From positions 1 to 32,854 of the forward strand of contig CAIKOL010000340.1 in the NCBI GenBank assembly GCA_903829085.1: DNA of 32,854 nt, in the 5' to 3' direction. Each line of letters opens with the position of its first letter. Position 1 is the stretch's first letter. Origin of the DNA: an uncultured Anaerolineales bacterium. Its GTDB lineage: Bacteria; Chloroflexota; Anaerolineae; Anaerolineales; Villigracilaceae. Shown piece by piece: positions 1-32,854 of the stretch. Below the pieces are notes generated by a model. That model had not been told where the DNA came from and made no database searches. It saw only the letters and a list, made by a program, of their open reading frames with translations. The position numbers and the translations under genes are program-made.

Positions 1-36
1 CATCTCTTTCCCTACTTCACGGAGATTCCCAAAGAG
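1..36 (-). repeat. Right end of a type A palindromic element, cut by the window start
   Basis: Positions 1-36 match 9810-9845 at 34 of 36 bases (differences at 3 and 31), so this is the outer arm of the same element found complete at 9732-9845. Its central hairpin and other arm lie before the window. By alignment the element ends at 36. If it made a target duplication like the other copies, the next bases, CCATATGGTT (37-46), should recur just upstream of the window. The coaBC promoter begins directly after it. Confidence 0.75.
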
Positions 37-73
37 CCATATGGTTTTTTCACTAAGCGTTACCGGTTGGCAT

Positions 74-79
74 TATAAT
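74..79 (+). promoter_or_regulatory. -10 box of coaBC, possibly giving a leaderless mRNA
   Basis: A perfect TATAAT ends 9 nt before the ATG at 89. Transcription normally starts about 6-8 nt after the -10 box, so the mRNA would begin at or within a few bases of the start codon, with no room for a Shine-Dalgarno site. No convincing -35 hexamer is visible 16-18 bp upstream. Confidence 0.5.
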
Positions 80-88
80 TAGCCTAGT

Positions 89-1300
89 ATGTCCATCTTC
101 ACATCCAAACACATTCTCTTAGGTGTAACCGGTTCCATCGCCGCTTATAAGTCTGCTGACTTGGCATCCAAGCTGACCCAGGCTGGTGCACAAGTTGATT
201 GCATTCTTACTCCTTCCGCGGAGAAATTTATTTCTGCGCTCACCTTCCAGTCCGTTACCGGGCGAAAAGCATTCACTGATGCCGATCTTTGGGGTGGTGA
301 AGCCCATGTACTGCACGTCGGTCTCGGACACAGTGCTGATCTGCTGGTCATCGCCCCGTGCACAGCCAACACTCTCGGCCAATTGGCTCACGGGTTGGCT
401 GATACTTTGCTGACCATCACCGCACTGGCATCCCGCTGTCCGTTGCTTATCGCTCCGGCCATGGATGTGGGTATTTACACCCACTCCGCTACCCAGGAAA
501 ACCTCTCCATCCTGGCAAAACGAGGCGCCTATTTCGCCGGTCCCGCTGAAGGCAGAATGGCCTCCGGCTTGATCGGTATGGGCCGCTTTATCGAACCTGT
601 AGAACTGCTGGGGTATATCCGCTTTGTTTTAGGATCTGGAGGAAAATTGTCCGGGAAAAAAATAGTTGTCACCGCAGGCGGAACCCAGGAACCGCTCGAT
701 CCGGTGCGAATGTTGACGAACAGATCCTCAGGGAAACAGGGTTATGCGATAGCACAAGCTGCCATAGATGCTGGAGGAACTGTTGTACTGATCACTGCAC
801 CTGCGAGTTCGATTCCACCGGTGGGAGCTAAAGTTGTACCCGTCCAAACCGCCCGGGAGATGCTGGATGCAGTGCTGGCTGAATCATCTGGAGCGGATGC
901 GTTGGTAATGGCCGCCGCTGTTGCCGACTTCCATCCCAAGACGGTCGCAGAATACAAGCTCAAGAAGAAGGATGGAATTCCACAGATCGAACTGGAGGCC
1001 ACCGGAGATATCCTTTTGGCAGTAGCGAATTTGGGATCCAGAAAACCGCAGGTTGTTATCGGGTTCGCCGCTGAAAGTCGTGATCTGCTGGAGAATGCCG
1101 GGATTAAATTAATATCCAAGAAGCTGGATATGCTCGTTGCCAATGACATTTCCGCTCCCGATGCCGGGTTCGGCGTGGAGACTAATCGCGTCACATTGAT
1201 GTTCCCGAATGCAAAAGAAGAAACCTTGCCATTGATGAGTAAGACTGAAGTGGCAGAGACCATCATCACACATTTAGGGGTACTCCTGGAGAATAGATGA
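89..1300 (+). CDS. coaBC: Bifunctional phosphopantothenoylcysteine decarboxylase / phosphopantothenate-cysteine ligase
   Basis: CoaBC makes 4'-phosphopantetheine for coenzyme A: the CoaB domain joins phosphopantothenate to cysteine using CTP, and the FMN-dependent CoaC domain decarboxylates the product. The 403-aa length is normal. CoaC covers about residues 7-180, with the flavin motif GVTGSIAAYKS (12-22), the conserved H76 and APCTANT (89-95). CoaB covers about 188-400, with TAGGTQEPLDPVR and the lysine-rich YKLKKK loop. Two CoaC signature residues differ from the textbook form: the Asn of PxMNxxMW is D126 (PAMDVGIY), and the Cys of the substrate-clamp loop is S159 (RMASGLIGMGR). The start lies 9 nt after a TATAAT box and has no Shine-Dalgarno. 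The stop overlaps the next start by four bases (ATGA), so the two genes are probably co-translated. Confidence 0.96.
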   Translation: MSIFTSKHILLGVTGSIAAYKSADLASKLTQAGAQVDCILTPSAEKFISALTFQSVTGRKAFTDADLWGGEAHVLHVGLGHSADLLVIAPCTANTLGQLAHGLADTLLTITALASRCPLLIAPAMDVGIYTHSATQENLSILAKRGAYFAGPAEGRMASGLIGMGRFIEPVELLGYIRFVLGSGGKLSGKKIVVTAGGTQEPLDPVRMLTNRSSGKQGYAIAQAAIDAGGTVVLITAPASSIPPVGAKVVPVQTAREMLDAVLAESSGADALVMAAAVADFHPKTVAEYKLKKKDGIPQIELEATGDILLAVANLGSRKPQVVIGFAAESRDLLENAGIKLISKKLDMLVANDISAPDAGFGVETNRVTLMFPNAKEETLPLMSKTEVAETIITHLGVLLENR

Positions 1301-2031
1301 CACAAGTTTTGGTAATCTCTGATGTTCATGCAAACGCCATCGCACTAGAAGCTGTCCTGAATGATGCTGGAAACGTGGACGAGACATGGTGTTTGGGCGA
1401 TGTGGTTGGTTACGGCCCACAGCCCAATGAATGTATTGAACGCATTCGCTCCCTTCCCAATTTGACTTGCATGATGGGTAACCATGATTTCGCTGCCGTA
1501 GGCGATATGACACTGGAGACATTTAATACCGATGCAAGAAAAGCCTTGCTCTGGCAGCGCAAATTGCTAAACGAAAACAGTAGGAGTTTCTTAAGTTCCT
1601 TGCCCGATGAATTGGTTGTGCACGGCGATGTTTCCCTGGCACATGGCAGCCCGCGTGACCCGATCTGGGAATATATTATGAATACGCTGGTTGCACGCAT
1701 CAACCTGGCTTTCTTTGATACCTCCTGGTGTTTTGTAGGACACACTCATTTTCAAGCAGTGTTCCAGTTCCATGCCACGAGCGATGACCTGTCCATTGAG
1801 GTGCCGCGCCCTGCAGAACCATACGAACTTAAAGAACGTGCCATTCTGAACCCCGGTTCTGTCGGACAGCCGCGCGACCGGGATCCACGCGCTGCATATG
1901 CCATCTTCTCCCCGGAAGCGCACACTTGGGAGCCACGCCGTGTGGAATATGATATCAAGGCTGTTCAGAAAATGATTCTCGATGCCGGCCTTCCATCCCG
2001 TCATGCTGAGCGTCTTGCGGGAGGTTGGTAA
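1297..2031 (+). CDS. Calcineurin-like metallophosphoesterase (YfcE/MJ0936-like)
   Basis: This 244-aa protein has the dinuclear-metal phosphoesterase motifs in order: DVH (D9, H11), GDVVGYGP (34-41), GNHD (61-64), a central HGS and a C-terminal GHTH. NPGSVGQPRD follows, a loop typical of the compact YfcE/MJ0936 phosphodiesterase group. It is cytoplasmic with no signal peptide. The physiological substrate cannot be told from sequence; relatives act on phosphodiesters or nucleotides. It overlaps coaBC by ATGA, so it belongs to the same transcript, and a strong hairpin terminator follows directly. Confidence 0.88.
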   Translation: MTQVLVISDVHANAIALEAVLNDAGNVDETWCLGDVVGYGPQPNECIERIRSLPNLTCMMGNHDFAAVGDMTLETFNTDARKALLWQRKLLNENSRSFLSSLPDELVVHGDVSLAHGSPRDPIWEYIMNTLVARINLAFFDTSWCFVGHTHFQAVFQFHATSDDLSIEVPRPAEPYELKERAILNPGSVGQPRDRDPRAAYAIFSPEAHTWEPRRVEYDIKAVQKMILDAGLPSRHAERLAGGW

Positions 2032-2035
2032 ACAA

Positions 2036-2086
2036 ATAAAAAAAGCACCACCAGCGGAATTGAGCTGCTGGTGTTTTTTTTATTTT
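2036..2086. terminator. Rho-independent terminator after the coaBC unit
   Basis: A seven-pair stem CACCAGC (2049-2055) / GCTGGTG (2067-2073) is followed by eight T (2074-2081) and preceded by an A-rich tract (2036-2044). It can therefore work on both strands. It begins just after the stop of the phosphoesterase gene. Confidence 0.88.
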
Positions 2087-2137
2087 CTGGTGGTTGATCC
2101 AACATTAGTCTGCCACGTTCTTTTCAATGGAACATAT

Positions 2138-2150
2138 CCTGTCGGACAGG
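2138..2150. promoter_or_regulatory. Perfect dyad upstream of the DUF4349 lipoprotein gene
   Basis: CCTGTC-G-GACAGG is a perfect 6+6 inverted repeat around one base, 51 nt before the ATG of the next gene. Its size suits a dimeric repressor site. It has no T-tract, so it is not a terminator. The role is inferred from position only. Confidence 0.3.
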
Positions 2151-2200
2151 CGTCTATGGCATAACCTGATCCATCTTATATTTCGAAAGAGGAGAATGCC

Positions 2201-3175
2201 ATGAACAAGAAAACCGTTTTAGCAATTGTTATCCTGATGATAGTGCTGGCTGCATGTGGAGTAAAGGCAGCTGCCACACCATCAGTACAACTGGTTTCGC
2301 CGGGTATTGATAACAGTGGGGCACCTGCCTATGAAAATGCTCCCCTTCCCACCCAGGCCTATTCAGCCGTTTCTGATGCCAGCAAAGCAGCCGGATCAGG
2401 AAACGCCAGCACTGCCGCCCTCCAGGACCGGCTGGTGATCATGAACGCCGATCTGACCATTGTCATTCCTGACCCACAGGCCAAGATGGACGCCATAAAC
2501 CAGTTGGCTAATAACCTGGGCGGCTTTGTTATTTCAATGAACATGTATCAGACCTACACCCAAAATGGAGCAACCGCCCCGGAAGGCACCATTTCCATTC
2601 GGGTCCCGTCGGATAAACTGGACAATGCCCTTACCCAGATCAAGGCAGACGCAGTTGAAGTCCGTAACGAGACCCGTTCCGGTCAGGATGTCACATCCAC
2701 GTACGTAGACCTGCAAAGCCAGCTAACCAACCTGGAAATGGCCGAAACGGATCTTCAGGCAATCATGGATGAAGCCAAGAATAACCCTAATAGTAGTACT
2801 ACATCCAAAACACAAGACGTATTGGATGTCTACAATCAAATCATTTCCGTGCGTGGACAAATAGAGTCGATCAAAGGTCAGATGCAGTATTACGAACAGT
2901 CTTCCGCCTACTCGCTTATCAATGTAACCCTGGTCGCTGAAGAGACCATTCAGCCAATTGAGATTGGCGGGTGGAAACCCGAAGGTGTTGCACGGGATGC
3001 CATCCAGTCGTTGATCAAGTTCTGGCAGAATTTCGTGAACTTCCTGATCAAAATTTTCCTGCTCGTTCTTCCGATCTTGATCACCATCTTCGGACCGATA
3101 GCACTGATAATTTGGGGTATCGTCGCCCTGGTAAAACGGCAGAAGAGGAAGAAAGCCCAAGCCAATAAAGCATAA
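2201..3175 (+). CDS. DUF4349 domain lipoprotein with C-terminal membrane anchor
   Basis: This 324-aa envelope protein starts with a lipoprotein signal (hydrophobic residues 5-18, then the lipobox LAAC with Cys19). A low-complexity linker leads into a DUF4349 domain (about 75-255). That domain contains an alpha/beta section (RLVIMNADLTIVI... to GTISIRVPSDKLDNAL) and a long coiled coil (about 160-235). A transmembrane segment lies near 280-312, followed by a basic tail (KRQKRKKAQ). Having both a lipid anchor and a C-terminal helix would fix the domain to the outer face of the membrane at both ends. GAGGAG lies 6-7 nt before the ATG, a clear Shine-Dalgarno. The molecular function of DUF4349 is unknown. 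An upstream terminator and a downstream hairpin suggest it is transcribed alone. Confidence 0.85.
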   Translation: MNKKTVLAIVILMIVLAACGVKAAATPSVQLVSPGIDNSGAPAYENAPLPTQAYSAVSDASKAAGSGNASTAALQDRLVIMNADLTIVIPDPQAKMDAINQLANNLGGFVISMNMYQTYTQNGATAPEGTISIRVPSDKLDNALTQIKADAVEVRNETRSGQDVTSTYVDLQSQLTNLEMAETDLQAIMDEAKNNPNSSTTSKTQDVLDVYNQIISVRGQIESIKGQMQYYEQSSAYSLINVTLVAEETIQPIEIGGWKPEGVARDAIQSLIKFWQNFVNFLIKIFLLVLPILITIFGPIALIIWGIVALVKRQKRKKAQANKA

Positions 3176-3191
3176 CCATTCTCTCCCCCCG

Positions 3192-3214
3192 CCCCTCTCC
3201 CAAAAGGAGAGGGG
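3192..3214. terminator. GC-rich hairpin between the DUF4349 gene and rsmG, abutting the rsmG -10 box
   Basis: CCCCTCTCC (3192-3200) pairs perfectly with GGAGAGGGG (3206-3214) around a CAAAA loop. TATAAT follows at once (3215-3220). The hairpin could end the DUF4349 transcript, though the downstream T-tract is broken. It also fills the space where an rsmG -35 box would lie. A C-rich run (3185-3195) precedes it. Confidence 0.55.
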
Positions 3215-3220
3215 TATAAT
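3215..3220 (+). promoter_or_regulatory. -10 box of rsmG, possibly leaderless
   Basis: TATAAT ends 7 nt before the GTG start at 3228, which puts the expected transcription start on the start codon itself. No Shine-Dalgarno precedes the GTG. The -35 region is taken up by the hairpin at 3192-3214, and no TTGACA-like hexamer is present. Confidence 0.5.
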
Positions 3221-3227
3221 TTTATTC

Positions 3228-3938
3228 GTGGAGAAACTTGTCCTTGAAGCTCAGCAACTCTTTGGGATCCACCTGACCAGGCACCAGGTGGAACTGTTAA
3301 TAGCATTTGAACGCGAGCTGCTGGAGTGGAACGATAAATTCAACCTGACCGCCATCCGTGATTCGGAAGGAATTCGCACCAAGCACTTCCTGGATTCATT
3401 CTCCTGTTCGCTGGCTTGGAAGGAAAGACCGCCCCGCCGGTTGATCGATATCGGCACCGGTGCTGGCTTTCCAGGCATCCCGCTCAAGATCCTTTACCCT
3501 TCCATGCGGCTCACCTTGGTTGAATCAGTGGGCAAGAAAGCCAATTTCTGCCGCCACCTGGTTGAGATCTTTAAACTGGAAGGCACGGAAGTGGTTACCG
3601 CCCGCGCCGAAGAAGTGGGACAGATGCCTGCTCACCGAGAAGCTTACGACTGGGCCGTGGCACGCGCCGTTGCAAAAATGTCTGTGCTGGCTGAATATCT
3701 TCTGCCTCTGGTGCAGGTGGGCGGGGCAATGCTGGCGCAAAAAGGTCTAAGCGGTCCAGTAGAAACCCACACAGCAGGAATGGCACTCACACTGCTCGGC
3801 GGTCAGGTGCGTCATTTGCTCCCCGTCACCTTACCAGGAGTTGCTGATGAACGTTTCCTGGTAGTGGTGGATAAAGTGGCGGCTACTCCACCACAATACC
3901 CGCGCAAACCGGGCATTCCAGCGAAAAAACCGTTGTAA
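3228..3938 (+). CDS. rsmG: 16S rRNA (guanine527-N7)-methyltransferase
   Basis: RsmG (GidB) methylates N7 of G527 in the 530 loop of 16S rRNA using S-adenosylmethionine. The 236-aa length is normal. The N-terminal helical cap has WNDKFNLTAI (34-43) and HFLDS (53-57). The SAM-binding Rossmann core has LIDIGTGAGFPGIPLKIL (72-89), then VESVGKKANF and ARAEE, and the catalytic-region VARAVAKM. The start is GTG at 3228, 7 nt after a TATAAT, with no Shine-Dalgarno. The next gene converges, with a 23-nt gap and no clear terminator. Confidence 0.95.
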   Translation: MEKLVLEAQQLFGIHLTRHQVELLIAFERELLEWNDKFNLTAIRDSEGIRTKHFLDSFSCSLAWKERPPRRLIDIGTGAGFPGIPLKILYPSMRLTLVESVGKKANFCRHLVEIFKLEGTEVVTARAEEVGQMPAHREAYDWAVARAVAKMSVLAEYLLPLVQVGGAMLAQKGLSGPVETHTAGMALTLLGGQVRHLLPVTLPGVADERFLVVVDKVAATPPQYPRKPGIPAKKPL

Positions 3939-3961
3939 ACGATTCCCCAATTTTCTGCTGT

Positions 3962-5608
3962 CTACACTACCCTCTCATCTTGTTCATTAGCCACTTCCCC
4001 CTTTTCCATCTTTTTCCTCAAATATTCAGGCCATTGGCTGATATCCTCGGATGGCAAGAAGGTCAGGCTGGCGCCATTCTGGGTGAATAGTTCGTTCCTA
4101 TGGCAGTTGAGCACTGCTTTGGCCGCATCAATCCCCGATGCAGTCACGCCTGCCACTCCATGGCTGAGTGTGCTCGCCCCACACAAGAATAACCCGCTAA
4201 ACTCTGTACGTGGTTGAAATGCCCAAGGTCCCACCTGCGAGGGGCTCTTTGCGATTCCGTATAGGTTGCCGCGCGTGGCATTGAGGTAATGTTCATTCGT
4301 TAGCGGGGTGCCCAGACTGGAAAAGACAATGTGCTTGCTCAAACCAGGGATATGCTTCTCCAGCCCGCGCACCATACGCCAGGCCAGGTCTTCCTTCATA
4401 GCCGCGTAATCCGCTGGGCGTGCACCGTAGCTGGTGTGAGCCCATTTCTCAAATGCTTCATACCCCACAAATGCGAATGACTCGCAGGTATGGTGCCCCG
4501 AGTGCATCTTCGACGGATCTTTCAACGTAGTCACGGTAAGGAACATGCCGGGTGGCGTTTCATTTTGCAGCATGGCCTTGGTAAGACCGTCTGAGTAAAT
4601 CTTGTCCAGATCAGAATGATCGTAGAACCAGAAATTGCCTGAATCGAGTCCCGCAGAGCGCATGTCCATATCGGTTGCGAAGAACAGGCTGAGGCATGAA
4701 GTGGAAAATTGGATGGAATCGACCTTGCGTTTGAGTCGAGAAGAGAGCTTATCCCTTCCAATCAACTGGCTGAACGTTACCTCTGGATCGGCATTTGAAA
4801 TAACCACTTCCGCGCGGATCTCTTCGCCCGTGTCCAGTTCCACTCCTATTACTTTTTTCTGTTCGACAAGAATCCTCTTCACCCGGCATTGTAGCCTTAT
4901 TTCTCCTCCTGCGCGTTTTAATGCCTTGACGAACGCTCGCGGAATCGAAAACGACCCACCCAGGGGGTAGTACCCACCGTCAAGATAGTGATTTGTGATG
5001 CCGGCAAGCATGAACGCCGAGACCTGCGAAGGCGGTAGCCCGTGATCGCCAGCCTGACCAGCCAGAACGCCGCGCAGGAAGGGGTCGCTGACGTGTGAGT
5101 TGATCAGGTCCGCACCTGAAGCACGCATCCACTTGAGAATAGTCGGCGCACTCAGGGCAGATTTTAATGGATGATTCAGGTCGCCGATACGGGAGAGTGC
5201 ATCCATCATCTTCGTCAGGTCTGCAAAATATCCATCTATTCCCCTGGACTCATGCGGGAAATGGCCCTTCAACCGTTCGATGAGGTTTTCCTTGCCCTTG
5301 GGAAAATCCACCCGCTTATCGCCAATGAGTATGTGATCATAGCCATCTGGATTAAGTTCGCAGAAGGTAAGGTCCTGTGAAACACCAAGTCCATCGTAAA
5401 TCTGTCGCAACCCCCCGCCTTCCTGCAAGTCACCTATATAATGGACACCAGGGCTGAAACGGTAACCCTGGAGCGTAAATGAATGTGTCCATCCACCCGG
5501 TCGGTCGTGCTGTTCGAGTACCAGAACCTTCTTCCCTGCCTGTGCCAGTGCCACAGCAGAAGTCAGTCCACCCGCGCCGGAGCCGATGACGATCGCATCG
5601 TAATCCAC
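3962..5608 (-). CDS. FAD-dependent oxidoreductase of the RetSat / carotenoid desaturase-isomerase family
   Basis: About 548 aa. The N-terminal dinucleotide-binding fold has GSGAGG (9-14), then an acidic strand end and RPGGWTHSF, the flavin loop typical of phytoene desaturase, CrtISO and retinol saturase proteins. The C-terminal FAD segment includes LFLCGASTLSHGVAGVTASG. Members of the family saturate, desaturate or isomerise polyenes; the substrate here is not determinable. The GTG at 5608 follows the cupin stop by one base and has AAAAGGA about 7 nt upstream. A TTG at 5626, overlapping the cupin gene, is possible but lacks a Shine-Dalgarno. It is the last gene of the minus-strand unit that includes def and recF. 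Confidence 0.87.
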   Translation of the reverse strand: MDYDAIVIGSGAGGLTSAVALAQAGKKVLVLEQHDRPGGWTHSFTLQGYRFSPGVHYIGDLQEGGGLRQIYDGLGVSQDLTFCELNPDGYDHILIGDKRVDFPKGKENLIERLKGHFPHESRGIDGYFADLTKMMDALSRIGDLNHPLKSALSAPTILKWMRASGADLINSHVSDPFLRGVLAGQAGDHGLPPSQVSAFMLAGITNHYLDGGYYPLGGSFSIPRAFVKALKRAGGEIRLQCRVKRILVEQKKVIGVELDTGEEIRAEVVISNADPEVTFSQLIGRDKLSSRLKRKVDSIQFSTSCLSLFFATDMDMRSAGLDSGNFWFYDHSDLDKIYSDGLTKAMLQNETPPGMFLTVTTLKDPSKMHSGHHTCESFAFVGYEAFEKWAHTSYGARPADYAAMKEDLAWRMVRGLEKHIPGLSKHIVFSSLGTPLTNEHYLNATRGNLYGIAKSPSQVGPWAFQPRTEFSGLFLCGASTLSHGVAGVTASGIDAAKAVLNCHRNELFTQNGASLTFLPSEDISQWPEYLRKKMEKGEVANEQDERVV

Positions 5609-5609
5609 C

Positions 5610-5972
5610 TCAACATTCCTTTTCAAGAATTTCGATCACATCTGGCTTATTAGGAATGATGCACAGGAATTCAAAATTTTCCTCGCCTGTATTCTGATAC
5701 CAGTGCGGAACACCCTCCGGAATGAAGGCAACATCGCCGACATATACATCGAAGGTTTCAGTGCCAATACCAATTGTGGCGTGACCTGCCAGAACATATT
5801 GTTCGTGCTCCACCGTGTTGGTATGGTTTGGCATCCCACCGCCGGGCTCCATTACAAAACGACGCAATGCAAAATTCGGACCTTCCTGGGACGAAATCAA
5901 CACCTGGATGGTGGTCTTATCTCCTGCTTTGACAATTTGCTTTTCCACATCCCGTGCGTGTTTTACAGACAT
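5610..5972 (-). CDS. Small single-domain cupin protein
   Basis: This 120-aa protein is one conserved beta-barrel. Motif 2 is complete (GDVAFIPEGVPHWYQN, ligand H90). Motif 1 reads H50-T-N52-T-V-E-H56-E57, so the usual second histidine of HxH is Asn52, with an extra His56 beside Glu57. Metal binding through H50, E57, H90 and perhaps H56 is plausible. Small cupins of this kind include dioxygenases, isomerases and sugar- or regulator-binding proteins, so function is open. The ATG at 5972 is 1 nt past the recF stop with AAGGAT as Shine-Dalgarno. The stop is one base before the next gene's GTG. Tight coupling suggests it works with the FAD oxidoreductase. Confidence 0.85.
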   Translation of the reverse strand: MSVKHARDVEKQIVKAGDKTTIQVLISSQEGPNFALRRFVMEPGGGMPNHTNTVEHEQYVLAGHATIGIGTETFDVYVGDVAFIPEGVPHWYQNTGEENFEFLCIIPNKPDVIEILEKEC

Positions 5973-5973
5973 T

Positions 5974-7194
5974 TCATCCTTCCTTTCCATTCTCAAAGAT
6001 CTTGACGGTTCCATTAGCCACTTCCCACTTCTCGGCTTTTTGCACAAAATTGGAGGAAAATAGCTTTAAATCCGTTGTGGTGAGCATCGCCTGCTCGATT
6101 TTTTCCAGATACGCCAACAAATCCAGGCGGCGCTGTGTATCCAGCTCTGCCAGAACTTCATCCAGAAGCAACACTGGCCACTGACCGGTACGGGCTTTCA
6201 TCCATTCGGTCTCAGCCAATTTAAGAGCCAGGAGGGTCGTGCGTACCTGTCCACGTGAGCCAAAGTCAGACAAGTCTATCCCGTTAGCCAGGAAACGCAA
6301 TTCGTCCCGGTGTGGACCAAGTACTGTCACCCCGCGGCGGATTTCCTCGCTCCGGTTATTTCTTAGAGCCGTGGCATAACCCTGACGGATTTCCTCCTCG
6401 CTTAAACTGTTCCGCTGCACAGTGGTTTTGAGTGGCATGGCAATCTGCCCAACCGGAGAGAGCAATGGATCATAAGCCGGCTGGTAATGGATCCGTAAAA
6501 TTTCAGTTCCATGGGTCAGATCCCGGTGGATTTGAGAGGCCAGTTTTTCAATCTCGAAAACCGCTTCGATTCGTCGCAGGATGATCGTCGCGCCGCAGCG
6601 GGTGATGGTCTCATCCCAGAAATCCAGCTGGGACTTGTCTCCACCCCGTTCGGCTAGCAATTTTAATAAGGCATTACGCTGGGTCAGCGCCTGGCTGTAT
6701 TCGTTTAGAAGGTGGGCATAACCAGGGATGGTTTGTGCTAACGCCAGATTCAAGTAGCGGCGTCTTTCCTCGGGTCCCCCTTCAATGATCTGCACCATCT
6801 GCGGGACAAAGATGACCGCGTTGAAATGCCCGATGACTTCAGATAGCGGGCGCTTGATACCATCAAGCAGGATCTCCTTGCGCAGACGCTGGTTAATCGC
6901 GCCTACCGCTTCGAGTACCAGGCGCACCTCCAGCTTGTGCTTGGTCGGCCCGCGTACATACTCAGCCACCAGCCGTCCCACAGCCAGTTCTTTCCTGGCT
7001 TCTAGGAAATTTACCAGTTGCCGGTCGGCGTGAGTTTGGAAGGAGGTGAAGGCCGCCAGAAAATAGACCGCTTCCAGTACGCTGGTCTTACCCTGGGCAT
7101 TATTGCCAGTCAGCAAAATAACCCGCCGGGGGATGTCCATATCCAGGCGGGTAAAACTGCGAAAGTTGGTCAGGGAAAGATGGGTGAGGTGCAT
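5974..7194 (-). CDS. recF: DNA replication/repair protein RecF
   Basis: RecF is an SMC-like ATPase that loads RecA at gapped DNA with RecO and RecR. The 406-aa length is slightly longer than usual. The start MHLTHLSLTNFRSF is the classic RecF N-terminus. The Walker A is GNNAQGKT (30-37). The lid has GPEERRRYLN, the ABC signature region has SDFGSRGQVRTTLLALKLAE, and Walker B with the D-loop is PVLLLDEVLAELD. In many bacteria recF sits with dnaA and dnaN; here it lies 30 nt downstream of def and directly upstream of a cupin gene. Confidence 0.95.
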   Translation of the reverse strand: MHLTHLSLTNFRSFTRLDMDIPRRVILLTGNNAQGKTSVLEAVYFLAAFTSFQTHADRQLVNFLEARKELAVGRLVAEYVRGPTKHKLEVRLVLEAVGAINQRLRKEILLDGIKRPLSEVIGHFNAVIFVPQMVQIIEGGPEERRRYLNLALAQTIPGYAHLLNEYSQALTQRNALLKLLAERGGDKSQLDFWDETITRCGATIILRRIEAVFEIEKLASQIHRDLTHGTEILRIHYQPAYDPLLSPVGQIAMPLKTTVQRNSLSEEEIRQGYATALRNNRSEEIRRGVTVLGPHRDELRFLANGIDLSDFGSRGQVRTTLLALKLAETEWMKARTGQWPVLLLDEVLAELDTQRRLDLLAYLEKIEQAMLTTTDLKLFSSNFVQKAEKWEVANGTVKIFENGKEG

Positions 7195-7224
7195 GGAGGG
7201 TTACAAAATAGAATGGAAAACCTT

Positions 7225-7737
7225 TCAAACGTTGTCCAACACCGGCTCTTCCGGGGCAGGTTTCCAAACCTTGGTGGCCCGGTCGGTAAACACTATTCCG
7301 TTCAAATGATCAATCTCATGCTGGAAAATGCGCGCCAACCAACCCTGGGCCTTAATCTTGATTGCCTGTCCACGGCGGGTCTGACCTTTTACGATCACTG
7401 CTATTGTACGTTCCACTTCGCCATGTAAATTGGGAATGGATAAGCAGCCTTCAATGCCCATTTCTGTCTCCTCAGAGGCTTCTTTTACCTCGGGGTTGAC
7501 CACCACATAAAGTTTCTTGGGGGAGTCTTCCAATTCATCATCTTCGGGATACTCCACCACGATCAGGCGGTCCGATTTACCCACCTGCGGTGCAGCCAAC
7601 CCAACGCCAGGTGCATCACGCAAGGTCTCGATCATATCTTCTATCAGGGTCTGTAAATCTGAGTCAAAGAGGGTAACAGTTCGGGCTTTACGGCGAAGGA
7701 TGGGATTGGGCAGGGTTATAATTTCACGGAGTGTCAT
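7225..7737 (-). CDS. def: Peptide deformylase
   Basis: Removes the formyl group from the N-terminal methionine of new proteins. The 170-aa sequence has all three motifs: GVGLAAPQ (44-51), EGCLS (96-100) and QHEIDH (139-144). The predicted metal ligands are C98, H140 and H144, with E141 catalytic. A short acidic insertion (DDELEDS) follows the first motif. It starts 36 nt after the stop of the cNMP/bPH2 gene and leads into recF, so the five genes from 9501 to 3962 may be one operon. Confidence 0.96.
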   Translation of the reverse strand: MTLREIITLPNPILRRKARTVTLFDSDLQTLIEDMIETLRDAPGVGLAAPQVGKSDRLIVVEYPEDDELEDSPKKLYVVVNPEVKEASEETEMGIEGCLSIPNLHGEVERTIAVIVKGQTRRGQAIKIKAQGWLARIFQHEIDHLNGIVFTDRATKVWKPAPEEPVLDNV

Positions 7738-7773
7738 GATTCACCATTGCAACAAATTTAAAGGTCTGAGCGC

Positions 7774-9501
7774 CTATTTTACTCCATTCTCCGGTTGGAT
7801 GTCTTCTGGTTTTATAGCATCCGGAGCAACATCTTCGTTCCGGAACTGCTGCTCATTGTGGTAATAGGCTGCAAACCAATCGGCTACTCGCTCCCGTTCG
7901 GCCTTGATGGTTTCCTGCTCCTTCTTGTTAATCTTTTCCAGCCGGCGGCGCTCGATATCTTCTTGCACAGCGGAGGGGTTGTAAACATTTACGAAGGTCA
8001 TCTGTTTGCCTCCTCCTACGGTGATAAAAACGGTTCCGTAGTTAAAGAGTAGTTCCAGGATGCCAATCCGTTGGTACTCGATGGACAGGATATTATCCAG
8101 AGAGGCAATATCGCTGGTCACCTGGCCCAACGGAGTCTTGTCAATATCCATGATCTGGTCGGGAGTGACCTGGAAAATATCATTACTCCAGTCCACGTAC
8201 TGGTAAATCCACCAGAGCAATGCCATAATGAACAATACCGCCCATAGGAGTGAGAGGATCGCTGGTTCCGCATTGAAAAGCGAGGCAAAGGTGGCAGATG
8301 GGCTGAATATCTCAATACCCAGGATTCCTAACAGGATAAGGATGACCAGAGCAGGCAGCAATGTTTGTTCGAAGAGTACAAAGACATGCTTACGATAAGT
8401 GACTATCGTCAGGTGTTCAAAGCGCAAGCGAAAGAGGTTGGCTAATCCCTGCTGATCCTGGTAAGGACTTTTCTTCTCCTTGGGTTTCGCCACAACCCCC
8501 TTGATCTCGGCAGGTTTGGCCTGCCCATCCAGGAGGCGGGCACGCAAAGCACTCTGCATCTCCTTCTCTTCTATCTTGCGGGTTGTTTCCTTGGAACGTT
8601 TCCAGTGTTGATCGATCAATGCGGCAGCCTGGTAAGGGTGATCAACATTTCTTAATGTGAGCGTACTTCCGACTATCGTACGGATGACGAGGTCGCCATA
8701 ATCCATGACCCTGCCGGAAAGTTCCGTCTCCACATTCACTCGCTGGACTGCGGAAAGAGGTGCTTCCTGACGACTCTCATAGAGACCCACAACTTTTTCA
8801 ACCCAGACCACGCGCCGGTCAGTGACAATGTAATAATCATTTCCCCAATCGATACCGTTCCATACGCCCCAACCGGCTGCGCCTATCACCGCAAACAAGC
8901 ACACGTACCATAGACCCGCCAACGCTGGAAACCAGAGTGAATAATACCAGGATGCCACCATGCCAATTACAGCTGCCACCGCCAACAGTACCGGGCCTGT
9001 TAAGACTCGCACAAGCAGGATTGGGTGCTTGCGAGCCAGAAAATAGATGACCTCGTCTTCCTGGATCCACTTGAAATGGATTCGCCGTCCCAAGCGGTGG
9101 CTGTTGGCTGTAACCGTAAAATTTGTTTTCAGGCCATGCGCCAGTTTTAACAATTCGCGAAACTGGTCACGAGTCAGAATCAGCACGATCGTCTCTTCAG
9201 CCGCTGTAACCGTTGCTGTCCGCCGGTGGTGATCGACGAGAATCGATTCTTCCCCAAAATAATCGCCTACCACAAAAGTAGCCAACGACTTTTCTTTCCC
9301 CGACTGGGTAACAACCACCTTTCCACTCCAGATCAGGAAAAGACTATCGCCTTCCGTGCCTTGTTTCACGATCTCTTTTCCGGCTGGGAAAGTTGCTTCC
9401 GTTAACGCGTCCGCCACGGCCTGGAACTGTTCCTCGTTCAATCCGTTGAAAAGATGAATGCGGTTTAGAAACTCTACCCGTTCAGGAGTTCCGATGGACA
9501 T
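7774..9501 (-). CDS. Cyclic nucleotide-binding domain membrane protein with two bPH2 modules
   Basis: 575 aa. Residues about 8-120 form a cNMP-binding (Crp-like) domain with GDSLFLIWSGKV and VGDYFGEESIL. Two repeats follow, each a pair of transmembrane helices plus a bacterial PH-like (bPH2/YdbS) domain: the first spans about 155-300 (WGNDYYIVTDRRVVWVEK), the second about 375-520 (WSNDIFQVTPDQIMDIDK). A charged coiled tail ends the protein. No DNA-binding or enzymatic domain is visible, so a cyclic nucleotide may control a membrane scaffold. The ATG at 9501 is chosen because AGGAAG lies just upstream and the cNMP domain starts close behind it. An in-frame extension to 9711 would be translated non-coding DNA. 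Confidence 0.85.
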   Translation of the reverse strand: MSIGTPERVEFLNRIHLFNGLNEEQFQAVADALTEATFPAGKEIVKQGTEGDSLFLIWSGKVVVTQSGKEKSLATFVVGDYFGEESILVDHHRRTATVTAAEETIVLILTRDQFRELLKLAHGLKTNFTVTANSHRLGRRIHFKWIQEDEVIYFLARKHPILLVRVLTGPVLLAVAAVIGMVASWYYSLWFPALAGLWYVCLFAVIGAAGWGVWNGIDWGNDYYIVTDRRVVWVEKVVGLYESRQEAPLSAVQRVNVETELSGRVMDYGDLVIRTIVGSTLTLRNVDHPYQAAALIDQHWKRSKETTRKIEEKEMQSALRARLLDGQAKPAEIKGVVAKPKEKKSPYQDQQGLANLFRLRFEHLTIVTYRKHVFVLFEQTLLPALVILILLGILGIEIFSPSATFASLFNAEPAILSLLWAVLFIMALLWWIYQYVDWSNDIFQVTPDQIMDIDKTPLGQVTSDIASLDNILSIEYQRIGILELLFNYGTVFITVGGGKQMTFVNVYNPSAVQEDIERRRLEKINKKEQETIKAERERVADWFAAYYHNEQQFRNEDVAPDAIKPEDIQPENGVK

Positions 9502-9674
9502 ACTTCCTGCTTCTTGCATAAAGAGGTGAACTTGTATGCAACAAATAGCTCCGAAAAAACGTTTAATTCGGTTATTTACGCATCTCAATGTAATTCTAGC
9601 ACGAAACAGGTGATCTGAAAGTCTTACAAATACGGTGTTTCTACACTGTTTATTAACCAAGAGTTGAATTGTCA

Positions 9675-9694
9675 GGATAAGTGCGGACTTATCC
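9675..9694. repeat. Perfect inverted repeat, possible operator
   Basis: GGATAAGT (9675-9682) and ACTTATCC (9687-9694) are perfect complements around a GCGG tetraloop. No T-run follows on either strand, so a terminator is unlikely. It sits between divergent genes, where a regulator site would be expected. Confidence 0.4.
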
Positions 9695-9721
9695 AAAGGA
9701 ACCAAAACCACCTTCCGACAT

Positions 9722-9731
9722 CCTGCAATCA
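9722..9731. repeat. Left direct repeat flanking the type A element (target-site duplication)
   Basis: CCTGCAATCA here is repeated exactly at 9846-9855, immediately outside the two ends of the palindromic element. Confidence 0.75.
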
Positions 9732-9845
9732 GGTTTTTAGGGAATTAGCTTAGTGAGGCAACAAACAGGGAGTATTGGGCAGGTCGCTTCGCAGCCCGCC
9801 CAACACCCCCACCTCTTTCCCTACTTCACGGAGATTCCCGAAGAG
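9732..9845 (-). mobile_element. Complete type A palindromic miniature element (114 bp)
   Basis: The central imperfect hairpin pairs 9768-9780 with 9798-9810 and is topped by GCTTCGC, the complement of GCGAAGC. The outer arms are imperfect inverted repeats ending in TTTAGGGAAT on one side and TTCGGGAAT on the other (read inward). The element is bracketed by perfect 10-bp direct repeats, CCTGCAATCA. Positions 9810-9845 are 34/36 identical to positions 1-36, and the reverse complement resembles 12929-13041. It encodes nothing, so movement would need a transposase supplied elsewhere. It lies between divergent genes and so is not a simple terminator. Confidence 0.75.
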
Positions 9846-9855
9846 CCTGCAATCA
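9846..9855. repeat. Right direct repeat flanking the type A element (target-site duplication)
   Basis: Second copy of CCTGCAATCA, identical to 9722-9731. In the partial copy at the window start the same element end is followed by a different sequence (CCATATGGTT), so this repeat is host DNA and not part of the element. Confidence 0.75.
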
Positions 9856-9874
9856 ACTTGCTCCCTCCACATGG

Positions 9875-9880
9875 TAAAAT
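9875..9880 (+). promoter_or_regulatory. -10 box of the flippase-like gene, possibly leaderless
   Basis: TAAAAT preceded by TGG (an extended -10 TGN) ends 7 nt before the ATG at 9888. It lies just outside the element and its right direct repeat. No Shine-Dalgarno is present between the box and the start codon. Confidence 0.45.
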
Positions 9881-9887
9881 CATTCTC

Positions 9888-10937
9888 ATGAAAAAATGGC
9901 AATTCTGGGTTGGCGTACTTATTAGTGCGGTGTTCCTGTGGTGGAGCCTGCACACACTGAAACCGGTTGATCTGTGGCAAGCTATCATCAATGCCAATTA
10001 CTGGTGGATCATCCCTGGCGTGGCCGTGTACTTCGTGGCAGTCTGGGTGAGGGCCTGGCGCTGGCATTACCTGCTCCGACCGATCAAACACATCCGCACC
10101 CGGATCATGTTTCCGATCACCTGCATCGGGTATATGGGAAATAACATTTATCCTGCCCGTGCAGGCGAGATCCTGAGGGCAGTGGTGCTTAAACGAAGGG
10201 AGGGCGTACCAATTTCCGCATCCCTGGCTACCATAATTGTTGAACGCATCTTTGATGGTGTGGTCATGCTGGCATTTGTATTTTTTAACTTGACACAGCT
10301 GGCAAACCTGGCCCAGGTGGCGATCCCCGTAGGGAAATGGCAGATCACAATCCAAGATGTGGCTGTGTGGGGGAGCGTTGCCTTCTTTGGCGCCTTGCTT
10401 GTGTTCCTGCTATCAGCCATGGTCCCCAAGACAACTGCCAAGATCGGGCAAATGTTCATTGACCATTTCCTACCTGCGCGAATCCGTGAACAATCCTCCG
10501 GGATCATGCACCGTTTCCTTGATGGGTTGGAATCGCTGCGTTCACCGTTCAGCATTTTGATGGTGTTCTTCACATCTGTGATCATCTGGTTACTAGAAAC
10601 CTTCAAATACTGGCTCGTAATGCACGCTTTCCCCTTCCACGTCAGTTTCTTTGTACTCATGCTTATCAACGGTGTGGTCAACCTGGCAACCACCATCCCG
10701 GCAGCGCCAGCGTATCTCGGCACATTCGATGCACCAGCGATTGCCATCCTTACTGCCGAAAAGGTCAGCCAGAGTGTAGCCAGCGCATATACTTTGGTAT
10801 TACACTTCGCGCTCTGGTTCCCGATCACTGTCCTGGGGGCATGGTACATGGCACGGGAAGGCATCAAGTGGAGTGACTCACTGCGGACAGAGGTGGAAGA
10901 ACCCAAGGGTCCAAAGCAGCCAGAGGGAACGGCCTGA
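9888..10937 (+). CDS. Lysylphosphatidylglycerol synthase transmembrane / flippase-like membrane protein
   Basis: 349 aa, about eight transmembrane segments. The family hallmarks are present: YMGNNIYPARAGEILRA, then ISASLATIIVERIFDG in the first half and PAAPAYLGTFDAPA near the C-terminus. This is the membrane part of MprF-type proteins (PF03706, also called UPF0104) without the lysyltransferase domain. Stand-alone members are thought to move lipids or polyprenyl-linked sugars across the membrane. The ATG at 9888 (MKKWQFWVGV) is chosen because the transmembrane region starts there. An upstream in-frame ATG at 9753 would translate the palindromic element. It is followed 57 nt later by an FAD oxidoreductase gene, probably co-transcribed. 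Confidence 0.88.
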   Translation: MKKWQFWVGVLISAVFLWWSLHTLKPVDLWQAIINANYWWIIPGVAVYFVAVWVRAWRWHYLLRPIKHIRTRIMFPITCIGYMGNNIYPARAGEILRAVVLKRREGVPISASLATIIVERIFDGVVMLAFVFFNLTQLANLAQVAIPVGKWQITIQDVAVWGSVAFFGALLVFLLSAMVPKTTAKIGQMFIDHFLPARIREQSSGIMHRFLDGLESLRSPFSILMVFFTSVIIWLLETFKYWLVMHAFPFHVSFFVLMLINGVVNLATTIPAAPAYLGTFDAPAIAILTAEKVSQSVASAYTLVLHFALWFPITVLGAWYMAREGIKWSDSLRTEVEEPKGPKQPEGTA

Positions 10938-10994
10938 TCAATGGCTGCTCCTGATCAACAGGAATAACTTGGAACGATTACACCAGGAGTGAAA

Positions 10995-12293
10995 ATGAAA
11001 ATCGCGATCATTGGCAGCGGGTTTTCCGGCATGGCAGCCGCGTATGATTTGACCAAAGCCGGTCACCAAGTGACCATCTTCGAAGCCGCCGATCACGTCG
11101 GGGGGTTGGCAGGCGGGTTCAAGGAACCGGGCTGGGAATGGTCGGTGGAGAAGTTCTATCATCACTGGTTTGCCAGCGATAAGCACATGCTTGGGTTGAT
11201 CAAAGAGTTGGGTTGGGAGCAGAAAGTCCTTTTCCCACGCCCGCTGACAGTCATGTATCACAACGGGAAGTTCTACCCTTTTGATTCAATCGTAAAAATG
11301 GCATTGTTCCCCGGCTTGGGATGGGGAGTGAATAAAGTCCGGTTCGGGTTCGTGGGCTTGTTCCTGCGCCTGACGAATGCCTGGAAAGCCCTGGAAAAAT
11401 ATACAGTCGACGAATGGTTGCGTAAATGGGCGGGGGAGAAAGTTTATAAGTTGATGTGGGAACCGCTGGTGATCGGAAAGTTTGGGGAACGCTATTACAA
11501 GCAGGTCAATATGGCCTGGATGTGGGCACGTCTCAAAGCGCGCAGCACCAGGCTGGGCACATTCGAGGGCGGGTTCCAGAACTTCGCTGACCTTTTCGCT
11601 GGCAGGCTGCGGGATATGGGTGTCGAGATCCAGCTTCAGGCGCCGGTCACACTCATCGAACGGGATACAGAATCGGGGGCATTAACAGTTCACAATGAAA
11701 CAGGTAAAGTATACGATAAAGTACTGGTCACGCTTTCACCTGAAGCGATGAGCCGGCTCGTCCCTTCTTTACCGGAAGCGTACCTGCATGGGTTAAGGAA
11801 CCTGAAATCCATGGGGGCAGTCGTGATCACCCTGGCGCTCAAGCACCGGCTTTCGGAGGAAGGTTACTACTGGTATAACCTGCCCAAGTCGGCTGGCTTC
11901 CCATTCCTGGCGCTGGTGGAACATACCAATTTCGTCCCAGCCAACAAGTTTGGCGGCGACCATATTGTTTACATGGGCGACTACCTGGAACCGGAGCACG
12001 AGTTCTTCCGGCTCAGCCAGGAGGAATTGTTGGAGCGCTTCCTGCCCGTTTTGAAAAAGTTCAACCCGAAGTTCGAACCGGAATGGGTGCGCAAGGCCTG
12101 GCTGTTCCGCACAGCTTATGCCCAGCCGGTACCCCTGCTAAACCATTCCCAGAATATTCCAAACATCCAGACGCCCGTGGAAGGGATATATTTCGCTTCC
12201 ATGAGCCAGGTCTATCCCTGGGACCGTGGGACGAATTACGCCGTGGAAATCGGGAGACGGGCCGCCCGGCTGATGATGGGCAACGAACAATAG
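10995..12293 (+). CDS. NAD(P)/FAD-dependent oxidoreductase (COG1232-like)
   Basis: 432 aa. The N-terminal FAD-binding Rossmann motif is GSGFSGMAAAYDL, followed by FEAADHVGGLAGGF. The C-terminus has the FAD contact FASMSQVYPWDRGTNYAVEIG. The overall type resembles the protoporphyrinogen oxidase, squalene-associated desaturase and UDP-galactopyranose mutase-like group; the substrate is not evident. The ATG at 10995 follows AGGAG (10985-10989) by 5 nt. A GTG at 10989 in the same frame is less likely because it overlaps that site. Its place beside a lipid flippase-like gene suggests a lipid or glycolipid substrate, which is inference only. Confidence 0.87.
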   Translation: MKIAIIGSGFSGMAAAYDLTKAGHQVTIFEAADHVGGLAGGFKEPGWEWSVEKFYHHWFASDKHMLGLIKELGWEQKVLFPRPLTVMYHNGKFYPFDSIVKMALFPGLGWGVNKVRFGFVGLFLRLTNAWKALEKYTVDEWLRKWAGEKVYKLMWEPLVIGKFGERYYKQVNMAWMWARLKARSTRLGTFEGGFQNFADLFAGRLRDMGVEIQLQAPVTLIERDTESGALTVHNETGKVYDKVLVTLSPEAMSRLVPSLPEAYLHGLRNLKSMGAVVITLALKHRLSEEGYYWYNLPKSAGFPFLALVEHTNFVPANKFGGDHIVYMGDYLEPEHEFFRLSQEELLERFLPVLKKFNPKFEPEWVRKAWLFRTAYAQPVPLLNHSQNIPNIQTPVEGIYFASMSQVYPWDRGTNYAVEIGRRAARLMMGNEQ

Positions 12294-12310
12294 GATCGCG
12301 AGTGATCTGC

Positions 12311-12922
12311 ATGCCAACCTTGCTGCTCATCCGTCACGGCGAAAATGATTACCTGGCAAAGAACAGGTTGCCCGGACGTATTCCCGGCATCCATCTAAAT
12401 GAGCGCGGGAGGGAGCAGGCTGCAGAACTGGAACACAGCTTGAGCCGGCTGCCCATTAAGGCGATCTATTCCAGCCCGCTGGAACGCGCTCAGGAGACCG
12501 CCGAACCACTGGCACGCAGCCTGGTGCTGGAAATACGACCCGTTCCCGAATTGACGGATACCGATGTAGGAAACTGGGAAGGGCGATCGTGGAAGGGGCT
12601 GGCCCGCACCAGGAACTGGAAAGTGATCCAGGAGACTCCTGACCAATTTCAATTTCCCGGGGGCGAATCCTTCGTCCAGACCCAGGAACGGGTAGTCCGC
12701 AGCCTGGAGGCCATCGCAAGCAGGCATGCCGGGGAAATGGTGGCCGTGGTCTTTCACGCCGACCCGATAAAACTGGCAGTGGCGCATTATCTTGGATTGC
12801 CGTTAAATGGCTTCCAACGCTTGAGCGCGCACACCGGTTCGGTAACCGTCTTGGAAATGGAAGGTGCGGCGGTCAAATTGGTGGCGCTCAACCTTCTGCC
12901 TCCATTTTCCTTCCCGAAATAA
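12311..12922 (+). CDS. Histidine phosphatase family protein (phosphoglycerate mutase-like)
   Basis: 203 aa. The catalytic RHG is R8-H9-G10 in LLIRHGEND. PGRIPGIHLNERGREQAAEL and YSSPLERAQETAEPLA follow, and the second histidine is in VVFHADPIKLAVAHYL. The pattern is close to the MSMEG_4193-type probable phosphomutases. It is expected to hydrolyse a phosphate ester through a phosphohistidine; the substrate is unknown. The start is taken as ATG 12311, with GTG 12302 as an in-frame alternative. It lies 17 nt after the FAD oxidoreductase gene on the same strand. Extending it further upstream would only read that gene in another frame. Confidence 0.88.
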   Translation: MPTLLLIRHGENDYLAKNRLPGRIPGIHLNERGREQAAELEHSLSRLPIKAIYSSPLERAQETAEPLARSLVLEIRPVPELTDTDVGNWEGRSWKGLARTRNWKVIQETPDQFQFPGGESFVQTQERVVRSLEAIASRHAGEMVAVVFHADPIKLAVAHYLGLPLNGFQRLSAHTGSVTVLEMEGAAVKLVALNLLPPFSFPK

Positions 12923-12928
12923 TCCTTG

Positions 12929-13041
12929 CACGTTAGGAATTTCCGTGAAACAGGGATAGGAATGGGGTGTTGAGTAGGCCGCGAAGCGGTCCACCCAACA
13001 CCCCATATTCCATTCATTACAACGCAAATCTCCAAAGAATC
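12929..13041 (+). repeat. Type A palindromic element (about 113 bp) in a convergent gap
   Basis: The hairpin pairs GGGGTGTTG (12964-12972) with CAACACCCC (12996-13004). Further pairs inside lead to GCGAAGC (12981-12987). The left arm, GGAATTTCCGTGAA (12936-12949), matches the reverse complement of the arm at 9810-9845, and the right arm GCAAATCTCC (13024-13033) matches its partner. The predicted length equals that of the complete copy to within one base. No target duplication is visible: the flanks AATCCTTG and ATAGTCAT differ. This copy may be older or rearranged. It follows the phosphatase stop by only 6 nt and may also end that transcript. Confidence 0.65.
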
Positions 13042-13083
13042 ATAGTCATTTCAACCAAACTGCCGGAAATTTCAAATTTAAGA

Positions 13084-13091
13084 GCGCAAAG
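13084..13091. repeat. Left direct repeat flanking a type B element (target-site duplication)
   Basis: GCGCAAAG is repeated exactly at 13185-13192, adjacent to both ends of the element. By chance the match extends to ten bases (GCGCAAAGGT), because the element begins GT. Confidence 0.7.
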
Positions 13092-13184
13092 GTATCTTCT
13101 CAAAAATCCGGAGTGTGGGGTGTTTTTTGGTGGGTGAAGCCCGCCAAAAAACACCCCACTTTCCCCCTTTTATTGAGATTGTAC
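13092..13184. mobile_element. Type B palindromic miniature element (93 bp)
   Basis: GTGGGGTGTTTTTTGG (13115-13130) pairs perfectly with 13144-13159. A T-G wobble and GGG/CCC follow, topped by GTGAAGC (13134-13140), giving a 20-pair hairpin. The ends are inverted repeats: GTATCTTCTCAAAAA on the left and GTACAATCTCAATAAAA read inward from the right. The same end sequence occurs at 22900-22990. Perfect 8-bp direct repeats flank it. It sits between the stops of two convergent genes, so the hairpin may also terminate transcripts, although no long T-run directly follows the stem. Confidence 0.75.
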
Positions 13185-13192
13185 GCGCAAAG
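13185..13192. repeat. Right direct repeat flanking the type B element (target-site duplication)
   Basis: Second exact copy of GCGCAAAG. It runs into a CACGAAGGGGTACAAAGA stretch that resembles 18904-18924, so the element appears to have landed in a piece of another dispersed repeat. Confidence 0.7.
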
Positions 13193-13217
13193 GTTCACGA
13201 AGGGGTACAAAGAAATA

Positions 13218-14555
13218 CTATTCGTATTTCAGCGCCTGGACCGGTACCAGAGTGGCAGCCCGTAATGCTGGATAAAGCCCGGATATGAGGCCGATCAGGG
13301 TGGCAAAAACGAGAGCAAAGATAGGCAGCCAGACCGGAGTGGAGACTGCCACACTGGGCGGCGTTCCCCCCTGGCTGGCGGATTGCTGGGCCAGGTAAAC
13401 CAGAGCGATCACGTTGATCCCCTGCCCTGCCAGCCAGCCAATCAACACTCCCCCCAGGCCTCCTAGGAAACCGATACCGGCAGCTTCGCCCAGGAAAATG
13501 GAAAGAACATCGCGGTTGGTGGCTCCGACTGCCTTCATCAGACCAATCTCGCGGGTGCGTTCCAAAATAGCCATGGCCATCGTGTTGGCAATGCCAATGG
13601 CAGCCACGAGCAGGGCAATCGCCCCCACGCCGCCAAAAATGATCTGCAGAATCAAGTAGAAGTTATTGATACCCTGCACAAAGGATTGGGGGGTATATGC
13701 CTGGTAGCCCAAGGCTGTGATCTGGTTGGTGATATCCAAGACATGATCCACGCTATCCACCTTGACGATCACCTGGCTGTAGCCATCCTTGTTGTAGTTA
13801 ATTCGGCGTCCCATAGCCCATTCATTCATGGCCTTCAATTCATCCAGCCGTAAATAAATGGACCAATCCGATTCCCCCTGCGTTTGAGCCAACACGCCAA
13901 CAACCTTATAGGTCATGGTCTTGCGAATCTCATTGCCGTTTTGGTCATATTTAATCAGAACAAAAGTCAAATTCTGGTCATAGAGATCAGGAGCGGCAGG
14001 GGTTGCCTGGCCGGGGCGCTGGTTGGGATCGTAGAAATTGGCTGCAACCATCGGGCCGATGACGATGGTGCCACGCGCAAGAGAAACCACGCCCTGGGAG
14101 GCTTCCAATCCCAGTTGGCCCAGATCATCTGTCCCGATGCCGATAACGTTGGAACCTGATTCGAGGCGATGAAATTTCAGGGTCAGGCTGCTCATCAGGT
14201 AGTCACGCGGGATGACAGCCACCACACCGGAGATGGCGCGCAAACCATCCAGGGCAGGATTGGTGAGCAGTGCGGTTTGCTGAACACCGCTTCCCGAACT
14301 GCCTCCACCGCCGCCGCCACCCATGCCGGAAGCCATCATCACCTGACCGCCATAGGTGGGAGAAACCTGGATCTGGGTCAGATCACCAATGCCATAGAGT
14401 TGCTCATTGGCGTTCTTTTGGAGCCCGATGGCAAGCGAGACAAGGATGACCACCGCGGCCGTGCCAATTACCACGCCTACAGCAGTCAGAGCAACACGCC
14501 CAATACGGCGATTGAGGTTGCCAAGAATAAGACGCACGATATCAAGCAATTTCAT
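13218..14555 (-). CDS. MacB/FtsX-type ABC transporter permease
   Basis: 445 aa with the MacB layout: one N-terminal transmembrane helix (about 20-45), a large extracytoplasmic domain (about 46-300), then three C-terminal helices of the FtsX fold. MAILERTREIGLMKAVGATNRDV lies between them, the conserved coupling loop for the ATPase. The outer domain has an unusual glycine/serine stretch (residues 78-90). MacB-type systems are mechanotransmission pumps that do not carry substrate through the membrane. It is the last gene of a four-gene set with a Yip1 protein, an ATPase and a CARDB protein. ATG 14555 is preferred over the upstream in-frame TTG at 14567. No MacA-like adaptor gene is nearby. Confidence 0.9.
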   Translation of the reverse strand: MKLLDIVRLILGNLNRRIGRVALTAVGVVIGTAAVVILVSLAIGLQKNANEQLYGIGDLTQIQVSPTYGGQVMMASGMGGGGGGGSSGSGVQQTALLTNPALDGLRAISGVVAVIPRDYLMSSLTLKFHRLESGSNVIGIGTDDLGQLGLEASQGVVSLARGTIVIGPMVAANFYDPNQRPGQATPAAPDLYDQNLTFVLIKYDQNGNEIRKTMTYKVVGVLAQTQGESDWSIYLRLDELKAMNEWAMGRRINYNKDGYSQVIVKVDSVDHVLDITNQITALGYQAYTPQSFVQGINNFYLILQIIFGGVGAIALLVAAIGIANTMAMAILERTREIGLMKAVGATNRDVLSIFLGEAAGIGFLGGLGGVLIGWLAGQGINVIALVYLAQQSASQGGTPPSVAVSTPVWLPIFALVFATLIGLISGLYPALRAATLVPVQALKYE

Positions 14556-14588
14556 GCTGATACCCAAAGCGCTCTGGTAAGAGAATGG

Positions 14589-16319
14589 TCACCCTTTACC
14601 ACCGGATCCGCCACCAGGAAAGACCGGGACGGCAGTGGGTTGTTCGACAGGCGGGGTGGTGGTGGTAGAAGTGGCACTATCCAGGCCAAACAGCCCAAGG
14701 ATGAAGCGCCAGACCTTTTGCCAGAAAGTCTCCGGAGCGGTCACCACGCCGGTACTTCCATTCGATGCAGACGGGTCCGGCGTGGGTTCGATCATCATAT
14801 CGGCAACATCGAGCGTGATCGTCTGGGTTACGGTGCGGACCTGATTGAAATCATCCGTGTATTCGATGGTGATGTTCAAATCAAGCGGCCCAGGCCCACC
14901 CGGAGTAATGGTTGCATCCAGGGTGTAGTAGCCACCGGGGTCCAACGAACCAACCAGCCCCTCGCCATTCTCCACCATTCCGCCGCTGGACTGAACGGTC
15001 ATCTTTCCCAGCACAACCGTACGCTTACCCAGGCTGACCACCTGGAGCGGGAGAAGGTTAGATTGACCAGCCACGAGCGTACCCACCGGTTGATAAAAAC
15101 TCACATTCACATTTGGCAAGTTATAAACCAGCAGCGTAATCACCTGCGCATCGGTAACCGAGTTCCCATGGTCATCGAGGTACGAGAACGAGACAACCAT
15201 CGGGTAGGCTCCCGGCTCGGTGGAAACATTGACCACCAGTTTCTGGGTGGCATTCAGAATGACATCCGGTTTCAAATCCCCCAACGACTGGACATTCGAG
15301 GATCCAACCGGGGCAAAATAAGTAAACGTGCCGCTCCCGGCGGATACTCCCGCCTCGGGAGTACCGCTGCCGGACCCGGAGGAGCCGCCCCCAATGATCA
15401 TGGTCACGCCCTTGGCGGTCACATTGCCTACATTTTGGACTGACATGGTCAAAGTGAACTGAACGCCCGGTTGCAGCGGATCGGCATCGGTCTGGTAACT
15501 CATCACCACCAACTGAGGGCGATGCACGCCCGAGGCAGTGGGCGTGGCGGTGCTGGCAACGTAGCCATTGTTAACTTGAGCCACCGGGAAGAAAAGCGTA
15601 AATTTGTCGGAAAAAGCCGTCCCGACACTATCATAATAGCTGACATTCATATCCACACTTACCCGGGAAAGGCCGGACAACGAAGCAGCAGCTGTCATGG
15701 TCTGACTGAAATGTGACTTGCCCACCACTCCCAGGTCCCCGGCACTGATGACCCCGCCGTTCTGTAGCATCAACAGGTCGGTGGAGGCAAAGGTTACCTG
15801 GATACCATAGGCGGTCGAACCACCGGCATTGTCGAGGCTCACGCTCAGGTTAAAATCCTGTCCATAAACGATGGAAGCGACACTCAGGGAATTTGAATCG
15901 ATCACGACCTGGGGGCGGGAAAAGGGGATGGCTGTGGGTGTCAGCGTAGGGGTGAGAGAAGGGGTGGGCGTGGCTGTGGGAGCCACCACGGTCAACCCAG
16001 CTGTCAGGGAACTCGTTGAGAGATCCGGATTAGTGACCAGCACGTTATACACATCGGGTGCAAAACCAGCCGGGATAATCGCCTGGAGCGTGTCGCCAGC
16101 AACAAAGGTGGTCGTAACGGGGGTGCTGCCAACCGTAACCAGCGCGCCATCCTCAAATCCCGAACCATGCAGGGTAATTTCATTGAGAATATCGTTGACG
16201 ATCAGATTGGGGGAAAGACTGACAATGGAAGGGGCTGCCAGAGCCGAGATGGGAAACACGGCGGCGATAATAATCATAAGAATGACAATTCCGAACAAGG
16301 GTTTGGTCTGCCGTTTCAT
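14589..16319 (-). CDS. Secreted IPT/TIG and CARDB-repeat protein
   Basis: 576 aa. A signal peptide (about 1-28, ending ALAAP) is followed by an IPT/TIG immunoglobulin-like domain (about 30-110). A proline/threonine linker (PTATPTPSLTPTLTPT) leads to three or so CARDB-like beta-sandwich repeats (about 135-500) with motifs such as NAGGSTAYGIQV and QNVGNVTAKGV. An amphipathic or membrane-associated helix (FWQKVWRFILGLFGL) lies near 535-550, and the end is glycine-rich. The domains suggest an extracellular adhesion or scaffold part. It is encoded between the ATPase and permease genes of an ABC exporter, so it may be its extracytoplasmic partner. AAAGGAG precedes the ATG. No catalytic residues are recognisable. 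Confidence 0.85.
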   Translation of the reverse strand: MKRQTKPLFGIVILMIIIAAVFPISALAAPSIVSLSPNLIVNDILNEITLHGSGFEDGALVTVGSTPVTTTFVAGDTLQAIIPAGFAPDVYNVLVTNPDLSTSSLTAGLTVVAPTATPTPSLTPTLTPTAIPFSRPQVVIDSNSLSVASIVYGQDFNLSVSLDNAGGSTAYGIQVTFASTDLLMLQNGGVISAGDLGVVGKSHFSQTMTAAASLSGLSRVSVDMNVSYYDSVGTAFSDKFTLFFPVAQVNNGYVASTATPTASGVHRPQLVVMSYQTDADPLQPGVQFTLTMSVQNVGNVTAKGVTMIIGGGSSGSGSGTPEAGVSAGSGTFTYFAPVGSSNVQSLGDLKPDVILNATQKLVVNVSTEPGAYPMVVSFSYLDDHGNSVTDAQVITLLVYNLPNVNVSFYQPVGTLVAGQSNLLPLQVVSLGKRTVVLGKMTVQSSGGMVENGEGLVGSLDPGGYYTLDATITPGGPGPLDLNITIEYTDDFNQVRTVTQTITLDVADMMIEPTPDPSASNGSTGVVTAPETFWQKVWRFILGLFGLDSATSTTTTPPVEQPTAVPVFPGGGSGGKG

Positions 16320-16330
16320 GAGTGACTCCT

Positions 16331-17035
16331 TTATTCCAGGCTGGCACGGTGGTATTGGTCTTCGCTGACGATCTTTCCGTCCAGGAGAAAAACCTTATGG
16401 GTGGCAAAGCGAACCATGCGGGCATCATGGGTCACCACCAGCACGGCGCGCCCGGAGTGGTGCAGGTCGGAAAGCAACTGCATGATGCCGACCCCGCTGG
16501 CAGAATCCAGGTTGCCGGTAGGCTCATCCGCCAGGATAAGGCCGGGGTTGTTCACCAGGGCGCGGGCTGCCGCCACGCGCTGCTGCTGCCCGCCGGAGAG
16601 TTCACCCGGCTTGTGACGACCCCGATCCGCCAGGCCGACCTGTTCCAATAGTTCCTTCGAACGACGCTTACGTTCCTTCGGTGGGATCCCTGAAAACTGC
16701 ATGGGAAAGCCGACATTTTCCTCAGCATTCATGCTCTGGATGAGATTGAATGACTGGAAGATAAATCCGACTGCATGACGACGGAACAGGGCCAGTTTAT
16801 TTTCATCCATACCGTCCAAACGCTCGCCATTCACCGAGATCTGCCCGCCGGTGGGACGATCCAGCCCGCCAATCAGATAAAGCAGTGTGCTCTTGCCCGA
16901 ACCGGAAGGACCCATCACGACGGTGAAACTCTGCTGCGGAATATCCAGGTCAACCCCATCGAGGGCGCGCACCGTTGTACCGCCCATCTGGAAGTGTTTG
17001 GTCAGATTCGAAATCTGGATCAACGAGGTTTCCAT
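16331..17035 (-). CDS. MacB/LolD-type ABC transporter ATP-binding protein
   Basis: 234 aa. Walker A is GPSGSGKST (42-50). The Q-loop is GFIFQSFNL, the signature LSGGQQQR, and Walker B with catalytic glutamate is [12 protein letters not shown], followed by the H-loop VVTHD. The ADEPTGNLD wording marks the MacB/LolD/FtsE subgroup that pairs with FtsX-fold permeases, as found two genes downstream. ATG 17035 is used; a TTG at 17044 is the only other candidate. It lies 14 nt after the Yip1 gene and 11 nt before the CARDB gene. Confidence 0.93.
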
Positions 17036-17049
17036 TGAAATCAAGGTGT

Positions 17050-17799
17050 CTAGAATAACGGACGGGTAATCATCATGCCACTCAGGGTGGCGGTCAATGT
17101 ACCCAGGCCACCCTGCACCAGGAGGACGACAAGCAATACCAGCGCCACTCCCAAAACAGCTTTACGTGTGGGTAAGTTGTCGGTGACTCGCAGCCCCAGC
17201 ACCAGCAGGATGGCAAACCAGAGCAGAAATACGTCCAGGCTGGCCAGCACCTGGGTGACGAATAATACCCCGCCGAAACCCGAAAGTCCCGGGCTGGCAA
17301 TGGCATGGTGGACTATGAGCATATAGCCCACCCGCAACAGGTCGCGCAGGGCGAAGGGCAGGAGAGCCCAAGCTGAAAGGTTCAGGACCGAGCGCATCGA
17401 GCCGCGCCCTGCCAGCAACGTGGAAGCCAGGTGCAGCAGCCCACCCAGAATGAGCCAGCCCAACCACAACCTGGCCAGACTTGTCAAAGCGGGGATGATA
17501 TAGACAAATACCGGCCCCTGGGTGGCCTGCATGGCCTGCATGTAGTTGTTCTGCATATCGGTGGTCCACCACTGCCAGTCGGCCGGCAGGGTGGTCTGCC
17601 CAAGAGCGGCAGCCTGGGCTTGATAATGACCGCTGACCGCAATACGCAGGAGCAACATGACGGTCAAGACCAGCATGGGCACCAGCCAGGCGGATCTTTC
17701 TTCGGCAGCCAAACGCTGTACCTCCTGGCGGGGATGAATCAAAAATGCTGGAATCTGGCTGAGCTTAAAACGATTTGGTTGGGGGGTAGGTTCAGTCAT
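17050..17799 (-). CDS. Yip1-domain multi-pass membrane protein
   Basis: 249 aa with a short cytoplasmic N-terminus (FLIHPRQEVQRLAAEE, the usual Yip1 opening) and about five transmembrane helices from residue 38 onward. Bacterial Yip1 proteins are of unknown function and often sit beside ABC transporter genes. This gene leads the operon with the MacB-type ATPase, CARDB protein and permease, so it may help assemble or localise that transporter. A TAGAAT box about 30 nt upstream may be its -10 element. Confidence 0.83.
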   Translation of the reverse strand: MTEPTPQPNRFKLSQIPAFLIHPRQEVQRLAAEERSAWLVPMLVLTVMLLLRIAVSGHYQAQAAALGQTTLPADWQWWTTDMQNNYMQAMQATQGPVFVYIIPALTSLARLWLGWLILGGLLHLASTLLAGRGSMRSVLNLSAWALLPFALRDLLRVGYMLIVHHAIASPGLSGFGGVLFVTQVLASLDVFLLWFAILLVLGLRVTDNLPTRKAVLGVALVLLVVLLVQGGLGTLTATLSGMMITRPLF

Positions 17800-17905
17800 G
17801 TTTGCGCCTTTTTGAACAATCCCGATATTCTATCATGAACACAGACCTCAAAATCAGACGTACTCCAGGATGGTTTTGTTCCCCTACGATAGTCAATTGT
17901 ATTGG

Positions 17906-18751
17906 CTATGCGTAGAAGTCTCGCTCCACCTTTTCACCCGTCACCACCGGCGGATAAGCACGCATGAACACTTCCGTACCGCTGAACAGACGCATCAGGA
18001 AGCTGACGGCGCCTCCACCCATACGACCGCCACCCTGGCTGGCATGGCAGGCTCCGGCTTGTTCTTTCTTCTTCAGGACGGAGCGGATGTCAATGCGGGC
18101 GTTGGTGGGAAAACTCGCCTCGGCTATGGGTACCAGATCAATATCGCCATTGGAGCCGAACTTGTGGGGGTCTTTGCCGATGAGCGGCAGGAATTTGACC
18201 GCGAGTTTCAACATGCCGTTCGGCATCTTATGGAAATATAAGCGTTCCGGTGTGAAAACCGGAAGATGATCGGAACTGAAAGCGGGGTTGCCCGCCTGCT
18301 CGAAGGCACGCAGCGTGGCTTTCTGGATGGCGATATGATCCGGGTGGCGGTAGCCTCCAATCGGGTCGAAGGTCAGAACGACCTGGGGTTGAATTTCACG
18401 GATGTAACCGACCACCCTGGCTGCCACTTCATCCAACGGTTGGGCAGCCAACGCCTGCGGGTGATCGTTATCCGGTGAACCAGCCATGCCAGAGTCACGG
18501 TAATCCAGGAAGTGGACACCCGAAAGGCCCAGAACCCCAGCGGCACAACGCAGTTCTGACTCACGCAATTGAGCAATGGATGCGAAACCTGCCAGTAATT
18601 CCGGGGCTACTTCGCCCACTTCGCCACGCGTGGCGCAGACCAGGTGCACTTCGACCCCGCGCGAGGCATACAATGCCAGGGTGCCGCCCATGCCAAAGGA
18701 TTCGTCATCAGGGTGGGCCAAAATCGCCAGTAGAACCTTCTTGTCTGTCAT
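17906..18751 (-). CDS. PIG-L family N-acetylglucosaminyl deacetylase
   Basis: 281 aa. The zinc motif AHPDDE (12-17) and the second motif HPDH (136-139) are intact. The predicted ligands are H13, D16 and H139. The fold and length suit the GlcNAc-phosphatidylinositol / MshB / BshB group, which removes acetyl groups from GlcNAc conjugates. The substrate cannot be assigned, because no glycosyltransferase or thiol-ligase gene is adjacent. A glycine-rich patch lies near the C-terminus. The gene has its own promoter (TATAAT at 18786-18781) and GGAG before the ATG, so it is probably independent of moeB upstream. Confidence 0.9.
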   Translation of the reverse strand: MTDKKVLLAILAHPDDESFGMGGTLALYASRGVEVHLVCATRGEVGEVAPELLAGFASIAQLRESELRCAAGVLGLSGVHFLDYRDSGMAGSPDNDHPQALAAQPLDEVAARVVGYIREIQPQVVLTFDPIGGYRHPDHIAIQKATLRAFEQAGNPAFSSDHLPVFTPERLYFHKMPNGMLKLAVKFLPLIGKDPHKFGSNGDIDLVPIAEASFPTNARIDIRSVLKKKEQAGACHASQGGGRMGGGAVSFLMRLFSGTEVFMRAYPPVVTGEKVERDFYA

Positions 18752-18780
18752 CAGGACTCCAAATTGGATTTATTTTGTCG

Positions 18781-18786
18781 ATTATA
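18781..18786 (-). promoter_or_regulatory. -10 box of the PIG-L deacetylase gene
   Basis: TATAAT on the minus strand, about 29 nt before the ATG at 18751. Unlike several other promoters here it leaves a leader that contains a GGAG Shine-Dalgarno. The -35 region is weak. Confidence 0.5.
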
Positions 18787-18805
18787 CAACGGATGCGGTG
18801 GGATG

Positions 18806-18962
18806 TTGGAACGTTGAACGGCAATGACACGTTGGAAGGTTGGCACAGTAGACGTTGAAAATCGAACGCTGAACGTCAAAGGGCAAAAATACTCCACGAA
18901 AAACACGAAGAGAAAGTACAAAGACACATTCGCATGTCGAACGTTGAAGGTCAAAGGGTAAA
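18806..18962. repeat. Degenerate CGTTGAA-type repeats and a CACGAA tract between moeB and the PIG-L gene
   Basis: Several imperfect copies of a CGTTGAA-like heptamer occur (around 18811, 18829, 18853 and 18940). Two 26-bp direct repeats, 18862-18887 and 18937-18962, differ at about three positions. Between them is CACGAAAAACACGAAG, with a GTACAAAGA stretch also seen at 13207-13215. No reading frame is supported. The second 26-bp copy ends at the moeB stop. Confidence 0.55.
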
Positions 18963-20117
18963 TTAATAAACCGGCAGGCTGGGATCCACCTGCCTGGCCC
19001 AGGCATTAATCCCCCCGTTTAAATGCTTCAATTTTCGAAAACCGGCGCTAACCAGGATCTCCAGGGCGCGTGCAGAGCGCGTACCGGATTTGCAGAAGAG
19101 GACCATCTCCTCCGCCGAATCGAGACTGGAAAGCCGACCCGCCAGTTCGCCCAGCGGGATGTTCTGCGCGCCCGGGATGGACGAGATGGCCAGTTCGTGC
19201 GGCTCACGCACATCCACCAGATGCGGAGGATTGGTGCTGTGCAGTTGGGTGGACAATTCCAGCGGAGTGATATCCCACTCGCGACCAGCGGAGCCTTCAT
19301 CATGCTCCACTCCCGGAACGCCGCAAAATTCATTGTAGTCAATCAGGGCGGTCACAGTGGGGTTCGGACCGCAGACTTTGCAATTGGGGTTCTTTTTCAG
19401 CCTGACGTACTCAAAAGACATGTCAAGGGCGTTATAGAGCAGCAGCCGCCCGACCAAGGAGGTACCGATCCCAAGCAGGAACTTGAGCGTTTCGGTGGCC
19501 TGGAGGGTGCCAATGGTGCCCGGCAGAATGCCCAGGACGCCTGCATCGGCGCAGGAAGGCACCAGACCCGGCGGAGGCGGCTCGGGGAACAGGCAGCGAT
19601 AACAGGGCCCTTCGCGGGCATAATAAACACTGACCTGCCCATCGAAACGGTAGACGGCTCCATACACATTGGGTTTGCCGGTCAGAACACACAGGTCGTT
19701 GGTGAGATAGCGAGTGGGAAAATTGTCCGTGCCATCGATGAGAATATCATACCCTTCGGCTATCCGCATGGCGTTGAGCGAGGTGAATGGTTCGTTATAG
19801 GCTTCCACTTCAATGGATGGATTCAAATCCAGGAGGCGGAGACGGGCGGATTCGACCTTGAGCTGGCCGACGTTCCAAGTGCCGTGAACCACCTGGCGCT
19901 GGAGGTTCGACTCGTCCACCACATCATAATCCACCAGCCCGATGTGCCCCACGCCGGCAGCAGCCAGGTAAAGAGCCACCGGGGAACCCAGACCACCGGT
20001 ACCGATGAGGAGCGCCGAGGAAGCCTTGAGCTTGCGCTGCCCCTGCAATCCCACATCGGGGATGAGCAGATGGCGGGAGTAACGCAGAATCTCTTCACGA
20101 GTGAGTTCGGGTAGCAT
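18963..20117 (-). CDS. moeB: MoeB/ThiF-like adenylyltransferase with C-terminal rhodanese domain
   Basis: 384 aa. The E1-like domain (about 1-250) has GTGGLGSP (39-46), the arginine segment NLQRQ (71-75) and two zinc CxxC pairs (PCYRC and CKVC). It activates the C-terminal glycine of a ubiquitin-like sulfur carrier as an acyl-adenylate. The rhodanese domain (about 285-384) has the active loop CKSGTR (342-347), which would supply persulfide sulfur. The ATG at 20117 lies one base after the stop of the sulfur-carrier gene, with AGGTGG as Shine-Dalgarno. A TTG at 20132 is less likely. The pair resembles MoaD-MoeZ and related sulfur-relay modules. The end product (molybdopterin, thiamine, cysteine or another thiol) is not fixed by neighbours. 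Confidence 0.93.
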   Translation of the reverse strand: MLPELTREEILRYSRHLLIPDVGLQGQRKLKASSALLIGTGGLGSPVALYLAAAGVGHIGLVDYDVVDESNLQRQVVHGTWNVGQLKVESARLRLLDLNPSIEVEAYNEPFTSLNAMRIAEGYDILIDGTDNFPTRYLTNDLCVLTGKPNVYGAVYRFDGQVSVYYAREGPCYRCLFPEPPPPGLVPSCADAGVLGILPGTIGTLQATETLKFLLGIGTSLVGRLLLYNALDMSFEYVRLKKNPNCKVCGPNPTVTALIDYNEFCGVPGVEHDEGSAGREWDITPLELSTQLHSTNPPHLVDVREPHELAISSIPGAQNIPLGELAGRLSSLDSAEEMVLFCKSGTRSARALEILVSAGFRKLKHLNGGINAWARQVDPSLPVY

Positions 20118-20118
20118 A

Positions 20119-20391
20119 TCAACCACCTGCAATTGAAGGAATAAGATTCAGCCTGTCATCCCTTGAAAGTGGGGTGGCAAGACCCTGCAGGTCGCGGATA
20201 TTGTTCTCAGCCAGGAAGAGGTTGACGAACGGACGCAGCTCACCCCGGCTATTGGTAAGATGCGGACGCATGGCTGGGAATTGCACCAGCAGGTTCTCGA
20301 AGGCTTCTCCGGCGGTAGCGCCAGCGACCGGCACTTCTGCCAGGCCGTTGACATAGGAACGCAGGGGGGTTGGAATTTTGATCACAGGCAT
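20119..20391 (-). CDS. Ubiquitin-like sulfur carrier protein (MoaD/ThiS/CysO-like)
   Basis: 90-aa beta-grasp protein ending in Gly-Gly (SIAGG), the group adenylated and thiocarboxylated by MoeB-type enzymes. The N-terminus IKIPTPLRSYVNG and the loop VPVAGATAGEAFENL are typical of MoaD/CysO proteins. It is encoded one base upstream of its likely activating enzyme. A TAAAAT box ends 6 nt before the ATG, and the six-base leader GGGG-rich stretch leaves no room for a normal ribosome binding site. Confidence 0.9.
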   Translation of the reverse strand: MPVIKIPTPLRSYVNGLAEVPVAGATAGEAFENLLVQFPAMRPHLTNSRGELRPFVNLFLAENNIRDLQGLATPLSRDDRLNLIPSIAGG

Positions 20392-20397
20392 GGGGTT

Positions 20398-20403
20398 ATT
20401 TTA
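20398..20403 (-). promoter_or_regulatory. -10 box of the sulfur-carrier/moeB operon, probably leaderless
   Basis: TAAAAT on the minus strand ends 6 nt before the ATG at 20391, so transcription should start on the ATG. The region 20404-20595 upstream holds no gene and no other feature apart from short TTGG repeats near 20468. Confidence 0.5.
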
Positions 20404-20595
20404 GCTTAAAAAGGCAGATAACGAGAGGTGAGTCTGAAAGGCAGAGTCAAATAGGAGGGACAAGATTGGTTGGTTGGTGGGGAGAAAGGAAAGTCTACTG
20501 GACTGATGGGCAAGCAAGCCTGATCGACCAGGTGAGTTCTATCGAAAAATCTGTGCAGTCCAAGGCGTTGTCCCGGGGAATGCGGACTAAGGCAA

Positions 20596-21504
20596 CTACG
20601 GATTAATCAAATCCTGCAAGGCAGACCCGGCATTCTCAAAGCGGAAACGGAAACCAAGTTCTAGAAGTCTGCCAGGGAGCACATATTGCCCATCCAACAC
20701 CAGGGTGGACATTTCACCAAGCAGTAGTCGCAAAGCGAACGCCGGAACAGGCAGCCAATACGGCCGGCGTATTATTTTCGCCAGGAGACGGCCAAAGTCA
20801 GCGTTGGAAAGCGGCTGGGGTGCAGCCAGATTATAAACGTCAGAAGCCTGATCATTCTCCAACAGAAAACGGATGGCGGCCAGCTCGTCGGCAGGATGAA
20901 TCCATGGCAGCCCCTGACGACCATTTCCCAAAGGACCGCCCACAAACAAGTTGAAGGGCAACAGCATGCGCTTCAAAGCGCCTTCGTCCTTCGCGAGCAC
21001 CACCCCCGTGCGAATGACAACCCTGCGCACGCCCAAACCTTCCACAGATCGAGTGGAAGCCTCCCACGCCTGGCAAACATCCACCAGGAAACCACGGCCC
21101 GGGAGAGAACCTTCATCCACAGATTCAACGCGGCGCGGGCCGTAAAACCCGACCGCGGAAGCCTGAATGAGAACCTTTGGGCGAGGGTCGGCCTGAGCAA
21201 TGGCACTGCTGATGGCCAGGCCGGCTTCCACGCGACTGGACAGGATGCGGCTTTTCCGAACCGGGTTCCAGGGGCCAGAGCCAAGGTTCTCGCCTGCCAG
21301 GTTAACGATGGCATCCACCCGGGAGACCAGCTGCCCCCACCCGTTCGTTGTGCGGCCATCCCAACCAACGGCCTGCGCGCCGGCGGGCAACCGGGCAGCC
21401 TGCGGGTTGCGAGTCAATATCCAGACTGCATGTCCATCTGAAAGCAAAGATTTCGTTAAAGCAGTGCCAATAAACCCGCTGCCACCAGAAATGATTATAC
21501 GCAT
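20596..21504 (-). CDS. NAD-dependent epimerase of the SDR39U1 / TIGR01777 family
   Basis: 302-aa atypical short-chain dehydrogenase. The N-terminus MRIIISGGSGFIGTALTKSL carries the NAD(P)-binding GGSGFIG. NLAGENLG, ASAVGFYG and WIHPADE are hallmarks of the YfcH/SDR39U1 family. The C-terminal DUF1731-like part has the motif around LGEMSTLVLDGQYVLP. The physiological substrate is unknown. TAGGAG lies about 8 nt before the ATG. It diverges from the HNH gene, and their promoters share the 63-bp gap. Confidence 0.93.
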   Translation of the reverse strand: MRIIISGGSGFIGTALTKSLLSDGHAVWILTRNPQAARLPAGAQAVGWDGRTTNGWGQLVSRVDAIVNLAGENLGSGPWNPVRKSRILSSRVEAGLAISSAIAQADPRPKVLIQASAVGFYGPRRVESVDEGSLPGRGFLVDVCQAWEASTRSVEGLGVRRVVIRTGVVLAKDEGALKRMLLPFNLFVGGPLGNGRQGLPWIHPADELAAIRFLLENDQASDVYNLAAPQPLSNADFGRLLAKIIRRPYWLPVPAFALRLLLGEMSTLVLDGQYVLPGRLLELGFRFRFENAGSALQDLINP

Positions 21505-21540
21505 GGGATGCTCCTATTCATTAACGTACAAGGTGTGGAG

Positions 21541-21546
21541 TATAAT
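21541..21546 (+). promoter_or_regulatory. -10 box of the HNH endonuclease gene
   Basis: TATAAT sits 21 nt before the ATG at 21568. The expected mRNA start near 21553 leaves a short leader with GGAGG (21559-21563), so this promoter gives a normal ribosome binding site, unlike coaBC and rsmG. Confidence 0.45.
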
Positions 21547-21567
21547 ACACGCCAATATGGAGGCGCC

Positions 21568-22071
21568 ATGGATGCGCCAGTTCTGGTACTCAACGCTAAT
21601 TTTGAGCCGATTAATGTCTGCAACACCCGTCGCGCGGTTGGCCTGATCCTCTCGGGGAAAGCCGATCTGGTCATGAACGGCCGCGGTAGTATTCAGACCG
21701 TCAGACAAGCAATCCCGATCCCTTCCGTCATCCGCCTGGAGCAGATGGTGCACCGTCCGCGCTTACAGGTCAAACTCACGCGCAGCGAGGTCTTTCGGCG
21801 TGACAAATATACCTGCCAGTATTGCGGAAGGCATTCCAACAACCTGACCCTTGACCACGTCTGGCCAAAACACCTGGGCGGCGAACATACCTGGACAAAC
21901 GTGGTGGCAGCCTGCCCGGCCTGCAACCATCGCAAGGGCGGACGGCAACTGGGAGAATCCCAGATGATGCTCCTGCGCGCTCCGAAGGAACCCCCTGCCA
22001 GTGCATATTATATCTTCGGGCGGCACCTGGAGGAAAACTCTGAATGGGATGCATTCATCCTGGGTTGGTGA
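21568..22071 (+). CDS. HNH endonuclease
   Basis: 167 aa. The N-terminus VLVLNANFEPINVCNTRRAV is the standard opening of small stand-alone HNH proteins. The nuclease core has CQYC (83-86), LTLDHVWPKHLGG (D96, H97), HTWTNVVAAC and CPACNHRKG (C116, C119, N120), so both zinc cysteine pairs and the catalytic His are intact. Members are widespread single genes of unclear duty, possibly in DNA repair or processing. No partner methylase or phage genes are near. The start is ATG 21568 with GGAGG just upstream. A strong terminator follows. Confidence 0.92.
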   Translation: MDAPVLVLNANFEPINVCNTRRAVGLILSGKADLVMNGRGSIQTVRQAIPIPSVIRLEQMVHRPRLQVKLTRSEVFRRDKYTCQYCGRHSNNLTLDHVWPKHLGGEHTWTNVVAACPACNHRKGGRQLGESQMMLLRAPKEPPASAYYIFGRHLEENSEWDAFILGW

Positions 22072-22087
22072 AGAACCAGGATCAGAC

Positions 22088-22123
22088 AAACGCCCGCTGT
22101 CCGGCAGTGCGGGCGTTTTTTTT
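22088..22123. terminator. Rho-independent terminator between the HNH and MBL genes
   Basis: AAACGCCCGC (22088-22097) pairs with GCGGGCGTTT (22109-22118) around an 11-nt loop, followed by a run of eight T (22116-22123). It ends the HNH transcript. On the opposite strand the T-run is short (TTTGTCTG), so it would end the MBL transcript less well. Confidence 0.88.
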
Positions 22124-22880
22124 ATTCAAAGCTTAATGAATCAAAATCTTCTGCAAGGGTGACCGGGCCTTCATACTGGGAACGAGCCTCGGAGAGGATG
22201 TCGCCAACAGCAAACTGCCCAGTGGGATAGTGGATAAGGTACAACGCGCCGACCTCAGCCTTTGCAGCAGTCTGTCCCGCCTGGGCGGCAGAGGAATGCC
22301 CGGGAATCTTCCCGGAAGCCTCATGAATAAGCACATCCGCCCCAGACGCGAGGCGCAGTAACTGAGGGCAGGGCTCAGTATCACAGGAATAAGTCACCAC
22401 CTGCCGGGACGTGAGAAACTCAAACCTCAGCCCAATGTTCGGAATAAAATGCTGCATGGGAGAGGCGAATATATGGAATTCTTCACATTCCAGAACAGAA
22501 CCCATTTCCTGTGCTGGCAGACGGTGAAAAACCACCGGGAAGAAGTCAGGCCACTCAGACCAGTTATAAAAGCCCATCAGCCCTTCAATCCGGTCAAGGG
22601 TATGGTGCAAACCATAAATATTGAGGGGAAGACGGCGCCCCATCAGCCACATATTCATGAGCAATTGGGGCACACCGGAAACATGGTCGGGGTGGAAATG
22701 GGTGAGGATCAAATCGCTTAAACGATTAAAATCCACGCCGAGGCGCTTGAAGCGAAGAATTGGGCTATTGGCGCAATCGATCAAGACAACGCGTTTTTCC
22801 CCCACCAGAAGCATGTGGGTATTTTCATGATGCTCATCAGGGATGGCATTCGAAGTTCCGAGAAAATATAGTTTTGGCAT
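22122..22880 (-). CDS. RNase Z-like metallo-beta-lactamase fold hydrolase
   Basis: 252 aa. The metal motif is HFHPDH (61-66). Further ligand regions follow: SPMQH, SCDTEPC and HEASG followed by GHSSAAQAG. This order (SCDT, then HEASG/GHS) matches the RNase Z / arylsulfatase-like group, but the protein is short and lacks the long exosite arm. It may therefore be a phosphodiesterase rather than the tRNA 3'-processing enzyme. The upstream gap holds a type B palindromic element, whose near end is 19 nt before this start codon. Confidence 0.87.
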   Translation of the reverse strand: MPKLYFLGTSNAIPDEHHENTHMLLVGEKRVVLIDCANSPILRFKRLGVDFNRLSDLILTHFHPDHVSGVPQLLMNMWLMGRRLPLNIYGLHHTLDRIEGLMGFYNWSEWPDFFPVVFHRLPAQEMGSVLECEEFHIFASPMQHFIPNIGLRFEFLTSRQVVTYSCDTEPCPQLLRLASGADVLIHEASGKIPGHSSAAQAGQTAAKAEVGALYLIHYPTGQFAVGDILSEARSQYEGPVTLAEDFDSLSFE

Positions 22881-22891
22881 ATTGAAACTGC

Positions 22892-22899
22892 CTTTCTTG
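22892..22899. repeat. Left flank repeat of a type B element (imperfect duplication)
   Basis: CTTTCTTG here and CATTCTTG at 22991-22998 match at 7 of 8 positions. They lie exactly where the duplications flank the other type B element. Confidence 0.5.
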
Positions 22900-22990
22900 G
22901 ATACTTCTCAATAAATTGGGGGCGGGGGGAGTGCGTGCGGCGTAGCTGCACGCACTCCCCCCAATCCTCCGCCACTTATTGTGAAGATAC
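22900..22990. mobile_element. Type B palindromic miniature element (91 bp)
   Basis: GGGGGGAGTGCGTGC (22924-22938) and its perfect complement (22948-22962) form a 15-pair stem. A G-T pair and GCGTAGC (22940-22946), a GNA-type triloop, cap it. The ends are inverted repeats: GATACTTCTCAATAA on the left, and GTATCTTCACAATAA read inward from the right. These match the ends of 13092-13184, while the stem sequence is entirely different. It separates the end of the nine-gene minus-strand run from the MBL gene and may also act as a terminator. Confidence 0.72.
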
Positions 22991-22998
22991 CATTCTTG
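22991..22998. repeat. Right flank repeat of the type B element (imperfect duplication)
   Basis: CATTCTTG, one mismatch from the left flank copy. Eight-base matches at a defined place are suggestive, but one mismatch leaves room for chance. Confidence 0.5.
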
Positions 22999-23011
22999 CT
23001 TAATATTACCC

Positions 23012-24448
23012 CTATTTCAAGGCAGATGACAATAGCACAGGAGTAACCCATGTTTCAATAATGGCAGCAATGGTCAATAAAGGCAGCACCAAGCCAAGGG
23101 CAATCTTTGTCCAGTCAGCAATGGCTTCAATGAGCACTTCGCCAAGCGTGCGTTGAGGACGAGGCGTGACAAGCATGATCCCGATGTACAAGATCGCTGC
23201 GCTGGCAAGAATCAGGGCCGGGATCTCAAAGATGCCGTGCGGCAGGATCCCAAAGGCGCCCACTTTCAAGGGTGAACCACCGAGCGCCCCAATCAACGCA
23301 AGGACTGCCCCGATAATACCCATGTTCAGGAGGTAGACCAACGTGCCGAGGACGCCAAATGAGAACAGCCCCAACAGAAGGATCACCAGGATCGCCTGCA
23401 AATTGTGCCCCCAGATGGTCGGGAAGGAAATTGTGAAATTGGAGACCGGCACACCCATCCCGGTGGAGGAAATCAGGCTGGAAAGGTCACCAGCGTTGAA
23501 TTGACCAACAATTCGGGTTGAATTCGAGTTCACCCAAAGATAGCCTGCCACAACCGCAACCAGGCCCATACCAATGGTCATAAGGATGGAGGGAACCTGT
23601 TTGCGAACCGTTTTCAGGATCTCGAAGCGGATCCAGCCCCACACGGACCTGGCATCCCCTTTGAACGCCAGCCAGAAAGTCCGTCCGATCCAACGCAAGT
23701 TGAGTACATCAATTTCATGCCCGAGCAAGGCCTCGCGTTGGAAATGGGCAATGCCAACGCGCGCCAACAGGGCTGTCAGAACCGCCACGCCCAGCACCGC
23801 CAGCCAGAGCACCTGATCGTTGCCCCAGAACAACATGATGCTCTCGCCCTGGATAAGTATTGCCATGGGAATGACGATGAACGAGGCCATCAAGTTGGCT
23901 GCCCGGACAGAAGTAGCCTGAGTGGAAATTAAAATGGCTCCACTGACCATGAGAAGCGCCTGTACGGAGGTTAGGACGAGAGTCTGCATCATCCGGTTGA
24001 AATCGGGGAAGGGTATGCGCTGGAAATAGAGACCGATCATATAAACCGTGATGCCGAGGTAGGAAGTCACCAACGGAGCGGCCGTGCCAGCCACCAATTT
24101 ACCCGTGAAAAGCTGCCAGTCCTTGAGCGGGCTGACCAGGAGAGGCTCGATGGTGCCGCGTTCTTTCTCGCCGACAAACGATTCCAGGGCGATGACCAAT
24201 GAGACTGTAATCGGAAAGTAACCCACCACCATGAGAAGGAATGGAACCAACCGCTCTGCGATCAGGGGCGTTCCATATTGAGTGGTAAAGTTTATGGCTG
24301 CCTGGGCGCCTAAATCGGCCAGGAAGGGCAGAATCAGGGTCAATACCACCATTGGAAATATGATGCGCCAATCGCGCAATTGGTCATGCAACTCACGCCA
24401 CGCCACCAGCCATACCATACGGAGATCATCACGATAGCGATTAAACAC
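23012..24448 (-). CDS. ABC-2 type transporter permease fused to a SpoIIM (DUF95) domain
   Basis: 478 aa. Residues about 15-235 are an ABC-2/NatB-type permease with ESFVGEKERGTIEPLLVSPL (89-108), the usual cytoplasmic coupling loop. Residues about 275-478 match stage II sporulation protein M-like membrane domains: NLQAILVILLLGLFSFG, then a helix with LLNMGIIGAVLA, and ILPHGIFEIPALILA (401-415). SpoIIM relatives are usually separate proteins; here the domain is joined to the permease. The GTG start overlaps the ATPase gene by 8 nt, with AGGTGA upstream. The pair should export a substrate or sodium, but the cargo is unknown. Confidence 0.87.
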   Translation of the reverse strand: MFNRYRDDLRMVWLVAWRELHDQLRDWRIIFPMVVLTLILPFLADLGAQAAINFTTQYGTPLIAERLVPFLLMVVGYFPITVSLVIALESFVGEKERGTIEPLLVSPLKDWQLFTGKLVAGTAAPLVTSYLGITVYMIGLYFQRIPFPDFNRMMQTLVLTSVQALLMVSGAILISTQATSVRAANLMASFIVIPMAILIQGESIMLFWGNDQVLWLAVLGVAVLTALLARVGIAHFQREALLGHEIDVLNLRWIGRTFWLAFKGDARSVWGWIRFEILKTVRKQVPSILMTIGMGLVAVVAGYLWVNSNSTRIVGQFNAGDLSSLISSTGMGVPVSNFTISFPTIWGHNLQAILVILLLGLFSFGVLGTLVYLLNMGIIGAVLALIGALGGSPLKVGAFGILPHGIFEIPALILASAAILYIGIMLVTPRPQRTLGEVLIEAIADWTKIALGLVLPLLTIAAIIETWVTPVLLSSALK

Positions 24449-25364
24449 GATTCACCTGCGCCATGGCTGCCAGATAGATCTGTTCAAGGGTACGGGGTAA
24501 TTCCTGCAATGCCACCACTTCCACCCCGCGCTTCATCAACTCTTTGAGCAAAACAGGATTCGAATCCTGGGGGTCTTCGACTCGAAAGCGGAGACCCGCC
24601 TCGCCATCTTTGAGCGGAGTGACACCCGCAGGGAGATCCAGAGTCCCGCGCGGCCATTGTCCCCGGACACGCAGCTCATATTCAGGAGGTCCGAGCAGGC
24701 TGCGTTTTAAATCTGCCAACGTACCACTGGTTAGAATACGGCCGCGATAAATGATGGCAATTTTATTTGCCAGCATTTCAGCTTCGACCAGGTTGTGGGT
24801 ACAGATAATGATGGTACGCTGTTCGGTGCGCAAACTGGCAATTGCATTGCGAACCAGCTGCGCGGACTCAGGATCCATGGCAGAGGTTGGCTCATCCAGT
24901 AATAGAACAGGCGGTTCGTGGATAAGAGTACGCGCCAGGGCCAATTTCTGGCGCATGCCCTTCGAATATTGACCAATGGGACGCCTGGCAACCTCCGTCA
25001 GGCCAAAATATTCCATCCAGTCCCGGCTGCGTTTCAGGCGGACATTTGAATCGAGCCGATAGATCTTCCCATAAAAATCCAGGTATTCCAGACCGGTCAT
25101 ACGCAAGTAGAGACCATGCTGTTCGGTCAGCACGCCAACCGAGGCACGCACTTTTTCAGGGAATTGGGTGACATCGAAGCCGGCAATGTGCGCCCGGCCA
25201 CGGGTGGGAGCAAGAACTGAAGTAAGCATGCGGATGGTGGTGGTTTTGCCGGCGCCATTCTGACCCAGGAGAGCAAGCACCTGCCCGGGCTGGACGTCGA
25301 GATTCACGCCATCCACGGCCCAGGTTTCACCAAATTTCTTGCTCAGGTCTTCGGTTTGGATCAT
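24441..25364 (-). CDS. ABC-2 type transporter ATP-binding protein
   Basis: 307 aa. Walker A is GQNGAGKTT (34-42). The signature is the YSKGMRQK variant common in NatA/CcmA-type exporters, Walker B is VLLLDEPTSAMD, and the H-loop is ICTHN. A C-terminal extension of about 85 aa after the ATPase core is typical of the DUF4162-bearing group. It is translationally coupled to the downstream permease and starts 5 nt after lgt. Confidence 0.94.
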   Translation of the reverse strand: MIQTEDLSKKFGETWAVDGVNLDVQPGQVLALLGQNGAGKTTTIRMLTSVLAPTRGRAHIAGFDVTQFPEKVRASVGVLTEQHGLYLRMTGLEYLDFYGKIYRLDSNVRLKRSRDWMEYFGLTEVARRPIGQYSKGMRQKLALARTLIHEPPVLLLDEPTSAMDPESAQLVRNAIASLRTEQRTIIICTHNLVEAEMLANKIAIIYRGRILTSGTLADLKRSLLGPPEYELRVRGQWPRGTLDLPAGVTPLKDGEAGLRFRVEDPQDSNPVLLKELMKRGVEVVALQELPRTLEQIYLAAMAQVNRV

Positions 25365-25369
25365 TGCAG

Positions 25370-26194
25370 CTAAGCACGACGGAGCCGGTGGTTCAGGAAG
25401 ATGGTGACACCAGCCGCCAGCGCAACGATAACAACAAAAGTCTGGTTGAAATTGATACCACCCACCTGGGAGGCGTCCAAGCGTAAGAATTCAAGAAAGA
25501 AACGGCCAACAGAGTACATAATCATGTAGATGAAGAAGATGTCGCCGGGTTTCAGCAATTTCTCAAAGCGGCGCGCCATCCAGAGCAGGATTGCCATGTT
25601 GAGCACATTCCATAGAGATTCATAGAAGAACAGCGGGTGGAAATAATCATAATTTTGATACCCGTCCACGCGGTGGAGAGGGTCAATGTAGATCTTCCAG
25701 GGAAGATTGGTCGGCAGGCCGTAGACTTCCTGGTTAAAGAAGTTTCCCCAGCGACCGATGGCCTGGGCAAGGGCTACACCGGGCGCAACCACATCCGCCC
25801 AGGTCAGGAAAGAGATCTTCTTTTGGCGGCAATAAATCCATAACGCAAGCGCCCCGCCAATCACTGCACCGGGGATGCCCAGCCCTCCGTTGCGGATGTT
25901 GATCATATCCAGCGGGTGCATTAAATACCACCTGGTGGTTATGCCCTGGGCAACCATCGAAGGTGGCGGGGTCAGAATGTGCCAGATGCGCGCCCCAACA
26001 ATTCCAGCCAGGACCACCCAGAAAAGAGCATCCCAGATGAATTCCGGGTTCATGCCGCGGCGTTTGGCCTCAGCCTGCCCCAGAAAGGCAGCCGCAATCA
26101 CACCGATGGTGATCAGAATCCCATAAAAATAAATATGAAAAGTCTGATTCAGGAAGGGAATGGGAATATCAAAACCATTTGGCAAGGTTGGCAT
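25370..26194 (-). CDS. lgt: Prolipoprotein diacylglyceryl transferase
   Basis: Moves a diacylglyceryl group from phosphatidylglycerol onto the lipobox cysteine of prolipoproteins, the first step of lipoprotein maturation. 274 aa with about seven transmembrane helices and the signature GRWGNFFNQEVYG (147-159), which contains the essential Arg, Asn and Glu. HPLFFYES and GARIWHIL are also present. The usual HGG of the periplasmic loop reads GIPGA here. Clear lipoprotein clients exist in the window, for example the DUF4349 protein. TAGGAG precedes the ATG. The gene follows a phospholipid synthase gene by 9 nt, linking lipid supply and use. Confidence 0.95.
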   Translation of the reverse strand: MPTLPNGFDIPIPFLNQTFHIYFYGILITIGVIAAAFLGQAEAKRRGMNPEFIWDALFWVVLAGIVGARIWHILTPPPSMVAQGITTRWYLMHPLDMINIRNGGLGIPGAVIGGALALWIYCRQKKISFLTWADVVAPGVALAQAIGRWGNFFNQEVYGLPTNLPWKIYIDPLHRVDGYQNYDYFHPLFFYESLWNVLNMAILLWMARRFEKLLKPGDIFFIYMIMYSVGRFFLEFLRLDASQVGGINFNQTFVVIVALAAGVTIFLNHRLRRA

Positions 26195-26203
26195 GATTTA
26201 CTC

Positions 26204-26815
26204 CTAAGATTTAGATAAGCGACGATGGGCATCCCGCCGCACACTGAAAATCCGCTGCAAGGCGGTGAAATTGGCCAGAACAGCAATAATAACCAGAATT
26301 GCCAACGGTAATACAGGCGTTAGGAAGCTGAAAATTAAACCGGGGATCAAAACAACATAGCGTTCCACACGGGTCAACAAGCCCACATTGGCATCCAGTT
26401 TCGAGGCATCGGCGCGCGCCTTAACATAAGACACAAGCACAGACCCGGCTGCTGCCAGGTACGCAAAAATCACGCCAAGCGCATTGGCATGGGCCATGTA
26501 ATATAGCAAGAAGCCCAAGAAAAGAAAAAGCTCGGAATAGCGGTCGGTAACTGCGTCCACGAACGCTCCCCAAGCACTGGCTTCGTTACGCAGCCGTGCC
26601 AGCGCTCCATCCATGGCATCCACCGGCCCCATGACCAGTAACAGGATCCCGGCCCAGGTCATTTGCCCAAAAGCAATCAAGACAGCAACGCCAATGGTAC
26701 CCATGAGACCGAATAAGGTAACCGTATTGGGGCGAATCCCCAGGCGATTCAAGAATCCTGCAATTGGGTTCAGATACCAACGGAACCAGACTCGCATCTT
26801 ATCGGTGAAACTCAT
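26204..26815 (-). CDS. CDP-alcohol phosphatidyltransferase
   Basis: 203 aa, about six transmembrane helices. The catalytic signature is complete: D66-A-M-D69-G70-x2-A73-R74, then G83, D87 and D91. The enzyme swaps CMP of a CDP-diacylglycerol (or CDP-archaeol-like) donor for an alcohol headgroup. Glycerol-phosphate or inositol-phosphate are the likely acceptors, but the sequence does not decide. The start is uncertain: ATG 26815 suits the family N-terminus (MSFTDKMRVWF). TTG 26842 has a better ribosome site (AAGAGG, 6 nt). GTG 26890 overlaps the FtsK stop by one base. Confidence 0.88.
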   Translation of the reverse strand: MSFTDKMRVWFRWYLNPIAGFLNRLGIRPNTVTLFGLMGTIGVAVLIAFGQMTWAGILLLVMGPVDAMDGALARLRNEASAWGAFVDAVTDRYSELFLFLGFLLYYMAHANALGVIFAYLAAAGSVLVSYVKARADASKLDANVGLLTRVERYVVLIPGLIFSFLTPVLPLAILVIIAVLANFTALQRIFSVRRDAHRRLSKS

Positions 26816-26889
26816 CTTCTTGTTTTCGGAAGGTTGATTCAAAGGAAACCTCTTGGAAACAGGGTTCAAAACTGGGCAATCATACCACA

Positions 26890-29124
26890 CTAGGTTTTAT
26901 CACCTACAGGGGCATCCCCATTGTCTTCATCCGGTTCGAGCAGCACCTGACGGTCACGACCGCCTCCCATGGATGGGCCAACCACCCCGGTCTCCTCCAA
27001 GAGATCCAGCAGCCGGGCAGCGCGCGGGTAGCCGATCCGCAAACGCCGCTGGAGCATGGAAGCGCTGGCGCGCTGTTCTTTTTTGAGCACTGTAATGGCT
27101 TGCTCAAGCAATACATCATCGCTGCCTTCATCAGCAGCTTCAGAAAGCATGGATTCCCAAGGCGGAGGAGTATCCTTTTTGGGTACTGTCTTCTGCCAGT
27201 GTGAAATGACGCGCTCAATCTCCTGGTCGGTGACCAACACTCCCTGGGCACGCACAGGGTTCCCCACTTCCGGATTCAAGAAGAGCATATCGCCACGTCC
27301 GAGCAAGGTTTCTGCGCCAGGTAAATCCAGGATCACGCGAGAATCGACACCCGAAGCCACAGAAAATGCCAGGCGAGCGGGGAAATTGGCTTTAATGAGG
27401 CCGGTGACCACATCCGTGCTGGGGCGTTGGGTGGCGACCACCAGGTGAATACCAGTGGCACGCGCCATTTGTGCCAGGCGAACCAGGTTATGTTCCGTCT
27501 GGTCGGGAGCCGACATCATCAGATCGGCCATCTCGTCTATCAGGACAACAATACGCGGCAGGGTCTGAACATCCTTGCGGCGTTGAAGTTGGCGATTATA
27601 CGCATCCACATCACGGGCCTTGGCTGCTTCGAGCAACTTGTAACGGTGCTCCATCTCAACCACCACCCAACGCAGCACCCCCAGGATACGCTGGACATCC
27701 GTTTCCACTTTTCCATATAAATGCGGCAAACCATTGAACCGGATCAATTCGACCATCTTCGAGTCGATCATCACCATGCGCAAGTCTTCGGGGGCATTGT
27801 TCATGGCAAGACAAACCGCCAGCGCAGCTATGCAGACCGATTTGCCTGAACCAGTGGTTCCGGCAATCAGGAGGTGCGGCATGCGTGCCAGGTCTGCCAC
27901 AAGCGGATTACCGGATACATCCCGCCCCAATGCAATTGTCAGCGGTGAGCCACCTTTGTAGAAAGCTTCGGTCTCCAACAAAGGGCGAAGGCGCACAAGC
28001 GAAGAACGCGGGTTGGGTACTTCGATGCCAACGTATGCACGCCCCGGGACAGGCGCTTCGATGCGCAGCCGTTCAGCGGAGAGGGATAGGGCCAGATCCT
28101 TTTGAAGGCTGGCAATCTGTGCTACGCGAACCTTCATTTGCTGGGCATCTTCTTCGGCACCCTTCTTAATGAAGCCAGGTTGGACAGCAAATTGTGTGAC
28201 TGTGGGCCCGATACGAAAACCAACCACCTTGGCCGGAATACCAAACTCCGAAAGAGACTTTTCTATCTGCCCCGCCGTCTGGTTGATGGTACGCTCATCC
28301 GGACGGGAAACCTGTTCACCGAGTAAAACATTGAGCGGAGGCAGGCGTTCTCCACGCGGGAGCGGAGAAGCCGGGCGGCTATCCTGTTTCTCGGGGATTT
28401 TGAACGATTTTCGAAATTCCGGCGGCAACTTCTGGACAGGCTTTTTGAGGCTGGTGATGCTACCAGCGGAAGGTTTATCCATCGGAAGCGGGGAAACGAC
28501 TGGGATTTCCAGAGCGGAATCAGCAGAGGTTTGCGGCATGCCCTGTTCGCCAGAGAGTTTCAACAGCCAGGCTTCCAGAGGATGCCAGAGTCGAAAAGCA
28601 GACATCAAAGCCAGACCCCAGACCAGAAAGATAATCAATCCACCCCAGATCGGGCCGACAAACTGGCCTACCAACATGGAGAGTCCCCAACCAATTTGAC
28701 CACCCCACATGCTCCCCTGGGTCAATTGATTTCCGCTAATAACCGCCAATACTGCAAGGGTCATAAATACAAGCAACTCGAGGGCAATCACCTGTCCCCA
28801 GCGGACTGCCAGAGTCTGGCGGCTGCGGCGGAAGGCCAACAACCCCACTGCAGCGCTGGCAAGGATCACCAGAATAGACCCCCAGCCCAACCAGTTCTCG
28901 AGAAGCAAGACCCATTTTTCAAGCAAGGTGCCTTTTGAAAGGCCAAAAATGCCCAAGAGGGTCATCAAAGCAAAGGCCAGCAGAAGAACACCCAGGATAT
29001 CCCAGAGAAAACGGCCAAAGTGGGTTTCAAGCCGGGCCAGTCGGTCCACCCAGTCGTTCGAACGGGTGGCTGTGGAGCGAACATCTTCGGATGGATCAGG
29101 CGACTTGCGTTGAGCGGAAGGCAT
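26890..29124 (-). CDS. ftsK: DNA translocase FtsK/SpoIIIE
   Basis: Septum-anchored ATPase that pumps chromosome ends into daughter cells and helps dimer resolution. 744 aa. The N-terminal part has four transmembrane helices (about 38-180) and a short linker (about 190-280), making it a compact FtsK. The RecA-type motor has Walker A GTTGSGKS and Walker B IVVLIDEMADLM. QRPSTDVVTGLIKANFPARL follows, the classic FtsK stretch. The C-terminal gamma winged helix, which reads polarity sites on DNA, is present (about 660-725, with LQRRLRIGYPRAARLLDLLE). It starts one base after the S1 gene stop. Confidence 0.96.
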   Translation of the reverse strand: MPSAQRKSPDPSEDVRSTATRSNDWVDRLARLETHFGRFLWDILGVLLLAFALMTLLGIFGLSKGTLLEKWVLLLENWLGWGSILVILASAAVGLLAFRRSRQTLAVRWGQVIALELLVFMTLAVLAVISGNQLTQGSMWGGQIGWGLSMLVGQFVGPIWGGLIIFLVWGLALMSAFRLWHPLEAWLLKLSGEQGMPQTSADSALEIPVVSPLPMDKPSAGSITSLKKPVQKLPPEFRKSFKIPEKQDSRPASPLPRGERLPPLNVLLGEQVSRPDERTINQTAGQIEKSLSEFGIPAKVVGFRIGPTVTQFAVQPGFIKKGAEEDAQQMKVRVAQIASLQKDLALSLSAERLRIEAPVPGRAYVGIEVPNPRSSLVRLRPLLETEAFYKGGSPLTIALGRDVSGNPLVADLARMPHLLIAGTTGSGKSVCIAALAVCLAMNNAPEDLRMVMIDSKMVELIRFNGLPHLYGKVETDVQRILGVLRWVVVEMEHRYKLLEAAKARDVDAYNRQLQRRKDVQTLPRIVVLIDEMADLMMSAPDQTEHNLVRLAQMARATGIHLVVATQRPSTDVVTGLIKANFPARLAFSVASGVDSRVILDLPGAETLLGRGDMLFLNPEVGNPVRAQGVLVTDQEIERVISHWQKTVPKKDTPPPWESMLSEAADEGSDDVLLEQAITVLKKEQRASASMLQRRLRIGYPRAARLLDLLEETGVVGPSMGGGRDRQVLLEPDEDNGDAPVGDKT

Positions 29125-29125
29125 A

Positions 29126-30055
29126 TCAGTTGACCTTCATACTTAGACCAAGGCGTTGACGGGTGGACTCCACTTGCAAAACCCGCACCTGCACGACCTG
29201 CCCAGGTAAAAGGAATTCTTTGATGGTCTTGTTGGCAGGCAGGGGAATTTCGGAAGCATGGATCAAACCTTCCAGACCCTCTTCAAGGCGGGCAAATGCG
29301 CCGAACGGCGCCAGCGCAGTTACGACTGCCGGAACAATGGCATCGACCGGGTAGCGCTCCTGGGCATATTCCCATGGGTTAGGCAATAGTCGTTTCAGGC
29401 TGAGAGCAATCCGGCAACGTTCCGGTGCCACTTCCATCACTTGAACTTCAACGTGCTGCCCAACCTGGCACACTTGACCAGGATGAGAGACGCGCCCCCA
29501 GGAAAGTTCGGAAATATGGATAAGTCCCTCAACACCTCCCAAGTCCACAAAAACTCCGAACTCAGTGACATTGGTCACTTCGCCGGAAACCTGTTGACCT
29601 GCATGGATGGTGTTGAAAAGAGCTGGTCTCTTGCCTGCCTCCGCGCGGGCGGCGCGTTCTGAAAATACCATGCGGCCCTCTTCGGGTACACACTCGATCA
29701 CTTTTAATCGCAGTTCGCGATTGAGATAGGCAGAAAGGCATTCTTCACGGTGGTCTTCGGTCGGTTGAAAAGGCAGGTCAACCAAATGCGAACAAGGTAC
29801 AAAGCCATTCAAACCTTCGCCTTCGACCAGCAGGCCTCCCCGGTTAAAGCCTGTGACCGTAAGAGCAACAATTCCATCCTGGCGATATAAAGACTTCGCC
29901 CGTTCCCAATCCGACACCGATTTTGAACCTTCATCGACCTTCTGGGTATGAGTCACGGCCTGCACGGGCCGGCTTTCTTCTTCCGCCAAGACCGAAGCCC
30001 ACCAACCATCATCATAAACAGGAACATCCTGTTCGGAAAATTGATCATGTACCAT
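29126..30055 (-). CDS. Protein with three S1 RNA-binding domains
   Basis: 309 aa. An acidic N-terminal lead (1-55) precedes three S1 domains at about 60-135, 150-220 and 233-305. Repeats two and three carry the typical GxFVDLGGVEGLIHISELS and GAFARLEEGLEGLIHASEI signatures; the first is diverged. It resembles a shortened ribosomal protein S1 and may bind mRNA or ribosomes, but full-length RpsA usually has four to six domains. The ATG at 30055 overlaps the sensor gene stop by 11 nt. AAGGAGG about 11 nt upstream supports it over longer frames. Confidence 0.88.
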   Translation of the reverse strand: MVHDQFSEQDVPVYDDGWWASVLAEEESRPVQAVTHTQKVDEGSKSVSDWERAKSLYRQDGIVALTVTGFNRGGLLVEGEGLNGFVPCSHLVDLPFQPTEDHREECLSAYLNRELRLKVIECVPEEGRMVFSERAARAEAGKRPALFNTIHAGQQVSGEVTNVTEFGVFVDLGGVEGLIHISELSWGRVSHPGQVCQVGQHVEVQVMEVAPERCRIALSLKRLLPNPWEYAQERYPVDAIVPAVVTALAPFGAFARLEEGLEGLIHASEIPLPANKTIKEFLLPGQVVQVRVLQVESTRQRLGLSMKVN

Positions 30056-31991
30056 TAACTTGTCCAACCTCCTTCCCATTAATCCGTTCCTGGGTCTGGC
30101 GCTCCATCTCGAGAATCTCGCGCGCAACGACTTCTATCGCAACGCGCTGTTTACGATACAAGTCCGCTTCAGACATTGCCAGCCGGGATGCCACTTCACG
30201 AACTTTTCGACCCTCAACAAACTTCATTTCAAGAATATTAAATAAGATCCATTCTCCTGTAAAACGCCGTTCACCCTCCGGACGGACATTATCCATCGCC
30301 TGGCGCAGGATGGATCTTAATGCATTGGCAGGATTGTCGTTGTGTTCATCCAAGGCTTGCTGGACGATTTGAAGATTAAGAAGAGGATTCTGGGTCAATT
30401 TCGGACCGCCCCAATAATGTGTCAGGGCGTCACGTACCCAGACCGCCATATCCACTTCGGGAGGCAGAATTTCCTCCAGCAGGTTGGCCTGGCTGTCATA
30501 ACGTCCGACTGCCCGCAGGCGCTGGAACATATCCACCTGAGGCCGGAGGTCTTCCAGAGAGCGGAAAACGCTTTTCTGCAAGCGCCGATCCTGCAAGGCC
30601 AAAGACGCCCGGCGGATAAGAAGCTGGAGGGCCTGGCGCTGGTCGGGAAGAATGACCTGGTCCGGACGCCGGACTGCCCCCAAGAGACCCAGCAAGGCTG
30701 GCTCGCTTTCGACTGAGTCCGGTGGCTCGTGGAGCGGGAATAACCAGTAATCACCCCAAATATATTCGTCACCATTCCCGTTGCCTGCATGGGTGACCAC
30801 CTGTAATGCTTCGGATAGATTGGATCCTTTCAGCAAGGGGAGGTTCTTGGTGGATTCGACCAAGGCAAGTTCTTCTCCATCCAACGCGGCAACGAACGCC
30901 GCAGGTGCCTGCAAATGATCCCGCACAGCAGCCAGCACAGATTCGAGAAATTGACGCAGATCGTTTTGCGTGATCAGCCGCTCTTCAAAGTTTTGCAGCA
31001 AGGCCAGATCGGCGCGATCATGCCCGAAGAATATATAACGTTCCCAAAATGGGGCAAACAGCGTGATAGTATGTTCCATAAGAAGAACTGTCGCTACCAT
31101 GGCAGCCGGGACTGCGCCGGAATAGACGGTACCAAACATCTCGCCCACACGCCGGACGATGGTCATAACACCCAGGGCAGCGGAGGCGGTTACAGGTCCG
31201 CGCATGATCCACTTGAACAGACGACTCTTGACCACACGGTCAGGCCAGGAAACGCCAAAAAATGCCACCGCATAGGCCATAATGATAATCAAGCCACCCA
31301 CCAACAGGTTGCTGACCAGCGCCATTCCCCAGAACAAATAAGGATGATTCTCTGCCAGAACCGAACCATAAAGAAGGTACGGGAAGGAACCGAGTGCTGG
31401 GGCAGTGGCTCCAGCCAACAGGTAAATCATTCGGCGGCGACCCGAACGAGTTATCGTAGTTCGATAAGCACGTCCGAAATTGAGCCACGCCAGGATCATG
31501 GTGATGACATAATAAGCTGTAAAAACCTCCGTCCAAATCGTACGTTGGAGGTGAGGGGCAGGCTGCCCTGTCATTATCATCGGGCCAAGCAGGAAACCGA
31601 ATCCCAGCATCAACAGGAAAATCGTTGAAACAGCATATAACGACCGGACAGCCAGCCGCCTTCGCCCGTGCGAAGGCCGGCCGGTTGTCACCAGTATGGC
31701 ATCGGATAAATGGAAATAAGCAGGGGGCAGGAAAATGATGCCCAACCATTCCAGGCGCAGGAACAGGGTAATCATCTCCGGGGCAGTGGCTGAACTCTCC
31801 AAGGCCTCAGAGGTAAAAACGACCACCACGCATAACAGGATTATGGCAAATGAGCGCGCGACCCGGTCACGGAGATTAAAGGACAGGGCATATAGAAATA
31901 ATGAAAAGGCCGAGATGGCGATCCCGGCTGTGAGAATATCATTGACCGTTCTTATCCCCACCAGCAAATCGTGCAACCAACCGTTAAGCAT
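30045..31991 (-). CDS. Membrane sensor with 7TM, GAF-like and sigma-4-like HTH domains
   Basis: 648 aa. Residues about 15-265 form seven to eight transmembrane helices like the N-terminal 7TM region of some histidine kinases. About 335-470 is a GAF-like sensor (VLAAVRDHLQAPAAFVAALDGEELALVES). There is no histidine kinase core, no GGDEF and no phosphatase domain. The C-terminus (about 500-635) is a helical region ending in EMKFVEGRKVREVASRLA and SEADLYRKQRVAIEVVARE, which looks like a sigma factor region 4 helix-turn-helix. This suggests a one-component, membrane-held transcription regulator. It starts 17 nt after the GNAT gene and overlaps the S1 gene. Confidence 0.8.
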   Translation of the reverse strand: MLNGWLHDLLVGIRTVNDILTAGIAISAFSLFLYALSFNLRDRVARSFAIILLCVVVVFTSEALESSATAPEMITLFLRLEWLGIIFLPPAYFHLSDAILVTTGRPSHGRRRLAVRSLYAVSTIFLLMLGFGFLLGPMIMTGQPAPHLQRTIWTEVFTAYYVITMILAWLNFGRAYRTTITRSGRRRMIYLLAGATAPALGSFPYLLYGSVLAENHPYLFWGMALVSNLLVGGLIIIMAYAVAFFGVSWPDRVVKSRLFKWIMRGPVTASAALGVMTIVRRVGEMFGTVYSGAVPAAMVATVLLMEHTITLFAPFWERYIFFGHDRADLALLQNFEERLITQNDLRQFLESVLAAVRDHLQAPAAFVAALDGEELALVESTKNLPLLKGSNLSEALQVVTHAGNGNGDEYIWGDYWLFPLHEPPDSVESEPALLGLLGAVRRPDQVILPDQRQALQLLIRRASLALQDRRLQKSVFRSLEDLRPQVDMFQRLRAVGRYDSQANLLEEILPPEVDMAVWVRDALTHYWGGPKLTQNPLLNLQIVQQALDEHNDNPANALRSILRQAMDNVRPEGERRFTGEWILFNILEMKFVEGRKVREVASRLAMSEADLYRKQRVAIEVVAREILEMERQTQERINGKEVGQVNGT

Positions 31992-32008
31992 TAAGGCCTT
32001 CCGTACAT

Positions 32009-32548
32009 CTACCGAATGAAATGCCCAAAGAATAGCGCTATATCCTGTGTCTCATAATATTGGTCATTATACCCGCAGAATTCGTAACCCAGTTTTTGGG
32101 CAAGCTGAATGGCTGGATTATTTTTTGAAGACATTTCGATCAACACCCGGTGATCCTTTCGTTGCAGCCCCCACGACTGCGCTGCCAGCACCAGACCGCT
32201 AGCAATCCCCTGGCGGCGGAAACGGGAAGAAACCGCCAAATCCATTATCCAGGCTGTATGAAGGAGGAGCGCGTCATTCACACGAACATACCCAGCCACC
32301 TGATCGCCAATTACAGCCACCAGTGTACCAGACCGTCGATTCCAGGATTCGGATAACGCATTGGATGACCGCGGATAAGAAACCGTTACAGAGCGCGGCA
32401 AGCGAATCTCTCTGAAAATAGCGCCCATCTGCCCTTCTTCATGTTGTACATCCATTTGCCAGACGTAATCGGTCTGGCAGGAATGATCAATCGCCATAAG
32501 GGCGGACAGATCAGAAGCAATCGCCACGCGTATCTGGATCTCAGGCAT
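32009..32548 (-). CDS. GNAT family N-acetyltransferase
   Basis: 179 aa. The acetyl-CoA pyrophosphate-binding motif is RFRRQGIASGL, preceded by the beta4 strand AWIMDLAVSS and followed by SKNNPAIQLAQKLGYEFCGY, a RimI-like ending. It transfers an acetyl group from acetyl-CoA to an amine; whether the target is a protein or small molecule is not apparent. GAGGTGA lies 3-4 nt before the ATG at 32548. It is 8 nt downstream of the partial gene at the window end. Confidence 0.88.
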   Translation of the reverse strand: MPEIQIRVAIASDLSALMAIDHSCQTDYVWQMDVQHEEGQMGAIFREIRLPRSVTVSYPRSSNALSESWNRRSGTLVAVIGDQVAGYVRVNDALLLHTAWIMDLAVSSRFRRQGIASGLVLAAQSWGLQRKDHRVLIEMSSKNNPAIQLAQKLGYEFCGYNDQYYETQDIALFFGHFIR

Positions 32549-32556
32549 ATTTCACC

Positions 32557-32854
32557 TCAAGGAGCTGCAGCCACTTGCACAGGGACAATGCAAGGGGGGA
32601 GCGCATTGCCCTGGTTGTCAAGGACCACCAGGCGCAGGTTGTAATCACCCGGTGTAACCTCACTGGTATCCCAATTTCCCAAGTTTCCATCCTGGATGAC
32701 CTTACGATTAGCCTGGATGGTGGACCAAATATCTGAACCCGAAGCAGCAAACTCATACTTAAAAAACCCAAAGTTCGGGATATTTGCAGTTCCCACTAAT
32801 GTAACCTGGCTTTGGATCACATCGCCTGGTTTAGGCGAGGTAATCATAATCTGC
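32557..32854 (-). CDS. C-terminal part of an Ig-like domain protein (5' end outside the window)
   Basis: The reading frame is open to the window edge, and 98 codons of the C-terminus plus the stop are visible. They form a beta-sandwich repeat beginning ITSPKPGDVIQSQVTLVGTA, with WDTSEVTPGDYNLRLVVLDNQG near the end. This pattern occurs at the C-terminus of secreted or membrane-anchored proteins, including some penicillin-binding proteins of Chloroflexota. The catalytic part, if any, is not in the window, so no function is given. It is the first visible gene of the long minus-strand run. Confidence 0.75.
   Translation of the reverse strand, partial: QIMITSPKPGDVIQSQVTLVGTANIPNFGFFKYEFAASGSDIWSTIQANRKVIQDGNLGNWDTSEVTPGDYNLRLVVLDNQGNALPPCIVPVQVAAAP

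Follow-up and report, generated by a model that had tools for sequence, protein, structure and literature searches.

Several prokaryotic families of small non-autonomous, non-coding transposons (MITEs), among them Nezha, ERIC, RUP, Chunjie and QMITE, are short, intergenic and foldable, and carry inverted-repeat ends and target duplications. Insertion sequences of the ISL3 family, which encode their own transposase, are known to produce an 8-bp duplication. REP and REPIN elements are abundant extragenic palindromes with short loops and are defined by a GTAG or CGTC tag adjoining the palindrome (PMC3733652). In DNA, a GNA loop closed by two G-C pairs is extraordinarily stable, and d(GCGNAGC) mini-hairpins, in which the G and A of the loop are fixed while N is free, are known mainly from oligonucleotide chemistry (PMC4686876 and references therein). 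Quasipalindrome template switching homogenises the arms of inverted repeats, with compensated changes that include transversions, and inverts spacers of 2–5 nt, including GAA/TTC; bacterial data on this process are said to favour transversions (PMC8604942), and it has been proposed to create and maintain stems (PMC8794818).

The hairpins described here are the palindromic cores of MITEs of Anaerolineae (Chloroflexota). With the described prokaryotic MITEs these elements share small size, lack of coding capacity, inverted-repeat ends, target duplications, intergenic placement and foldability, but they differ in the recurrence, across unrelated ends, of an inner hairpin that has a GGGGTGT base and a triloop of the G-N-A or AAA type, and in that its stems covary. 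The apex follows the same G-C-closed rule as d(GCGNAGC), which here is a recurrent genomic element. Unlike in the known cases of quasipalindrome switching, the mobile element to which the process is here proposed to apply has been amplified and has a fixed apex. A description of these elements was not found in the literature searched, which was covered in part. Covariation is usually taken as proof of selection on structure, whereas here it occurs in mobile DNA with many natural replicates and with signs that copying, rather than selection on each copy, matches the arms. As the G-N-A rule coincides with that of a DNA hairpin of defined chemistry, these elements could allow direct tests of how hairpin stability contributes to template switching and to the origin of MITEs.

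Sequences and samples

The window is the whole 32,854-nt stretch that was analysed, contig C340 of a draft genome (G000) of 3.24 Mb in 410 contigs that is about 80% complete; its gene content is ordinary. Triloop palindromes were counted at a score of at least 13, with ten shuffled copies as the null, in an unselected 213.6-kb sample of contigs of the same genome. Loops were also counted in a larger sample of 821 kb, for which some stretches had been picked on the basis of hairpin hits; such selection applies to half of the genome stretches surveyed. For covariation within families, elements were selected by their terminal repeats only and the arms were located from sequence alone; an earlier count based on loose arm similarity gave false positives and was replaced by this one. 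Target duplications were tested statistically for families A, B/C and E. Contigs of this genome frequently break inside these MITEs, as at window positions 1-38 and at many other contig ends, and copy numbers are therefore underestimates, elements at the edges being cut.

Results

The four apex motifs that a sequence-only reading had reported in the window are present, and each of these hairpins forms the core of a MITE of 88–117 bp with terminal inverted repeats. The features are as follows.

1..38, minus strand: end of a family-A MITE, GGCTCTTTGGGAATCTCCGTG..., cut by the contig start
9732..9847, strand unspecified: family-A MITE, 116 bp, apex GCGAAGC on the minus strand (9786-9792)
9724-9731 and 9848-9855: target duplication of this element, TGCAATCA on both sides, exact
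12927..13041, strand unspecified: diverged copy of the family-A MITE, 115 bp, target duplication 6/8
12962-13006: core hairpin of the preceding element, apex GCGAAGC at 12981-12987
13092..13184, strand unspecified: family-B MITE, 93 bp, ends GTATCTTCTCAAAAA / TTATTGAGATTGTAC
13115-13159: core of the family-B element, apex GTGAAGC at 13134-13140
13084-13091 and 13185-13192: target duplication of the family-B element, GCGCAAAG, exact over 8 bp
22900..22990, strand unspecified: family-C MITE, 91 bp, ends of the family-B kind, target duplication CCTTTCTT/CCATTCTT, 7/8
22924-22962: core of the family-C element, apex GCGTAGC at 22940-22946

The assignment to MITEs is based on inverted-repeat ends, 8-bp duplications and a hairpin-free junction in relatives. 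The earlier reading had missed that the hairpins are MITE cores with such ends and duplications, and its single interval 12964-13159 spans two separate elements, 12927-13041 and 13092-13184. Most copies measure 103–117 bp in family A, 88–95 bp in B/C and 100–103 bp in E, the cores being flanked by conserved, imperfect inverted repeats that end in GGYTCTYTGGGAATY (A), GTATCTTCTCAATAA or GTAACTTCTCAATAA (B/C) and AGAACCTATCCGAAAATT (E). Identity between the two flanks is 0.62–0.94 over exactly 8 positions in family A (n=16) and 0.74–0.87 over exactly 8 positions in B/C (n=23), and mostly 0.2–0.4 outside these positions; the duplication of family E is short, TA-like and unclear. The gene junction that holds the 12927-13184 pair is 296 bp long in the window as compared to approximately 45–77 bp, without hairpins, in three relatives that lack the double insertion (L217, L218 and L219). 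A family-B element was also found nested in a family-E element (L111:2961).

The perfectly paired stems of the earlier description were, strictly, found in none of the four cores. Those at 22943 (one mismatch) and 13137 (a wobble near the apex) come close, while the core at 12984 has several mismatches, that at 9786 at least four, and many stems elsewhere are likewise imperfect. As single-stranded DNA, 12962-13006, 13115-13159 and 22924-22962 fold with z-scores of -6.8 to -8.4 on both strands relative to dinucleotide shuffles, and the 9786 core folds weakly (z -2.7/-3.1 against the same kind of null).

GCGNAGC is not in itself enriched, as the window contains 13 matches where 16.5 would be expected, and the majority of these matches lie outside any hairpin; the converse does hold, in that long triloop palindromes mostly carry GNA. 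Of the 20 triloop palindromes in the unselected contigs, 14 are capped by GNA and two by AAA, and the ten shuffles yielded one triloop palindrome in total. The partly hairpin-selected 821 kb gave 59 GNA, 18 AAA and 6 other loops, with few palindromes of other loop lengths. Every N occurs in GNA (GAA 48, GCA 9, GTA 8, GGA 8), and the AAA loops, which are common in families A2 and D, fall outside the exceptionally stable GNA class. The part that GNA may play in these cores is suggested by the chemistry of stable DNA mini-hairpins. A fixed apex over a free stem, as had been proposed, describes the family in part, since the apex is indeed conserved and so is the GGGGTGT at the stem base.

A covariance model of the core returned 111 matches in the genome of the window, both strands counted, and a patchy distribution in relatives (62, 45, 31, 26, 23, 17, 16 and a few single matches), with none in 19 of 31 genomes. 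The exact core pattern was found in only 10 of 396 genomes of the class, two of which hold 57 and 60 matches, and a reversed control of the pattern matched once in the whole 396-genome survey. Across the class, the core GGGGTGT...GC-GNA-GC...ACACCCC, with a GNA or AAA apex, lies inside MITEs with about seven unrelated end types: A; B/C; D (CGGCTTTCTCAAAGT); an E-like end with a B-like core (L178); GGACTTACGCA (L179-L182); GTAACTGCTCAG (L191, L210, L216); and GGGCAATCGCATTCTAA (L213-L215). Exchange of cores between families would be the likeliest way for unrelated MITEs to have come to share it. Elements ending in GGGCAATCGCATTCTAA (L193 and L213-L215, genome G307) contain a tandem pair of different GNA hairpins. 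A small extra family of GNA palindromes (L019:1201 and L105:1013) has A/T runs at the base and the common flanks GGCTGGGAGAATA ... ATCTTTCC.

The covariation that the earlier reading had suggested looking for proved very strong, with 91 double-changed cells as compared to 25 in shuffles. Among the terminal-repeat-selected elements compensated doubles numbered 13 against 3.4 in shuffles for family A, 12 against 5.9 for C, 9 against 2.4 for E and 4 against 1.0 for B, and the observed number was reached by 0 of 1000 shuffles for A, C and E and by 1 of 1000 for B. In 37 distinct 35-nt cores taken across families, pairing amounts to 96.5%, a value inflated by their having been chosen partly for pairing, and 14 of 16 pairs have changed on both sides; the covariation score of 0.454, which relatedness among the cores inflates, compares with 0.109 after shuffling and at most 0.066 after sliding. 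Family A has 46 single-sided changes to its 13 doubles, which indicates that any rewriting of the arms is slow relative to mutation, and the excess of single-sided changes over doubles indicates that resident copies also decay. The doubles comprise 21 transversions and 16 transitions, the single changes 33 transversions and 74 transitions; wobbles account for 38 of the 107 single changes, which is near the neutral expectation and no excess. The orientation of the loop relative to the asymmetric outer arms is mixed in all families (A1 2:4, A2 4:5, C 6:3, E 7:6; B 12:9 as counted, a few copies being assigned to both B and C and the assignment of L105 being doubtful).

A remnant of an ISL3-family transposase gene (L158, from the same-genus genome G002) and its relative L185, which is 70% identical, have ends GGYTCATTGGGAATCGCCGTGAT...GGGGGTGG that resemble those of family A; these insertion sequences also share with family A the 8-bp duplication, which was seen at L155, but they encode a transposase and are without the inner GNA hairpin. 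An ISL3-type transposase is thus, on the resemblance of the ends, the likely mobiliser of family A. In the draft genome of the window itself (approximately 80% complete), neither an ISL3 element nor a complete autonomous partner was detected, and searches for transposase partners of B/C and E returned none. The ISL3 transposases of genomes G004, G010 and G021 were discarded as a source of family A, their ends being different. An IS1182-like transposase (L124:144-1754) has ends CAGGGCTTTCTTAAAGATAC similar to those of family D, which it may possibly mobilise.

Discussion

We consider the probable best explanation overall to be that the MITE cores are kept paired by quasipalindrome template switching, while their ends are used in trans by DDE transposases. 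The core would be extruded during replication and one arm would serve as template for the other, such that a mutation in one arm would be either reversed or copied to its partner, and the 3-nt loop would sometimes be inverted. Pairing could in this way be renewed without selection on each resident copy, leaving the stem sequence free to drift. Less firmly, the GNA apex may be kept because the very stable d(GC-GNA-GC) would make extrusion and arm copying efficient, and cores that retain it would stay well paired. The terminal repeats would be acted upon in trans by DDE transposases, an ISL3-family enzyme being the candidate for family A. The earlier reading had left the choice between selection for structure and the joint rewriting of both arms by copying; our survey speaks for copying, as compensated pairs are far more numerous than in shuffles, the doubles are rich in transversions, single wobbles are not in excess and both loop orientations occur. 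A route through G-T intermediates is disfavoured because it would enrich transitions and wobbles. Footprints consistent with arm homogenisation and with spacer inversion are both present in these cores; no template-switch event was seen directly in the sequences surveyed, and no orthologue of the same insertion with a changed stem was found in those of the relatives. The mixed loop orientation could instead reflect recombination between copies. A further and rather doubtful extension is that the GNA-capped core is an exchangeable module acquired by unrelated Anaerolineae MITEs, whose stable tip drives snap-back copying, thereby keeping the core paired and able to turn one adjacent transposon end into a new double-ended MITE.

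The main rival to template switching, which we judge possible but on balance unlikely, is selection during amplification: a transposase or host factor would need the GNA-capped core, only paired lineages would amplify, and stems would change in active copies by ordinary two-step compensation and, once inserted, decay neutrally. The occurrence of GGGGTGT and a GNA or AAA apex in unrelated MITE families does suggest a common requirement, and the neutral appearance of resident copies, judged by their single wobbles, would follow from a constraint limited to active copies. Such selection alone, however, leaves both the loop orientations and the transversion-richer doubles unexplained, and the hairpin-less copies L090:5469 and L121:15318 keep fair duplications, thereby suggesting that the core is not strictly required for insertion, unless it was lost later. 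It is very improbable that there is no continuing process and that each family was founded by a separate perfect palindrome, the variation being that of founders plus decay; many differences do lie between families and many single-sided mutations within them, but compensated doubles within families are far above shuffles and loop orientation varies within families as well. The birth of a whole element from one fold-back is unsupported, as the region from terminal repeat to stem is no more self-complementary than shuffles.

Two readings that assign the hairpins to known classes fare worse. That they are maintained for a role in gene expression, as transcription terminators or as hairpins that stabilise RNA, is highly improbable: stable stems do lie between genes and folding is known for MITE transcripts (PMC10969869), but placement equals the intergenic baseline (15 convergent, 11 divergent and 33 tandem against 22/21/57%) and extends to promoter regions between divergent genes, as at window 9732-9847, a regular U-tract after the hairpins is absent, wobble pairs are not favoured, and the G-N-A rule that is conserved belongs to mini-hairpins of DNA. 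No Rfam match at gathering score was obtained in the window. Least credible, and mostly refuted, is that they are REP/REPIN elements moved by a REP-associated tyrosine transposase (RAYT), a reading that would draw on their being extragenic palindromes with short loops and on the two PF01797 proteins encoded in the window's genome. Against it, the family consensus is without the GTAG/CGTC tag, the GTAG of the 12984 copy being a private variant, and transposition of the DDE type agrees with the terminal repeats and the 8-bp duplications. PF01797/Y1 proteins occur in 30 of the 31 related genomes, with or without hairpins, and the loci flanking the two PF01797 genes contain no such hairpins. The search for a nuclease or transposase binding GNA loops, which the earlier reading had envisaged, yielded none. 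One 530-aa protein (L002:310-1902) has a C-terminal Y1_Tnp-like region, and frames of similar size with this domain occur in many relatives; its N-terminus resembles, by eye, a receiver domain, and it is probably a domesticated domain.

Several single copies depart from the general pattern. A perfect palindrome with 41-bp arms at the beginning of contig C343 (L012:67; 1-120) was rejected as a rewritten element and is probably an assembly fold-back, since its symmetry extends through unique flanking sequence as far as the contig end. In the MITE copies L090:5469-5516, L121:15318-15420 and L093:6126-6232 the hairpin is deleted or loopless and the duplications are still fair (5-7/8). L117:2994-3042 and L147 are family-A left halves that end abruptly at GGGGTGTTGGG, inside the hairpin, possibly as a result of hairpin-centred breaks or deletions, and L099:725 is an apparent hybrid in which a left end of family D and a right end of family A meet at the core.
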